A DNA stretch of 64,000 nt from Planctomycetota bacterium. GTDB taxonomy: Bacteria; Planctomycetota; MHYJ01; JACPRB01. The notes below the pieces were generated by a model. That model was not told the DNA's origin. It was given only the letters and a program-made list of their open reading frames with translations, and ran no database searches. Shown here one piece after another: positions 1 through 64,000 of this stretch (position 1 is the first letter of the stretch; each line of letters starts with the position of its first letter). Location of the stretch: NCBI GenBank assembly GCA_016190175.1, contig JACPRC010000147.1, positions 1 to 64,000 on the forward strand, in the 5' to 3' direction. The translations under genes were made by a program, and so were the position numbers.

Positions 1-70
1 GCCATCAGCCTTCAGCCATCAGCCTTCAGCCATCAGCCTTCAGCCATCAGCCTTCAGCCATCAGCCTTCA
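1..70. repeat. tandem repeat (gccatcagccttca)n, heptad-based intergenic repeat
   Basis: About five copies of a 14-bp unit made of two related heptamers (cagccat/cagcctt) at the window start; related arrays recur in other intergenic gaps. Confidence 0.9.
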
Positions 71-135
71 CCGCGACAGGGCCGTGCGGCGCGAGGGTTC
101 GGCTGAGAGTTGAAGGCGGATGGCCGATTGCCTGG

Positions 136-2733
136 TCAGCGCCGCTCGTCGAGCTGCTTCTGGAGGGCGCGCCACTCCTCGGGCGGGATGACTTCGATCT
201 CCTCGTTGCGGCCGAGGCGGAGGCCGGTGTCCACTTGGGCGCGACGAAGGAGGCGGTCGGCCGGCGTGGGATCTTGAAGAAAGGAGACGTCCCAGATCCG
301 CGCCGTCTGGTCGTCGCTCGCCGTCCCCACCCACTTCCCGTCCGGACTGAACGCGACCGCGTTGACGTTGGAAGCGTGCCGCATCTCCGTCCCGATCGGC
401 TCGCCGGAATGTCCGTCCCAGAGCCGCACCGCGTTGCCGCCGCCCGTCGCGACCCAGTTCCCGTCCGGACTGAACGCAACGACCGTGAGTTGGAAGGCGT
501 GTCGCATCTCCACGCCGATCGGCTCGCCCGTGCGTCCGTGCCAGAGCCGCGCCGTCTTGTCCCAACTGGCGCTCACGAGACGCTCCCCGTCCGGACTAAA
601 CGCGACGGCATCGACGTTGGAGCCGTGCCGCATTTCCTTGGCAACGGGCTTGCCCGACTCCGTCTCCCACATCCGGGCCGTGTGATCTTCGCTTGCGGTT
701 GCGACCCTCTTCCCATCCGGGCTGAACACCGCCGCCCGGACCCTCTTTTCGTGTCGCATTTCCTCGCCGATGGGATCTCCGGTGCCGGCGTCCCAGACTC
801 GCGCGGTGCCGTCGAGGCTTGCGGTCACCACCCGGCGGCCGTCGGCACTGAAGGTAACCGTCCACACGATGCCCGCGTGCCGCATCTCCTTGCCGATCGG
901 CTCTCCGCTCTCGGAGTGCCATAGTCGTGCCGACTGGTCCCAACTCGCGGTCGCGAGTCGCTTCCCGTCCGGATTGAAGGTGATGCACTGGACGATTCCC
1001 TCGTGCCGCAATTCCCTGCCGATCGGCTCTCCGGTCGGGACGCTCCAGATGCGCGCCGTCTTGTCCCAGCCTGCCGTGGCCAGTCGTTTCGAGTCGGGGC
1101 TGAACGCGACGCTCTGGACCGTGCCTGAGTGCGGCATGGGCTTTCCGACCGGATCTCCGGTCGAAGCACTCCAGATCCGGGCCGTGCGATCTTTGCTGGC
1201 CGTCGCAATCCACAGCCCGTCGGGGCTGAGGATCGCCATCGTGACCGGCTGTTCGTGAACCAGGATCGTCTGGAGTCCCGGCAAGCTCCGCACCGCGCGA
1301 ACGGCGTTCGCCCGCGCAGGGTCCGAGGCGTGTGCCGAAAAGGACTCGACATGGAAGATCGCCGCCGCGGCATCGTCGCCGGATCCGGCCGCCTGCCGGG
1401 CCTGCATGCGATAGACGTGCGAGAGCCGTTCGTTCGCGCGGTCTCTCTCGGTCCGGGTGCGGCGCTGTTCCGCCTCGACCTGTTCCCGCCCTTCCCTCTC
1501 CGCCCGCGCCTTCTCCCCCGCGACCCTCGCCGCGTTCTCGGCCTCCCGCTTCGCCCGCAGGAGCTGCCATGTCCCGAACGCCGCCCCGCCCGCGATCGCC
1601 AGCACCATCGCCGCCCCGAACGCCCACAGGAGCGGCTGCTTGCGGATCTTCTTCCCCAGCACGTACGCGAACGTCGGCCGCCGCGCGTGGCGCAGCGGAT
1701 TGCCGTTCAGGCACGCGTCGAGATCCTCGATCATCTGCGCCGCATCGACGTAGCGGCGCTTCTGGTCCTTCTCCAGCGCCCGGATGATCACCGCCTCCAC
1801 GTCCGGCGGCGTCGCCGGCGCCAACCGCCGCGGCCACACCAGATCCGCCGTCACCACCTGCGTCAGCACGTCCGCCGAACTCTCCCCCGCGAACGGCGGC
1901 CTCCCCGTGAAGAGCTCGTAGAGAATCGCCCCGATCGAGTAGACGTCGCTCTGCGCCGTCGCCTTTCCCCGCGCCTGCTCCGGCGCCATGTAGTTCGGCG
2001 TCCCCACCACCACGTTCGTCCCGGTCAGCGTTTCCCCCTCCACCGACGTCTCCTTCGCCAGCCCGAAATCCATCACGAACACCTGGCCGTTGCGGTCCAG
2101 CATCACGTTCGTCGGCTTCAGGTCCCGGTGGATCACCTTCCGCTCGTGCGCGCACCTCACCGCCTCCGCGATCTTCGCGACGGCGCGCAGCTTCTCCTCC
2201 GTCTTCAGCTTCGCCTTCGACAACGTCTCCCCGTCCACGAACTGCATCGCGATGAACGGCGACCCGTCCTGCTCCCCGATCTCGTAGATCTTCGCGATGT
2301 TCGGATGGTCCAGCGCCGCCGCGAGCTGCGCCTCCCGCCGGAAGAACGCCCGCGCCTGCTCGTCCCCGATCTGCTTGAGGAACTTCAGCGCCACCCACTG
2401 CCGCAGCTCCGGCTCCCATCCGCGGTAGACAAGCCCCATGCCGCCGGAGCCGAGGGGGGCGACGCGCCAGTAGCGCCCGACGCGGTTCGCCGGGTCCTTC
2501 ATTGCCTCGGCCGCCTCGGGTGGGACGGGGCGCGAGGGCGGCTCCTGAAGCTCGCGGAGGCGTTCGGGCGTAAGGGGCAGGTGCGCCAGGAGGCGCGTCC
2601 CGGGGTCGCGGTCGCGCGACACCATCGCGGCCTCGACCTGCTCGCGCGTGAGCCACCCGCGATCGACCGCGCGCTTCGCGAGCGCGAAGTCCGCGTCCGA
2701 GTCGGGGCCTGTAACGGGAGCAGTATCGGACAC
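136..2733 (-). CDS. serine/threonine protein kinase with C-terminal WD40 repeats
   Basis: GSGGMGLVYRG P-loop, HRDLKPTNVM, DFGLAKE, APEQARG kinase motifs; TM segment; repeated SPDGKRLATAS..D.TARIW WD40 blades. Confidence 0.95.
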   Translation of the reverse strand: MSDTAPVTGPDSDADFALAKRAVDRGWLTREQVEAAMVSRDRDPGTRLLAHLPLTPERLRELQEPPSRPVPPEAAEAMKDPANRVGRYWRVAPLGSGGMGLVYRGWEPELRQWVALKFLKQIGDEQARAFFRREAQLAAALDHPNIAKIYEIGEQDGSPFIAMQFVDGETLSKAKLKTEEKLRAVAKIAEAVRCAHERKVIHRDLKPTNVMLDRNGQVFVMDFGLAKETSVEGETLTGTNVVVGTPNYMAPEQARGKATAQSDVYSIGAILYELFTGRPPFAGESSADVLTQVVTADLVWPRRLAPATPPDVEAVIIRALEKDQKRRYVDAAQMIEDLDACLNGNPLRHARRPTFAYVLGKKIRKQPLLWAFGAAMVLAIAGGAAFGTWQLLRAKREAENAARVAGEKARAEREGREQVEAEQRRTRTERDRANERLSHVYRMQARQAAGSGDDAAAAIFHVESFSAHASDPARANAVRAVRSLPGLQTILVHEQPVTMAILSPDGLWIATASKDRTARIWSASTGDPVGKPMPHSGTVQSVAFSPDSKRLATAGWDKTARIWSVPTGEPIGRELRHEGIVQCITFNPDGKRLATASWDQSARLWHSESGEPIGKEMRHAGIVWTVTFSADGRRVVTASLDGTARVWDAGTGDPIGEEMRHEKRVRAAVFSPDGKRVATASEDHTARMWETESGKPVAKEMRHGSNVDAVAFSPDGERLVSASWDKTARLWHGRTGEPIGVEMRHAFQLTVVAFSPDGNWVATGGGNAVRLWDGHSGEPIGTEMRHASNVNAVAFSPDGKWVGTASDDQTARIWDVSFLQDPTPADRLLRRAQVDTGLRLGRNEEIEVIPPEEWRALQKQLDERR

Positions 2734-2921
2734 GATTCGATGGGATTATACCCCGGCAGGGTGCCTTGCGCGGTTCCGGTTCCGGGGATATCATTCCTGG
2801 GTCTTTATCCGCAACATCCGCGCGCCCGATGCGGATACCACTTGGGGTCCGGTGCATTCCCCGATGGGGACGGCAGGGCCGACGGTCGGTTGCGGGCAAG
2901 ATCCCGCATCAGGGGAGACGA

Positions 2922-3359
2922 ATGGCGGACGACGCTTCGACGCTCGATCGACGCTCGTTTCTCGCCACGGTCCTGCGCGCCGCCGGCGTGCTGGCGCCCG
3001 CTTCGCTCCTCCTGTCCGGCCGGCTTCCATGGCTCGATGGCGACGAGACCCGGCTGGATGCCGCGCGGGTGCCCGTCTGGCATCCTGAATGCACAGGGAC
3101 GAACGATCTTCGGTGCGTGACCGTCTCCCGCGACCGGGCCGGCGGCTCGCGCTCCGAGATCCGACTCGAGGGCGCGGCGGCCCGCCTCTGGTGCCTCTGC
3201 GGCGGACGCTACTCGGAGACCGAGCTGGCGGCGCGGGTCGCCGAGGGCGAGCCGTGGGTCGCCCCCTTCCTTTTCGCCCTGTACGCACTCGGGTATCTCG
3301 TGCGCCTGAACGCGGAGGATCGCGTCGGCCTCTGGAGTCGAGAGGTCGAAATCGCATGA
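2922..3359 (+). CDS. PqqD/RRE-like protein with N-terminal Tat-like leader
   Basis: RRSFLATVLRAAGVLAPASLLLSG twin-arginine-like leader, then ARLWCLCGGRYSETELAARVAEGEPWVAPFLFALYALGYLVRL resembling PqqD-type RiPP recognition elements; ATGA overlap with next gene. Confidence 0.65.
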   Translation: MADDASTLDRRSFLATVLRAAGVLAPASLLLSGRLPWLDGDETRLDAARVPVWHPECTGTNDLRCVTVSRDRAGGSRSEIRLEGAAARLWCLCGGRYSETELAARVAEGEPWVAPFLFALYALGYLVRLNAEDRVGLWSREVEIA

Positions 3360-4744
3360 CCGACCGGTACGTCCTGACGACCGAGTTCTTCGCGGTCCCG
3401 TACTGCGAGGACACGTTCCTCCTCTACTCGCCGCTCAAGCAGATCCTGATCCTCGCGAACACGGAGATGGTGGACATGGTCGCGGCGCTCCGCGACGGCA
3501 CGTTCGCCGGCGTGGACGGCGCCAACATGGACGCGATGCAGCTCCTCCTCGAGTCCGGCGCGATCAACGGCACCCCGGATGAACCGCCGCGGCGTCCGCC
3601 GGCGGCCGAGTGGAAGCCCACCGAGGTCACGCTCTTCCTCACCAACGCGTGCAACCTCCGCTGCTCCTACTGCTACGCCTCGGGAGGGGATTCCTCCGGC
3701 ACGATGGAGGTCGCAACCGCCCTGGCGGCGGTGGACCTCGTCGTCCGCAACGCATCCGAACTGCATGCACCGGAGGTCCGCGTCTCCTACCACGGCGGCG
3801 GCGAGCCCACGCTGACATGGGAAGCGCTGACCGCGAGCGCGCTCCGCGCCGAGGAGTCCGCCGCGCGCCACGGACTGCGCGCTTCGATCAACCTGGCTAC
3901 CAACGGCGTCATGCCCGCGCGGAAGGTGGACTGGCTCGTGCGCCACGTCCACGAGTTCTCCGTCTCGTGGGACGGACCCGCGTGGGTGCAGGACCTCCAC
4001 CGCCCGACGGCCGCGGGCCGCGGCTCGGCCGAGACGGTCGAGGCCACGATGCGCCATCTCGACAGCCACGGCGCGCGCTGGGGCGTTCGTCTCACCGTCA
4101 CCGAGACCGGCGTGGACCGACTCGAGGAGATCGTCGAGTACCTCCTGCGCCGGTTCTCGCCCTCGACGGTCCACATCGAGCCGCTCTTCGCGCACGGTCG
4201 CGCGCGGGAGCGGGGCCTGCGCGCCCCGCATGCGCGCGCGTTCGTGGAGAACTTCCGGAAGGCGCAGCGCGTCGCCGATCGGCGCGGGATCGACCTCTAC
4301 TATTCCGGCGCCCGGTCCGAGCTGGTCACCGACACGTTCTGCGCCGTGCCGGAGGGGACCTTCAACGTCACGCCGGAGGGACTCCTGACGTCGTGCTTCG
4401 AAGCCTGCCGTCCGGGCGACCCGTTCGTCTACGGCGCGTTCGAAGGCGGCGAATTCAGGATCTCGCGCCCGAAACTCGACGCGCTGGCCGCACACACGGT
4501 GGAGGCGCGACCCGAATGCGCCCGCTGCTTCTGCAAGCGGCACTGCGCCGGCGACTGCGCCGCGAAGAACCTGACGTCGGACCTTCATCCGGACGAGAGA
4601 CTCAAGGCCGCGCGCTGCGCGATCAACCAGGAGCTGACCCGCGACCAGCTCGTGCGGCGGCTGCGGGAGAAGAGCCGGATGATGGCGCAGGTAGAGGCCA
4701 TGCTCGGTGCGCCCCCGGCCCTCGAGGAGATGCGTCATGCCTGA
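3356..4744 (+). CDS. radical SAM/SPASM domain protein (peptide-modifying type)
   Basis: CNLRCSYC cluster motif, GGGEPTL, C-terminal Cys-rich SPASM region (CARCFCKRHCAGDCAAKN). Confidence 0.9.
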   Translation: MTDRYVLTTEFFAVPYCEDTFLLYSPLKQILILANTEMVDMVAALRDGTFAGVDGANMDAMQLLLESGAINGTPDEPPRRPPAAEWKPTEVTLFLTNACNLRCSYCYASGGDSSGTMEVATALAAVDLVVRNASELHAPEVRVSYHGGGEPTLTWEALTASALRAEESAARHGLRASINLATNGVMPARKVDWLVRHVHEFSVSWDGPAWVQDLHRPTAAGRGSAETVEATMRHLDSHGARWGVRLTVTETGVDRLEEIVEYLLRRFSPSTVHIEPLFAHGRARERGLRAPHARAFVENFRKAQRVADRRGIDLYYSGARSELVTDTFCAVPEGTFNVTPEGLLTSCFEACRPGDPFVYGAFEGGEFRISRPKLDALAAHTVEARPECARCFCKRHCAGDCAAKNLTSDLHPDERLKAARCAINQELTRDQLVRRLREKSRMMAQVEAMLGAPPALEEMRHA

Positions 4745-5114
4745 TCCCAACGACTTCGCGCCGCGCCAGTCCGGGAAGGAGAAGCGCAAGGGCCCGAAGG
4801 CCCACGCGTTCGTGAAGCCGGACCTCGAGGTCCACATCGACGAGCGGCAGCTCCAGCGCAAGGACGACGACCTCGTGCTCGTCTGCCGGTGCGACACCGT
4901 CTGCACCTGCAACACGGTCGTCACCGGCCGCACGCGCTGCCGCTGCGACACGGTGTCGAAGTGCACCTGCGAGGCGGTCCAGACCTGCACCTGCAACACG
5001 GTGATGGTCTGCTCCTGCGATTCCGTGAAGAAGAGCTCGTGCAGTTGCGACAGCCATTCGCCGGGCGGGGGCGGCTCGCGCGTGTGCCGCTGCGTCCCGG
5101 TCCGGGCGCATTGA
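4737..5114 (+). CDS. CxC-repeat peptide, candidate RiPP precursor
   Basis: 125 aa; charged N-terminal half, then CRCDTVCTCNTV..CRCDTV..CTCEAV..CTCNTV..CSCDSV..CSCDS..CRC; sits between two radical SAM genes with 8-nt overlap and 7-nt gap. Confidence 0.75.
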   Translation: MPDPNDFAPRQSGKEKRKGPKAHAFVKPDLEVHIDERQLQRKDDDLVLVCRCDTVCTCNTVVTGRTRCRCDTVSKCTCEAVQTCTCNTVMVCSCDSVKKSSCSCDSHSPGGGGSRVCRCVPVRAH

Positions 5115-5121
5115 GCCGGAT

Positions 5122-6231
5122 ATGACCAAACCGGGAACGATGGCGAAGGACGGGACGCTCTACGACCCCGTCGCGGACTTCCGCTTCCGCCCCGGCCCGG
5201 ACGACCGCGCGTGGGACGGAGGCCGGCTGCGGTTCGACCGCTACCACGCGGCGCAGCGGTTCCGCCCGCATCAGGACGGTCGCGAGGTCAATCTGGAGAT
5301 CAACTACCTCTGCCGCTACGCGTGCCGCCACTGCTTCCAATCGCTCCGGCCCGATTCGTATCCCGAGGCGACGCCCGATGCGGCGGCCGTGATCGCCGCG
5401 GCGGAGCGCGTCGCGGCGGCCGAGGAGATCTCGATCACGGGCGGCGACATCTTCCTCCAGCCGGCGGTCTGGGAGGCGCTCGACTTCCTGCAGGAGCGCG
5501 CGCCCCGCGCGACGATCCGGCTCCTCGTGAACGGCGGCGGATTCGACGACGAAGTCCGCCGGCGCCTGGCGCGACTCGAAGGGCGGCGGATCATCGTCAA
5601 GTCGGACTTCTACGGGCACAATCCCCGCCTCCACGACGAGTTCACCGGCGTGCCGGGTTCGTTCGACCGTCTTGTCCGCATCGCGCGGTTCCTCCGCGAG
5701 ACCGGGATCGCGTTCGTCGCCGCGGCGGCGCTGACCCGCGCGGACTTCGAGACGCGCTTCGAGCTGGTCGGATTCCTCGGCGATCTCACCGAGGATCGAT
5801 TCACCGTCGCGTCCGCGATCCACCCGGGTCGCTCCGCCGACGAGGCGCGTCTCCTGCCGGAGCAGTTCGCGGAGCTCATGGAGGAGCGGTTCTTCGCGCC
5901 GCTGGCCGCGGAGTATCACTCGTTCGAGCCGCAGTGCGCCGGCGACTGCCAGTTCGCGGTCGTGTCTGCGAACGGAAAGGCGTGGGGTTGCTCGTTCCTG
6001 AAGCTCGACTCGGAGCCGATCGCCGCCTGGCGCGAGCGGGCCGTCGCGGCCGCGTCCACGGCGGACTGCGCGACCTGCTCGGCCCGCGCCACGTGTCGCC
6101 GATGCCCCTCCTTCCTCGCGGCCCGGGATTCCTATTGCCGCTTCGTGCGGCTCGCGCATCCGGGTCTCCTCGAGCGCGTCCGCCGCGCGCAAGAGGAAGG
6201 CTTCGCGTTCGTCCATCCCGGGAGATCGTGA
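5122..6231 (+). CDS. radical SAM protein with C-terminal SPASM-like Cys region
   Basis: CRYACRHC (CxxxCxxC), EISITGGDIFLQP, C-terminal CAGDCQFAVV...CATCSARATCRRC. Confidence 0.88.
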   Translation: MTKPGTMAKDGTLYDPVADFRFRPGPDDRAWDGGRLRFDRYHAAQRFRPHQDGREVNLEINYLCRYACRHCFQSLRPDSYPEATPDAAAVIAAAERVAAAEEISITGGDIFLQPAVWEALDFLQERAPRATIRLLVNGGGFDDEVRRRLARLEGRRIIVKSDFYGHNPRLHDEFTGVPGSFDRLVRIARFLRETGIAFVAAAALTRADFETRFELVGFLGDLTEDRFTVASAIHPGRSADEARLLPEQFAELMEERFFAPLAAEYHSFEPQCAGDCQFAVVSANGKAWGCSFLKLDSEPIAAWRERAVAAASTADCATCSARATCRRCPSFLAARDSYCRFVRLAHPGLLERVRRAQEEGFAFVHPGRS

Positions 6232-6234
6232 ACC

Positions 6235-6480
6235 ATGGCGACACAGGGATCGAACAAGGACGCCGCGCTGGGATGCGGATGTCTGATCCTCATCCTCGTC
6301 GCCGTCGTGGTCCTCGTCCTCAAGGGATGCTCGGGCTGCGGCTGCAGCCGGAAGTCCGAACCCCAATCCAAGTACGAGAACACGCGCAAGGTCGAGCAGG
6401 TCCGGGAGGAAGAGCCCGAGAAGATCCAGAAGAATGAAAGCCGGTACGATCGGGTCCCGCGATCGAAGGTCAAGAAATGA
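6235..6480 (+). CDS. small single-TM Cys-rich peptide
   Basis: 81 aa; GCGCLILILVAVVVLVLKGCSGCGCS then charged tail; 3-nt gap after the upstream gene, ATGA overlap with the downstream gene. Confidence 0.65.
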   Translation: MATQGSNKDAALGCGCLILILVAVVVLVLKGCSGCGCSRKSEPQSKYENTRKVEQVREEEPEKIQKNESRYDRVPRSKVKK

Positions 6481-7922
6481 GATGCGCGCTGGTCCGTCCC
6501 GCCCACCGCTCCTCGGGCTACGACGAGGGGACGCAGGAATGCCTCGGGATCGGCTACGTCGGCGCCGTCCTGCGGGAGCGCGGACACGAGGTCGTCGTCG
6601 TGGACGCCGAGATGGAGAAGCTGGCGGACCGCGAGGCTTTCGAGCGCGTGGCCGCGTCCGATCCCGGCCTGATCGGTTTCTCCGTGATGAGCGAGGACGC
6701 GCTGGACAGCCTGCGACGGCTCGCGCGCGACCTGCGGGAGGCGTTTCCGCGGGCGCATCTCACCGCGGGAGGCAACCTGCCCAGCTTCGACCCCGAGTGG
6801 ATCCTGCGGCTCTGCCCCGGCATCGACAGCGTGATCCGATTCGAGGGCGAGCGACCGCTGCTGGAACTCGCCGAACGACTCCGGAGCGGGAGGGACTTCC
6901 GGGCCGTTCCGCCGGCGGCATCCGTGGACGACCTGGACGCGCTGCCGTTCCCGATCCGCGACACGCTGCCCATCGCGCTGAAGAACGGGTGGATGGCGCC
7001 CATCTCGTCGAGCCGCGGGTGCCACGCGAGGTGCTCCTTCTGCGCCGTGCATCGCTTCAACCTCGATCCCGCACGACCCTGGCGGTTCCGCAGTCCCGCC
7101 GGGGTCGCGGACGAGATCGACGGGCTCGTCGCGGACTTCGGCGTCCGCGAGGTCAACTTCGTGGACGACGATTTCATCGGCAACCGGAAGCAGGGGCAGC
7201 CGCGCGCGCGCGAGCTGGCCGCCGAGTTGATCCGCCGCGGATTGAAAGTCGGTTTCTCGCTGCAGTGCCGCGCCGAGTGGATCGATCGCGCCACCTTCCG
7301 CCCGCTCAAGGCCGCCGGGCTCCGGATGGTCTTCTTCGGCGTCGAGGCCGTGGACGAGGAGAGCCGCCGGAGATACGGGAAGCCGCAGTCGCGCGAGCTC
7401 GTGCGGCGCACGCTGGAGCTGCTCGACGAGCTGGACGTGTACGCCCACGTCGGCTTCATCATGTTCAACCCCTGGACCCGCCTGGAGGACGTGCGCGAGG
7501 CCGTGGAGTTCCTGCGCGACATCGGCCATCTCAACATCCACACCGCGACGAATTTCCTCCAGTTGAGTCCGGGGACGCCGCTGCTGGAACCGCTCGCCGC
7601 CGGCGGCATGGCGTTCCGCGAGCCGCACGGAGGCTACCGCTGGTCGTTCGCCGATCCCCGCACCGCGTCGGTGAAGGCGGTCTTCGATCGCGTGCTCTGG
7701 CCGCAGTTCCCCGCCTGGTACGAGTCGCTGATGGCGAAGTGGAGCGTGCTGACGGCGCGGCGGTCGGACGAACGATGCGCGCATGACCTGCGCCGCATGG
7801 ACGACCTCGTCCACGATGTGGCGATCCGCACGCTCGACGCGATCGAGTCGGACCCCGGGGTCGATCTCTTCGCGCTGGTGCGCGAGCTTTCGGAAAGGAC
7901 GGCATGCGCAGCGCGCTCCTGA
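6477..7922 (+). CDS. B12-binding-domain-type radical SAM protein
   Basis: N-terminal Rossmann-like B12-binding-type region (MRCALVRPAHRSSGYDEGTQECLGIGYVGAVLRERGHEVVVVDAE), CHARCSFC motif. Confidence 0.88.
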   Translation: MRCALVRPAHRSSGYDEGTQECLGIGYVGAVLRERGHEVVVVDAEMEKLADREAFERVAASDPGLIGFSVMSEDALDSLRRLARDLREAFPRAHLTAGGNLPSFDPEWILRLCPGIDSVIRFEGERPLLELAERLRSGRDFRAVPPAASVDDLDALPFPIRDTLPIALKNGWMAPISSSRGCHARCSFCAVHRFNLDPARPWRFRSPAGVADEIDGLVADFGVREVNFVDDDFIGNRKQGQPRARELAAELIRRGLKVGFSLQCRAEWIDRATFRPLKAAGLRMVFFGVEAVDEESRRRYGKPQSRELVRRTLELLDELDVYAHVGFIMFNPWTRLEDVREAVEFLRDIGHLNIHTATNFLQLSPGTPLLEPLAAGGMAFREPHGGYRWSFADPRTASVKAVFDRVLWPQFPAWYESLMAKWSVLTARRSDERCAHDLRRMDDLVHDVAIRTLDAIESDPGVDLFALVRELSERTACAARS

Positions 7923-9022
7923 TCGCCTGTCTTCTCGCGCAGGACCCGGCGGAGGATTTCGCGCGGGCCGTCTCCGAGATGAAGGCGAAGCGATGGGAGG
8001 AGGGGCGCGCCATCCTGGACCGGCTCGTCCGCGCGCGGCCGGACGACCACGAGGCGCGCAACAACCTCGCGGTCTGTCTCATCAAGCTCCGCCGCTACGG
8101 CGAGGCGGAGTTCCACCTTCTGCGGGTTCTCCGGGCGGCGCCCGACAAGGCGGGGAGTCACTTGAACTTGGGCGTGGCTCGCCAGGGGAATTCGCAGACG
8201 GATCTGGCGTTGAAGGACACGGATCGGGCCGTCGACATGGGCAAGGCGCAGCGGCCGCCGACGCCGGACCAGACCGCGGCCGCGCTCTTCAATCGAGGGT
8301 GGCTCCTCGACGAGCTTGAGCGGTACGAGGACGCGGTCGCGGCCTACAAGGAGGCCCTCGGGCTGCGTCCCGAATATCCCCGCGCGTGGCTCGGACTGGC
8401 CGTCGCGTACGCGAAGATGGGACGGTACAAGGACGCCCGCGAGGCGCTTCGGGAGGCGAAGAGCCGGGAGCGGCTCGATCCCGAGATCGCCCCGCTGATC
8501 GAGCGGAACGGAATCGTCATCGCGGAGATCGAGACGGAGATCGCCCCCGCTCCGTCCCGAATCGCGATTCCGTCGCCTGATCCGGCCCCCGCGGCCGCCC
8601 CGCGCCGCACGTTCTTCGCCGACGGGATGATCGGCGTGACGGGACTGTGGGATCGATCGAGGGGCTGGTCCGTCTTCGGATACGCGCTGCTCCACTGCGT
8701 GCTCCTGGGCGCGGCGCTGGCGCTGCTCGGGTCGCGGCAGCGCGGCGCCTCCGCGCTCTTCGGGGGCGCGGCCGTCCTGCTATTCCTGACGAGCTGGGGG
8801 TTCGCGGGTTGGGGCAAGTGGGGCGGGCTGCTCCTCGCGGCGGCGGTCAGCGTCGCGGCGGCGGAGCTGATGCGGGCGCGCGCGAGGGCGGCGCCGGTCC
8901 CCGCGGCGCCCACCCACATCGCCTGGGAGTGCGCGGACTGCGGAAGGAAGCTGCGCGCGGCGGCGGAGATGGCGGGCAAGTCGATCCGGTGCCCGCAGTG
9001 CGGTTGCGTGAAGAGGTTGTAG
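7904..9022 (+). CDS. TPR-repeat membrane protein with C-terminal zinc ribbon
   Basis: TPR-like repeats, hydrophobic helices, C-terminal CADCGRKLRAAAEMAGKSIRCPQCG; overlaps the upstream radical SAM gene. Confidence 0.8.
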   Translation: MRSALLIACLLAQDPAEDFARAVSEMKAKRWEEGRAILDRLVRARPDDHEARNNLAVCLIKLRRYGEAEFHLLRVLRAAPDKAGSHLNLGVARQGNSQTDLALKDTDRAVDMGKAQRPPTPDQTAAALFNRGWLLDELERYEDAVAAYKEALGLRPEYPRAWLGLAVAYAKMGRYKDAREALREAKSRERLDPEIAPLIERNGIVIAEIETEIAPAPSRIAIPSPDPAPAAAPRRTFFADGMIGVTGLWDRSRGWSVFGYALLHCVLLGAALALLGSRQRGASALFGGAAVLLFLTSWGFAGWGKWGGLLLAAAVSVAAAELMRARARAAPVPAAPTHIAWECADCGRKLRAAAEMAGKSIRCPQCGCVKRL

Positions 9023-9023
9023 G

Positions 9024-9380
9024 CTACGTTCGGGACCAGAGCCCGACGCGGTTCCCGTTGGGGTCGCGGAAGATCGCGAAGAAGCCCCACTCGGGCCCCA
9101 CCTGGGTCTTCTCCTGGACGACCGACCCGCCCGCGGCGCGCACCTCGTCCAGCGTCGCAGGAATGTCCGCCACTTTGAGGTAGATGAGGATCCCGCCGTC
9201 GACCACCGGCTTCCTCGGATCCAGTCCGCCTTCGAGCGAGTTCTCGCCGGTGCGGAAGATGCGGTAGTCGCCCGAAGGCGCGACGGTCCATCCGAAGACC
9301 GCGTGGTAGAAAGTCCCGGCTTTCCCGAGATCGGGTGCGGGGATTTCGAGGTAGCAGATGGGGGCGGGCGCGTCAGCCAT
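9024..9380 (-). CDS. VOC family (glyoxalase-like) protein
   Basis: CYLEIPAPDLGKAGTFYHAVFGW ... FAIFRDPNGNRVGLW. Confidence 0.9.
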   Translation of the reverse strand: MADAPAPICYLEIPAPDLGKAGTFYHAVFGWTVAPSGDYRIFRTGENSLEGGLDPRKPVVDGGILIYLKVADIPATLDEVRAAGGSVVQEKTQVGPEWGFFAIFRDPNGNRVGLWSRT

Positions 9381-9407
9381 TCCAGTCCTCCTCTCGTGCG
9401 TATGCGC

Positions 9408-9854
9408 TCATGCGGCGTTGCGCTGCGGGATGGGCCAGTTCGCGACCCCGGATATCATGAAGAGGTAGCCGCCCAGCGCGGCCATCGGGTGCAGAATCAC
9501 GACCGACCTCCCGGATTCCGGATCGAGCCCCAGCGACGTGATGCCGAGGTCGCGGCCGAACGCGAGGAGAAGGAGACTTGCGGCGACCATCAGGCCGGCC
9601 CACAGCGGCGTCGCGGTCCAGAGGCGGGAGACCGGGCGGAACCTCAGGACGAGGCCCGCCCCGAGGGAAAGAAGGACGGACAGCGCGCTTCCGATGGCGG
9701 CCATGAAGGGCATGAGAATCATGGAAAGAGGTCCGTCGTAGAACTGCTCGATCCAGGCAACCATATAGACCGCCCAGGCGAGCCAGAACGCCAGCGCGAC
9801 CGAGATGGAGCGCCACAGCAGATTCCACCAGGGATCGCCGCGCATCGACGCCAT
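9408..9854 (-). CDS. small integral membrane protein
   Basis: Several hydrophobic segments; start chosen at MASMRGDPWW. Confidence 0.6.
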   Translation of the reverse strand: MASMRGDPWWNLLWRSISVALAFWLAWAVYMVAWIEQFYDGPLSMILMPFMAAIGSALSVLLSLGAGLVLRFRPVSRLWTATPLWAGLMVAASLLLLAFGRDLGITSLGLDPESGRSVVILHPMAALGGYLFMISGVANWPIPQRNAA

Positions 9855-9974
9855 CCTACTGCATGACGGGCAAGATGTCGCCGCTTCCGGAGACCCGATT
9901 GGAGGAAGGCACGAATAAGGGCTTGTCCTGCGTAGCGCCACTGCCCGAGCGAAGCGAGGATGCGCGAAGCAGGA

Positions 9975-10049
9975 TCGGGGCGGCGGGATTTGAACCCACG
10001 ACCTCTTGGTCCCGAACCAAGCGCTCTAGCCAGACTGAGCCACGCCCCG
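9975..10049 (-). tRNA. tRNA-Pro(CGG)
   Basis: Minus strand CGGGGCG...CTTGG-TTCGGGA-CCAAG...GTGGG-TTCAAAT-CCCGC-CGCCCCG-A: complete cloverleaf, anticodon CGG, 7-bp acceptor beginning with C as in tRNA-Pro. Confidence 0.95.
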
Positions 10050-10185
10050 GTGCCGAGGGAGCCGGATTATAGGCCCGCAGTCGCAGGACTGCAAGCGATA
10101 GTCGGCGTCCGCGAGGGCCTTCGGCAATCAGCCGTCAGCCTTCAGCCCCCCCGCTGATGGCTGAAGGCTGATACCTGACGGCTGA

Positions 10186-10360
10186 AATAAAACCGCCCAG
10201 AAGTACCTGCGCGGGAGAGGTGTCAGCGTACTCTGGGCGGACAGCTGGGGTGGGGTATAGGCTAAGAAATCCCGGCGACGTCCCCTTTCCGGCACGCGGC
10301 GGGGAGAGCCTCAAGGACCGCGAGCTTCCCTCTCCCCTCCATTCCCGTGCCCCTCTCTAC
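10186..10360 (-). ncRNA. candidate independently transcribed structured sRNA (~175 nt)
   Basis: Own sigma70-like promoter (10367-10394), strong GGCACG/GGGGAGAG...CTCTCCCC/CGTGCC hairpin, terminator hairpin plus TTTTATT at 3' end, no ORF. Confidence 0.6.
10193..10240 (-). terminator. Rho-independent terminator of the candidate sRNA
   Basis: CCGCCCAGA(-)GTAC...GTAC(T)TCTGGGCGG stem followed on the minus strand by TTTTATT. Confidence 0.75.
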
Positions 10361-10366
10361 GCCAGA

Positions 10367-10394
10367 AGTATAAACTACGAATTGTATTTGTCAA
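10367..10394 (-). promoter_or_regulatory. sigma70-type promoter
   Basis: Minus strand TTGACA - 16 nt - TATACT in an AT-rich patch of a GC-rich genome. Confidence 0.75.
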
Positions 10395-10455
10395 CATATC
10401 TTTGACATTTGTGGAAAGTCGGAGGGAGGCGGAGTCCGGAGGCAAGAGCCGGCGG

Positions 10456-12033
10456 CTACGAAAGGACGACGCTGCGGATGTCGAGCGGCTGCACCGACTT
10501 GCGGATCTCCTCCAGCGCGGCGGCCGTCGCGGCGTCGTCGAGCGTGAGGAGGATCGCCGCCTGCTGGCCGCGCCCCGTCCGCCCCACCTCCATCCGCGCG
10601 ATGTTGATCCCGTGGTTCCCCAGGATCGTGCCGACCTTGCCCACGACGCCCGGCACGTCGGGATATTGAATGAAGAGCATGTACTTCGACGGACGCAGGT
10701 CGATGTCCAGCGTGTTGATCTGCGTGATCCGCGGCTCCTTGCCCTCGAAGAGCGTCCCGGCGACCAGCCGCCCTCCGCGGTCCGTCTCCACGCGCACGAT
10801 CATCTGGCTCTTGTAGTTCCGCGCGTCCTTGCGGCGCTCCTCGGCCACGGAGACGCCCCGCTCCTTCGCCGTGAGCCGGGCGTTGACCACGGTCACCTCG
10901 TCCCCGAGGGCGGGGTGCAGCACCCCCTTGACCGCCGCCTGCGTGACTGCGTCCACGTCGAATCCCGCGATCTGCCCCATGTACGTGATCTCGACGCCGC
11001 GGACCCCGCCGTCGGAGAGCTGCACGGCCATCGACCCGAGATCCTCCGCGAGCCGCACGTAGAGCGCGATCGACGGGTCGCCGATCGACGCCAGGTTCGT
11101 CGCGTTGCGGACGACGCCGCTGCGGAAATAGTCGACGAACTGATGTGCGATGTCGATCGCCACCTGGAGCTGGGCCTCCTGCGTCGACGCCGCGAGGTGC
11201 GGAGTCAGCGTGACCTTCTCGTTGCCCAGGAGCGGCAGGTCCTTCGGCGGCGGCTCGTTCTCGAAGACGTCGAGAGCCGCGCCCGCGATCTGGCCCGACA
11301 GGAGCGCCTCGTGCAGCGCCTTCTCGTCCACGATCCCGCCGCGCGACGTGTTCACGAGACGCGCCGTCTTCTTCATCCTCGCGAATTCTCCCGCCCCGAA
11401 CATCCCCTTCGTGCGCTCGTTCAGCGGGACGTGGATCGTGACGAAGTCCGCCTCCGCGAGGAGTTTGTCGAACTCGAGGAGCTGGACGCCGAGAACCTCC
11501 GCGCGCTCGCGGACCAGGAGCGGATCGTACGCGACGACGCGCATGTGGAACGCCTTCCCGTACGCCGCCATGCAGCCCCCGATCTTCCCGAGTCCGACGA
11601 TCCCCAGCGTCTTGCCCTCGAGCTGCACGCCCGTGTGGGTCGACCGCTCCCATCGTCCCGCGCGCATGGACGCGTCCGCGCGCGCGACGTTCCGCGCGTT
11701 CGCCAGGAGGAGCGCCAGCGCGTGCTCCGCCGCCGCGGTGACGTTGCCCAGCGGCGCGTTCATCACGATGATCCCGCGCCGCGTGGCCGCCTCCTGGTCG
11801 ATGTTGTCCACGCCGATCCCCGCGCGGCCGACGATCTTGAGGCTCCGTCCCGCCTCGACGATCTCCTTCGTCACCTTGACGGCGCTGCGGACGATGAGCC
11901 CCTCGTACGGCGCGACCGCGAGCTTCAGATCCTCCGGCTTCATCTTTCCGCGGTGATCGCATTCGATCCCCGCCTCCCGGAGGATCCGGGCGCAATCCTC
12001 GGCGACTTCGTCGGCGATCAGGACTTTCGGCAT
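10456..12033 (-). CDS. serA: D-3-phosphoglycerate dehydrogenase
   Basis: 525 aa; GLGKIGGCMAAYGKAF NAD-binding motif, NTSRGGIVDE, C-terminal ACT domain. Confidence 0.95.
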   Translation of the reverse strand: MPKVLIADEVAEDCARILREAGIECDHRGKMKPEDLKLAVAPYEGLIVRSAVKVTKEIVEAGRSLKIVGRAGIGVDNIDQEAATRRGIIVMNAPLGNVTAAAEHALALLLANARNVARADASMRAGRWERSTHTGVQLEGKTLGIVGLGKIGGCMAAYGKAFHMRVVAYDPLLVRERAEVLGVQLLEFDKLLAEADFVTIHVPLNERTKGMFGAGEFARMKKTARLVNTSRGGIVDEKALHEALLSGQIAGAALDVFENEPPPKDLPLLGNEKVTLTPHLAASTQEAQLQVAIDIAHQFVDYFRSGVVRNATNLASIGDPSIALYVRLAEDLGSMAVQLSDGGVRGVEITYMGQIAGFDVDAVTQAAVKGVLHPALGDEVTVVNARLTAKERGVSVAEERRKDARNYKSQMIVRVETDRGGRLVAGTLFEGKEPRITQINTLDIDLRPSKYMLFIQYPDVPGVVGKVGTILGNHGINIARMEVGRTGRGQQAAILLTLDDAATAAALEEIRKSVQPLDIRSVVLS

Positions 12034-12046
12034 GGCCCGGTGCGCC

Positions 12047-13423
12047 TCACTTTCTCACGGGCGTGACCTCGACCTTCACGGGCTGCCCGTACAGATCCGT
12101 GATCCTCGCGCAGAACCGCCACTGGTCCGCGTTGTTCTCCACCTTCACGACGAGCAGGTTGCGCCCCTCCCGGAGCGGCATCCGGATGCAGTGGCGATCC
12201 GCCTCGAGCCCGCGGTGCTCGTGCTCGAAGTGCACCGTCTGCCCGTTCAGGAGGACCTTCGCGCTCGCGTCCTCCCCGAGGAAGAGCTTCACCCACTGGC
12301 GCTTCTTCGAGTAGACGTGCGTCGCCGCGTAGTAGATCCCGCGCGGGTTCCCCTTCGCGTGCGCCAGCAGGTCCACGACGTCCGTCCGGCTCTGCGCCAG
12401 TTCCCATCCCCGCAGGTCGAGATCGTCGCTCCCTTCCGCGACCAGCTCCGCCGACAGCCCGCGGTCCTCCCGGTTCTCGAAACGCGGCGAGAGGAGCCAG
12501 GTGCGGATGAACGGCGCCTGCGGCCGGCAGACGACCTCGCGCCACATCTGGGACGTGAAGTGGTCCTCCGCGTAGTGGCGGCGCCACGGGATCTCGTCCG
12601 CGCCCTCGACCTTCGGGCCGCCGTAGCAGGCGTCGTTCCTCATCTGGTTCGCGTCCGGAGCCCACACGACGTCCGGAAGGCCCGCGCGGCGGCGGACGAG
12701 CTGCACCGCATCCCACAGCCAGACCAGGAACTCCCATCCCCCCACGCCGGAATTCGATTCGGCCGCCTGGGCGCTCCACAGGAAGTTCGCATAGAGCATC
12801 CCCCGGAAGTTCGGCTCCGCGCGGAGCTGCCGATCCACGGGGAGTCCCTCCGCGACCAGGAGGTAGACCAGCACCAGGTCGAAATCGCCGTCCTTCAGCC
12901 TGGCGAGGCGGTTGCGCTCCAGGTCGTCGGGGTGCAGCCAGACGCCGGCGTCCGCCGGCGTGAGCGAGCGCACCTCCTCCTCGAGCGACACGACCTTGCC
13001 GTCGATCTTGACCATGCCGCGGGTCGATTCCCACACCGCGCGCTGGAACGCCTCGAACCCCTTCTGCACGTTGCGGGCGGTCGCGTCGGTCACGCGGTAC
13101 CGGCAGACCTTCTGGTCGGCCGTCCGGTAGTTGACGTTGCGCGGCAGGAGCGCGAGGACTCGCCACCGGCCCGCCTTCGCCTCGTCCGCGTTCGGCGGGA
13201 TCCTCTCATGGAGCCGGTGCAGCCGCCTGCGTGCCTCGATGCGCTCGTCGTTCGTCGCCCGGCAGGCGTCGAAGACCCGCTCGTAGCGGTAGAGCGCATC
13301 GGTCAGGCTGTCGGGGTCCTTTTCGAGGAAGGCGCCGGCCCGGAGGTGAAAAGCGGCGCGCGTCTCGTCCTCCTCCGCGGGGTCCTGGAGGAGGAGCAGG
13401 AGAACGGCGAAGGCGCCGGTCAT
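12047..13423 (-). CDS. secreted hypothetical protein
   Basis: 458 aa ORF with N-terminal hydrophobic leader; GC-rich coding pattern; abuts efp. Confidence 0.7.
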   Translation of the reverse strand: MTGAFAVLLLLLQDPAEEDETRAAFHLRAGAFLEKDPDSLTDALYRYERVFDACRATNDERIEARRRLHRLHERIPPNADEAKAGRWRVLALLPRNVNYRTADQKVCRYRVTDATARNVQKGFEAFQRAVWESTRGMVKIDGKVVSLEEEVRSLTPADAGVWLHPDDLERNRLARLKDGDFDLVLVYLLVAEGLPVDRQLRAEPNFRGMLYANFLWSAQAAESNSGVGGWEFLVWLWDAVQLVRRRAGLPDVVWAPDANQMRNDACYGGPKVEGADEIPWRRHYAEDHFTSQMWREVVCRPQAPFIRTWLLSPRFENREDRGLSAELVAEGSDDLDLRGWELAQSRTDVVDLLAHAKGNPRGIYYAATHVYSKKRQWVKLFLGEDASAKVLLNGQTVHFEHEHRGLEADRHCIRMPLREGRNLLVVKVENNADQWRFCARITDLYGQPVKVEVTPVRK

Positions 13424-13426
13424 CCG

Positions 13427-13993
13427 TCACTTCACCGAAACGCGGTCCAGGTATTTGCCCTCGCGCGTGTCCACGCGGATGACAGCGCCGTTCTCGATGA
13501 ACGGCGGGACCTGCACCACGGCGCCTGTCTCGAGCTTCGCGGCCTTGTAGACGTTCGTGATCGTCGCCCCCTTGAGGCCCGGCTCCGTCTCGACGACCTT
13601 CAGCTCGACGGCCGCAGGCAGCTCGACGCCGATGACGCGCCCCTCGTAGACCTCGACCTTGCAGAGGATATTCTCCTTGAGCCATTGAGCGTCCTCGCCC
13701 AGGAGCTCCTTGTGGATCGAGATCTGCTCGCAGCTCTCCTGGTTCATGAAGACGTACGTCTCCCCGTCCTGGTACAGATACTCCATTTCGGACGTGTCGA
13801 TGAAGGCCTGCTCCAGCTTGTCGCTCGAGGAGAAGCGTTGCTCGATCGCCGCGCCGCTCGTGAGATTGCGCATCTTGATCTGGATCACGGCGCGCAGGTT
13901 GCCCGGGGTGTGGTGGTAGACGTTCATCACGAACCAGAGATGGTCCTCGTAGCGGACGACCATGCCCTTGCGGACCTCGGTTGCGCCGATCAT
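13427..13993 (-). CDS. efp: elongation factor P
   Basis: 188 aa; IGATEVRKGMVVRYEDHLWFVMNVYHHTPGNLRAVIQIKMRNLTSG, GDTREGKYLDRV-like C-terminus. Confidence 0.95.
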   Translation of the reverse strand: MIGATEVRKGMVVRYEDHLWFVMNVYHHTPGNLRAVIQIKMRNLTSGAAIEQRFSSSDKLEQAFIDTSEMEYLYQDGETYVFMNQESCEQISIHKELLGEDAQWLKENILCKVEVYEGRVIGVELPAAVELKVVETEPGLKGATITNVYKAAKLETGAVVQVPPFIENGAVIRVDTREGKYLDRVSVK

Positions 13994-14144
13994 CGCGAGA
14001 CCTCCATCGTGGGGGCCGGTAGCCTAGCGGGAGAGCCGCAGGAAGTCAAGGCGCAGGGAAGCCCTGCAGTCAGCTTTCAGCGTTCAGCCGTCAGCCGTGC
14101 GACCTCTTGCGGCTGAGGGCTGATGGCTGACTGCTGATCGCTCC

Positions 14145-14771
14145 TCAATTCAGCCCGAAGACCCACAGGACCGCGCGCCAGTGCTTCCACGGCCGGGTCG
14201 TACCCGACATGAAGCCCATGAAGAAGAGCCCCATCGCGATCCCCGCCGCGCGCGCGACGAGTTCCACGGTCGCCGCCCACCACCACCGCAGCCCGTAGAC
14301 ACGCCGCAGATTGACCGTCTCGACGGCGCCCTGCCAGAGCGCCGTCGCGGCCAGCCCGATCGCCATCGCGCGCTTCACCTTCCAGAGCCCGAGCACGCCC
14401 GCCTCGTACACCGCCGCCCCCAGGAGGCTGAACATCCCCGAAATCGCGAACGTGGAGAGCAGCAGCGGGAAGATCAGCCGCCGACGCTGGAGAACGTCCG
14501 ACAGGATGTCCGCGAGGACGACGTAGAGGAACGTCCCGATCAGGAGCGCCGACGCGATGACCGCGAGGCCGGCCAGAAACGTCCCCTCCGGGATCCGCTC
14601 CCAGACCCGGTGCGCCGCATAGAGACAGAAGAGCAGCGACGAGAGGAGGAAGAAGATCCCGAACGCGGGGAGGTTCCGGGCGCCCGCGAGCGACCGGTGC
14701 ATCTCGTCCGCGGCCCGCATCGGCCGGAACGGCAGCCGCGCGACCGTGGACCAGCCGGGCAGACTAGGCAT
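14145..14771 (-). CDS. polytopic membrane protein (Yip1-like possible)
   Basis: Five or so hydrophobic helices; start taken at MPSLPGW. Confidence 0.6.
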   Translation of the reverse strand: MPSLPGWSTVARLPFRPMRAADEMHRSLAGARNLPAFGIFFLLSSLLFCLYAAHRVWERIPEGTFLAGLAVIASALLIGTFLYVVLADILSDVLQRRRLIFPLLLSTFAISGMFSLLGAAVYEAGVLGLWKVKRAMAIGLAATALWQGAVETVNLRRVYGLRWWWAATVELVARAAGIAMGLFFMGFMSGTTRPWKHWRAVLWVFGLN

Positions 14772-14879
14772 TAGACCATAGGCAATAGGCAATCGAGCCT
14801 TGGCGCGCGAGCGTAGTCACTCTTGCCGATGGTCCCCCGATCGCTCTGCGCGCTGGTCGCACCGAGGTCTGCCGCTGTT

Positions 14880-16385
14880 CTATTTCCCTGACAGACGTCT
14901 TCTTGCGCCACTCACTTGCCTGAGTTCGTCCTCATAGCGGCTTCGCTCTGGGCTGCCCTCTCGAAGGCCGGCAAGTGTCGCCGTCAAGACGCGCTCAGCG
15001 TATTCGAGGAGTCCAAGGCGTTCGGCTGTCGAACCGGGGTAGCCTTCAGATGTAGCTTGCCTAGCCAGCCCAAGAGCAGCACTTTCGGTAACTCGCGAAT
15101 CAGGGTCCTCGCACAAGGCTCGAAGTACCTGCACTCGCGCATCTGTCACTCTCTCCACGGGTGACGGATAGCTGAGAAGCGAAGCTGTTCGCACCTTCAC
15201 TGATGCGTCTCCCTCTTGGTTGAGAATCTGGATCCCTAGGCGAGGCGCATTATCAATCTCCATTGAAACGACGTCACTGTAGAACTTCGCAATCTCGATC
15301 CCAGCCGGATTGGACTGCCGTAGTTTCTGCAAGTAGGTCATATAGTTACCATTTGTGACAAAAGCGGCGACTGCTTCGGGGGCCTTACCGCGCAGAAGTG
15401 CAAAGATCCACTGACAGAGTTCAGAGTCGCTATCCGTGGCCATCACTCCCAGCAGTTGATCTGCCCAGCCGGGCGGACGAGTGGAGGTCATGACAATGAC
15501 CCCTGTATCGCGAAGGGATCTCGGTGCTCCGGGGTCCATTACAAGCTCACACGCCAAGTCCACGTTGGGCACTCGGGTCTCTTCTTTGGCCAACAAGGAG
15601 AACAAGGTGCCTCTTATTCTCTCGTTGGAGCCTCTGCGCACGATGTCTCGTGCCCGATCTTGGAATTCGTTTGAATCGAGCACACCCAAGCAATTCCAGA
15701 ACACCAGACCGGTGGAGAGATTCAGTCCATTGTTCGCATCACTAGACGGCCTGAATCGCCCGTCGTAGAGTCCACCCGTTCGCTGAAGGACATCGATCCA
15801 GAATGCAGCTTGCGCCTTGCCGTTTGAATCCACAAGAGCGCCAGTCGGTGACTTCTCGAGCGGAACTACTGGGTTCATGATCGCAGATAATACTGCTGCT
15901 AGTACGAGGCGTTCGTCGGCATGATGGAGGAGTTCCAGACCAACACTAGGCGATGCACTGCGCCAGCCTCCAAGCAAGATCAGGGCAAGGAACCTCGCGG
16001 GTCCTTGAGTCTCCTCGTCCAGTGCCAGCCTATTCAGACTCTCTAGGAGCGCCACCCTGTCTGCGGACACCATCATCTCATGATGGAGCGATTGGAGCAA
16101 TTCGACGAGCGTGTCACCCGAGGCGCGATCTTCCAAGACGTCGAGCACGCGCCTAGCTAGTGCTTGAGCTGCCGAATGCCCTGAAAGTGATGGGCCAGTA
16201 CCGCCACCTTGCCTATGAGCGTCGGTGGTTGCTGCCGTCCCCTCGGACGGCGGCCTAGCCTGCGGCACTGTTTGGCGTCCGAGGGGATCTCTCCGACCGG
16301 CGGGAGCCAGGACCGCCAGTACAAGGGCGACTAGAGGAATGCCCAAGAGCGCTGCTCGGATGTGCCACCCAAGAGCGCGTCCCAC
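14880..16385 (-). CDS. hypothetical protein, N-terminal TM, HEAT-like helical repeats
   Basis: 501 aa single ORF; N-terminal hydrophobic helix; lower GC than surroundings. Confidence 0.6.
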   Translation of the reverse strand: MGRALGWHIRAALLGIPLVALVLAVLAPAGRRDPLGRQTVPQARPPSEGTAATTDAHRQGGGTGPSLSGHSAAQALARRVLDVLEDRASGDTLVELLQSLHHEMMVSADRVALLESLNRLALDEETQGPARFLALILLGGWRSASPSVGLELLHHADERLVLAAVLSAIMNPVVPLEKSPTGALVDSNGKAQAAFWIDVLQRTGGLYDGRFRPSSDANNGLNLSTGLVFWNCLGVLDSNEFQDRARDIVRRGSNERIRGTLFSLLAKEETRVPNVDLACELVMDPGAPRSLRDTGVIVMTSTRPPGWADQLLGVMATDSDSELCQWIFALLRGKAPEAVAAFVTNGNYMTYLQKLRQSNPAGIEIAKFYSDVVSMEIDNAPRLGIQILNQEGDASVKVRTASLLSYPSPVERVTDARVQVLRALCEDPDSRVTESAALGLARQATSEGYPGSTAERLGLLEYAERVLTATLAGLREGSPERSRYEDELRQVSGARRRLSGK

Positions 16386-16422
16386 TCACTCACCTGATGA
16401 CCAACTAGTGGCCAAGCGACGG

Positions 16423-17580
16423 CTATTTCTTGTTGGGAACCCGGCGGACATCCTTACCATTCCACCCGGACCAGGTGGACGGTTCTCCTATCTTGATATT
16501 GTCGTTCTTGGCTGCGTCTTCGAATGGTTTCAGTCCGCTGAAGTCATCATCGGCGCCAGCGGGGAACTTCGTGACGCGACATCGTGAAGGCAACTCTGTA
16601 GTGGCGTCGTTCTTCACGGCCAGTTTCTTGGTGATCGAAATCGTACCCTTGGAAGCCTTCTCGCCGATGACCTGAAGATACTCCGCACCAATGTCCATTC
16701 GGTACACAAATCGGTCGGAACTCCCATCGTCATCGGTATCGACTCTGGCGTAGGTCGCGAACTCCAGCTTGCGGATTTCCTTATCCCCCTCGTGAACTCG
16801 GATGCCCCCCACCGTGGCAAGAAACTCCTGGCCCTTTTTCTGCGGCCGCGAAGTCCTCTCGTACATCAGCGGAAGATCGAACATGACCATGGCCGTGAAC
16901 TTCGATTGCTGATTCTCCCGAAGCCGCCACTGAGCTGGATACACCAGATTGATGTCAAAACGCGGCAACGAGGTCGGCTTCTCCGTTCCAAGCGCGTGAT
17001 GGGGCTCTGGTTCCCACTGCCCCCGTATCTTGTCATCCTTGTCGAGCAGCTTCTCTTCAAATGTCGTGATGACTTGAGAGAACGTCCCATTCATGACCCG
17101 GGAGCTTACAACGTACGCGAACGCGATACCCCATGCCTTGAGAGGTGTCAGGTTCGGATCCGGATCGACATCGACGAAGGGATCCCGGTTCGCAAAGAAG
17201 AGCTCCGCAGGATCGGTCTCGGGTACTACCGTGGAGAAGACCTCCAAGAGGAATTTCGCTCCCTTGTTCGGCGTAACGCCCTGATTCGCACACGGCTCGT
17301 TCTCTCCGAACTGCGCGACACCCGTGCCACCAAGATCGCGTAGCGCCATAGTGATCTTGCTTCCGCCGGCGAACTTGATGAACATCTCGGATTCGGTAAC
17401 CCTGACTGCGGCGATGACGCCCAAGTCGCCAGCGTCGAATGGCCCGAGGACGAAATCAGCCCTACTGTGAGCTGCTTCAGGTGTGGAGATTTTCTGCGCA
17501 GAGCACTCATTTTGGGACATCAGTGCGAAAAGCGGCACGAACAGAAGGATGCCAACGAGTCTGGAACTGCCTCTTCGCAC
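16423..17580 (-). CDS. secreted hypothetical protein
   Basis: VRRGSSRLVGILLFVPLFALMSQ signal peptide from a GTG start; long ORF in the lower-GC patch. Confidence 0.6.
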   Translation of the reverse strand: MRRGSSRLVGILLFVPLFALMSQNECSAQKISTPEAAHSRADFVLGPFDAGDLGVIAAVRVTESEMFIKFAGGSKITMALRDLGGTGVAQFGENEPCANQGVTPNKGAKFLLEVFSTVVPETDPAELFFANRDPFVDVDPDPNLTPLKAWGIAFAYVVSSRVMNGTFSQVITTFEEKLLDKDDKIRGQWEPEPHHALGTEKPTSLPRFDINLVYPAQWRLRENQQSKFTAMVMFDLPLMYERTSRPQKKGQEFLATVGGIRVHEGDKEIRKLEFATYARVDTDDDGSSDRFVYRMDIGAEYLQVIGEKASKGTISITKKLAVKNDATTELPSRCRVTKFPAGADDDFSGLKPFEDAAKNDNIKIGEPSTWSGWNGKDVRRVPNKK

Positions 17581-17770
17581 GTGACCCTCTTCTGAGTGAT
17601 CAGGCAATTTGCAATCATAGCTGCGCGGTGCGAAAATGCAAGGCCAATCCACCTTGCTTCCTCTGGACGTGGCAGGTGAGGCGCGATCGGTCGTCGAGGG
17701 AGACAAAGAGGCGCGGAGTCGGCCATCGGCCGCGCTTCGTCCTGCCTGCGTGAGCCCCATCGCCGATGGC

Positions 17771-18235
17771 CTACGCCCTCTCGGGCCCCTCGTACACCCA
17801 GTTCGCGTCCGCCGGCGACCAGGCGACGACCTCTTCGGGCCTGAAGAAGATCGGGATCTCGCGCTGCGCGGACTCCGGCGAGTCCGACCCGTGGACGAGG
17901 TTGAACCCCTTCGACGTCCCGAAGTCGCCCCGGATCGTTCCGGGCGCCGCGTCGTATCCGAACGTCGCGCCGAGGAGCGCGCGGACCACCTTGATCGCGT
18001 ACGCGCCCTCGATCACCATCACGACGACCGGCGACGACGTGACGAACTTCACGAGGCCGTCGTAGAAGGGCTTGCCCTTGTGGACGGAGTAAAGCTCCGT
18101 CGCCTGGGACTCCTTCATCGAGAGGAGCTTGAGGCCCGCGACGCGGAGCCCCTTCTCCTCGATGCGGTTCACGATGCGGCCCACCAGCCTGCGCTGGACG
18201 CCGTCCGGCTTGATCATCACGAAGGTGCGTTCCAT
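17771..18235 (-). CDS. ndk: nucleoside diphosphate kinase
   Basis: MERTFVMIKPDGVQRRLVGRI ... GTIRGDFG ... HGSDSPESAQREI. Confidence 0.96.
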   Translation of the reverse strand: MERTFVMIKPDGVQRRLVGRIVNRIEEKGLRVAGLKLLSMKESQATELYSVHKGKPFYDGLVKFVTSSPVVVMVIEGAYAIKVVRALLGATFGYDAAPGTIRGDFGTSKGFNLVHGSDSPESAQREIPIFFRPEEVVAWSPADANWVYEGPERA

Positions 18236-18388
18236 AGTCAGCAATCAGCTATCAGCAATCAGCAATCAGCTATCAGCAATCAGCAACCGGCAACCAATCC
18301 CAGGCGCGGGACTCTACCAAAAGAGCGCGGGGGGCGCAAGACCGGCGGCTGGCTGATGGCCGAAAGCTGAAAGCTGAGGGCTGTCGTA
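18236..18388. repeat. heptad (CAGCNAT)n intergenic repeats, two arms in opposite orientation
   Basis: agtcagcaatcagctatcagcaatcagcaatcagctatcagcaatcagcaacc ... ggctgatggccgaaagctgaaagctgagggctg. Confidence 0.85.
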
Positions 18389-18392
18389 CAGC

Positions 18393-21300
18393 TCAAGCCG
18401 GACTTTCCGGCCCGTCCCCGACGTGTCCAGGAGCATCGTCAGGAGAAGCGCCGTCCTCATGCATCTCTGACGGCGGCTCCGCCTCCGATTCCTCCAGCAC
18501 CGCCGTCGCCGCGGACTGCTGCTGCGCGAGCTGCGCCTGCCGCTCGCGCCGCGCCGCGATCTTCTTCTCCCGCAGGAGGTCCAGCCCCGCGTCGCCGTTG
18601 AGATCGACCGCCACCTTCTTGGAAACCCCCGGCGTCTCCATCGTCACGCCGTACATCACGTCCGCCACCGACATCGTCCGCTTGTTGTGCGTGATGATGA
18701 CGAACTGCGTCTCCTCCACGAACTCGCTCACCAGCGCCGCGTAGCGGTCCACGTTCTTCTCGTCCAGCGCCGCGTCCGCCTCGTCGAGGACGCAGAACGG
18801 GCTCGGGTTCGCCCGGAAGAGCGCCATGACGAGCGCCAGCGCCGTGAGGGACCGCTCGCCTCCGGAGAGGAGCGAGATCTTCACGAAGTCCTTCGCCGGC
18901 GGCTTCGCCATGATCTCCAGGCCCTGGTCCACGGGGTCCACTCCCTCCGCCTCCTCGACGATGAGGTCCGCCTTCCCGCCGCCGAAGAGCTTCCGGAAGA
19001 TCGAGTTGAAGTGCTCGCGCACGACCCCGAGCGTCCGGTCGAACAGCTCCTTGCTCTCCCGGTTCAGCTTCCGGATCAGGTCTTCGAGCTTCCCCTTCGT
19101 CGCGGCGAGGTCCTCCTGCTGTGCCGTGATCTGCTTCTCCCGCGCCTCCAGCTCCTCGAGCTGGGAGATCGCGTCCACGTTGACCGACCCGAAACTCTGC
19201 ACCTTGCGACGCAGCCCGTCCACTTCGGCCGCGAGCGCCCCCCAGTCGGCGCCCGCTTCTTCCGGCGCCTGGTCCGCATCGGAGAGGTCGATGCCCTCTT
19301 CGCGGGCCCGCGCCCGGTGTCCCTCCAGCTTCGCCCGCTGTCCGCCCTCCTCCACCCGGAGGTCCTGGATCCGCTTCTCGACGGCGTCGAGATCCGACTC
19401 CGCCGCGCGTGCCGCCGCCTCGGCCTCCTCGCACACCCGCGCGGCCCCGTCGCGCCGCGCCTGCGCCTCCGCCGCCTCGCCGCGACGGACCTCGATCTCC
19501 CCGGCGAGGCGCGACTGCTCGGCCCGGCGCTCCTCGATCTCCCGCGCCACCGCCTCCAGCCGCCCCGCGACCTCCCGGGCGAGGTCCTCGGTCTTCTGCC
19601 GGGCCTCCCGCGCCTCGCGGAGGCTCTCCCGGAGCATCCCGATCCGGTTCTCGAGCGCCTTCCTCGTCTCCTCCGCCTTCGCGCGCTCCACCCGCGCCTG
19701 CGTGACCCGGTCGGCCAGTTCCTGACGCCCTTCCTCGTAGCGGGCGAGCGTCATGCCGAGCCCCGCGATTTCCCCCGATACGCGGGCCTTGACCGTCTCG
19801 ATCTCGGCGGCCAGCCGATCGAGGGACGCCCCGCGCTCCTCCAGCGCCGCGACCTGGACCCGGATCTGTTCCCGCTCGATCCGGGCGTTCTCGATCTCGT
19901 CACGCAGGAAGGCCGCGCGCCCGGTGAGCTGCTCCTCGCGCGAAGCGGCGTCGCGCAGCGCGATGCTCCGGTCGTAGACCTCGTGGCGCAGGCGCTCCAG
20001 CGTCTCCTCGGACGTGCGGAGCATCGCCTCCGTCTCGATCCGGTGCGCCTCCTTCCCGGCGATGATGCGGTCGTAGTCCTCGATCTCCAGTTCGAGCCGC
20101 TTCAGCTCCGATTTCCGCGAGAGGATCCCCGCGCCGCCGCGGGCGCCCGTCAAGACGACGCCGTTCGGCTGGAAGACGTCCCCGTCGCACGTGGCCGCCG
20201 CGAGCTGCGCCAGTCCGGACTGCAGGATCGAGCCCGCCGTCTCCGGGTCGTCGGCGATCAGGATCCTCCCCAGAAGGGCCTCGATCCAGTCCGCGTGTTC
20301 GGGCGCGGTCCGCACCAGGTCGAAGGCGCGGCGCAGGCCCGCGGGCAGGCGCGCGCCGGGCGCGTCGAGGATCGCGCAGACGTCCCGCGCCAGGACGAGC
20401 GTGCGGCCGAGCCTGCGTTCCTTGACGAAGCGGATCGCCTCGTTCGCGGAGGCGAGCGTGTCGCAGACCACCGCCCCCGCGAGGTCCCCCAGCGCCGCCT
20501 CCACGACCGGGAGATCCTCCGCCGCCACGTCCAGGAAATCCGCGAGGGTGCCCTGCACGCCCGGGAACTGGGCGCGCATCAGCTCCTTCGCGCCCGAGTC
20601 GAGCCCCTCCATCTGCAGCTCGAACTCGCGCAGCGTCTCGCGCCGCGAGGCGCGCCGCTCTCGGTCGTCCCGGAGGCCGCGGATCTCGCGTTCCGTCTCG
20701 GCGAGCCCCGACTTGAGCGAGGCCAGCGTCTCGTCCTCCGACTTCTTGCGCGCCACCAGCGCGGCGATCTCGGCCTCGATCGAGCGCTGCTCGGCCTGCG
20801 CCTCGCCGACCCGCGCGAGCACCTCTTCGTGCTCCCGCGACACGGCGGCGGCTCGCGCGTCGATCCGGAGCGCCCTCGCGGCGAGCCCCTCCAGGTCCGC
20901 CCTCACCTTCTCGCGGTCGCCGCGGTACTGCGCCTCCTTGTGCGCAAGCTCCATCGCCTCGGACTTGGCGCGCTCCAGCTCGCGCGCGATGCGGGCGCAC
21001 TCGCGGTTCGCGTCCTCCAGCGCCGTCTGCGCCTCCTCGACGCCCGTCCGCAGCCGGGCGAGCTCCTCGTCCGCGCGCTCGCGCTCCCTCGTGAGATCCT
21101 CGAGCCGCGCGCCGGTCTCCGTCTCCTTTCGGACCTGCACCTCCGACTCCGACGCGAGCCGGCTCCTTTCGGCGTCCAGCTCTCCGCGCCGCCGCTCGCT
21201 CGACTCCACGGACTGCGCGAGGTAGCCCGCCCGCGATTCGGCGGAGGCGAGTTCGGACGCCAGGGCGGCGCAGCGGGCCTCGATCCCGTCGCGCTCCGCC

Positions 21301-22118
21301 TCGCGCTCCTCGAGGGCCGACCGCCGGGCCGCGAGGTTGGCCTCGAGCGCCCCCCGGCTCTCCCCGAGATCCGCCAGCCCCCGCGCGATCTCCTCCGCCC
21401 GGGTGCGCAGCGTCCGTTCCTCGTGCAGGAAGAGACGGCGCCGCTTTTCCGCAAGCTCCGCCGAGAGCTCCCGGTAGCGATGGGCGCGGCCGGCATGGAC
21501 GCGCGTCGAGCGCAGCTCGCGCTGGACCTCCCGCACGATGTCGTCGAGCCGGAGGAGGTCGTTCGTGACCTTGTCGAGCCGCATCTCGGCCTCGCGTTTC
21601 TTCGCGCGGTACCTGGAGATGCCGGCCGCCTCGTCGAAGACCAGGCGCCGCTCTCGCGGGTTGGAGAGGACGAGCCGGTCGATCTTCCCCTGCTCGATGA
21701 CGGAGTAGTTGTCCGTGCCGATGCCCGTGCCGTAGAGCATCTCGCGGATGTCCCTGAGGCGGACGGGCGACCGGTTGAGGTAGTACTCGCCCTCGCCGGA
21801 CCGGTACATCCGCCGCGTGATCGTGACCTCCTCGTACTCGACGGGAAGGGTCTTGTCGGAGTTGTCGAGGGTGAGGGAGACCTCCGCGAAGCCCATCGGG
21901 GAGACGCCCTCGGCGCCCTTGAAGATGACGTCGAGCATCTCCTCGCCGCGGACGGCCTTGTACGAGAGGGTGCCGAGGACCCATTTGACCGCATCCACGA
22001 CGTTGGACTTGCCGCACCCGTTCGGCCCGACGATGCAGGTCACGCCGGGCTCGAACGCGATCTCGGTGCGCTGCGCGAAGGACTTGAACCCGCAGAGTTC
22101 GAGCTTCTTGAGCTGCAT
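18393..22118 (-). CDS. smc: chromosome segregation protein SMC
   Basis: GFKSFAQRTEIAFEPGVTCIVGPNGCGKSNVVDAVKWVLG Walker A, long coiled coils and hinge, LSGGERSLTALALVMALF signature, FCVLDEADAALD Walker B. Confidence 0.97.
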   Translation of the reverse strand: MQLKKLELCGFKSFAQRTEIAFEPGVTCIVGPNGCGKSNVVDAVKWVLGTLSYKAVRGEEMLDVIFKGAEGVSPMGFAEVSLTLDNSDKTLPVEYEEVTITRRMYRSGEGEYYLNRSPVRLRDIREMLYGTGIGTDNYSVIEQGKIDRLVLSNPRERRLVFDEAAGISRYRAKKREAEMRLDKVTNDLLRLDDIVREVQRELRSTRVHAGRAHRYRELSAELAEKRRRLFLHEERTLRTRAEEIARGLADLGESRGALEANLAARRSALEEREAERDGIEARCAALASELASAESRAGYLAQSVESSERRRGELDAERSRLASESEVQVRKETETGARLEDLTRERERADEELARLRTGVEEAQTALEDANRECARIARELERAKSEAMELAHKEAQYRGDREKVRADLEGLAARALRIDARAAAVSREHEEVLARVGEAQAEQRSIEAEIAALVARKKSEDETLASLKSGLAETEREIRGLRDDRERRASRRETLREFELQMEGLDSGAKELMRAQFPGVQGTLADFLDVAAEDLPVVEAALGDLAGAVVCDTLASANEAIRFVKERRLGRTLVLARDVCAILDAPGARLPAGLRRAFDLVRTAPEHADWIEALLGRILIADDPETAGSILQSGLAQLAAATCDGDVFQPNGVVLTGARGGAGILSRKSELKRLELEIEDYDRIIAGKEAHRIETEAMLRTSEETLERLRHEVYDRSIALRDAASREEQLTGRAAFLRDEIENARIEREQIRVQVAALEERGASLDRLAAEIETVKARVSGEIAGLGMTLARYEEGRQELADRVTQARVERAKAEETRKALENRIGMLRESLREAREARQKTEDLAREVAGRLEAVAREIEERRAEQSRLAGEIEVRRGEAAEAQARRDGAARVCEEAEAAARAAESDLDAVEKRIQDLRVEEGGQRAKLEGHRARAREEGIDLSDADQAPEEAGADWGALAAEVDGLRRKVQSFGSVNVDAISQLEELEAREKQITAQQEDLAATKGKLEDLIRKLNRESKELFDRTLGVVREHFNSIFRKLFGGGKADLIVEEAEGVDPVDQGLEIMAKPPAKDFVKISLLSGGERSLTALALVMALFRANPSPFCVLDEADAALDEKNVDRYAALVSEFVEETQFVIITHNKRTMSVADVMYGVTMETPGVSKKVAVDLNGDAGLDLLREKKIAARRERQAQLAQQQSAATAVLEESEAEPPSEMHEDGASPDDAPGHVGDGPESPA

Positions 22119-22136
22119 GGATCCCTCTCTTTGGCG

Positions 22137-22213
22137 GCCGTCAGCATTCAGCCGTCAGCAGTCAGCCATCAGCAGTCAGCCGTCGGCGTCTTGATGCTGA
22201 AGGCTGAATGTCG
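22137..22213. repeat. heptad (CAGCNNT)n intergenic repeat with inverted arm
   Basis: gtcagcattcagccgtcagcagtcagccatcagcagtcagccgtcggcg...gatgctgaaggctgaatg. Confidence 0.85.
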
Positions 22214-22368
22214 CTGGCCGGCTTCCCTTCTCCTCACGACAGCAGGATTATCGGCATGGCGGGGGGCTTTCTGGACGGGGAGCGCGAGGCGGTTCACGCA
22301 GCAGGGAATCGGATTTCGGCGGCGCGGCGAATTCGCTCAAGAAACCGGCGGGCGAAGCCCGGCCGTCG

Positions 22369-23565
22369 TCACAGCGTGAACCAGGGGCAAACGACCGTCC
22401 CTTGCCGGCGAAACGCGCGGTCTCCGCCGTACACCAACGCCGCGGGCACGTCGGTGCCCGCCCCGAGACTGCGCCAGTAGTCCAGCCCGGAGAAAAAGTC
22501 GCCCGCGATCGTCTGGGCGGACTTGATCTCGATCGGGATAAGACGGTCTCCGAGATCGACAAGGATGTCGATCTCATGTCCCCCCGAATCGCGCCAGAAG
22601 TAGAGGGCCGGCTGTTCCCCCCGGTGCACGAAATTCTTGTGAAGTTCGGAAACCACGAAGCTCTCGAAGACGGCTCCCCGCGCCGCATGCTGATGCAGTT
22701 CGTCCGCGGAGCGCACTCGAAGGAGGTAGCAGAGGAGCCCCGTGTCCAGGAAATAGAGTTTCGGACTCTTGATGAGGCGCTTCCCCAGGTTCCGGTGGTG
22801 AGGCCGCAGGAGCAGCACCAGGAAGCCGGCTTCCAGGAGGGAAATCCACCGTCGCGCCGTGGTATGAGTGACCCCGCAGTCCGACGCCAGCGAGGACAGG
22901 TTCAGCAACTGCCCGTTGCGTCCTGCGCAGAGCCCCACGAAGCGTCCGAAGGTTTCGAGGTCGCCGACATTCAGCACGTTCCGGACGTCCCGCTCCAGGT
23001 ACGTCTGATAGTAGCCGGCCAGCCAGTCCCGCGGCGGGAGCCCCTTGTCGTGAATGCGCGGGTAGAGTCCGGAGAACAGGATCTCCAGCAACCCGCGCCG
23101 CGTCTCCGTGCGCACACGAGGGACGTCCCGCCCCAGCTTCTCCATGGAGACCGCAGGGCGGCCCTCCAACTCGGCCATGGAGAACGGAAGCAGGTGGAGC
23201 ACCGCGCACCGGCCGGCCAGGGACTGAGAGATCCGCTCCATGAGCAGGAAGTTGTGCGAGCCGGTCAGGACGAACTTCCCGGGCCGGTCCTGTTCGTCCA
23301 CCAGGGTCTGGATGTACGAGAAGATCTCAGGGGCGCGTTGGGCCTCGTCCAGCACAACGGGGCCATCGAACTGGGCGAGAAACCCCCGGGGGTCCTGCAG
23401 GGCAAAGGCGCGCTGGTCCGGGAGTTCGAGCGAGACGTACGCGTGGTTCCCGAATGCGGCCCGCACCAGCGTCGTCTTGCCCGACTGTCGCGGCCCCGTG
23501 ACGGTGACGACCGGGAACCGACCAGCGGCTTCCCGCAGCTTGGCCGCCAGCATGCGGCGGATCAT
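22369..23565 (-). CDS. AAA ATPase with DUF4143 domain
   Basis: VVTVTGPRQSGKTTLVRAAF Walker A, GPVVLDEAQRAPEIFSYIQTLVD, C-terminal IEIKSAQTIAGDFFSGL nuclease-like region. Confidence 0.9.
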   Translation of the reverse strand: MIRRMLAAKLREAAGRFPVVTVTGPRQSGKTTLVRAAFGNHAYVSLELPDQRAFALQDPRGFLAQFDGPVVLDEAQRAPEIFSYIQTLVDEQDRPGKFVLTGSHNFLLMERISQSLAGRCAVLHLLPFSMAELEGRPAVSMEKLGRDVPRVRTETRRGLLEILFSGLYPRIHDKGLPPRDWLAGYYQTYLERDVRNVLNVGDLETFGRFVGLCAGRNGQLLNLSSLASDCGVTHTTARRWISLLEAGFLVLLLRPHHRNLGKRLIKSPKLYFLDTGLLCYLLRVRSADELHQHAARGAVFESFVVSELHKNFVHRGEQPALYFWRDSGGHEIDILVDLGDRLIPIEIKSAQTIAGDFFSGLDYWRSLGAGTDVPAALVYGGDRAFRRQGTVVCPWFTL

Positions 23566-23742
23566 CGCTGCCTGTGCCGGTTGAACATGCGATATTCAAT
23601 CTACACGGCACGGACGCGGTCGTCAAGAGGCATCGCCGGTCTGCGGCCGCGCGGCGGTCCGCACCGTTGGGAGAAGATCGGGTTGTTGTTGTCGTCGCAG
23701 TTGTGGTCCGTGATCGTTCCGACACACCCTGAGAACGGAGAG

Positions 23743-24150
23743 CTACACCTGCTCGTCATACCCTTCCTGCTCCAGTATTTCCCGCGCCTTGACCGCACCC
23801 GGCTCAGTCACCACAATTTGCGCTCGATGCATCGGGCTGCTCCATTTCCAGATCTCCTCCTCGCAAGACCAATCCACGCAATTCGCGAGGTTCTTCGACA
23901 ACGCAAGCGATTCCCCCATGGAGAGGGAAATCCACTCGAGGGTGGACCGGGACCGGGCTTGCCCGATCAGTGCGAAACCGAGCGCGATGAGGCCACTCAC
24001 CGCCTCAGCGACCGCTACAACCTCTTCGTGGTCTCCGTGTCGTCTCATCCTGGTGTTTACCAAGCAGACGATGTCTTCTTCACCCCCCTCTTCCAGCAGC
24101 TTCAAGATGCTTCGCTGAACCCCAGTCAGCCCGGCTTCATGTTTTCTCAC
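23743..24150 (-). CDS. hypothetical protein
   Basis: 135 aa ORF in a lower-GC stretch; no family recognised. Confidence 0.4.
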   Translation of the reverse strand: MRKHEAGLTGVQRSILKLLEEGGEEDIVCLVNTRMRRHGDHEEVVAVAEAVSGLIALGFALIGQARSRSTLEWISLSMGESLALSKNLANCVDWSCEEEIWKWSSPMHRAQIVVTEPGAVKAREILEQEGYDEQV

Positions 24151-24239
24151 GGCTCAATCCTTGAGATCGCTCAGAAGCTCCGCATCCGTCACGGGCTGTC
24201 CGGAAACGTGTCGCAGTTCGAAACGCTTCATCCCTCGCC

Positions 24240-25151
24240 TCACCCCAGCTCCCGCCGCTTCTTGATGAGGTCCTCCCGGATGCGCACGTAGCTCTCGTAG
24301 CGCGACCGCGCGATCTCGCCGCGCTCCAGCGCCTCCACCACCGCGCAGTTCGGCTCCCGCGTGTGCGAGCAGCCGGCGCGAAACTTGCACCGGGGCATCC
24401 GCGAGACGAACTCCGGGAAGTGCGCCGCCAGGTTTTCGATCTCCACGCCCCAGAGCGTGAAGAACTCAAGGCCCGGGGTGTCGATGACGAGCGTTCCCGG
24501 CTCCAGCTCCCGCAGTTCCACCCACGTCGTCGTGTGGCGCCCCTCGCCCGTGCGCTCGCTTACCTCTCCCACCTTCATCGCGAAATCCGGCCGCAGCGCA
24601 TTGAGCAGCGACGTCTTGCCGACGCCCGACGGCCCGAGGAGGACGGACGTCCTGCCGCGCAGCGCCTCCCGCAGCGCCGCGGTGCCGGCCCCCTTCGCCG
24701 CGGACGTCAGCACGAGCGGGAAGCCGATCGACGGATAGTGGGCCACGCTCCCGCGCACGTCCGCAAGGTCCAGCTTGTTGACGCAGACGAGACACGCCAG
24801 TCCCGAGGCCTCCCCCATCACGGTGCACTTGTCCACCGTGAGGAGGCTCAGGTCCGGCTGCGCCGCCGCGTGGACGACCACAAGCTGGTCCACGTTCGCG
24901 GCGATGACCTGCTCGTACCTCGGACGGAACGCGTCGTGGCGGGAGAGCTTCGAGCGGCGCGGCAGGACCTCCCCGATCGAGCCCTCATCGGCGGCCGAGG
25001 GTTCGAACTCGACGTAGTCGCCCACCGCCGCGAGGCGAAGGACGTGCCGGCGCTCGCGCTTCGCCCTGCCCGTGAAGGCGCAGGAGAAGACGCCGTTCTC
25101 GGCGTGAACGACGTATCGGTTCGCCGCGATCCGGAAGATGCGGCCCTTCAT
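24240..25151 (-). CDS. rsgA: ribosome small-subunit-dependent GTPase A
   Basis: GPSGVGKTSLLNAL Walker A, circularly permuted GTPase order (VNKLDLAD before P-loop), GRHTTTWVEL, DTPGLEFF, zinc-binding C-terminus. Confidence 0.95.
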   Translation of the reverse strand: MKGRIFRIAANRYVVHAENGVFSCAFTGRAKRERRHVLRLAAVGDYVEFEPSAADEGSIGEVLPRRSKLSRHDAFRPRYEQVIAANVDQLVVVHAAAQPDLSLLTVDKCTVMGEASGLACLVCVNKLDLADVRGSVAHYPSIGFPLVLTSAAKGAGTAALREALRGRTSVLLGPSGVGKTSLLNALRPDFAMKVGEVSERTGEGRHTTTWVELRELEPGTLVIDTPGLEFFTLWGVEIENLAAHFPEFVSRMPRCKFRAGCSHTREPNCAVVEALERGEIARSRYESYVRIREDLIKKRRELG

Positions 25152-25232
25152 TGTGGTTAGTGGTTAGTGGTTAGTGGCGAGTGAACGTCATCTCTCTTCA
25201 CCAACCACGAACCACTAGCCACCAATCACCTC
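25152..25232. repeat. heptad repeat (gtggtta)n with inverted arm
   Basis: gtggttagtggttagtggttagtgg ... ccaaccacgaaccactagccacc; same 7-bp period, different core sequence. Confidence 0.75.
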
Positions 25233-27179
25233 TTAGCGGACGTGCAACTGCCCCGCGGGCGATTCGGAGGCCAGGCGCCGGACGAGGTCGAAGAGATCCG
25301 ACGCCGAGAGCCGCGCGCGATGGACCGGCGAGAGGACGGCGCGCGCCGAGGGCACGAGGGTCTGGAAGCGCCGCTCGACGGCGAGCACGTCCGCGGGCAC
25401 GTTCTTCTCGGAGGGCCTCGCGTGCGTCCCCTCCGAATACGCGCCGACCGCTTCGAGGAGTCCGCGCGCCCGCGGGTACATCTGCGCGTCGATCCGCGCG
25501 AAGCGGGCCGCCGCGTCCTCCGAAGGATAGTCCTCCAGCGCCGCCCGCAGGCCGTGCTTCCCGCTCTCCTCCTTCACGCGGAAGAAGAGGTAGGACATGA
25601 TCCGGAAGGCGAGCCGCTGCGCGTCCTCGTCCTCCACCATCTCGCGTCCGCGCATGAGGCGCACCACCTCGTTGAGCCCGCAGACGCCGACGACGAACGC
25701 GAGGTCGTCGAACCGGAGCGCGCCCGCGCCGTTGGAGCCCCATCCCAGCTCGTGGCCGAACGTGCGCGTCGGCGCGTGGACGAAGCGCCGCAGGAGCCGC
25801 CGCTTCTGGAGGTGGGCCTTCACCGCGAGGTCGATCCCCGCCTCGAGCTCCGCGTAGAACTCGGAGCCCGCTTCGCTCCGGTAGAACGCCTGCGGCAGGT
25901 TCAGGGTCACCGCCTGGGCGACGGCGAACCAGTCGTCCGGTCCGCGCGCGCCCCCGAACCGCGAAAGGCGGTCCGCCGACCGGTCGAACAGGAAGAGCAT
26001 TCCGCCGCGCTCCGCCGCCAGGCGGCACGCCTCGCGCAGGAGGCGTTCCGACGACCCCGCCACCACCTCCCGGTCCGGCCACTCGGCGCGCCCCGGCACG
26101 GCGCGCCACTCCGCGAGGATCTCGTCGGCGAAGCGCCCGTCCTCGAGCTCGATCCCCGCGATCGACCCGCCCAGCGCCGGAAGGAGCTGTTCCGCCTCCT
26201 CGCCGGCGTTCCCGGGAAGCCCCGCGTAGGCCGCCCCGAGACGCAGGAACTCGACGCCGCCCGAGAAGTAGCGCCGCGCGTGCTCCGCCACGCTCGCGAG
26301 CTGCGCCGTGAGCGCCCGCGCCGCCGTCGCGGGCTCCTCGAGCGCGCGGAACCCAGGCGCCCGCAGGCCGTGCCGTCGCACGTACCCGACCGACGGCGCC
26401 AGCCACCAGAGCTTGAGCGGCGCCTCGAGGCCGTGGACGTGGATCCGGCCCTCGAGGTGCGCATCCGCGACGTCGCGGCTCAGGATTTCCTGCAGCGCGT
26501 ACTGCCGCATCGTCGTCTCGCCGATCGTCCGGCAGAGCCCATCCGGATCGACGTGCGCCACGCCCTCCTCGTCGCCGAAGAGGAGCCCGAGATCGTATTT
26601 CGGGAGGCCCACGACGAGCTGCTTGCGGAGCTTCGATCCGAACCCGCGGTCGATCAGTTCGTGGTTCACGAGCTCGCGGATGAGGGTGGAGGCGACGCGG
26701 TGCATCCCCAGGCGGAAGATCCTCTGCTCGACCGCCGCGGCGATCTCGTCGGCGGCGGTCGGATCGAGTCCGGCCTCCTTGGCGAGCGCGGAGCTGATCC
26801 TCCCCCGGCCCCACGTGCTCAGCTCGTCGCGGCTGGCCCCTTCCACGAGGAGCGAGTTCGCCGGGAACAGCTCGGCCGGGACCGGCGCGGCGCCGTCCTG
26901 CGGCGGCTTCCGCATGAACGTCCGCGCGATCGCCTCGTTCCCCGTCTGGAGCAGGACCTTCTCGACGAGCTGCCGGATGTCGTCGCTCGACGGCACTTCC
27001 GCGCCGCCGTGCCGCTCGAGGTAGAGCGTCACGACCCCGGCGAGGTCCCGCCCGACGGAGGGCTGCTCCTGGCCCGCGGCCCGGGCCGCGCGCGCGATCG
27101 CCTCCGCGATCTTGGCCTCGTCGTACGCGACGACGTGCCCGTCCCGCTTCCGGATCCGGTCGATCTTCCGAAGGGTCAT
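25233..27179 (-). CDS. ATP-cone / anaerobic ribonucleotide reductase (NrdD)-like protein
   Basis: N-terminal ATP-cone (IRKRDGHVVAYDEAKIAEAI), GRIHVHGLEAPLKLWWL and CGLNEVV NrdD-like motifs, but no recognisable C-terminal glycyl-radical motif. Confidence 0.7.
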   Translation of the reverse strand: MTLRKIDRIRKRDGHVVAYDEAKIAEAIARAARAAGQEQPSVGRDLAGVVTLYLERHGGAEVPSSDDIRQLVEKVLLQTGNEAIARTFMRKPPQDGAAPVPAELFPANSLLVEGASRDELSTWGRGRISSALAKEAGLDPTAADEIAAAVEQRIFRLGMHRVASTLIRELVNHELIDRGFGSKLRKQLVVGLPKYDLGLLFGDEEGVAHVDPDGLCRTIGETTMRQYALQEILSRDVADAHLEGRIHVHGLEAPLKLWWLAPSVGYVRRHGLRAPGFRALEEPATAARALTAQLASVAEHARRYFSGGVEFLRLGAAYAGLPGNAGEEAEQLLPALGGSIAGIELEDGRFADEILAEWRAVPGRAEWPDREVVAGSSERLLREACRLAAERGGMLFLFDRSADRLSRFGGARGPDDWFAVAQAVTLNLPQAFYRSEAGSEFYAELEAGIDLAVKAHLQKRRLLRRFVHAPTRTFGHELGWGSNGAGALRFDDLAFVVGVCGLNEVVRLMRGREMVEDEDAQRLAFRIMSYLFFRVKEESGKHGLRAALEDYPSEDAAARFARIDAQMYPRARGLLEAVGAYSEGTHARPSEKNVPADVLAVERRFQTLVPSARAVLSPVHRARLSASDLFDLVRRLASESPAGQLHVR

Positions 27180-27195
27180 CGGGGGTCCCGCCGCC

Positions 27196-27645
27196 CTACT
27201 TGAGCATCGGCTGCAGCTCGCGCATGAACTCCGCCACGTCCTGGAACTCGCGGTAGACGGAGGCGAACCGCACGTACGCCACGTGGTCCAGCGTTTTGAG
27301 CTCGCGCATCACGAGGTTGCCGATCGCCTTCGACTTCACCTCGCGGTCGTGCTTCTGGTACAGCTCCATCTCGATCTTGTTGACGATGTCGTCGATGCGC
27401 TGCACCGCGACCGGCCGCTTCTTGCACGCCGTCAGGAGCCCGCGGCGGATCTTCTCCCGGTCGAACACCTCCCGGCGGCCGTCCTTCTTGATCACGTAGA
27501 GCGTGATCTGCTCCACCTGCTCGTACGTCGTGAACCGCTTGCGGCAGGAGAGGCACACGCGGCGCCGCCGCACGGCACGGCCGTCGCCGGACGACCGCGA
27601 ATCGATGACGCGATCGTCGTCCTTCTTGCAGAACGGGCATCTCAT
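27196..27645 (-). CDS. nrdR: transcriptional repressor NrdR
   Basis: MRCPFCKKDDDRVIDSR...RRRRVCLSCRKRFTTYEQVE zinc ribbon plus ATP-cone. Confidence 0.97.
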   Translation of the reverse strand: MRCPFCKKDDDRVIDSRSSGDGRAVRRRRVCLSCRKRFTTYEQVEQITLYVIKKDGRREVFDREKIRRGLLTACKKRPVAVQRIDDIVNKIEMELYQKHDREVKSKAIGNLVMRELKTLDHVAYVRFASVYREFQDVAEFMRELQPMLK

Positions 27646-27745
27646 CGGCTGGGACAACTCTATCAGCGGGCGCGCAAAAGTCAATGTCCGCCCCGCCGCG
27701 GAGGCACGGAGACTCCCATCTCCAGGGAGCGGAACCGGGCCAGGG

Positions 27746-27988
27746 TCAGCACAGGAGCCAGCGCACGCCGAAACAGGCCCATGCGGCCGCCAGCGCCGCC
27801 GCCGCGAGATCCAGCGCCGCGCCCACGCGCATCATGCGCGGGATCGAGACGTACCCGCTCCCGAAGACGATCGCGTACGCCGGACACGCGTCGAACCTCG
27901 GGACGTGATGCAGCGGCGTGTCGAGGAGGAGGAGCGCGGAGAACGCCGCGAGCCCCGCGGCCAGGCCCGCGATCTTCCCGCGCGTCAT
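27746..27988 (-). pseudogene. internally deleted DASS/SLC13-type transporter remnant
   Basis: 80-aa ORF joining an N-terminal TM segment to ACPAYAIVFGSGYVSIPRMMRVGAALDL, which resembles the C-terminal motif of sodium:dicarboxylate/sulfate symporters. Confidence 0.5.
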
Positions 27989-28674
27989 CGCTTGGAGCTC
28001 ACGTGCTCCCGGAGGACGCGCAGGACCGCGGCGGGGTCTGCGGCGAGCACCACGAAGACGAAGGAGCGGCCCGCCGCCGCCGCCACGCCCGCCCGCGGCG
28101 AGGGCGAGCGCGAAAGCCAGGAGAGCATCTCGGCCGATGCCGCGGGACTCACGATCTCGCCGCGCCCGAGCGAATCGAGGAGGCGTCCGTACTCGCGCGG
28201 CACCCCGGCCCCGCCCGCCTCCGAGCGCTCCATCCCGGCGGAGCGCATGCGCCGGGCGACGCCTTCCGGACCTCCCGCCTGATGGACGAGGTTGCCCCGC
28301 GCGACCGGGTCGCCCGCGATCATCAGGTCGATCATGCGCCGGATCGACGCCTTCTTCCCGAGGAGGGCCGCGACCTCCGGTCCGGGCTCGGCGCCGGGCA
28401 CGGCGTCCACCGTGCGCTCGTCGTCGAGTCGGTAGCGTCCCTCCGCCGAATCGCGGACCACGGCGACGAGCACCGGAATCGCGATCGCATCGCCGGCGGG
28501 AAGCGCGTCCTCGCCGCGGATCTCGATGGTCTCCCCGTCCTGGAGATCGCGGTAGAAGACCCCTCCCCCCGTCTCGCCGAGCGCCGCGTGGAGGTTGCGT
28601 CCGAGCGCCCCCAGCGACTCCATGGGGGAAGGCGGATTGCATCCCGCGAGCAGGAGGAGCAGGATGCGCCGCAT
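27985..28674 (-). CDS. class A beta-lactamase-fold lipoprotein, probably non-catalytic
   Basis: MRRILLLLLAGC lipobox; IPVLVAVV...YRLDDERTV...MIDLMI fold motifs; SxxK and SDN motifs not conserved. Confidence 0.6.
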   Translation of the reverse strand: MRRILLLLLAGCNPPSPMESLGALGRNLHAALGETGGGVFYRDLQDGETIEIRGEDALPAGDAIAIPVLVAVVRDSAEGRYRLDDERTVDAVPGAEPGPEVAALLGKKASIRRMIDLMIAGDPVARGNLVHQAGGPEGVARRMRSAGMERSEAGGAGVPREYGRLLDSLGRGEIVSPAASAEMLSWLSRSPSPRAGVAAAAGRSFVFVVLAADPAAVLRVLREHVSSKR

Positions 28675-28688
28675 GGGACCGTATCCTA

Positions 28689-29924
28689 CTATTTGCCGAT
28701 GCAGAAGCGGGAGAAAATCCGGGAGAGGACCTCGTCCGCGACGGAGCGCCCCGTCACCGCCCCGATCGCATCCGCCGCGGCCCGCAGGTCCGCCGCGCGC
28801 AGCGCCGGATCCGGCGCCTCCTCCGCGCGCGCGAGCGCCGCCGCCGCCTCGCGCAGAGAGGCCGCCTGCCGGAGGCCCGCATGGACCCCCGATCCGTCGC
28901 GCGTCTCGCGCAGCCGGCGACCGAGTTCGGCCCGCAGTTCCGCGACGCCCTCGCCCGTCTTCGCCGAGACGCGCAGACCGCCGGGCACGCGTGCGAGGTC
29001 GCACTTGTTCACGACCCGCAGCGAAGGCCGATCGACCGGCGGGGGAAGGTCGGCCGGCCGCGTCGCGTCGACGACGACGAGGATGAGGTCCGCCTCCGCG
29101 AGCGCCGCACGGGCGCGATCGACTGCCGCGGCATCGGCCCCCGCCGCCTCCTGGGCCCCCGCGGCGTCGAGGATCCGGATGCCGTCGACCTCGCCATCGA
29201 GGACGTCGCGGGTGGTGCCCGGGACGTCCGACACGATGGCGTCCGATCCCGTAAGCCGGTTGAAGAGGAGCGTCTTGCCGACGTTGGGGACGCCCCAGAG
29301 CAGGACCGAAGGACGCGGCTCCTCCGCCCCCCGCTCCGCGCATACGAGCGGGGCGAGCCGCTCCCGGAGTTCCCGGATCCGCGCGTCCGGCCGGACGTCC
29401 TCCTCCGCGAAGTCGAGGGAGGCCTCGATGCCGGCGCACAGGTCGAGGAGGTCCTCCTCGATCCGGCGCAGCGGGCGGGAGAGCTCGCCGTCGAGCCGGG
29501 CGCGCGCGGCGCGCGCCTCGTGGGCGTCCCGGGCCGCGATGAGGGCCTGCACCGCCTCCGCCTGCGCGAGATCGATCCGCCCGTTCCGGTACGCGCGCAA
29601 CGTGAATTCGCCGGGTCCGGCGGGGCGGGCTCCGGCGGAAACGAGGGTGTCGACGAGGAGACGCAGGACCGGCGGCGAACCGGGCACGTGGAGTTCCGCC
29701 ACGTCTTCGCCCGTGTAGGAGGCGGGACCGGGCGTGAACCAGGCGGACGCGGGGAGCGTGAGACCGCCGGGGAGCCGGAGGGAGGTCCGCGCGACGGTCC
29801 GGCCGCGCGGGGACGCGCCGACGACGCCGCTCGCAAGCTCGAACGCGCGCGGCCCGCTCAGGCGGACGATCCCGCGCGCTCCGCCGCCCGGCGGAGAGGC
29901 GATGGCGACGATCGTGTCGGACAT
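28689..29924 (-). CDS. mnmE: tRNA modification GTPase MnmE
   Basis: DTIVAIASPPGGGARGIVRLSG, GVPNVGKTLLFNRLTGSDAIVSDVPGTTRD, C-terminal FCIGK. Confidence 0.97.
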   Translation of the reverse strand: MSDTIVAIASPPGGGARGIVRLSGPRAFELASGVVGASPRGRTVARTSLRLPGGLTLPASAWFTPGPASYTGEDVAELHVPGSPPVLRLLVDTLVSAGARPAGPGEFTLRAYRNGRIDLAQAEAVQALIAARDAHEARAARARLDGELSRPLRRIEEDLLDLCAGIEASLDFAEEDVRPDARIRELRERLAPLVCAERGAEEPRPSVLLWGVPNVGKTLLFNRLTGSDAIVSDVPGTTRDVLDGEVDGIRILDAAGAQEAAGADAAAVDRARAALAEADLILVVVDATRPADLPPPVDRPSLRVVNKCDLARVPGGLRVSAKTGEGVAELRAELGRRLRETRDGSGVHAGLRQAASLREAAAALARAEEAPDPALRAADLRAAADAIGAVTGRSVADEVLSRIFSRFCIGK

Positions 29925-29927
29925 GCA

Positions 29928-30000
29928 GCCACCAGCCTTCAGCCTTCAGCCTTCAGCCATCAGCCATCAGCTATCGGCGACCATCCCTCCGAGGGCTGAC
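29928..30000. repeat. heptad (CAGCCTT/CAGCCAT)n intergenic repeat
   Basis: cagccaccagccttcagccttcagccttcagccatcagccatcagctatcgg. Confidence 0.85.
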
Positions 30001-30024
30001 GGCCCCCTGCTCGCCGCGCGGTTC

Positions 30025-30537
30025 CTACTTGAGGAACTGAAGCAGCTTGTCGCGCGACTCCTCGTCGACGGAGTCGAACTTCACCGCGAGGGCGAACTCG
30101 TCCTCGTTGTCCGAGAAGCGCACGAGCTTGCACCGGCACCGGAAGCCCTTGAGCTTGGGCCCGCCGATCTCGACGTCCAGCTTGAACCGGTCCATCGGAA
30201 GCGTGTGCTTCTTCGTCTCGAAGGAGCGCAGGAGCATGCCGGACATGGAGATCTCGTCCACCTCGACGGTGCCCTCGTCGTAGACCGTGTTGGTCCCGAT
30301 GACGACGCGGACCCTCCCGTCCAGCCCGGCCTTCTTCCGGACCGACTCGCGGCGGTTCGTGGTCACGAGGGCGGGGTGAAGATACCCCAGCTCGCGCGAG
30401 ACCTTGAAGACCTTCCGGACCGTCTCCTCCGCGAACGAGTCGCGGGTGTCCTTGTTCAGGATGCGGGAGACGGACCCCTGGTCGATCTTGCACACCCGCG
30501 CGATGTCCTCCTGCGTGACCTTCCTCTTTCCTTCCAT
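30025..30537 (-). CDS. LacI-type HTH fused to PilZ-like domain
   Basis: VTQEDIARVCKIDQGSVSRILNKDTRDSFAEETVRKVFKVSRELGY (LacI HTH), then RESVR and EISMSG resembling the PilZ RxxxR and D/NxSxxG motifs. Confidence 0.75.
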   Translation of the reverse strand: MEGKRKVTQEDIARVCKIDQGSVSRILNKDTRDSFAEETVRKVFKVSRELGYLHPALVTTNRRESVRKKAGLDGRVRVVIGTNTVYDEGTVEVDEISMSGMLLRSFETKKHTLPMDRFKLDVEIGGPKLKGFRCRCKLVRFSDNEDEFALAVKFDSVDEESRDKLLQFLK

Positions 30538-30686
30538 CCTTTCCTCCGACTATGTGCCCGCTTTCGGAAGTCTGTGCAGGGCCGCCGGGGCGGCCCCGGA
30601 CGAACGCGACCCGCAGGGTCGCATCCGTGTCGGGTTCCGCTCCTTCGGATCGGGCGGAACCCGATACGGATTTCCGAACGCGAGCA

Positions 30687-32420
30687 CTATGGCGTCTTCG
30701 ATCCTTCCTTGGGCAGGAAGAACTTCTTGATCAGCTTGGTCTCCCCCATGCTGAGGAGCGAGTTGACGAAGAAGTAGAAGCTCAACCCGGAGGCCAGGCT
30801 GTAGCACATGACGCCGAAGACGACCGGCATGAACATCATCATCTTCTGCTGCGCCGCCATCTGCGGGTCGTCGGACCGCGGGGCGAAGTAGGACTGGAGG
30901 AACCAGGTCACCGTCATGATGATCGGCAGGAGGTTGAGGGCGTCGACGGTGAAGAAGAGCAGGTCCATCCCGGCCTGAAAGCTCACGAGACGGTCGGGCA
31001 TCGACAGGTCGTGGATCCAGAGGTAGAACGGCGTCTGGCGCAGGTCGTAGGCGCTGTCGAGCACGCCGTACATCCCGATGAAGATCGGGAGCTGGAGGAG
31101 CATCGGGAAGCACCCGGACATCGGGTTGATCTTCTGCTCGCGGAAGAGCTTCATCTGCTCCTGCCCGAACCGCTCCCGGTCGTCCTTGTACCGCTCCCGG
31201 AGGATCGCCAGCTTGGGACCGAGCTGCTGGATGCGGTACATCGACACCTGGCTCTTTTTCGAGAGCGGGAAGAGGAGCAGGCGGATCACGATCGTGGTGA
31301 AGAGGATCGCGATGCCGTAGTTCTTGAAGAGGGAGAAGCCGACGTTGAGGACGAAGAGGATGCCGACCGCGATGAAGTTGAAACCCGAGGGATCGTAGAT
31401 CTCCGAGAGCCCGCGCGGGACCTCGGACAGCTCCTGGCTGCGGATCGGCCCCAGGTAGACCGTGAACTCGAAGGCCTCGGCCTGCTTGCCGAGAATGAAG
31501 GGCTTCAGGGGGACGCTCGTCGTGATGTTGCGCTTTTCCCCCGTCTGCTTCCAGACGTTCCAGGGCAGGCACGCGAAGCGGAAGTCCTCCACGGCCTTGA
31601 CGTCCCGGTCGCCGGCGGGCACGAACACCGCCGCGAAGTAGCGGTTCTTGAGCCCCATCCAGTCGTTCCGGCCCTCCTGGACGACCTTCGGCTTGGCCGG
31701 GTCGTAGCCGACGTCCTTCGTCGAGATCGTCTCGAGGCTCCAACTGTCCGACTTCCTCAGCCCCACGAGCGCCTGGCAGTACTCTTCGTACCGGTAGTCG
31801 CTGTCGTGCGCGATGCCGCCGAAGGGGAGGATCTCCGGCTTGAGCTCCAGGGGCAGGGATTCCGGGTGGAGGTTGCGGAACTCGATGAGGAGCCGGAAGG
31901 CGCACCGCTTCTCGTCGAACGTGAAGACCTTCGAGAAAAGCCAGCGGTCCTGGACGGCATATTCGAACCGGATCTGCAGTTTCTCCCGGTCCACGGAGAC
32001 CCGCCAGTGGACCTGTTCGAGGGGGACCCCCGCCTGCGGCACCCGCACCGCGAAGTGGGGCCGGTCGGGCATGATGGGGACGAGGATCGGCACCGTGCCG
32101 CGGTCCGTCCGGAACAGGACGCGGTCCAGACCTCCGCCCTTGGACGTGTACGCGACCTCGTACCGCCCGAGGGTGACCATGCCCGAGACCGCGTCGAGCT
32201 CGCGCGGCTTGGAGACTTCCGGTGTGATCGTGGGCTTGCCCCCCTGGACCCGGCCGGCCAGGAGCGCGGGTTTCTCCGGCGCGGGCTGCGGGGCCGGTTT
32301 CGTCTGCGGGGTCGGAGAGGCGGGCTTCTCGGGAGGCCAGATCCACGGGGAGATCACGCCGATCCAGAGAAAGAACAGGAGCGTGCAGACGACGATCGTG
32401 ATCAGGCCGCGCTTTTCCAC
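30687..32420 (-). CDS. yidC: membrane protein insertase YidC
   Basis: N-terminal TM and large periplasmic domain, then NYGIAILFTTIVIRLLLFPLSKKSQ...LQLPIFIGMYGVL. Confidence 0.95.
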   Translation of the reverse strand: MEKRGLITIVVCTLLFFLWIGVISPWIWPPEKPASPTPQTKPAPQPAPEKPALLAGRVQGGKPTITPEVSKPRELDAVSGMVTLGRYEVAYTSKGGGLDRVLFRTDRGTVPILVPIMPDRPHFAVRVPQAGVPLEQVHWRVSVDREKLQIRFEYAVQDRWLFSKVFTFDEKRCAFRLLIEFRNLHPESLPLELKPEILPFGGIAHDSDYRYEEYCQALVGLRKSDSWSLETISTKDVGYDPAKPKVVQEGRNDWMGLKNRYFAAVFVPAGDRDVKAVEDFRFACLPWNVWKQTGEKRNITTSVPLKPFILGKQAEAFEFTVYLGPIRSQELSEVPRGLSEIYDPSGFNFIAVGILFVLNVGFSLFKNYGIAILFTTIVIRLLLFPLSKKSQVSMYRIQQLGPKLAILRERYKDDRERFGQEQMKLFREQKINPMSGCFPMLLQLPIFIGMYGVLDSAYDLRQTPFYLWIHDLSMPDRLVSFQAGMDLLFFTVDALNLLPIIMTVTWFLQSYFAPRSDDPQMAAQQKMMMFMPVVFGVMCYSLASGLSFYFFVNSLLSMGETKLIKKFFLPKEGSKTP

Positions 32421-32424
32421 CCGT

Positions 32425-32679
32425 CTATTTCCTCACATAGCGGAAGACAGCGCCGCACTTGCCGCACTTGAGCTCGTCGTCGTTCCAGTCCCGCTGGGTC
32501 GAGCACTTCGGGCACGGCCGCCGGGCCTCGTCGATCAGCATGATCGGGATGTCGTCCTTGATCGCGTAGATCAGTCCGCACTCCGCGTTCGCGCAGTGCA
32601 GCTCCTCCCCCTCGAGGCGCAGCTCGCTCTTGCAGAGCGCGCAGGCCATGATCTCCAGGAGGTCCTTCGGTATCGGCAT
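32425..32679 (-). CDS. Trm112-family zinc-ribbon protein
   Basis: MPIPKDLLEIMACALCKSELRLEGEELHC..CGLIYAIKDDIPIMLIDEAR plus second CxxC pair. Confidence 0.85.
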   Translation of the reverse strand: MPIPKDLLEIMACALCKSELRLEGEELHCANAECGLIYAIKDDIPIMLIDEARRPCPKCSTQRDWNDDELKCGKCGAVFRYVRK

Positions 32680-32711
32680 TCTCCTCTCCCTTCCGGTTCC
32701 GACGGCCATAA

Positions 32712-32739
32712 ACTATAGTCGATTCACCCATAAATGCAA
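32712..32739 (-). promoter_or_regulatory. sigma70-like promoter for Trm112-yidC
   Basis: Minus strand TTGCAT - 16 nt - TATAGT. Confidence 0.55.
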
Positions 32740-32780
32740 TAGGATATGCACTTGTTCGGATGCAGAATGGGCCGCGGCGG

Positions 32781-33248
32781 CTACCGCAGGTCCGCGACGC
32801 CCTCGAGCCGCAGGAGGCTCCGCTTGAGCTCCGGACCGCCCCCGAAGCCGCCCAGCCGCCCACCGGCGGCGATGACGCGGTGTCAGGGGACCGCGAGACA
32901 GATCCGGTTGGCGCCCATCGCCTGCCCCACGGCGCGCGCGGACCCCCGCCCCGCCCGTGCGGCGACCTCCCCGTACGTGAGGAGCCGGCCGCGCGGGATC
33001 GACATGACGACGTCGTAGACGGCCCGCCGGAACGGCGTGGCCCAGGAGAGATCGAGCGGCACGCGGGGAAACTCACCGCTCTCGAAATAGCCCTCGACCG
33101 CCTTCCGGAAACGCCGCACGGTCCCCGGGTCGCGCCGGGCGTCCGGATCGCGCTTCGGCCGGAACGACAGTTCCACGAGAGCGCCGTCCTCGACGACGAC
33201 GAGACACTCCCCCACGGGCGTAGAGAACCGGTCGAAGGCCCGATCCAT
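32781..33248 (-). CDS. ogt: methylated-DNA--[protein]-cysteine S-methyltransferase with in-frame UGA at the catalytic residue (candidate selenoprotein)
   Basis: ...RAVGQAMGANRICLAVP-UGA-HRVIAAGGRLGGFGGGPELKRSLLRLEGVADLR*. UGA (32883-32885) replaces Cys of PCHRV; family C-terminus continues in frame to TAG at 32781-32783. Confidence 0.75.
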
Positions 33249-33309
33249 GACGCGCGGATCATATCAACCGCGGCCCCCCGCGCCAAGCGTTGCGGTAGAA
33301 TGGCGATCG

Positions 33310-33801
33310 ATGCAGGCGATCCGCTGGCTCCTCACCGCGGCCCTCGGCTATCTCGCCATCGTGGCGTACACCTGCGCGTTCGCGGCGGCGTGCTTTCGCG
33401 TCTCCCCGGAGTTCGCGGGGGATTTCTTCAGCGCGTATCGGCCCGTCCAGGCTCTGGTCAAGGGATTCGAGGTCGGTTCCTACGCGGGCTTCCTGGGCGG
33501 GCCGCTCCTCGGCTTCATCGTCCTGGCAAAGGTGAACGAAGCCATGGAGCGGCCGGAGGACGACCGCGGATGGTGGCCCGTGGTCAACATACAGGCGATC
33601 GTCATGCTGCTCTCGATGACCGCAGTCGGATCGCTCATGGGAGGCGGTGGAGCGATCCTCGCCGCCCTCAAGGGTCGTCCGGCGGAGACGATCCTCTACC
33701 ATGCTTGCGTAGGCGCCCACGTGGGATCGGTCGTCGGCGTCCTCCTCTACATCGCGACAGGAACCGTTCGGTGGAGGCGGAGGCCCGCCGAGCACCGGTG
33801 A
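33310..33801 (+). CDS. hypothetical integral membrane protein
   Basis: 163 aa with several hydrophobic segments; start at MQAIRWLL. Confidence 0.65.
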   Translation: MQAIRWLLTAALGYLAIVAYTCAFAAACFRVSPEFAGDFFSAYRPVQALVKGFEVGSYAGFLGGPLLGFIVLAKVNEAMERPEDDRGWWPVVNIQAIVMLLSMTAVGSLMGGGGAILAALKGRPAETILYHACVGAHVGSVVGVLLYIATGTVRWRRRPAEHR

Positions 33802-33964
33802 CGCAGCATATCGGGCGGGACGGCGATGCGCCGGATGCCGGCGCCGTCGGCCGGAATCGGGCGCTGATCGTTCACGGAGGCACCGCCACGCCCGGTACTC
33901 TACGGAAACTACCCGCAGCAGACAAGAGCCACAGGCATCCGACTTCGCCCGCCTGCGGCGGGCC

Positions 33965-34540
33965 CTACATCCTTTCCTCCTCGAAGCTGAAATACCCCGT
34001 CTCTCCCACGATCAGATGGTCCACGAACCGCAGGCCGGCGAGAGTGCACACCTCCCGCAACCGGCGTGTCACGCGCACGTCCTCGGGGCTGGGCACGGCC
34101 GTCCCCGACGGGTGGTTGTGGACGCACAGGATGCCGGACGCCGCCTCCCGGATGGCCTCCACGAGCACGTCCCGCGGCACCACGAGCGCCGCGTCCAGCG
34201 TGCCCACGGACGCGGTCACCTCGCGCAGGATCCGGTTCCGGCCGTCGAGGAGAAGGACGAGGAACTCCTCCCGGAACGCGCCTTGGAAGCGCGGCCGCAG
34301 CCGGTCGGCCAGGAGGGGCGGGCTCTCTACCGGGTCGCCGCGCGGAAGCGGCGCCCTCGACAGCCTACGCACAAGCTCCAGGAGGGCCTCGAGCCTCCGC
34401 GCGGCCGGTCCCCGGCCGGTCTCTCGAAGTCGCGGCGGCCCTTCGAGAGAGAGGCGATGCAGCGGCACCTCGACGCGGGCGCCGATGAGGACCTCCAGGA
34501 GTTCGTCGTCCGTCACGGGCTCCACGGCGGGAACGGCGCA
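33965..34540 (-). CDS. radC: RadC/JAB-domain DNA repair-like protein (start uncertain)
   Basis: FREEFLVLLLDGRNRILREVTASVGTLDAALVVPRDVLVEAIREAASGILCVHNHPSGTAVPSPEDVRVTRRL. Confidence 0.9.
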   Translation of the reverse strand, partial: CAVPAVEPVTDDELLEVLIGARVEVPLHRLSLEGPPRLRETGRGPAARRLEALLELVRRLSRAPLPRGDPVESPPLLADRLRPRFQGAFREEFLVLLLDGRNRILREVTASVGTLDAALVVPRDVLVEAIREAASGILCVHNHPSGTAVPSPEDVRVTRRLREVCTLAGLRFVDHLIVGETGYFSFEEERM

Positions 34541-34582
34541 ATTCGCGTGCCGGCCGTATCCACTGCTCCATGGAGGGGCCGC

Positions 34583-34619
34583 GTTACGTTTCGTAACATG
34601 GGACGTTACGATTCGTAAC
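34583..34619. promoter_or_regulatory. tandem palindromic operator-like sites
   Basis: GTTACGTTTCGTAAC (34583-34597) and GTTACGATTCGTAAC (34605-34619), centres 22 bp apart, upstream of radC. Confidence 0.7.
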
Positions 34620-34977
34620 GTCCACCTGCTCCAGGCGGGCGCCACCTGTACTACTTACTAGCAACTTCTTGCTGCCGCGAGGAGATACTTGGTGACGCGC
34701 GCGGACCCGCGCAAGGGACGGGGGGACGGGGCGACTTGGGGACGGGGCGAGGCCCCAGGTCTCCCGGTCCTCGGGTCTCCTGGTCGGTTGCGGGCGAAGC
34801 CCGCGCCGTGGGAACTACTTGCGCCGCCCGACCTCGAGGAGCCGGTCCGCTTCGACGGCCTGCATCGCCGAGACGATCATGACCCACGTGGGCGTAAACC
34901 AGGGTGGCGACGCCGCGGCGAAGGCGGCCGACGAGGCCGCGTGGGCGCTGATTCAGAGTCACCAGAAGAAGTGACGC

Positions 34978-35745
34978 TCACTTCTTGCGCACGCAGCCCT
35001 TGAAGAACCGCACGATGAGGGCCGGGGCCTCGGCGGCATACGTGTGGTCCCCGGGGTGGATGAAGGAGACGAAGGGCGCGTCCTTCTTCGAGGCGTAGAT
35101 CAGACATCCCTTGTCCCACTCCTCGCCCTTCTCCTCGCACCCGTTCGATTCGCGCACCGCCTCCATCGCCTTCTTCTGCGCCTCGAACGGCACGACCGTG
35201 TCTTTCTCCCCCGCGACGTGGAGCGCCGGCTTCGGCGCGAGGTCCCGCGCGTTCCTCCCCGCGGCCGCCGAAGGGGCGAAGGCGGCGAAGACGTCGGCGC
35301 GGCTGGACCACAACAGGTACGTGAATCCCCCGCCGTTGGAGTGACCGGTCGCGTAGACGCGGTCCTCGTCGATGGAATGGTCCTTCCGGAGCGTGGCCAG
35401 CACCGCGTCGAAAAACTTCAGGTCGCGGTCGCCCTGATCGCCGGTCTGCTTCTGCCATCCCGGCTTCCGCCCTTCGGGGTCGGTCATCCCCGGCGTCGGA
35501 AGGCCCTGCATGTAGACGACGATCGCCTCGGGCCAGAGCTTGTGGAGACGGAACTTCGCGGCCGCGTTGCGTGCGGTCCCGCCGTGTCCGTGGAACGCGA
35601 AGACGACCGGAGCCGCGGCGGGCGATTTCCGGTCCCGTGCGGGAAGGTGCAGGAGCGCCTCCCGGGAGACATCCTCCACTTTCCATTCCCGGCGTGTCAG
35701 CCCCGCGTCCGCCTGTGCCAGGATCGCCCAGAGAAGAGCCGTCAT
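34978..35745 (-). CDS. PHB depolymerase/LpqC-like alpha/beta hydrolase
   Basis: VVFAFHGHGGTARNA, VYATGHSNGGGFTY nucleophile elbow (GHSNG), HPGDHTY. Confidence 0.85.
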   Translation of the reverse strand: MTALLWAILAQADAGLTRREWKVEDVSREALLHLPARDRKSPAAAPVVFAFHGHGGTARNAAAKFRLHKLWPEAIVVYMQGLPTPGMTDPEGRKPGWQKQTGDQGDRDLKFFDAVLATLRKDHSIDEDRVYATGHSNGGGFTYLLWSSRADVFAAFAPSAAAGRNARDLAPKPALHVAGEKDTVVPFEAQKKAMEAVRESNGCEEKGEEWDKGCLIYASKKDAPFVSFIHPGDHTYAAEAPALIVRFFKGCVRKK

Positions 35746-35836
35746 CTCACGCCTTCCCTCGATGATACCCGCGGCAGGGCGGCATTGTTCCGCGGAAGCG
35801 GCGCGCGCGGCGATCCTCGCGGGGCGCGGCCCGGCT

Positions 35837-37270
35837 CTACCGCCCGTCCCTCGCGATCAAGGAACGGCTGCCCGGCCCGGAGCATCCCGGCACGACGCTC
35901 ACCCGGAGCAACCTCGCAAGCCTCTGACGCCGCGACAGGAGCGCAAGGACGAGGAGGGCCTCGAGTCCGACCATCCCGCACCCTCCCCCGCCGCCGCCTC
36001 CGGTCTCGTTTGCGGGCGCGGCCGGCGCCGGAGCGCTGCCGGCTCCAACTTCGTCCGCTCCGACGTCGAGGGCCCCGTCCGTCCGCGCGCCGCCGTCCAG
36101 ATCGTCCGTGGGAGCGATCTTGCCGCCGAGCGCGCCGACCCCGGCGTCGATCGCGGGGCTGCCCGCGATCAGCCGATGGTCGCCTCCGTAGACCGCGCCG
36201 GGCGTCGACGCAAACGAATGCGCGTCGTACCCCATCGCCTTCCACTGGGTCAAGGTGAGATAGCTCGCGTCGTCGTCGGCCGTCACCGCGTTCGGGTTGA
36301 CGGTGAAGACGTTGTAGTCCGAAACGGTGCCCGTCGAACTCGCGAGGTCCTCGAAGTGGAGGCTCCCGCGCGACGCGTGTTTCGTCAGCAGGATGTTGTT
36401 GAAGATCACGTTGCCCGAGGCGCCGGCGCCCACGTGGATCGCCCACCGCCCGTCCGAGGCGACTTCGATCGTGTTGTTGACCACGGCGTTGTTCGAGGAG
36501 GCCAGCGCGCCGTCGATCTGGAAGAGGGTGATCCCGTTCGCATGGTTGTCGTAGAGGAGATTGTTGCGGATCACGCTCGTCGCGACGCCGTCGAGGTTGA
36601 TTGCGGCCCCTCCCCCCGCGCCGTTGCCGTAGACGACGTTCCGTTCGATCACCGCGTCGCTGATGGTCCCGTCGCCCCCCATCGAGAGGTCGGCGTTGAG
36701 CTGGATCCCGCACGCGTTGTTCCCGTGCGCCACGTTCCCGCGCACGACCGGCCGGTCGCCGCTGTTCGAGACGTAGATCCCGTGCTCGAGCCCGCTTCCG
36801 TAGCACTCGTTGTTCTCGAGGAGCAGGTCGTCCGAGAAGTCGGTGAAGATCCCCCACCGCGCGTTGTTTCCGAAGACGCCGTTACGCACCGTCACATGAT
36901 GGCTGTTGTCGATCCGCACCGCCGCGCGGTTCGCGTTGAACGACCGCAGGCCCTCGAGGACGACGTAGGCCGAGTACGTGACGAAGATCGTGTCCGTCCC
37001 TCCCGGGCTCACGACGACGCCGGAACCTTCCGCCTTCACGACGAACGGCGCCGCGGCGGTCCCGGTTTTCTGAATCACGAGCCCTCCCGCATAGGTGCCG
37101 TCGAGGACGTGCACCGTGTCGCCGGCCCCGGCGACCGTGATCGCGCGGGAGATCTGCCGGAACGGCTGCGCCTGCGTGCCGGGGTTCGCGTCGTTCCCCT
37201 GCGGCCCCACCCAGTAGTCGTTCGCGGACGCGGCGGAGAGCATCGCCAGGACGAGGGTCGCGGTTCTCAT
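35837..37270 (-). CDS. right-handed parallel beta-helix secreted protein with C-terminal Gly-rich/Cys/TM/Arg sorting-like tail
   Basis: Signal peptide (MRTATLVLAMLSAASA), repetitive N/D/G-rich beta-helix, GGGGGGGCGMVGLEALLVLALLSRRQR near the C-terminus. Confidence 0.85.
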   Translation of the reverse strand: MRTATLVLAMLSAASANDYWVGPQGNDANPGTQAQPFRQISRAITVAGAGDTVHVLDGTYAGGLVIQKTGTAAAPFVVKAEGSGVVVSPGGTDTIFVTYSAYVVLEGLRSFNANRAAVRIDNSHHVTVRNGVFGNNARWGIFTDFSDDLLLENNECYGSGLEHGIYVSNSGDRPVVRGNVAHGNNACGIQLNADLSMGGDGTISDAVIERNVVYGNGAGGGAAINLDGVATSVIRNNLLYDNHANGITLFQIDGALASSNNAVVNNTIEVASDGRWAIHVGAGASGNVIFNNILLTKHASRGSLHFEDLASSTGTVSDYNVFTVNPNAVTADDDASYLTLTQWKAMGYDAHSFASTPGAVYGGDHRLIAGSPAIDAGVGALGGKIAPTDDLDGGARTDGALDVGADEVGAGSAPAPAAPANETGGGGGGGCGMVGLEALLVLALLSRRQRLARLLRVSVVPGCSGPGSRSLIARDGR

Positions 37271-37362
37271 GGACACCTCCTGTCGCACGGAGAGTGGCGC
37301 ATCCCCCGCGCGTTGCGACAAAAAAATCGCGCCGCAAACGGAGGCGCTAGAATCACCCTCCT

Positions 37363-37839
37363 ATGTGGACGGAGGCCGCGTTTCGCGAGCGGGTGGAGCG
37401 TTACTCCCGCGCGCTCCTCGCGCGCCTCTTCGGCTGAACGCGCGAGATGTCCTCGGCCGAGGACCTGGCGCAGGAGACGCTGATGCGCGCATGGAGCGGG
37501 CTGGCGCGGCTGCGGGACGACCGTTCTTTCGGTAGCTGGCTCCTCTCGACGGCGGACAACGTCTGCCGCGAGTGGATCCGGAAGAAGCAGACGCGCGAGC
37601 GGCACCGCGGTGCGGTGGCCGCTCCGGCCGCGACGGCGCCCCCGGGAGACCCCGATCCGCGGCTGGCGGAGGCGGTGGCGGCGCTCGCGCCCGACGCGCA
37701 GCAGATCCTCGCGCTGCGCCACGACCGCGGGATGACGTGCGAGGAGATCGCGCGCGAGCTCGGCCGCCCGACGGGGACGGTCACGAAGACGCTCTCGCGC
37801 GCGTACGCGGAGCTGCGCGAGAGACTGGGTTCGGCATGA
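37363..37839 (+). CDS. ECF RNA polymerase sigma factor, ORF interrupted by in-frame TGA at codon 25
   Basis: MWTEAAFRERVERYSRALLARLFG-TGA-TREMSSAEDLAQETLMRAWSGL...QQILALRHDRGMTCEEIARELGRPTGTVTKTLSRAYAELRERLGSA; continuous frame except the TGA at 37435-37437. Confidence 0.75.
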
Positions 37840-39191
37840 ACGACGAACTGGAACGGAAACTGGACGAGATGTATCGGCGTCTCGACGCGCCGGCCCGGCG
37901 ACTCGATCGGCGCTGGCGGGCGAGGCGCCCGCGGACCCGCACGCGGAACTTCGCCGCCTGGATCGCCGTCGGCGCCGTCTCCGCGGCCGCGCTGATCCTC
38001 GTCCTCCTCCACCGGCCGTCGACGGATCGCCCCGCGCCGGTTCCCCGCCGCGAGCCGGTCGCACTTCGAAGTGAGCCGCCCCCCCGGTTCAAGAAGGAAG
38101 AAGTTCGACCCCGAGCCCGCCCGCCGGTCCCGCGCACCGACCTTCCCGCGCGCGTCCCCGACGAGCCGCCGCCCAAGCGGGAGGATCCTCCGCGGCGGGA
38201 CGAACCGAAGCGCGACAGGCCGCCCGAGCCGAGGAGCACCGAGGCCGAACCCGCGATCGTGACGTTCCTCGAGGTCGACGGCGCCATCGACGTGGCCGGC
38301 CGCAGCATCCGGGGCAAGTCGAAGGACGTCCGGGTCCGCGCGGGCGAGCGGCTGACGGCCGCGTCCGCGACGAAGCTCGTCCTCTCCGAGCGCCGGTTCC
38401 TCGTCCTGGCTCCCAAGAGCGCGATTTCCTTCGCCGTCGAGGGCAAGGCGGTAGCGGCGCGGCTCGATCACGGTGAAGTGCTCGCCGAACTGATCGGTCC
38501 CGGTCCGGAGATCCGCGTCGTCACGGGCGCGTGCTCCGTGCGCCCGCTCGGCACCGTCTTCGACGTCCGCATCGAGGGGACACGCACGACGATCGTCGTG
38601 GAGGAGGGCTCCGTGGAGTGCTCGGCCGGGGGCCGGAGCGTCCGGGTGCGCCCCGGTCAGCAGATCGCCGTCGCGCCGGACGCGCCGCTCCCCGCGCCCA
38701 CGCCTGCGGACCTGCGGCGCCTGGCCTGGGCGCGCGGCCACCGCGCGGCGGAGCGGCGCCTGTTCGCGGAGGACTTCTCGAAGCCGGGCGGCTGGGAGGC
38801 CGCGGTGGAGGGCGGCGCCGCCAAGGGGATCCCCGACCCGCCATGGTGCGCCGGCAAGGTGCGGCTCGAATCGGCGGACCCGCTCTTCGCGGTGCCGGTC
38901 CGCGGTCGGATCACGATCGTCTGCCGCACCGACCGCCCCGCGAACCTCGTCCTCCAGATCCACGCCCGCGAGCCGAAGCTGAACTTCATGCAGGAGTTCC
39001 GGATCGCGCGGGCCGGCGCGTGGGTGACGCTGACGGCCGAGTTCGACCGCTTCGTTCCCCGCGACAAGTCGCGGAAGGAGGCCCTCGTCCCCGGCGCGCC
39101 CGTGAGCGAGATCTATCTCCAGTACGGCGAGGACGGGGAGAAGGGCGCGTTCTGGGTGGACTCGATCGTCGTCACGGAGGTCCGGCCCTGA
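37836..39191 (+). CDS. FecR-domain protein (probable anti-sigma/sensor)
   Basis: TM helix, proline-rich linker, ATKLVLSERRFLVLAPKSAISF...GTVFDVRIEGTRTTIVVEEGSVE...VRPGQQ; ATGA overlap with sigma gene. Confidence 0.8.
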   Translation: MNDELERKLDEMYRRLDAPARRLDRRWRARRPRTRTRNFAAWIAVGAVSAAALILVLLHRPSTDRPAPVPRREPVALRSEPPPRFKKEEVRPRARPPVPRTDLPARVPDEPPPKREDPPRRDEPKRDRPPEPRSTEAEPAIVTFLEVDGAIDVAGRSIRGKSKDVRVRAGERLTAASATKLVLSERRFLVLAPKSAISFAVEGKAVAARLDHGEVLAELIGPGPEIRVVTGACSVRPLGTVFDVRIEGTRTTIVVEEGSVECSAGGRSVRVRPGQQIAVAPDAPLPAPTPADLRRLAWARGHRAAERRLFAEDFSKPGGWEAAVEGGAAKGIPDPPWCAGKVRLESADPLFAVPVRGRITIVCRTDRPANLVLQIHAREPKLNFMQEFRIARAGAWVTLTAEFDRFVPRDKSRKEALVPGAPVSEIYLQYGEDGEKGAFWVDSIVVTEVRP

Positions 39192-39975
39192 CGTCGAACT
39201 CCGCCGGATCGTGCGCGCAGAAGCGGCGCACCTCGGGCGGAACCGCGCGCAGCCGATCGAACGAGCGCCGCCTCTCGCGCGCGTCCCACTGGATCGCCCA
39301 CTGGAAGACCGCGAGGCCCGGCGGGCAGCGCGGTTCGGGCGCGAACTGCCCGTGGTGGAAGTAGGCGTCGCCGCAGTGCAGGATCCACCCGTCGTCGCCG
39401 CGGACGGCCACCCCGCAATGGCCGGGACTGTGGCCGGACAGCGGGACCAGGCGCACCTCGTCCGCCAGGGCGCGGATGCGGTGCGTGCCGGCCATCCCGA
39501 ACCACTCCTCCCCCGCGCCCCCGTAGGTCTCCCAGCGGGGGCCATGGCCCCACTGGCGCCGCACGTACCGGAGCCGCGCGCGCCACGACGGCGCCACCAC
39601 GGCGGCCGCGTGCTCGCCCGCATCCACGTGCACGCGCGCGCGCGGGAAATCCGCGATTCCCCCCGCGTGGTCGAGGTCGAGGTGCGTGACCACGATGTCC
39701 GTCACGTCCTCGGGGCGGAACCCGAGGGCCGCAACGCGCGCGACGGCGGTGTCCGCAGGATCGTAGACGGGACCGGCGAAGAGGCGGAACGCCATCCCCA
39801 GATTCCCGAGGTCGGCCGTCCCGATGCCGGCGTCGACGAGCACGAGGCCCCCGTGCGTCTCCAGGAGGAGGCAGTGGCAGACGAGCCTCCCGCGGCGGAG
39901 CCACGGGCCGGTCCCGTTCGAAAGGCGGGCGCAGAGGGGCCGGAGCGACCCGCAATCCAGGTGGTGGATTCTCAT
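39172..39975 (-). CDS. MBL-fold metallohydrolase
   Basis: DIVVTHLDLDHAGG metal-binding motif, SGHSPGHCGV, LHCGDAYF. Confidence 0.92.
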   Translation of the reverse strand: MRIHHLDCGSLRPLCARLSNGTGPWLRRGRLVCHCLLLETHGGLVLVDAGIGTADLGNLGMAFRLFAGPVYDPADTAVARVAALGFRPEDVTDIVVTHLDLDHAGGIADFPRARVHVDAGEHAAAVVAPSWRARLRYVRRQWGHGPRWETYGGAGEEWFGMAGTHRIRALADEVRLVPLSGHSPGHCGVAVRGDDGWILHCGDAYFHHGQFAPEPRCPPGLAVFQWAIQWDARERRRSFDRLRAVPPEVRRFCAHDPAEFDVRAGPP

Positions 39976-40201
39976 TCGAGCGGCCCGCAGCCCGAATACA
40001 GGTGAGGCCCGCTCCTACGCCTTCCTGTTCCGGATGGACGCGGAGGCAAGGACGGCCGACCTGAGGTTCATCGCCGACTCCTGCACGAAAGAGGTTCGTC
40101 GTTCGGTTCGAAGACGACTCCCGCGACGAGCGACGTGCGGATTCTCATGAGGCCCCTTGGACGAATCCAGGGTGGGATCTTGAAGCCCCCCCCACCCCGG
40201 C

Positions 40202-41122
40202 CTACAGCCCGAACACGCTCAGCACGGCCACGGGGTACGAGACGATCGCCACCAGCGGCACCGCCCAGCGGCTCGTCGCGTGCACCTTCTGCGCCTCGTC
40301 CTTCGCACCCTTCATCCACAGCCGCATCATCCGCACGCACTGGAGGACGTGGAACCCGACCGTGACGTACGTCGCCATGACCACGCGGTCGGCGAGCGTG
40401 AGGTAACCGAGCGGCGGCAGCGACGAGATGATCGCGACGTGGAACATGACGCTCGCGATGAGCATCCCCGTGTTCGTCCCGAGCCGCTTGTCGTACGACT
40501 CCGGCGCGAGCATCAACGTGATGAAGCTGACCGTCAGGAAGCAGACGAGAGGGATGAACACCTTGAGCACCGCCGTGATCCCGCTCCGCTTGAGGTCGAG
40601 GGAGAGCACGTACTGGTGGTAGTTCTCGTTGTCGGGGTATGCGTGGACCCGCGTCCTTTCACGGACGGCCGCGACGTCCCACCCGATGACGACGACCTCG
40701 GGATCGAGGCCCGTGTCCTTCGGGCTCGGCACGTACTCGAGCAGCACGTTGCTCTGCCGCTTGTCCTCGATCTGGATGACGAGCGCCTGCCGGTCGAACG
40801 GATAGCGCCGGAGGTCGATCGGGACATAGAGATTCGCCAGGATCCGGTACTCGGCCCGGTTCGGCGCGCTCTTGATCCGCTCGACGTTGCTCGCGCGGCC
40901 GTTGATGAACTCGAACGCCATCTCGGAGGCCTTGTCCGTGTTGTAGCCCGGCGGCAGGTCGCCGTGCGATTCGAACGTCAGATAGAAGTCGACCGTGTAG
41001 CTGCCGCTGGCGAGGTCGAACTTCCCGAGGTTGATGATGTACGCGCCCACGCGGACCGTCGCCGGCGCCTTCGCCTCCTCGCCGCCGGTCAGGGCCGCGG
41101 CGAGCAGGATCGCGGCGGTCAC
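40202..41122 (-). CDS. pentameric ligand-gated ion channel homologue (pLGIC), copy 2
   Basis: RRYPFDRQALVIQIEDKRQ Cys-loop-family motif, beta-rich ectodomain and four C-terminal TM helices; GTGA overlap with copy 1. Confidence 0.85.
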   Translation of the reverse strand: MTAAILLAAALTGGEEAKAPATVRVGAYIINLGKFDLASGSYTVDFYLTFESHGDLPPGYNTDKASEMAFEFINGRASNVERIKSAPNRAEYRILANLYVPIDLRRYPFDRQALVIQIEDKRQSNVLLEYVPSPKDTGLDPEVVVIGWDVAAVRERTRVHAYPDNENYHQYVLSLDLKRSGITAVLKVFIPLVCFLTVSFITLMLAPESYDKRLGTNTGMLIASVMFHVAIISSLPPLGYLTLADRVVMATYVTVGFHVLQCVRMMRLWMKGAKDEAQKVHATSRWAVPLVAIVSYPVAVLSVFGL

Positions 41123-42054
41123 AGGTTCATCCCCGCGAGGATCGCGACCGGGTAGGCGATCGCGGCGGCCAGCGGCACGAGGGTCAGAGACTGCTTGTAG
41201 ACCGTCATCGCCGCATCCTTCTGGTCGCTCACGGCGAGCCGGAACATCCGGACGGACTGGAGCAGACTCGCTCCGATGACCACGTACGTTGCGATGCACA
41301 CCCAGTCGGCCAGGGTGATGTACCCCAGCGGCGGCAGCGAACCCATGACGCCGGTGACGTGGTAGGTCACCGCGCCGACGAGGAGCAGCGTGTTCGTCGT
41401 GAGCCGCCCCTCCGCCGAACCCGGCCGCAGGAGCAGCGTGATCCCCATGACCATCAGGAAGCAGGCAAGCGGGACGAACACCTTGAGGGGAGACGAGAAT
41501 CCCGCCCTCTTGAGCTTCGTCGTCATGACGAAGCGGTGGAAGCTGTCGTCGTCGCCCGTGTACTTCTGCTCCGTCGCCGCGTGGTCCCACCCGGTGATCT
41601 TCCAGCCCGTCAGGACGATCTTCGGGTCGATCCCCGCGTCGCTCTTGTTCGGGGTGAATTGGAGTTCCTTCATCCCGAGCCTCTTGTCCTCGAGCTGGAT
41701 CGTCAGGGTCTGCGTGTCGAACGGGTAATGGTGGAAGTCGAATTGCTCGTAGAGACTCGCCTGGACGCGGTACTCCGCGACCGTATCGGTCCGCTTGATG
41801 GGGTCCCGCCCTCCGCGCCCGTTCATGAACTCGAAGTCGAGCTTGTCCAGATCCTCCTTCGCCCCGCGGAACGTGAGGTACATGTCGACCGTGTAGCTCC
41901 CGGTGGCGAGGTCGAACTGGCCGAGGCTCATGATGTAGGCCCCGACCTTGATCTGATGGGCGTCGGCCGGCGGCGCGGATTCCGGCACGTGCGCGAGGAC
42001 GGGGGCGGCGAGGAAGGGGACGACCGCGATGGCGGCGCGGAGCAGGTTCTTCAT
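41119..42054 (-). CDS. pentameric ligand-gated ion channel homologue (pLGIC), copy 1
   Basis: Signal peptide, FDFHHYPFDTQTLTIQLEDKR, four C-terminal TM helices; paralogous to copy 2. Confidence 0.85.
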   Translation of the reverse strand: MKNLLRAAIAVVPFLAAPVLAHVPESAPPADAHQIKVGAYIMSLGQFDLATGSYTVDMYLTFRGAKEDLDKLDFEFMNGRGGRDPIKRTDTVAEYRVQASLYEQFDFHHYPFDTQTLTIQLEDKRLGMKELQFTPNKSDAGIDPKIVLTGWKITGWDHAATEQKYTGDDDSFHRFVMTTKLKRAGFSSPLKVFVPLACFLMVMGITLLLRPGSAEGRLTTNTLLLVGAVTYHVTGVMGSLPPLGYITLADWVCIATYVVIGASLLQSVRMFRLAVSDQKDAAMTVYKQSLTLVPLAAAIAYPVAILAGMNL

Positions 42055-42087
42055 GGAGGGAAAACGTATCATCCGCGCCGGGAGCCG

Positions 42088-43386
42088 TCAATCAATCGGC
42101 AGCAGCACCAGGCCGGGCAGTTCGCGCAACTCCGCGAGGTCCGGGGTGGCGACGCCCGAGGCAGCGCGCGAGGAGCGCGAGGTCCAGCCGTACGCGAACC
42201 GCGGCGTCCGCATGAGTTTGCGCCGGAAGTAGCGGTAGGTCGCGTCTTCGGGTTCGGCGGCTCCGGCCGGCGGTCCGCCCCCGTCGCCCAACCGCGTGAC
42301 GCGGGAGCCGTCCACGACGCCGGCGTCGAACAGCCGCCTCGCGAGGGTCGCGCCATCCGGGGCGATCTCCACGGGGACGGTGGGCGCCGGCGCGACGCAG
42401 GTGAAGAGGCGCCACTCGTCCGCGGCGAGCGACAGGCCCGCGATCCGCGACGTCCCCTTCCCCACGTGCAGCTCCGCTCGGTCGAGCGTCGCCGCCTGGA
42501 ACGACGGGTAAACCGGTTTCACGAGCCCCGGGAATTCCACGTCGCACGCGCCCGGTTTCGTGCGCCGCACGAAATAGACGTCGAGTCTCGCGCTCGGGAT
42601 CTCGCAGGAGCGGCGGGAGATCGCGACGGTGCCGCGCGGGAAGAGCGCGAAGAAGGCCGCCACCCCCGCGGCCGAGAGCGCGAGGACGGCGACCCAGGCC
42701 CAACGCGCGCGCCGCGCCAGGAGCGAGAGCGCCGCGACGCCCGCGGCCAGGTAGATCCCGACGAACCAGAGCGTCGCCCGCCGCTTCGACTCGACCCACG
42801 GCTCCTGCGGCGCAAGGCGGCACAACGGCGCGTCCACGGGCTCGAACCACCGCGTCTCGAACTTCCCGCGGGCCTCGATCCCGCGAAGGGCGTCGGGCAG
42901 GTCGGCCGCCACGATCCCGCCCATCGCGGCGTACCCCTCGGGCGCGGTCCCGACGACCGCGTCGACGCCCTCGAGCCATTCGAGTTCCGCGCCCTTGAGA
43001 TCGAACAGGACCGTCCGCTCGTCCGGAGGAGTCCCGCGCGCGAGGATGAGCCGGTCGCTCTGGTAGAGCCCCCGACCCAGGGAGCGCCGCCGGTAGCGCG
43101 CCAGGATCTGCCCGTCGCGCCGGAAAAGCACCTCCAAGGGCGCGTCGATCGCGAGGGCGAGGACGGGGACGACGGGATCCGGTCGGCCGAGGCCGGCCTC
43201 GACGGCCTTCACGACCGCGATCCCCGCGTCGGTGCGGACGACGAGTTCGCCGGCGAGCGCTTCGGCGCCGCGGACGCGGACCTCGAGGGGCGTCCAGTGT
43301 CCCGGCCGGAAGGCGCCGCCGGTGAGCAGCTCGGCGCGTTCAATCACCGGCGCCTCCTGCATCAGGAGGACGATCAGGGCGAGCAC
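42088..43386 (-). CDS. hypothetical membrane protein
   Basis: 432 aa; N-terminal leader, two central TM helices. Confidence 0.65.
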   Translation of the reverse strand: MLALIVLLMQEAPVIERAELLTGGAFRPGHWTPLEVRVRGAEALAGELVVRTDAGIAVVKAVEAGLGRPDPVVPVLALAIDAPLEVLFRRDGQILARYRRRSLGRGLYQSDRLILARGTPPDERTVLFDLKGAELEWLEGVDAVVGTAPEGYAAMGGIVAADLPDALRGIEARGKFETRWFEPVDAPLCRLAPQEPWVESKRRATLWFVGIYLAAGVAALSLLARRARWAWVAVLALSAAGVAAFFALFPRGTVAISRRSCEIPSARLDVYFVRRTKPGACDVEFPGLVKPVYPSFQAATLDRAELHVGKGTSRIAGLSLAADEWRLFTCVAPAPTVPVEIAPDGATLARRLFDAGVVDGSRVTRLGDGGGPPAGAAEPEDATYRYFRRKLMRTPRFAYGWTSRSSRAASGVATPDLAELRELPGLVLLPID

Positions 43387-43421
43387 TCGCGCATTCTACC
43401 CCGGCCGGCCGCCTTTTTCGC

Positions 43422-43622
43422 CGGACGGATCGCTCGCGGCTGCGGATCGAGAAGAGGTTCTTCTCCGACCTGTCGCTCGACCCCGCGTTCGGCGGAGGCG
43501 GCGCGATCGAGATCGACCCGGGCACGGGTGGGGACCGGGCGCGGAGCATCGCCTACTCGGGCGGCGTGATCTACGTCGCCGGCAACGATCGCGTCCCGGG
43601 CAACGAGGCGTTCTTCAGGTAG
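43422..43622 (+). pseudogene. C-terminal fragment of a delta-60-repeat-like protein
   Basis: LRIEKRFFSDLSLDPAFGGGGAIEIDPGTGGDRARSIAYSGGVIYVAGNDRVPGNEAFFR*; no start codon or upstream portion. Confidence 0.5.
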
Positions 43623-43765
43623 TTCCCCTTCCGGGAGCCCCGGGCCGCGCGGCTCGGGGCCTGCTCCGGTCGTCTCACCGCGGCACGCAAGGGGACGGAC
43701 CGGCGCATTCAAAATGGACTTGCCCGAACGAAGATGCCGGGCTACACTTTCACCGGATAGGAGGA

Positions 43766-44701
43766 ATGATGATGAGGACACTCCCCCCCCCCCGCGGGCG
43801 CGCTCTCCTGACCGCGGGTTTGGCTTCCTTGGTCGTCCTTTCACTCCAATCGGCGGACACGCACGCACTCCCCCAGCAAGGGGGCAAACCCGCAGACCCG
43901 CACGTCTACTTCGCGAAGCTCGGTACGATCAGCGAACGGGCTGAGGTGGACGGCAACGAGCTATGGCCGGTCCCGCAGGGCCCGGAGGAACTGCTGCTCA
44001 GGAAGGAAAACCGGACCAAGACGACGGCGAGGTACTGGCAATTGATGTATGATGGAAGCGCAATAGGACGCGTCGCGGTCCGAGGAGAGGACACCTCCGC
44101 GCTGTGGGACAGGTGGAACATGGTCCGGGAGGGATACCTGGCCGCCGGTCGAGAGGCGCCGCGGTGCCACGGCACGGAGGCGCGCGCGAACGCATTCGTC
44201 AGGGCCTTCTCGACCGTCGAGCACGTCGTCGGGTTCGGAGAAAACGAGAAATTCGAGACCGAACACGGCAGCAGCGCGCATCCGTTGCGCTCCAGGATAG
44301 AGTATTTCGTCGACCAGTGCGGGTCGCCGATCTGGATCGAAAGCAACCTGCGGTTCTTCGTGAAGGTGGAGTGGAAGTCAATACCCAAGAAGAACAACGG
44401 GTTCGACTTGGTCGGCAAGTCTACCGGCATCATCGTCACGGAGACCCTCGTCAACGGAGGCGTGGTGGATCTCAAGTTCGAGGATCCGGTAGAGCAGAGC
44501 GTGGGCAAGATGTACGAGGATGCGCGCTTCCATAGTCTGGACTTCAAGTCCCACTTTCTGATAGGCACCTGGCTCGAGGTCTCGAACCTGGCCGCGGTGG
44601 CCGCAACCATCCATCAGACCGAAGCCTCCCAGCCCGTCTTGGGCGCCTACGGTGAGGGGATCACAGTCGACAGCTACGTCCGTGACCTGGGAGACCCATG
44701 A
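43766..44701 (+). CDS. secreted hypothetical protein
   Basis: Signal-peptide-like N-terminus, 311 aa, ATGA overlap with next ORF. Confidence 0.65.
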   Translation: MMMRTLPPPRGRALLTAGLASLVVLSLQSADTHALPQQGGKPADPHVYFAKLGTISERAEVDGNELWPVPQGPEELLLRKENRTKTTARYWQLMYDGSAIGRVAVRGEDTSALWDRWNMVREGYLAAGREAPRCHGTEARANAFVRAFSTVEHVVGFGENEKFETEHGSSAHPLRSRIEYFVDQCGSPIWIESNLRFFVKVEWKSIPKKNNGFDLVGKSTGIIVTETLVNGGVVDLKFEDPVEQSVGKMYEDARFHSLDFKSHFLIGTWLEVSNLAAVAATIHQTEASQPVLGAYGEGITVDSYVRDLGDP

Positions 44702-45885
44702 GATCCGGCGCTGCTCGCTGGTGGATCGCGCTCGCGTCGCTCTGTACCATGACGCCGGCGATGGGGAGCGATCGAGCGCAGGACTCCGACCCCGAACTCG
44801 CGAAGCGAGTGGACGATGCGCTCCGGGCCGACCTGGGCTGGTCGGCGTCGGAGTCGGCCGGGCTTCGCAAGGCGATCCTCGCCGGGTTCGCCGCCGTGCC
44901 GTCGGCCCCCGCCCAGCGGAAGGACGAGGCGCTCCGGAGCCTGCCCACATTACTCTCGTGGTGGGAACCGGGCGTCCAGCCGATCTTCCCGGAGGACTAC
45001 GCCCATCTCAACGAACGCTATCCTGTCCCGCCCGTGCTCCGGGAGAGGGAATTCTACGCGACCGCCAACTTGTTCGCGACGGTGATCGAGGAGGGGCTCA
45101 GGAGGTCTCCCCCCACGGAGGCGGAGGCGCGGCTCATCCGCTCTCAAATCGACGCAGGCTACGATCTGACCAAGCGGTTGCTGCGGGCGGGAGTCAGCGG
45201 GGACGAAGCGGAGAAGGAGATCGAATGGGCCGTGGAGAGTTCGAGGTCCATCGCTCACTCCTCCGTGGGCCATTCATTTACCTTGGGGATGGACCGACCG
45301 CTCACCAAGGAAGAGATGGAGGAAGCGCTGGGCACCGCGCAAACGGAGGCGGCGAAGCTGAACGGACTGGTCCTCCCGCGGGCGATCCCCAATTGGGAGC
45401 GGATGGACGAGGCGATTCTCAAGGCCAGGCGGGAACGGGCCGAGCATGTCGCCCTCGTCTGCGATGCGGGATCGGCATTTGGTCGCTGTCGGTGGAGTCT
45501 CCACCCACAGGCTCACCGCGCGCTCGGGGCTCTCGAGGCCGTTCAGGGCGAATACAAGGAGTGGAGGCGTCTCCAGTCGCGCCAAAGCCAGGACGAATCC
45601 AAGGCGAGGAGGGAGGCGATCCTGGCGGGACTTCAGGAGGAGGCGAAGCGGCGGGCGGCGAGCGAACCTCGTCCTCCGAGAACGTCGTCTTTCCGCGCGG
45701 ACCCGGAGCCCGTGTCGAACGGGATGTCCCCCGCGAGAAGGCCGGCAACGCCGCAGCGCGACGACGGACTCGCGCGCCTCCGTATCGCGATCGTCGTACT
45801 GGCCGTGCTGATCGTTGTCGCCGCGATCGTCGTGCCCATTCTGCGACGGCGCCGGGACCGTGGTACGCGGACGGCTGATCGCTGA
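44698..45885 (+). CDS. hypothetical protein, N-terminal signal and C-terminal TM
   Basis: 395 aa; C-terminal LRIAIVVLAVLIVVAAIVVPILRRRR. Confidence 0.65.
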   Translation: MRSGAARWWIALASLCTMTPAMGSDRAQDSDPELAKRVDDALRADLGWSASESAGLRKAILAGFAAVPSAPAQRKDEALRSLPTLLSWWEPGVQPIFPEDYAHLNERYPVPPVLREREFYATANLFATVIEEGLRRSPPTEAEARLIRSQIDAGYDLTKRLLRAGVSGDEAEKEIEWAVESSRSIAHSSVGHSFTLGMDRPLTKEEMEEALGTAQTEAAKLNGLVLPRAIPNWERMDEAILKARRERAEHVALVCDAGSAFGRCRWSLHPQAHRALGALEAVQGEYKEWRRLQSRQSQDESKARREAILAGLQEEAKRRAASEPRPPRTSSFRADPEPVSNGMSPARRPATPQRDDGLARLRIAIVVLAVLIVVAAIVVPILRRRRDRGTRTADR

Positions 45886-45920
45886 TCGCTCATCGCTGAT
45901 TGCTGATTGCTGATCGCTTC
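45866..45920. repeat. heptad (GCTGATC/GCTGATT)n intergenic repeat
   Basis: ggctgatcgctgatcgctcatcgctgattgctgattgctgatcgc. Confidence 0.8.
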
Positions 45921-45923
45921 TTC

Positions 45924-46682
45924 TCACGCCGCCGCGCTCTGCGTCTTCTTCAGGAACGCCGGCCCCAAGAGCAGCCCCACCGCCGCCGCGCCGAAGATCG
46001 CGCACTGGATCAGCGCCGTGGGCTCCGCGTCAAGCCGCGACGCCGCCCAGAACGGCGAGAAGATGCCGAGGAAGCCCAGCGGGGCCCCGGTGAACTCCAG
46101 GACGAGATAATAGAGGAAGGGCAGCCCCGCGCACGAGAGGAAGAATCCGAGGTAGTACGCCGGCGCCGCACGCCACTTCCGGTCCGCGGCCAGCGAGAAG
46201 AGCGCCGCGACGAAGCACGCCAGCACCGCCACCTGGAGTTGCCCCTTGAAGAACGTCCACAGCCCCAGGTTCGAGATGTTCTGGCAGATGAACGCGAGCG
46301 GCAGCACGAAGACGAACAGGAGCACGACCTGGAGCATCAGAATGTGCACCTGCCCTTGACACGGCGCCGCGCCGCTTTGCGGTGCGCCGCCTCCGGCGGC
46401 GCGGTCCGCAGGACCGCGCGCCGCGTCAAGGGCCTGCCCGGACTCCGCGGTCACCGGGGGCGCCTCCCGGTCCTCGCTCAGGATTCTCGGGATGAAGAGC
46501 GGCCAGAGCGCCAGGACGAAGAACAGCTCCGAGTAGAGGAGAAAGTTGTACAGGTTCTCCGGCCGGACGTACGCCGACAGCACCGGAGCGATGTCGGAGA
46601 GGACGAGCACGAGGCCCGTGCCGATGAACCCGAGCCAGGCGAGGTAGACGACGATCGTCCGCTGGAGGTTCACGCGCGCCAT
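45924..46682 (-). CDS. polytopic membrane protein with low-complexity palindromic insert
   Basis: MARVNLQRTIVVYLAWLGF start; multiple TM helices; insert AARGPADRAAGGGAPQSGAAP encoded by a palindromic DNA block. Confidence 0.65.
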   Translation of the reverse strand: MARVNLQRTIVVYLAWLGFIGTGLVLVLSDIAPVLSAYVRPENLYNFLLYSELFFVLALWPLFIPRILSEDREAPPVTAESGQALDAARGPADRAAGGGAPQSGAAPCQGQVHILMLQVVLLFVFVLPLAFICQNISNLGLWTFFKGQLQVAVLACFVAALFSLAADRKWRAAPAYYLGFFLSCAGLPFLYYLVLEFTGAPLGFLGIFSPFWAASRLDAEPTALIQCAIFGAAAVGLLLGPAFLKKTQSAAA

Positions 46683-46745
46683 GGGCCCCCCTCTCATGGG
46701 GATGGGGAGATCGGGAGATCCCATCGTCTCGACCTTCTCATCTCC

Positions 46746-47678
46746 CTATCTCCCCATCTCCCTATCTCCCCGCGGCCGCCCGCGGTCCGTCGTTCGACTG
46801 TCCTTCTCCAGCACCGCGGGCTTCTCGAAGTAGACCTTCGCGTACTGGAGTCCGTCAAGGTTCGGATATGCCTCCAGGACGAGCCTCAGGTTCCCGATCT
46901 TCTGCGCGACGGTCAGCTCGCCGAACTTCCGGCTCGATTCCGGCCGGCCCCAGTAGACGATGCAGCCCGACGACGTCAGCATCGCGATCTCGCTCTTCTT
47001 CGGGTTGACCCTTCCGCCGAGGTTCGCGACGTCGATCGCCGTCACGCCCGCCTTCGCCAGGAGCGGCTCGCGGCCGACGAGTTCCGCCGTCTCGATGCCG
47101 GCGGCCAGCGCCGGGTCGTCCCACATCCTCCCCGCCTCCGGCGCGGAGCCGAGCCCGACGAGGTCCGCTTCGAGCGCCCGGGGCGGCCGCTCCTTCCAGA
47201 CGCCGGGGAGGCGCACGCGGTCGCGGTCCACGGCGATCCAGCCTTCGCCCGTGCGCACCGTGACGTGCGGCGTCCGGAACTCGTAGCGCACGCGGAGCCG
47301 GTTCGGGAACTCCCGCTGCACGGAGGTGACGCGCCGGACCCACGGGTTCTTCTCGAAGGCCCGCCCCACGCGCGCCGGCGCCTCGTCGTCGAAGGCGCTC
47401 CAGCCGTCCGGCCCCAGATCCACGTCGACCGCGTTGCGGCCGCCGGTCCATTTCGGCGCCAGCGCGACGCGGAGAGACTCCGGCGTGACGACGTACTCCT
47501 TCCGCCCGGCGACCAGGCTGTAGACCTCCTTGTGCACGAGGAGGACGACGAGCGTGAGGGCGCCGATCCCGGCGGAGATCTTGCCTGCGCGCAGGAGGCC
47601 CGCGCGGTGCTCGCCCGCCCACGCGCGAACCTTGAGGTCGGGCAGGCGGACCTGCTTCAGCCTCTTGAAGAGGGTCAT
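46746..47678 (-). CDS. ftsQ: FtsQ/DivIB-like cell division protein
   Basis: Single N-terminal TM, POTRA-like RVGRAFEKNPWVRRVTSVQREFPNRLRVRYEFRTPHV..., FtsQ-type C-terminal half. Confidence 0.55.
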   Translation of the reverse strand: MTLFKRLKQVRLPDLKVRAWAGEHRAGLLRAGKISAGIGALTLVVLLVHKEVYSLVAGRKEYVVTPESLRVALAPKWTGGRNAVDVDLGPDGWSAFDDEAPARVGRAFEKNPWVRRVTSVQREFPNRLRVRYEFRTPHVTVRTGEGWIAVDRDRVRLPGVWKERPPRALEADLVGLGSAPEAGRMWDDPALAAGIETAELVGREPLLAKAGVTAIDVANLGGRVNPKKSEIAMLTSSGCIVYWGRPESSRKFGELTVAQKIGNLRLVLEAYPNLDGLQYAKVYFEKPAVLEKDSRTTDRGRPRGDREMGR

Positions 47679-48057
47679 CCAAGTATCTATCGGCACGGTC
47701 GCGCCCGCTTTATCGTACAATCGGGCACCGACCCGGGTGGTCCGCACTTGTTGTGGCGGACCACCCAGAGAGGACGGAGAGCAAAGAACAAAGAGGAAAG
47801 GAGGCGGGGAAGCCTCCCCCGCTTGCGCGCCTTCGCGACGCCGTAGCCGCCGCTTCGGCGGCGCAGGCGCGGCCGTAGCCGCGGCCGCTTTCCGCCTCCG
47901 CGCTTCGGCGTGACCACGCCGTAGCTCGCCGGAGGCGAGCGAAGGCGGGCGGCGTGGCGAAGGCCCGGCCGCTTTGTTCTTCGTTCTCGGTTCTTTCCGG
48001 CCGGCCCGATCCGACAAGTACGGACCGGCCAGGGCACCGACAGCGGGGGGATACAGC

Positions 48058-49611
48058 ATGAATGAAGGGGATCCGTTCCTCCGGACCTTCCTCAATCGAA
48101 ACTCCGCCGTCGCCTGGATGATCCTCGAGTCCGCGGGCGACGGGATCTTCGGGCTCGACACCGAGGGACGGATCACGTTCACCAACAGCGCGGCCGCGGC
48201 GCTCCTCGGGTACGAACCGGCGGATTTCGTCGGCCGTCACTCGCACTCGACCTACCATTATTCGCGGGCGGACGGAACCCCCTACCCGGCCGAGGAGTGT
48301 CCGATCTACGCCGCGTACCGGACGGGGACGGTCCACCGGTCGGACGCGGACGTCTTCTGGCGGAAGGACGGCACTTCGTTCGACGTCGAGTACACGAGCA
48401 CCCCGATCCTGGAGGACGGACGGATCACCGGGGCCGTCGTCGTCTTCCGCGACATCTCGGAGCGGCGGCGGTTCCGGGAACGGATGAGCCAGGTGGAGAA
48501 GATGACCGCGGTCGGCCGCCTCGCGGGCGGCGTCGCCCACGACTTCAACAACATCCTCACCGTCATCAACGGCTACTGCCAGCTCCTGCTCACGCGGATG
48601 GACCCGCGCGATCCCTGGCGGCCGATGGTCGAGGAGGTCAACGCGGCGGGGGAGCGCGCCGCGACCCTCACGCGGCAGCTCCTCGTCTTCAGCCGCAAGC
48701 AGGAGATCGCTCCGCGGGTCCTCGACGTCGCCTCGATCGTCGCCGGCATGGAGAAGATGCTCCGCCGGCTGATCGGCGAGGACGTCGATCTGACCGTCGC
48801 GACCCCGAGCCCGGGTCGCGTCAGGGCCGATCCCGGACAGATCGAACAGGTCGTGATGAACCTGGTCGTCAATGCCCGCGACGCGATGCCGGGCGGGGGA
48901 CAGATCACGATCGAGGTGGAGGAGGTCGAACTGGATGCGGGCTATGCGGCGGCGCACCCCGGCGCCCGCCCCGGACCGCACGTCCTGCTGACCGTGACGG
49001 ACACCGGCGGGGGGATGAGCGAGGAGGTCCGGGCGCACCTCTTCGAGCCGTTCTTCACGACGAAGGAGAAGGGCACGGGACTGGGGCTTTCGACGGTCTA
49101 CGGGATCGTCCGGCGTTTCGACGGCCACATCTCCGTCACCAGCGAGCCGGGCCGGGGAACGACGATGCGGGCGTACCTGCCCCGCGCCGAGGCCGGCGAG
49201 GTCCCCGCCGCCCCCGCTCCGCCTCCCCCCGTCGCGCGCGGGAAGGAGACCGTGCTCCTCGTCGAGGACGAGGAGGCCGTGCGGCGGCTCGCGCGGGTGA
49301 TCCTCGAGAGCCAGGGGTATGCGGTGATCGAGGCCGCCGACGCGCGCGAGGCGCTCCATGCGATCGAGACCGGCCCCGCGGCGATCCACCTCTTGCTCAC
49401 GGATACCGTCATGCCGGGCATGGGCGGCCTTCAGCTCGCCCGCGAGGCGCGCGACCGGCGGCCGGACCTGCGGATTCTCCTGATGTCGGGATACACGGAC
49501 CGGACGCTCGTCGACCGCGAGCCCGAGGCCGCGGACCTCCCCTTCCTCCAGAAGCCCTTCACCGTCGCCGGGCTGGCCTCGAAAGTCCGCGAGGTGCTCG
49601 ACCGCTCGTGA
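48058..49611 (+). CDS. PAS-domain hybrid sensor histidine kinase/response regulator
   Basis: PAS (GDGIFGLDTEGRITFTNSAAAALLGY), GRLAGGVAHDFNNILTVING H-box, NLVVNARDAM, DTGGGM, REC domain LLVEDEEAVRRLARVIL...LLLTDTVMPGMGG. Confidence 0.96.
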   Translation: MNEGDPFLRTFLNRNSAVAWMILESAGDGIFGLDTEGRITFTNSAAAALLGYEPADFVGRHSHSTYHYSRADGTPYPAEECPIYAAYRTGTVHRSDADVFWRKDGTSFDVEYTSTPILEDGRITGAVVVFRDISERRRFRERMSQVEKMTAVGRLAGGVAHDFNNILTVINGYCQLLLTRMDPRDPWRPMVEEVNAAGERAATLTRQLLVFSRKQEIAPRVLDVASIVAGMEKMLRRLIGEDVDLTVATPSPGRVRADPGQIEQVVMNLVVNARDAMPGGGQITIEVEEVELDAGYAAAHPGARPGPHVLLTVTDTGGGMSEEVRAHLFEPFFTTKEKGTGLGLSTVYGIVRRFDGHISVTSEPGRGTTMRAYLPRAEAGEVPAAPAPPPPVARGKETVLLVEDEEAVRRLARVILESQGYAVIEAADAREALHAIETGPAAIHLLLTDTVMPGMGGLQLAREARDRRPDLRILLMSGYTDRTLVDREPEAADLPFLQKPFTVAGLASKVREVLDRS

Positions 49612-49633
49612 TCGCGCGTCGTATAATCGCCGT

Positions 49634-51199
49634 ATGAATCTCCTCACGCTCCTCTGCCTCCTCCAGGTCGCCGACCCCGCCTCGAAGGACAACGGCGCCG
49701 ACTACCTGATCGTCGCGCCCGCGGAGTTCGTCCCGGCCATCGCCCCTCTCGCCGACTACCGGGCGAAGCAGGGGTATCGCGTCGCGGTCGCGACGACCGA
49801 GTCGATCGCGAAGCCGTGGAAGGACGCGCGCGCGTTCGTGCGTTTCGCCGCGAAGGAGTGGAAGGCCCCGGCGCCGAGATTCCTGCTCCTCGTCGGGGAC
49901 TCCGACCGCATCCCCTCGATCGAGCGCCGGTCCGCGTACCAGACGAAGAGGTTCGCCAACGACGACGATCTCGGGACGGACCACCTGTACGGCGTCCTCG
50001 ACGACGGGCTCGACGCCGCGATCGCGGTCGGCCGCTTCCCCGCGGACACGGCCGACGAGGTGCGGGCGATGGTCGAGAAGACGATCGAGTACGAGCGCGA
50101 CCTCAAGCCGGGCGCGTGGCAGAAGAAGATCGACTTCATCACGGGCGAGGGCGGCTTCTCGCCCTTCATCGACCAGTTCATCGAGGCGCAGTTCACGGCG
50201 CTCGTCGCGGAGAACATCCCTGCGGCGTACGATCTCGAGGTCGCGTACTCGAAGACGACCTCCCGCTACTCCCCCTTCCCGCCGAGGTTCAACGAGAACG
50301 CGGTGCGGCTCCTGAACGAGGGGTCCCTCTTCTACGTCTACGTGGGCCACGGCCACCGGACGGGGTTCGACCAGCTCCGCTGGCAGAAGAAGACGTACCC
50401 CATCTTCGACGCGGCCAACGCGAAGGACATCGACGTCAGGAACGGGCTCCCGATCATGTTCGTCGTCGCGTGCACGACGGGCTTCTACGACTTCCGCGGG
50501 GGCGACTGCGTCGGCGAGGATCTCTTCAAGCGGCGCCGCGGGCCGGTCGCGTACATCGGCGGCTCGCGCATCATCCAGCCCTACCCGAGCGCGCTGCTGA
50601 GCAAGGGGCTCATCGAGGAGGTCTTCCACGCGCGGCGGGAGACGATGGGCTGGGCGCTCGTCGAGGCGAAGAAGAAGCTGCTCGCGCCGGACGAGTCGAA
50701 GTTCCGCAAGACGGCCGACACGATGGCGGGCGGGGTGCAGGGGGCGGACAACCTCGAGCCGATGCGGAAGGACTGCGTGCTGCACTACAACCTGTTCGGC
50801 GACCCGGCGCTGCGGCTGCGTCGGCCGGACGAGGGGGTGAAGCTGGAGTTCGCGGAGTCGGTCGCGCCCGGCGGCACGATCCAGGTCGCGGGCCGCTCGC
50901 CCGTGAAGGACGGCCGGGCCCGCGTGGCGCTCGAGTCGCTCCGCACGAAGTTCGCGCGGCCGCTCCCGCGCGTCGTCCTCGGGGCGGACGATTTCGAGAG
51001 GCAGATCACGGAGCGCTACAAGGCGGCGAACGACAAGACGATCGTCTTCATCGAGGTGGAGGCGAAGGGCGGCGAGTTCCGCGCGGCGCTCCCCGTGCCG
51101 CACGACCTGGAGGCGGGCGACTACGTCCTCAAGGTGACGGTGCTGGGCGAAGGCGGGACGGCGCTGGGGGCGGGGGCGGTGAAGTGCGCCGCGAAGTAG
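49634..51199 (+). CDS. peptidase C25 (gingipain)-like secreted protein
   Basis: YLIVAPAEFVPAIAPLADYRAKQGYRVAVATTE, LFYVYVGHGH (His), IMFVVACTTGFYDF (Cys). Confidence 0.85.
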   Translation: MNLLTLLCLLQVADPASKDNGADYLIVAPAEFVPAIAPLADYRAKQGYRVAVATTESIAKPWKDARAFVRFAAKEWKAPAPRFLLLVGDSDRIPSIERRSAYQTKRFANDDDLGTDHLYGVLDDGLDAAIAVGRFPADTADEVRAMVEKTIEYERDLKPGAWQKKIDFITGEGGFSPFIDQFIEAQFTALVAENIPAAYDLEVAYSKTTSRYSPFPPRFNENAVRLLNEGSLFYVYVGHGHRTGFDQLRWQKKTYPIFDAANAKDIDVRNGLPIMFVVACTTGFYDFRGGDCVGEDLFKRRRGPVAYIGGSRIIQPYPSALLSKGLIEEVFHARRETMGWALVEAKKKLLAPDESKFRKTADTMAGGVQGADNLEPMRKDCVLHYNLFGDPALRLRRPDEGVKLEFAESVAPGGTIQVAGRSPVKDGRARVALESLRTKFARPLPRVVLGADDFERQITERYKAANDKTIVFIEVEAKGGEFRAALPVPHDLEAGDYVLKVTVLGEGGTALGAGAVKCAAK

Positions 51200-51202
51200 C
51201 GC

Positions 51203-52155
<953 letters not shown>

Positions 52156-52159
<4 letters not shown>

Positions 52160-53001
52160 GGTTTCCCCCAGACCACGACTTCCAGTTCCAGTTCGATGCC
52201 GGTGCGGCGCCGGACCTGGTCGCGCACGAGGTCGATGAGCCGGAAGACGTCCGACGCCGTCGCGATGCCGTCATTGACGAAAAAGTTCGCGTGCTTGCGG
52301 GAGACGCGGGCGCCCCCGACGCCGGCGCCCTTGAGACCGGCCTCGTCGATCAGCCGTCCCGCGCTCAGGCCGGGCGGATTGCGGAACATGCAGCCGGAGT
52401 TGCTGCAGCCGAGCGGCTGCGTCGCCTTTTTCGCCGCGAGGATCTCCTCGTAGCGCGCGCGCGCGGCCGGGTCGGGCCGCAGGTCGAACTCGACACCGAC
52501 GACGATGCGATCGGCGAGCGCGGTCCCGCGGTAGCGGAAGCCGACCTCGTCGTGGGAGAGTCGGCGGATGCGGCCGTCCTCGAGGACGTCGACGAAGCGG
52601 ACGGCGTCGCCGATCTCGCCGTGGCGACCGCCCGCGTTCATCGCGACGGCGCCGCCCACGGTCGCGGGGACGCCCGCGAGACACTCCAGTCCCCCGAGCC
52701 CTTCGGCGACGGTCTCCTTGACGAGGTTGGGAAGGTTCGCGCCGGCCTCGACGTAAAGCCCGCGGCGGGCGTGCATGCGGGTCAGCCGGACGACCAGGTC
52801 GGGCACCCCCCCATCGTTCACGAGGAGATCGGCTCCGGCGCCGAGGACGCGGATGGGGACGCCGAGGGAGGTGGCGGCGGCGAGTTCGTCGAGCGTGCGC
52901 GGCTCGGCGAAGAACGCGGCCGGGCCCCCGACCTTCATGGTGGTCAGGGGCCCGAGCGGCACGTTCCGTCGCAGCCCGAGGTCCGAGCACGCGAGCGGCA
53001 T
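52156..53001 (-). CDS. murB: UDP-N-acetylenolpyruvoylglucosamine reductase
   Basis: TTMKVGGPAAFFAEP, LGAGADLLVNDGGV, FRYRGTAL, GCSNSGCMFRNPPGLSAGRLIDEAGLKG. Confidence 0.96.
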
Positions 53002-53028
53002 CTTCCCCCCGTCTCCCCTCCGAGATAA

Positions 53029-53057
53029 ACTATAAAGTGTAAATTATAAAAAGGCAA
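53029..53057 (-). promoter_or_regulatory. sigma70-like promoter upstream of murB-ddl
   Basis: Minus strand TTGCCT - 17 nt - TATAGT in an AT-rich patch. Confidence 0.55.
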
Positions 53058-53223
53058 GGAAATTCCGCGGCAATTCCGGACGGTCTGCAATTGCTGCAGT
53101 CGGACTACCCCGCGAGGAACCGCAGCGCCACCGCCTTCGCACGCCGGAGCGGATCGGAGACACCAAGAGTTGACAGGGAGCTTTTGGTGCAGACGAGCTT
53201 CGGAGGGGCGCCCTGGTGGATGA

Positions 53224-54555
53224 CTACCTCGCCAGGAACCGCCGGGCCACCTCGTCCACGTTCCCCGCCCCCATCGTGACGACGAGGCAGTCGGGCGGCG
53301 CCTTCTCCCGCAGGAACTCCACGACCGAGTCGAACGTCGGCAGGAAGAGCGCGGCCTTGCCGTTCTGGTCCAGGAGCTTCGCCAGGTCCGCGCTCGAGAT
53401 CGCCTTCGATTCCTCGTCCCGCGCCTCGTAGATCTCCGGCAGCAGCACGAGGCTCGCGTCCGAGAACGCCTTCGCGAACTCCTTGAGCAGGATCCGCGTC
53501 CGCGCCCGCTGGTGCGGCTGGAAGACGCACCAGATCTTCCGCTCCGGGTACCGCTCGCGCGCCGCCCGCAGGGTCGCCTGGACCTCCGTCGGGTGGTGCC
53601 CGTAGTCGTCGACGACGGGCACGCCCCCGCGCTCGCCCACGAGCTGGAACCTCCGCGCCGCGCCGGCGAACTCCGAGAGCGCCACCTGGATGATCTCCCG
53701 CCCCACGCCCGCCCACGTCGCCGCCGCCGTCGCCGCCAGCGCGTTCGAGACGTTGTGGATCCCGGGCACCGAGATCTGGAACTCCCCGAACGGCTTGCCG
53801 TACTTCACGATCTCGAACGTCCAGCGGCCGTCCTTTACCTCGACGTTGCGCGCCCTCCAGTCCGCGTCCCGTTCGATCGAGTACGCCTCGTCCCTCCCCT
53901 TCCGCTCGACCACGATCGACGCCGAGCCCGCGTTGTCCAGTGAGCCGATCACGATCTCGCTCGCCCGCGCCGCGAACTCGCGGTAGGCCTGCGTGATCTC
54001 CGCAAGGTCCCTGTAGTAGTCGAGGTGGTCCTCCTCGACGTTCGTGATCACGGCGCAGCGCGGCGAGAGGTTGTGGAACGAGCGGTCGTACTCGCACGCC
54101 TCCGTGACGAAGTGCCTCCCCTTCCCGAGCGCCGCGTTGGAGCCGAGCTGCGGGACCACGCCCCCGATCACGAAGCCGGGCTCGAATCCCGCGCGCGACA
54201 GGACGTACGCGCTCATCGACGAGGTCGTCGTCTTCCCGTGGCATCCGGCGACCGCGATCCCCGCGCGGTCCTGCGTCAGCCGCCCGAGCATCTGCGCGTA
54301 CTTCACGACCTCGATGTTCCGCTCGCGCGCGGCGACGACTTCGGGGTTGTCGTCGCGGACGGCCGCCGAACGCACGACGAGCTCGGCGCCGGCGACGTTC
54401 TTCGGATCGTGGCCGACCGCGACCGGAATGCCGAGCGACTCGGTGAGCGCGTTCGGCTTCAGATCGGAACCGGTCAAGGTGTGTCCCTGCGCGGCGAGGC
54501 ACCGCGCCAGGCCGCTCATGCCGATCCCGCCGATGCCGATCAGGTGAATGTTCAT
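53224..54555 (-). CDS. murC: UDP-N-acetylmuramate--L-alanine ligase
   Basis: IHLIGIGGIGMSGLARCL, GCHGKTTTSSM, DDYGHHPTEVQATL, VVTMGAGNVDEVARRFL. Confidence 0.97.
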   Translation of the reverse strand: MNIHLIGIGGIGMSGLARCLAAQGHTLTGSDLKPNALTESLGIPVAVGHDPKNVAGAELVVRSAAVRDDNPEVVAARERNIEVVKYAQMLGRLTQDRAGIAVAGCHGKTTTSSMSAYVLSRAGFEPGFVIGGVVPQLGSNAALGKGRHFVTEACEYDRSFHNLSPRCAVITNVEEDHLDYYRDLAEITQAYREFAARASEIVIGSLDNAGSASIVVERKGRDEAYSIERDADWRARNVEVKDGRWTFEIVKYGKPFGEFQISVPGIHNVSNALAATAAATWAGVGREIIQVALSEFAGAARRFQLVGERGGVPVVDDYGHHPTEVQATLRAARERYPERKIWCVFQPHQRARTRILLKEFAKAFSDASLVLLPEIYEARDEESKAISSADLAKLLDQNGKAALFLPTFDSVVEFLREKAPPDCLVVTMGAGNVDEVARRFLAR

Positions 54556-54636
54556 CCAGAAGCCGTTAGCCGTTAGCCGTTAGCCATTAGCCCTTGGCGG
54601 CCCGCCTCATGCCGGCTGACTGCCAGGGGCAAAGAG

Positions 54637-55614
54637 CTAAATGCTGCTCAGGTCTTCGGCGATGGTCCGCGCCGCCTCGGGGCGGGCGAACCGCTGGAGG
54701 GCTCGGCCCCTATTATGGACTTCGGGGTCGGCCGAGACAAGCTTCGCGACGATCTCCGCGATGCGCCCGATCTCCGACTCCTCCACGACCCAGACCGCGT
54801 CACCCAATGCCCGCGCGTTCGCCCGCTGGTGGTCGTCGGCCGCGTGCGGATACGGGACGAGCACCGTCGGGAGGCCGAAGCACGCCAGCTCCGCGATCGC
54901 AAGCGCCCCGGCGCGCGAGACCGCGAGGTCCGCCGCCGAGTACGCAAGCTCCATCTCATCCAGGTATTCGAGGACGACCGTGCCCCGCGCCGTCCGTCCC
55001 CTTCCCGTGATCCGGATCGTCTGGACGTCGAGATCCAGCGCGTTGAGCGCCCCGGCGCCCTGACTGCCTCCGAGGACGAGGACGGTCGGCCGGTCCGGGT
55101 CGAGCCCGAGCCGCGCGCACGCCTGCGACTTCGGAATGCGCCGCAGCCCCGGCCGGATCGGGCTTCCCGCCGCGACCACGCGGCCCGGGAGCCGCGTCTC
55201 GCGCCACTGCGCGTAGACGCGCGCCGCCATCGGCGCCAGCGCCCGGTTCGCCTTCCCCGGCCGGATGTTCTGTTCGAGAAGCACGTACGGAATCCCGAGC
55301 AGCATCGCCGCCGCGACCGGCGGCACGCTCCCGTAGCCGCCGAGGCCGACGAGGACGTCGGGACGGAACTCGCGCAGGGCCCGCAGCGACTCCGCCACCG
55401 CGCGGCCGAACCGGACGGGGAAGGACGGGGAGAGCCGCGGCGAAGGCAGGACGCGGTACGGGAGGCGCGCCGCGTCGAGCGCCGAGCGGTCGAACGGACG
55501 TTCCGTGCAAAGGAAGAGGCGGCGCCCGCTCAGGCTCTGCGCCAGCGCGATGCCGGGATAGAGATGTCCGCCGGTGCCTCCGCCGGCGAAGAGGATTCCC
55601 CGCTCTCGGACCAC
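54637..55614 (-). CDS. murG: UDP-N-acetylglucosamine--LPS N-acetylglucosamine transferase MurG
   Basis: ILFAGGGTGGHLYPGIALAQ, VLVGLGGYGSVPP, LVLGGSQGAGALN, LPTVLVPYPHAADDHQRANA. Confidence 0.95.
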   Translation of the reverse strand: MVRERGILFAGGGTGGHLYPGIALAQSLSGRRLFLCTERPFDRSALDAARLPYRVLPSPRLSPSFPVRFGRAVAESLRALREFRPDVLVGLGGYGSVPPVAAAMLLGIPYVLLEQNIRPGKANRALAPMAARVYAQWRETRLPGRVVAAGSPIRPGLRRIPKSQACARLGLDPDRPTVLVLGGSQGAGALNALDLDVQTIRITGRGRTARGTVVLEYLDEMELAYSAADLAVSRAGALAIAELACFGLPTVLVPYPHAADDHQRANARALGDAVWVVEESEIGRIAEIVAKLVSADPEVHNRGRALQRFARPEAARTIAEDLSSI

Positions 55615-55764
55615 TACCGCCCCCTCTCACGGGGAGTATACGCCGCGTCGCCGTGATCGGGAAGGGAAAGCCGAAAGGCAAGCGTTCAGCCTTCAGCCGT
55701 CCGCTCTCAGCGCGGCGGCCGCAACCGTACGCGGGAGCAGCACCCGGGCCGCCGCGCCTAAAGG

Positions 55765-56922
55765 TTATGAGGACGTGTGATCGAGCCGGACCGGCTCCTG
55801 CGCGGGCGCTGCGGGGCGCTCGTTCCCCTCTCCCTCGTCGGCGATCCGCACGATCACGCCGATGCCGATCATCGTGAAGAACAGGGAGCTGCCGCCGAAG
55901 CTCAGGAGGGGCAGCGGGATCCCCTTCGCCGGCACCGTGGCCGTCACGACCGCCACGTTGAGCGCCGCCTGGAGCAGGATGAGCCAGGTCATCGCGACCG
56001 GGAAGAGAAAGCCGAAGGGGCTCTTCGCGTTCCGGGCGATCCGCCACCCCGCGACGCCGAGAAGCACGTACAGGAGCAGGACCCCCGCGGCGCCGACGAA
56101 GCCGACCTCCTCGCCGATGACGGGGAAGAGGAAATCCGCGTGGACCTCGGGAAGGTAGTAGAGCTTCTGGAGGCCGCGCCCGAGTCCCTCCCCCCAGAGG
56201 CCTCCCGAGCCGAGAGCGACGAGGGACTGCTTCACCTGAAGCCCCTTGCCGAGCGGGTCGTGGTCCGGATGGAGCCACGTCTGGATCCGCGCCCGGACGT
56301 GCTCCATGTGCGTGAAGAAGTACCAGCCTCCCGCCGCCGTCGCCGCGAGCGCCCCCGGCAGCAGGTGCAGGAGACGCACGCCGGCCGCGAAGAGCACCAG
56401 TCCCATCGTCAGCCCGAGGAAGATCGCGGTCCCCGCGTCCGGCTGCTTCGCGATGAGGGCGCAGGCGATCGCGAGGGCCCCGAAGGTCGGGAGGAACCCG
56501 CGGAAGAACGTGCGGAGTCTCTGCGGATCGGCGGCCGCGTAGGAGCAGAGGAAGAGGGCGAGCGCGAGCTTGGCGGCCTCGGACGGCTGGAGCGACATCC
56601 CCCGGAGATCGAGCCAGCGCTGGGCGCCGTGGCCCTCGCGGCCGCGCCCGACCCCCGGGACGAGGACGAGCCCGAGCAGGACGAACGCCGCGACGAGGAG
56701 CGGGACCTTCGCCCTCTCCCACCACCGGGTGGGCACGTGCGCCGCGACGAGCATCGCGGCCACGGAGAGGACGGTCCAGAGGAGCTGCTTGCGGAAGAAG
56801 AAGAAGGCGTCGCCGGAGCGGCCGTGCTCGCAGCGCGCCGCGGTCGCGGAGTAGAGGAAGACGAGCCCGACGCCCAGGAGCGCGGAGACGACGGCGATGA
56901 GAAACCAGGCGCGACGCGACAT
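55765..56922 (-). CDS. ftsW: FtsW/RodA-family lipid II polymerase/flippase
   Basis: MSRRAWFLIAVVSALLGVGLVFLYSATAA, GAQRWLDLRGMSLQPSEAAKLALALFL, KGIPLPLLSFGGSSLFFTMIGIG. Confidence 0.93.
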   Translation of the reverse strand: MSRRAWFLIAVVSALLGVGLVFLYSATAARCEHGRSGDAFFFFRKQLLWTVLSVAAMLVAAHVPTRWWERAKVPLLVAAFVLLGLVLVPGVGRGREGHGAQRWLDLRGMSLQPSEAAKLALALFLCSYAAADPQRLRTFFRGFLPTFGALAIACALIAKQPDAGTAIFLGLTMGLVLFAAGVRLLHLLPGALAATAAGGWYFFTHMEHVRARIQTWLHPDHDPLGKGLQVKQSLVALGSGGLWGEGLGRGLQKLYYLPEVHADFLFPVIGEEVGFVGAAGVLLLYVLLGVAGWRIARNAKSPFGFLFPVAMTWLILLQAALNVAVVTATVPAKGIPLPLLSFGGSSLFFTMIGIGVIVRIADEGEGNERPAAPAQEPVRLDHTSS

Positions 56923-56998
56923 CGTGTCCCCGAAGCAGCGCATATGTATTTCGGCAGGATGGGCGGGGAGGTGAGCCGGAAATCCGACGGGCACGCCG

Positions 56999-58660
56999 CT
57001 ACTTCCCCCCCAGCCTGCGCAGCGCCTCCTCGGCGTGCTTGCGGTACTCCCAATCGGGCGGCGCCAGATCGAGGGACGCGCGGAAGTCCGCGATCGCGCC
57101 CTCGACGTCGTCCAGCGCCCGCCGGGAGCGGGCGCGGCTGTAGTACGCGTCCGGGAACTTCGGGTCGACCGCGATCGCCGCGGTGAAGTCCTCGATCGCG
57201 CCGCGGAAGTCCCTCTTCTCGTGGCGCGCAAGCCCGCGGTTGTAGAAGGCGCTCGCATACGTCGGGCGGAGCTCGATCGCGCGCCCGTAGTCCGCGATCG
57301 CACCGTCGAAGTCCTTCTTCTCGTGCTTCGACGCCCCGCGATTGAACCAGGCCGCCGGGGACTTCGGGTCCGCCTGGATGGCCTTCGTGAAGTCCTCGAT
57401 CGCCGCGTCGAACTGTTTGAGGTCGTGCTTCGCGAGCCCCCTGCCCACGAAGGCGAGCGCGTAGTCCGGCTTGATCTCGATCGCCTGCGAGTGGTCCGCC
57501 ATGGCCCCCTTGAAGTCCTTCTTGGCCCGCCGTGCCCGGCCCCGGGCGTACCATCCCTCGGGGTCCTTCGGACACATCCGGATGTAGCGGTCGAAGTCCT
57601 CGATCGCCCCGTCGTGGTCGCCGAGGGCCTGGCGCAGAAGGCCGCGGTTGTAGTGCGCGTTGGCGAACTTCGGGTCGCACTCGATCGCCCTGGCGTAGTC
57701 CTCGAGCGCGAGGTCGGGCTTCCCCTGCGCCTCCCGCGCCAGGGCGCGGTTGTACCAGGCTTGCGCGTGCTTGGGATCGAGTTCCAGGACGCGCGTGTAG
57801 TCCGCCACGGCGCCGTCGTAGTTCTTGCGATCGAACCTCGCGAGGCCGCGGTTGTACCACGCGGAGACGTGCTTCGGATCGAGTTCGATCGCGCGGGTGT
57901 AGTCGGCCAGCGCCGCGTCGTGCTCCTTCCGGTCGAAGCGCGCCTTGCCCCGGGCGATGAGGGCGACGACGTAGTCCCCGTTGAGGCGGATCGCCTGGTC
58001 GAAGTCGGAGATCGCGCCGTCCCATTGGACTCGCGCCTCTTCGAGGCGCTCGCTCAGGGCAAGCTTGTCGCCTTTCGCCCGGCGCGCCCGGCCCCGGTGG
58101 TACCACCCCTCTGGGTCCTTGGGGGCCAGCTCGACGTACCTCCCCAGGTCCGCGACCGCCCCGTCGTGGTCCTGCCGGCCCAGCCGGAGGAGACCGCGAT
58201 TGAACCAGGAGTTCGCGTACTTGGGATCGCACTCGATCGCCTTCGCGTAGTCCTCGAGCGCCTCATCGATCTTCCCCTGCGCCTCGCGCGTGAGCGCGCG
58301 GTCGTACCAGGCGTAGACGTACTTCGGGTCCAGCTCGATCGCCTTCGTGTAGTCCGCGGCCGCGCCGTCGTAGTCCCTCTTGTCGTGCTTCGCGAGGCCG
58401 CGGGAGACGAAGGCCGACTTGTCGCCGGGCCGGAGTTCGATCGCTTTCGTGCAGTCCGCGATCGAGCCGTCGTAGTCCCGCTTCGCCCGGCGCGCCCGGG
58501 CGCGGCGGAGGTACGGAACGGGCAGGTTCGGGCCGAGTTCGATCGCCTTCGTGTAGTCCGCGATCGCGCCGTCGTAGTCGCGGGCGGCCATCTTGGAGTC
58601 GCCGCTCCGGACGAGGGCGCCGGCATCCTGAAGGAGCGCCGCGGCGACCAGGAAGATCAT
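56999..58660 (-). CDS. TPR-repeat protein
   Basis: 553 aa of near-consecutive 34-aa TPR units (AIADYTKAIELDPKYVYAWYDRALTREAQGK etc.). Confidence 0.93.
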   Translation of the reverse strand: MIFLVAAALLQDAGALVRSGDSKMAARDYDGAIADYTKAIELGPNLPVPYLRRARARRAKRDYDGSIADCTKAIELRPGDKSAFVSRGLAKHDKRDYDGAAADYTKAIELDPKYVYAWYDRALTREAQGKIDEALEDYAKAIECDPKYANSWFNRGLLRLGRQDHDGAVADLGRYVELAPKDPEGWYHRGRARRAKGDKLALSERLEEARVQWDGAISDFDQAIRLNGDYVVALIARGKARFDRKEHDAALADYTRAIELDPKHVSAWYNRGLARFDRKNYDGAVADYTRVLELDPKHAQAWYNRALAREAQGKPDLALEDYARAIECDPKFANAHYNRGLLRQALGDHDGAIEDFDRYIRMCPKDPEGWYARGRARRAKKDFKGAMADHSQAIEIKPDYALAFVGRGLAKHDLKQFDAAIEDFTKAIQADPKSPAAWFNRGASKHEKKDFDGAIADYGRAIELRPTYASAFYNRGLARHEKRDFRGAIEDFTAAIAVDPKFPDAYYSRARSRRALDDVEGAIADFRASLDLAPPDWEYRKHAEEALRRLGGK

Positions 58661-58726
58661 CGCGACATTCTAATCGGCCCCACGGGACTTGTCACGCCCG
58701 GACGAGGATGGTATGTTTCCCCGGCC

Positions 58727-59620
58727 ATGTCCGCCGACGACCGGCTGATCCGCCTCGCGCTCAAGCTGCGCTTCGTCACCCAGGCGCAGGTGGACGAGGC
58801 GCGCAAGCTCCAGTCCCTGCTGGGCCAGAACGGTCTCCAGCTCGAGGTCCCGGAGATCCTGGTCAAGAAGGAGTTCATCGACGCGGAGCAGTTCCGCCTC
58901 CTGAAGGTCGCGACGCAGCAGGAGGAGGTCCGGGAGGAAGACCAGGCCGTCGCGCAGTTCCTGATCCGCGGGGGCTTCCTTGCGGAGGACAAGGTGCGGG
59001 AGGCGCTGGCGGCGCAGGAGTCCCTCTACCAGGAGGGGAGGCCCGTGCCCCGGCTCCAGGAGATCCTCCAGCAGAAGGGGCTGCTGAATCCGGAGCAGAC
59101 CCAGATCATCCAGCGCGCGCGGCAGCAGATCGAGGGCGCGAAGGCGCTGCCGAAGTCGAGCGCGGCGAAGCCCCCGTCGGAGGCGTCGATCCCCTCGGTG
59201 CGGCCCGGGGCGTCCTCCCGTCGGCCCGCCGGCGGCCAGATCGCGGAGAACTGCCGGGTCGCTCTGCGGAAGTCGCCGATCAGGGACCCCGCGGGACAGG
59301 AGCGGACGGTCTATCTCGTGGACGTGGAGGGCGCGCTCGACGGCCACACCTTCCGCTTCTTCGACGAGTACGTGAACGGCCTCATCGACGAGGGGCGGTC
59401 GAACCTGATCCTGAACTGCGAGAAGCTGGAGTACGTGTCGAGCGCGGGGATCGGCGTCCTGGCGGGGGCGGTGAAGCGCTGCCGGGACGCGAAGGGGGAC
59501 CTGCGGCTCTGCGCGGTGCAGGAGCGGGTGAAGAAGATCGTCAACCTCGTGGGGCTGCAGTCGATGCTGCGGATCTACGAGAACGAGCGCGGGGCGCTGG
59601 TGTCGTTCAAGTACATGTAG
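58727..59620 (+). CDS. STAS-domain (anti-sigma antagonist-like) protein with N-terminal helical module
   Basis: VEGALDGHTFRFFDEYVNGLIDEGRSNLILNCEKLEYVSSAGIGVLAGAVKRCRDAKGDLRLCAV STAS domain. Confidence 0.9.
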   Translation: MSADDRLIRLALKLRFVTQAQVDEARKLQSLLGQNGLQLEVPEILVKKEFIDAEQFRLLKVATQQEEVREEDQAVAQFLIRGGFLAEDKVREALAAQESLYQEGRPVPRLQEILQQKGLLNPEQTQIIQRARQQIEGAKALPKSSAAKPPSEASIPSVRPGASSRRPAGGQIAENCRVALRKSPIRDPAGQERTVYLVDVEGALDGHTFRFFDEYVNGLIDEGRSNLILNCEKLEYVSSAGIGVLAGAVKRCRDAKGDLRLCAVQERVKKIVNLVGLQSMLRIYENERGALVSFKYM

Positions 59621-59627
59621 CGGGCGG

Positions 59628-62390
59628 TCACTTCAGCCTCTCCAGCACCTCGCGGACGATCCGAAGCGTCGACTCGATGCGGTCGCGGGGAGGCCAGCCC
59701 GCGGGAGCGAGGTCGAGGGCGCGCTCCAGATCGACCGCGGCTGCTCGAAGGTGTTCTCGCGCGCGCCGCGAGTCCCGCTTGGCCTGATCCGCGCGGGCGA
59801 GACCCCGAGCGGCGTATGCGTCGGCCCGGCGCGGATCGATTCCAATCGCCTTCGTGCAGTCTTCGATCGCTCCGGGGAGATCGGCGGTGGCCTTGCGGAC
59901 GATGCCCCGGCCCGTGTACGCCTCCGCGCACCGCGGGTCGAGCCCGATCGCCCTCGTGTAGTCCTCGATCGCTCCCATGAGATCGCCGATGTCCTTTCGC
60001 GCATCGGCGCGGTTGTTGTAGGCCGCCGCGCAGCGGGCGTCGAGCCGGATGGCCCGCGTGTAGTCCTCGATCGCGCCCCGGAGGTCGCCGGCCTTCCCGC
60101 GCGTGAGACCCCGATTGTTGTAGGCCATCGGATACCGGGACCGGATCTCGATCGCCCGTGAATAGTCGCTGATCGCGCCGGCGGCGTCTCCCAGGTCGTC
60201 ACGCACGCATCCGCGGTTGTAGCATGCCTCCGCAAAGGGCGAGTCCAGTTCGATCGCCCTCGTGCAATCCACGATCGCGCCGGAAAGGTCGCCGGCCTTC
60301 GCACGCGCCGCCCCGCGTTTGTTGTGGGCCATCGCATGCCGCGGGTCGATCGCGATCGCCTTCGTGTGGTCCTCGATCGCGCCCGGGAAGTCTCCGCGAT
60401 CCGCGCGCGCGTTCCCGCGGTTGTAGTACGCATCCGCGCGTCGCGGATCGATCTCGATCACCCGCGTGCAATCCTCGATCGCACTCGCATGGTCTCCCTG
60501 CCGCGCGCGCACGCTGCCGCGTTCGAGGTACGCCTCCGCAAACCCGGGGAGGATCAGGATCGCCTTCTCGTAGTCCGCGACGGCACGGGAATAGTCCTTG
60601 CTCTCGCCGTACGCGAGGCCGCGCCAGAAGAACGCCTCCGCGAACGAGGGTCGCGCCTTCAACGCCTCCGTCGCCTCCTCGATCATCCGCCCGGGGTGCG
60701 CCAGGCCCCGGATGAGGTGAAACTCCTCCCGGAAATCCGCCCCCTTCCACTTCTCCAGCATCCGGATACAGTGATCTCCCGCCGATTCGAGGCGAATCAC
60801 GAGGCCGTACCCCATGGCCAGATCCAGTTCGATGGGCTCCAGCGCGCCCGACGCGATTCCGCGCGAGAGGAGTTTCTCCGCTTCCTTGAGTTTCTCTTCC
60901 GCACCTGGTCGGACCTCCCCCTTCGCAAACCGCCGCAGCAGCGCCTGCTCGACAAGCAACCGCGCCTTGTACAGGAGGCACGGGCCGTGGTCGGGCCGGG
61001 CCTTCAACCCCTCCTCGTAGGCGACCAGCGCGGCGGTCCGATCCCCCAGCACGTGTTTCGTACGACCGATCACCCACCACCCGTCCGCCGACGGGCCCGT
61101 CGTCTCCATCTGGCGGCGGCACCGGCCCATGACCTGCTCATGCTTCCGCATCTCCTCTTTCGTGAGCGTCCAGTCCGCCCGGTACGTCCGCAGCCGCAGC
61201 GCGTGGAGCTCGCGCTTCGCCTCCTCGTACACCGCCGCCGCGGCCTTCTCTCTCTCCGCCTTCTCCTTCCCCTGCTCCGCCGCCGCCGTTCCCACGATCG
61301 CTTTCTTCTTGCCGAGGAACTTCGCGATCCGGTACGCCGCCGACGGAGGATGCGCCTCGATGGCCTCCGCGGCCAGGTACCGGATCAAGTCTTCGGCGAG
61401 CGCCAGCGCGCTCGCGTACCGACGGCCCGGCGCCTTCTCCAGGCACTTCATCACGATCGTCTCGATGTCCCGGTCGATCCGGGGGTTCGCCTTGCGCACC
61501 GGTTTCGGGTCCTCTTCCGCGATCCGACGCAGGAGCCGCACCACGTCCGTGTCCCGGAACGGCGGCCGGTCGGTCAGGAGCTCGTAGAGCGTCGCGCCGA
61601 GGGAGTAGACGTCCGTCCGCGCGTCGAGTCCGTGGATGTCCCCGCGCGCCTGCTCCGGCGACATGTACGCCGGCGTCCCCACGATCAGGCCCGACTGCGA
61701 GAGGGCCGAGTCGACCTTCGTGGGCTTGGCCAGCCCGAAGTCCATCACATAGACCCGGAGGGAGCGTTCCGACTTCTCCACCATCAGGTTCTCGGGCTTC
61801 AGGTCGCGGTGGATCACCCCCTGCTCGTGCGCCGCGTGGACCGCCAGCGCCGCGTCGCGGATCAACCCGACGAGAAGCCTGCGATCGTCGCGGGGGAACG
61901 TCGCCAGCGTCTGCCCGTCGACGAACTGCATCGCGATGAAGTTCTCCCGCGACTCGTACACGGCCGCGATCCCGGGGTGGTTGAGCGTCGCGGCGGTCTG
62001 GGCTTCGCGCCGGAAGCGGGCGAATTCCTCGGGGTCCTTGAGGAACTTGAGCGCGACCCAGCGGCGCAGTTCGGTGTCCCACGCCTTCCACACCTCTCCC
62101 ATCCCGCCGGCCCCGAGCTTCGCGACCCGGACGTACTTGCCGATGCGCTCGCCCCCCGCCGCATCGGGCGGAAGATCCTCGGGAGGCGGAGACGCCTGCC
62201 GGAGCCCGGCCGCCGTGAGGTAGCCCTTCCGCACGAGGATCTCGCCCAGGCGCGGAAGGGGCGAGACGCCGCGCGAGGCGAGGTCGGCCAGAAGCCGCAG
62301 GCACTCCTCGACCCGCTCGGGCGCGGCGAGCCGCTGTTCGACGACGAGGCGCGCCAGAAGCAGGTCGGAGTCCGGGGTGGAACCCTTCAC
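59628..62390 (-). CDS. serine/threonine protein kinase with C-terminal TPR array
   Basis: GTG start giving VKGSTPDSD; LGAGGMGEVWKAWD, VIHRDLKPENLM, DFGLAKPT, MSPEQARGD; many TPR units. Confidence 0.95.
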   Translation of the reverse strand: MKGSTPDSDLLLARLVVEQRLAAPERVEECLRLLADLASRGVSPLPRLGEILVRKGYLTAAGLRQASPPPEDLPPDAAGGERIGKYVRVAKLGAGGMGEVWKAWDTELRRWVALKFLKDPEEFARFRREAQTAATLNHPGIAAVYESRENFIAMQFVDGQTLATFPRDDRRLLVGLIRDAALAVHAAHEQGVIHRDLKPENLMVEKSERSLRVYVMDFGLAKPTKVDSALSQSGLIVGTPAYMSPEQARGDIHGLDARTDVYSLGATLYELLTDRPPFRDTDVVRLLRRIAEEDPKPVRKANPRIDRDIETIVMKCLEKAPGRRYASALALAEDLIRYLAAEAIEAHPPSAAYRIAKFLGKKKAIVGTAAAEQGKEKAEREKAAAAVYEEAKRELHALRLRTYRADWTLTKEEMRKHEQVMGRCRRQMETTGPSADGWWVIGRTKHVLGDRTAALVAYEEGLKARPDHGPCLLYKARLLVEQALLRRFAKGEVRPGAEEKLKEAEKLLSRGIASGALEPIELDLAMGYGLVIRLESAGDHCIRMLEKWKGADFREEFHLIRGLAHPGRMIEEATEALKARPSFAEAFFWRGLAYGESKDYSRAVADYEKAILILPGFAEAYLERGSVRARQGDHASAIEDCTRVIEIDPRRADAYYNRGNARADRGDFPGAIEDHTKAIAIDPRHAMAHNKRGAARAKAGDLSGAIVDCTRAIELDSPFAEACYNRGCVRDDLGDAAGAISDYSRAIEIRSRYPMAYNNRGLTRGKAGDLRGAIEDYTRAIRLDARCAAAYNNRADARKDIGDLMGAIEDYTRAIGLDPRCAEAYTGRGIVRKATADLPGAIEDCTKAIGIDPRRADAYAARGLARADQAKRDSRRAREHLRAAAVDLERALDLAPAGWPPRDRIESTLRIVREVLERLK

Positions 62391-62469
62391 CGGGAGGATT
62401 GTACCCCATCTTCCAAGGGCGTCCGTTTTTTGCGCTTCCGTTTGCGACGCCGAACCGTACAATTCTCCC

Positions 62470-63315
62470 ATGCCGCCCGCCCGCCTCCCGCCGCGCGCGC
62501 CCGACGCGCACAAGGGCGACTTCGGGACCGTCCTCGTCGTCGCGGGCTCGCGCGGCATGATGGGCGCCGCCGTCCTCGCCTCGACCGCGGCCCTCCGCAG
62601 CGGCGCGGGGCTCGCCGTCCTCGTCGTCCCCGATTCGCTCGTCCCCGTCGCGATGTCGCTCCAGGTCTGCGCCACCGTCCGCGGCGTCGCCGACGCCGGA
62701 TCGGGCACCCTCGCCGCGGGCGCCGCCGCGGAAATCCAGTCGATCCCCGGCGACGTCGCGGTCATCGGCCCCGGACTCGGCGCGTCGAACCCCACCGTCA
62801 TCGCGGTCCGCGAGCTCGTGCCGGCCCTCACGATCCCGATGGTCCTCGACGCGGACGGGCTCAACATCTTCGAGAAGGAGCCGGACCTCCTCGCGCAGGC
62901 GAAGGCGCCGAAGATCCTCACCCCGCATCCGGGCGAGATGTCGCGGCTCGTGGGCCGGCCGACCGCCGAGATCCAGGCGGACCGCGAGAACGTCGCGCGC
63001 GCGGCGGCGAAGCGCTTCGGTGCGGTCGTCGTCCTCAAGGGTCACCGCACCGTCGTGAGCGACGGCGAGCGGACGTGGGTCAACGAGACGGGCAACGCGG
63101 GGATGGCCACGGGCGGGAGCGGCGACGTCCTCTCCGGCGTCATCGGCGGGCTCCTCGGCCAGAGACTTCCACCCTGGGATGCCGCGTGCCTCGGCGCGCA
63201 CGTCCACGGCCTGGCCGGCGACCTCGCCGCGCGCGAACGGGGCGAGATCTCGCTCATCGCGACGGACATCCTCGACGCGCTCCCGCGCGCGTTCCGCAGT
63301 CTGGAGGCGACATGA
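62470..63315 (+). CDS. nnrD: ADP-dependent NAD(P)H-hydrate dehydratase
   Basis: HKGDFGTVLVVAGSRGMMGAAVLASTAALRSGAGL, LTPHPGEMSRL, TGNAGMATGGSGDVLSGVIGGLL. Confidence 0.93.
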   Translation: MPPARLPPRAPDAHKGDFGTVLVVAGSRGMMGAAVLASTAALRSGAGLAVLVVPDSLVPVAMSLQVCATVRGVADAGSGTLAAGAAAEIQSIPGDVAVIGPGLGASNPTVIAVRELVPALTIPMVLDADGLNIFEKEPDLLAQAKAPKILTPHPGEMSRLVGRPTAEIQADRENVARAAAKRFGAVVVLKGHRTVVSDGERTWVNETGNAGMATGGSGDVLSGVIGGLLGQRLPPWDAACLGAHVHGLAGDLAARERGEISLIATDILDALPRAFRSLEAT

Positions 63316-64000
63316 TCACCCGGCGCGAGTTCCTCGCCGCGACCGCCGCCGTGCCGGCCGCGGCCCGCCTCCCCATCTCCTTCCTCTCCTCCATCCCCTG
63401 CGTCATCAGCACCTGGGAGTTCGGGAAGAAGGCGAACGCGGACGCGTGGGGCGTGCTCGGTGCCGGCGGAAGCGCCATCGACGCCGTCGAGAAGGGGATC
63501 AACAACGCGGAGCTGGACCCCGAGAACACGAGCGTCGGCTTCGGCGGCCTGCCCGACGAGGACGGCGAGGTCACCAACGACGCGATGATCATGTGGGGGC
63601 CGAAGCACGCGGCGGGCGCGGTCGGCTGCCTCAAGCGGATCAAGCGGCCCATCAGCGTCGCGCGGAAGGTGCTGGAGAAGACGAAGCACACGATGCTCGT
63701 GGGCGACGACGCCACGCGCTTCGCGACGAAGTTCGGCTTCAAGGAGGAGCCGCTCCTCACGGAGAAGGCGCGGCGCATCTGGGAGGAATGGAAGAAGGAC
63801 CCGAAGCGGCGGGACTTCTGGAACCACGACACGATCGGGATGGTTGCGATCGACCGGAACGGCGACGTCTGCGCGGGCTGCTCGACGAGCGGCCTCGCGT
63901 GGAAGATCCGCGGGCGCGTCGGCGATTCCCCCATCGTCGGCTCGGGCGCGTACTGCGACAACGACGTGGGCGGCGCGGCGGCGACGGGGAACGGCGACGT
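63312..64000 (+). CDS. glycosylasparaginase-like Ntn-hydrolase with Tat signal (truncated by window end)
   Basis: MITRREFLAATAAVPAAARLP leader; VLGAGGSAIDAVEKGI, NHDTIGMVAID autoproteolysis-site motif, GCSTSGLAWKIRGRVGDSPIVGSGAYCDNDVG. Confidence 0.93.
   Translation, partial: MITRREFLAATAAVPAAARLPISFLSSIPCVISTWEFGKKANADAWGVLGAGGSAIDAVEKGINNAELDPENTSVGFGGLPDEDGEVTNDAMIMWGPKHAAGAVGCLKRIKRPISVARKVLEKTKHTMLVGDDATRFATKFGFKEEPLLTEKARRIWEEWKKDPKRRDFWNHDTIGMVAIDRNGDVCAGCSTSGLAWKIRGRVGDSPIVGSGAYCDNDVGGAAATGNGD

Follow-up and report, generated by a model that had tools for sequence, protein, structure and literature searches.

In a 64,000-nucleotide stretch of a Planctomycetota contig (the window), we found a cluster of seven genes that contains a pair constant among its relatives: a radical SAM (rSAM)/SPASM enzyme of the P0002 type and a protein ending in CxC[D/N]x[V/I] repeats, here P0003. 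The pairing spans five bacterial phyla (Planctomycetota, Acidobacteriota, Chloroflexota, Pseudomonadota and Bacteroidota) and phages, and is recovered from either partner. Sequence comparison indicates that the stand-alone peptide of the window is an unusual form, and that in most homologues the repeat is the C-terminal tail of a protein with a twin-arginine signal, usually a WD40 protein. Our overall reading, to which we assign a probability of about 0.55, is that P0003 would be the substrate of P0002, with its leader bound and its tail thioether-linked by the enzyme, and that the accessory genes would have the roles proposed below.

Gene content of the locus

The seven genes occupy positions 2922–9022, all on the + strand. 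They are tightly packed, overlapping or nearly abutting, and their reading frame coordinates bear out the preliminary description of the locus. P0001 (2922..3359) and P0002 (3356..4744) overlap by 4 bp, and P0002 and P0003 (4737..5114) by 8 bp; 7 bp separate P0003 from P0004 (5122..6231). P0005 (6235..6480) overlaps P0006 (6477..7922) by 4 bp, and P0006 overlaps P0007 (7904..9022) by 19 bp. The order of genes 2–7 is identical in a second planctomycete (locus L001), where gene 1 is without comparison because the contig ends before it. P0004, P0005, P0006 and P0007 accompany the peptide in this order only in these two planctomycetes.

A gene on the − strand just upstream (136–2733) encodes a Ser/Thr kinase with WD40 repeats. 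Considered as a member of the system, it is probably unrelated: it lies on the opposite strand and has no CxC tail, and WD40 genes are common in such genomes. Downstream of the operon, the − strand carries a tRNA-Pro (cgg) at 9975–10049.

P0003, the putative precursor, contains 16 cysteines in 125 aa, arranged in eight CxC units that span residue 50 to about 121 and agree with the units listed earlier. Shuffling the residues of P0003 yielded eight CxC in 1 of 20,000 shuffles, and seven CxC[DNE][TAS][V/H] units in none of 20,000, the most seen being two. The L001 orthologue shares 65% amino acid identity with P0003, with a dS of 0.96 against a dN of 0.30, which argues that P0003 is a real gene. 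No Pfam or NCBIfam family matched it at E values up to 1, and no searched library names the repeat, in keeping with the earlier remark that it was not recognised from any named RiPP class.

Features of the core enzyme

The three radical SAM proteins reported before are recovered as Pfam Radical_SAM matches in P0002, P0004 and P0006. P0002 displays the general features of an rSAM/SPASM RiPP maturase: a CxxxCxxC motif, the full SPASM cysteine pattern and, according to a structural model, an RRE-like N-terminal domain at residues ~12–66. The alignment (A4) shows conservation of the motifs and of N-terminal residues. The model has a mean pLDDT of 79.9; its N-terminal domain was modelled as beta-beta-beta-alpha-alpha, as expected of an RRE, at a pLDDT of about 85–88. 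Among solved structures, the fold is closest to that of CteB (5wgg), with a match of 464 columns that covers nearly the full length. CteB, at 18% identity, is also the top PDB match by sequence (3e-38 with the P0002 profile), and ChlB, SuiB, SkfB and anSME are further fold matches. The nearest NCBIfam models, those of PapB, the nif11 maturase, QhpD and the SCIFF maturase, all score far below their cutoffs, and P0002 reaches no NCBIfam cutoff among the matches listed. In the rSAM tree, groups G and I are firm, while the P0002-like sequences do not resolve cleanly into a single clade (two changes; long branches); we therefore make no claim of a single clade for all CxC partners.

Gene 1 had been described as PqqD-like, an assignment that we could not confirm. 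P0001 (145 aa) has a twin-arginine-like N-terminus (DRRSFLATVLRAAG...) and no assigned domain. It matches nothing in Pfam or NCBIfam, has no homologue in ten other genomes searched, and its single-sequence model (pLDDT 59, low confidence) has no fold match; a profile comparison (hhalign) to RR family A6 gave an E value of 0.13. A PqqD/RRE identity of gene 1 is thus unproven. Recognition is most likely the task of P0002 itself, whose N-terminal domain would bind the leader.

Accessory genes

P0004 is a second rSAM protein, GeoRSP-like below the NCBIfam cutoff, with an orthologue only in L001. Reading of its sequence reveals CxxxCxxC and a near-SPASM pattern. P0005 is an 81-aa membrane peptide with a GCGC motif (L001 orthologue at 39% identity). 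Pfam agrees with the earlier B12-type and TPR assignments of P0006 and P0007. P0006 matches Radical_SAM and B12-binding, resembles BchE/HpnR below the NCBIfam cutoffs and has an L001 orthologue at 66%. P0007 matches TPR and has membrane segments and C-terminal zinc-ribbon-like CxxC pairs; its L001 orthologue (40%) gives no alignment in the zinc-ribbon part.

Minimal systems consist of a P0002 relative and a CxC protein alone. Extended loci add rSAM groups G, I and C, a U32-like protein H, and small proteins A and B. Small protein B looks PqqD-like on reading, and its profile aligned with TbiB1 (5v1u) over the full length at a non-significant E value of 1.1; as this was the only match, we do not assign A and B to PqqD. 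In genome G514 (L033), a stand-alone CxC peptide with a Tyr-rich end is accompanied by an ApyD-like B12-rSAM and a group C rSAM. A Bacteroidota CxC cluster (L002) includes a YcaO-domain gene at 3575–5260, absent from the other extended loci examined.

Co-occurrence of the enzyme and CxC proteins

Loci were selected from the enzyme side with a profile of P0002 alone (alignment A4). Strong relatives were found in 4 of 296 Planctomycetota, 10 of 347 Acidobacteriota and 1 of 396 Bacteroidota genomes. The weakest Acidobacteriota match, G509 (3.6e-68), lies outside the set of loci whose surroundings were retrieved. Where the flanks are intact, a CxC protein lies alongside in almost every case; it adjoins the enzyme in L059, L060, L061, L062, L063, L064, L066 and L067. 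Three loci are without a visible CxC tail because their contigs end or split first: the contig of L017 stops inside a twin-arginine WD40 protein bearing the leader motif, L040 is a 2.5-kb contig, and genome G396 has its enzyme on one contig (L065) and its CxC protein on another (L004).

The pairing is also found on plasmids. Among the plasmid rSAM matches inspected, a set that excludes Salmonella H5, it occurs in Candidatus Chlorohelix allophototropha (L082; Chloroflexota, closed genome) and in the Pseudomonadota Caballeronia (L083) and Methylocystis (L084); an Edwardsiella match further from P0002 is without a CxC protein. In L084 a 128-aa CxC-rich frame (5173–5559) lies directly downstream of the rSAM gene and is absent from the PLSDB gene table shown. 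On viral contigs selected by the enzyme profile, CxC-ending frames lie just upstream of the enzyme in L069 (5294–5794), L072 (the same frame), L073 (5726–5932) and L075 (5621–5836). The viral L024, found by the CxC pattern, has its frame at 7234–7812 with rSAM genes on both sides. The weaker of the 13 viral rSAM matches, further from P0002, are without a CxC protein. PHROGs has no family for the four viral CxC proteins scanned. The frame in L069 adjoins a baseplate gene. Two other viral contigs, L070 and L071 (4546–5424 in each), encode a 292-aa CxxC-repeat protein upstream of an rSAM that itself has CxxC repeats, an arrangement distinct from the CxC system.

Selection from the CxC side yielded L001–L004, L033 and L024. 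Found in this way, L001–L004 and L033 provide the reciprocal test of the pairing; the Bacteroidota pairing was found from the CxC repeat. The pattern occurs in 1 of 393 Planctomycetota genomes, with 0 in the reversed control. We took the highest CxC count per 120 aa among all open frames up to 2.5 kb from the enzyme. It is 3–9 in 20 CxC loci and never exceeds 2 in 20 control rSAM loci, some of which have shorter flanks; in background tiles of the window it rises to as much as 3. Searches by tblastn of plasmids with P0003 and of phages with the L024 protein gave no match. The co-occurrence across phyla upholds the earlier view that the CxC peptide and the rSAM/SPASM enzyme belong together, and homologous loci lacking the peptide or the rSAM gene, which that view had named as contrary evidence, were not found among close relatives.

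Architecture of the putative substrates

The usual precursor in Bacteroidota, Acidobacteriota, Chloroflexota and the planctomycete G060 begins with a leader and a twin-arginine motif, followed by the cargo domain and finally the tail; the L017 sequence breaks off ahead of its tail. The cargo is a WD40 domain in most precursors, and L026 has none. On the 241-kb Chlorohelix plasmid (L082, 10705–11973), two substrates have near-identical leaders and tails and different cargo domains; in the second (WP_341472206.1), leader and tail are attached to an exported domain unrelated to WD40.

The leader of the relatives carries the motif P[EQ][IV][YF]x[VF]. The pattern P[EQRAK][IVLA][YFHV]x[VFIL] is present within the first 90 residues of 19 of 21 precursors, against a mean of 0.23 and a maximum of 3 after shuffling, a test that somewhat overstates the motif because it was derived from the same sequences. 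Independent of this is the fixed spacing: the leader proline and the twin arginine are 16 residues apart in 16 of 17 cases. In P0003 the motif takes the form GPKAHAF at residues 19–25, with PKAHAF starting at residue 20. The twin-arginine position reads Glu-Arg in P0003 and Glu-Lys in the L001 peptide, which looks like decay of the export signal. The window peptide thus retains the leader motif, whereas both the twin-arginine signal and the propeller have been lost.

The consensus of 107 tail hexamers is C-[T/S]-C-[N/D]-x-[V/I], with N, D, E or Q at position 4 in 85 of them. In the window, L001 and several Acidobacteriota, the tail closes with a CxC[V/I]P unit, which has no acid or amide. In L063 (11356–13146) and L066 (10718–13798), the CxC tail is followed by a Peptidase_S74 chaperone domain with a Ser/Lys dyad five apart, the spacing of the self-cleaving S...K family (PMC3742443). 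Cleavage before the serine would leave the C-terminus CTCIPVP, in agreement with the natural ends of L061, L062 and L064. This suggests a trimeric product in which the CxC tail forms the mature C-terminus.

The further stand-alone CxC proteins scanned, like the second Chlorohelix substrate, are without a match in NCBIfam. The WD40-form CxC proteins match beta-propeller models there, always below cutoff, and none of the further enzymes scanned reaches the cutoff of an equivalog. The preliminary reading of the locus as a RiPP-type operon is sustained by the CxC/rSAM pairing; its small-peptide part is not, since most relatives are tails on twin-arginine, usually WD40, proteins, to which the term RiPP-like protein maturation is better suited.

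Comparison with known systems

The system works like a ranthipeptide or QhpD system, yet it fails the tested defining features of both, as well as those of the SCIFF and His-Xaa-Ser systems. With ranthipeptides (PapA/PapB, freyrasin) it shares an RRE and an rSAM/SPASM enzyme, repeated Cys/acid motifs and leader guidance, and the PapB family NF047865 is the nearest curated model to P0002 (7e-33; 114.3 bits, below the cutoff of 340). PapB links Cys at the CH2 next to the side-chain carbonyl of Asp/Glu (PMC9413430). The PapB-type repeat, however, is C-X3-D/E, whereas units of the P0003 type, CxC[D/N]x[V/I], have a C-x2-[D/N] spacing, and the substrate is usually the tail of a large exported protein.

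QhpD is an rSAM forming Cys-to-Asp/Glu thioethers in a periplasm-bound protein with an N-terminal leader (PMC7876137), and the QhpC/QhpD pair thus resembles the present one in its leader-bearing exported substrate and rSAM partner. QhpC differs in having three dispersed links and its own leader route instead of tandem CxC repeats and a twin-arginine signal; P0002 scores 94.4 bits against QhpD TIGR03906 (6e-27; cutoff 453). No amine dehydrogenase genes are listed around the loci inspected, where most genes are without a family scan. The likeness to SCIFF (CteA/CteB) lies in CteB, a thioether synthase and the best PDB match to P0002. The score against the SCIFF maturase TIGR03974 (89.6 bits) falls short of the cutoff of 425, and P0003, unlike SCIFF, lacks the six-Cys-in-forty-five layout and has no NCBIfam match. 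As in the His-Xaa-Ser system (HxsB/HxsC), two different rSAM enzymes flank a repeat protein; the tripeptide repeat of that system is absent here, the repeat being CxC[D/N]x[V/I] and not HxS, and P0002 and P0004 stay far under the cutoffs of HxsB (74.5 bits, cutoff 370) and HxsC (48.1 bits, cutoff 267.9).

Searches of the open PMC subset yielded no description of a RiPP system of rSAM, WD40 and CxC proteins, and one may exist elsewhere; the sole rSAM/WD40/SPASM paper found concerns another system, with FxSxx peptides. The enzyme fold and the logic are known, the substrate family is apparently unnamed, and the portable exported tail is what is unusual.

Discussion

We propose that P0003 is made by the ribosome and serves as the substrate of P0002. 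The enzyme would bind the leader with its RRE-like N-terminal domain (PKAHAF in P0003, P[EQ][IV][YF]x[VF] in relatives), and the rSAM core would modify the C-terminal CxC[D/N]x[V/I] array. By analogy, the likeliest reaction is the joining of Cys to the neighbouring Asp/Asn, through a ranthipeptide- or QhpD-like thioether between the Cys sulfur and the carbonyl-adjacent CH2 of Asp, Asn, Glu or Gln. We infer this bond because CteB, PapB and QhpD, the nearest relatives, make Cys thioethers, because the residue after CxC mostly has a CH2 adjoining a carbonyl, the carbon used by PapB, and because PapB tolerates Cys–Asp spacings of 0–6 (PMC9413430). Several observations count against it: the C-x2-[D/N] spacing departs from that of PapB substrates, the last unit is devoid of an acid or amide, P0002 stays below the NCBIfam cutoffs listed, and CxC arrays would suit metal binding too. 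The product would be a serially cross-linked tail; with two Cys per acceptor, about half of the thiols would stay free, perhaps for metal. In most relatives, the tail is attached to a twin-arginine-signal cargo, as a rule a WD40 propeller, and the protein would leave the cytoplasm folded and cross-linked, a state that twin-arginine export would suit. In the window, P0004 and P0006 probably add further modifications, perhaps C-methylation by P0006, a guess from its enzyme class; from their segments, our guess is that P0005 and P0007 handle or anchor the product. Any role of P0001 is likewise conjectural.

Of the alternatives, we consider it unlikely that the rSAM enzymes modify the repeats by another chemistry, such as epimerisation, an alpha-carbon sactionine, a C–C cross-link, oxidation, or methylation via P0006. 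The rSAM/SPASM fold supports several reactions, and the fold matches of P0002 include ChlB, SuiB, SkfB and anSME. A B12-rSAM is present in the window and in L033, where it is closest to ApyD, an enzyme that makes beta-methyltyrosine (PMC10635010). The matches of P0002, however, are dominated by CteB, PapB, QhpD and SCIFF-type enzymes, and the minimal two-gene loci have no recognised B12-rSAM; both points speak against another chemistry.

It is about as unlikely that the CxC array is a metal-binding tail, metallothionein-like or cluster-binding, and that the rSAM does something other than cross-linking, such as adjusting a few residues or modifying a different partner. Thiolate metal sites typically have serial CxC, folded and cofactor-loaded proteins are usually exported by the twin-arginine route, and the 16 cysteines of P0003 fit such a tail. 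Yet metal binding has no need for the acid or amide at position 4, a partner rSAM/SPASM of the thioether-forming kind would be superfluous for a simple metal site, and P0003 matches no known Cys-rich metal-binding family, such as a metallothionein-like one, in Pfam or NCBIfam. A chance neighbourhood of unrelated genes is refuted to a high degree: CxC-rich frames do arise by chance in GC-rich DNA, as the background tiles illustrate, but neither the pairing in five phyla and phages, from either partner, nor the rarity of the pattern in Planctomycetota against its reversed control leaves this any appreciable probability.

Taken more broadly, and at somewhat less than even odds, the system may represent a previously unnamed class of protein modification, present in phages and in no fewer than five bacterial phyla. 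In it, a dedicated rSAM/SPASM enzyme would serially cross-link portable C-terminal CxC tails within the cell, and the folded proteins would then be exported. The cargo, as part of the same tentative proposal, would range from WD40 propellers and other exported domains to chaperone-released trimers and phage proteins, and the window would hold a reduced form, the free peptide.

The pairing connects many WD40 and hypothetical proteins with twin-arginine signals to one group of radical enzymes, and each enzyme gains a substrate that can be tested and whose leader is clear and repeat simple. Candidatus Chlorohelix allophototropha has a closed genome and is kept in a stable enrichment culture (PMC10972752); since this genome carries the two-substrate locus, the modification can be sought directly. 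The phage-borne copies raise the question of what role such a tail may have on the virion or in the infected cell. Few rSAM-modified proteins are exported and not released as small peptides, and the system would enlarge their number.
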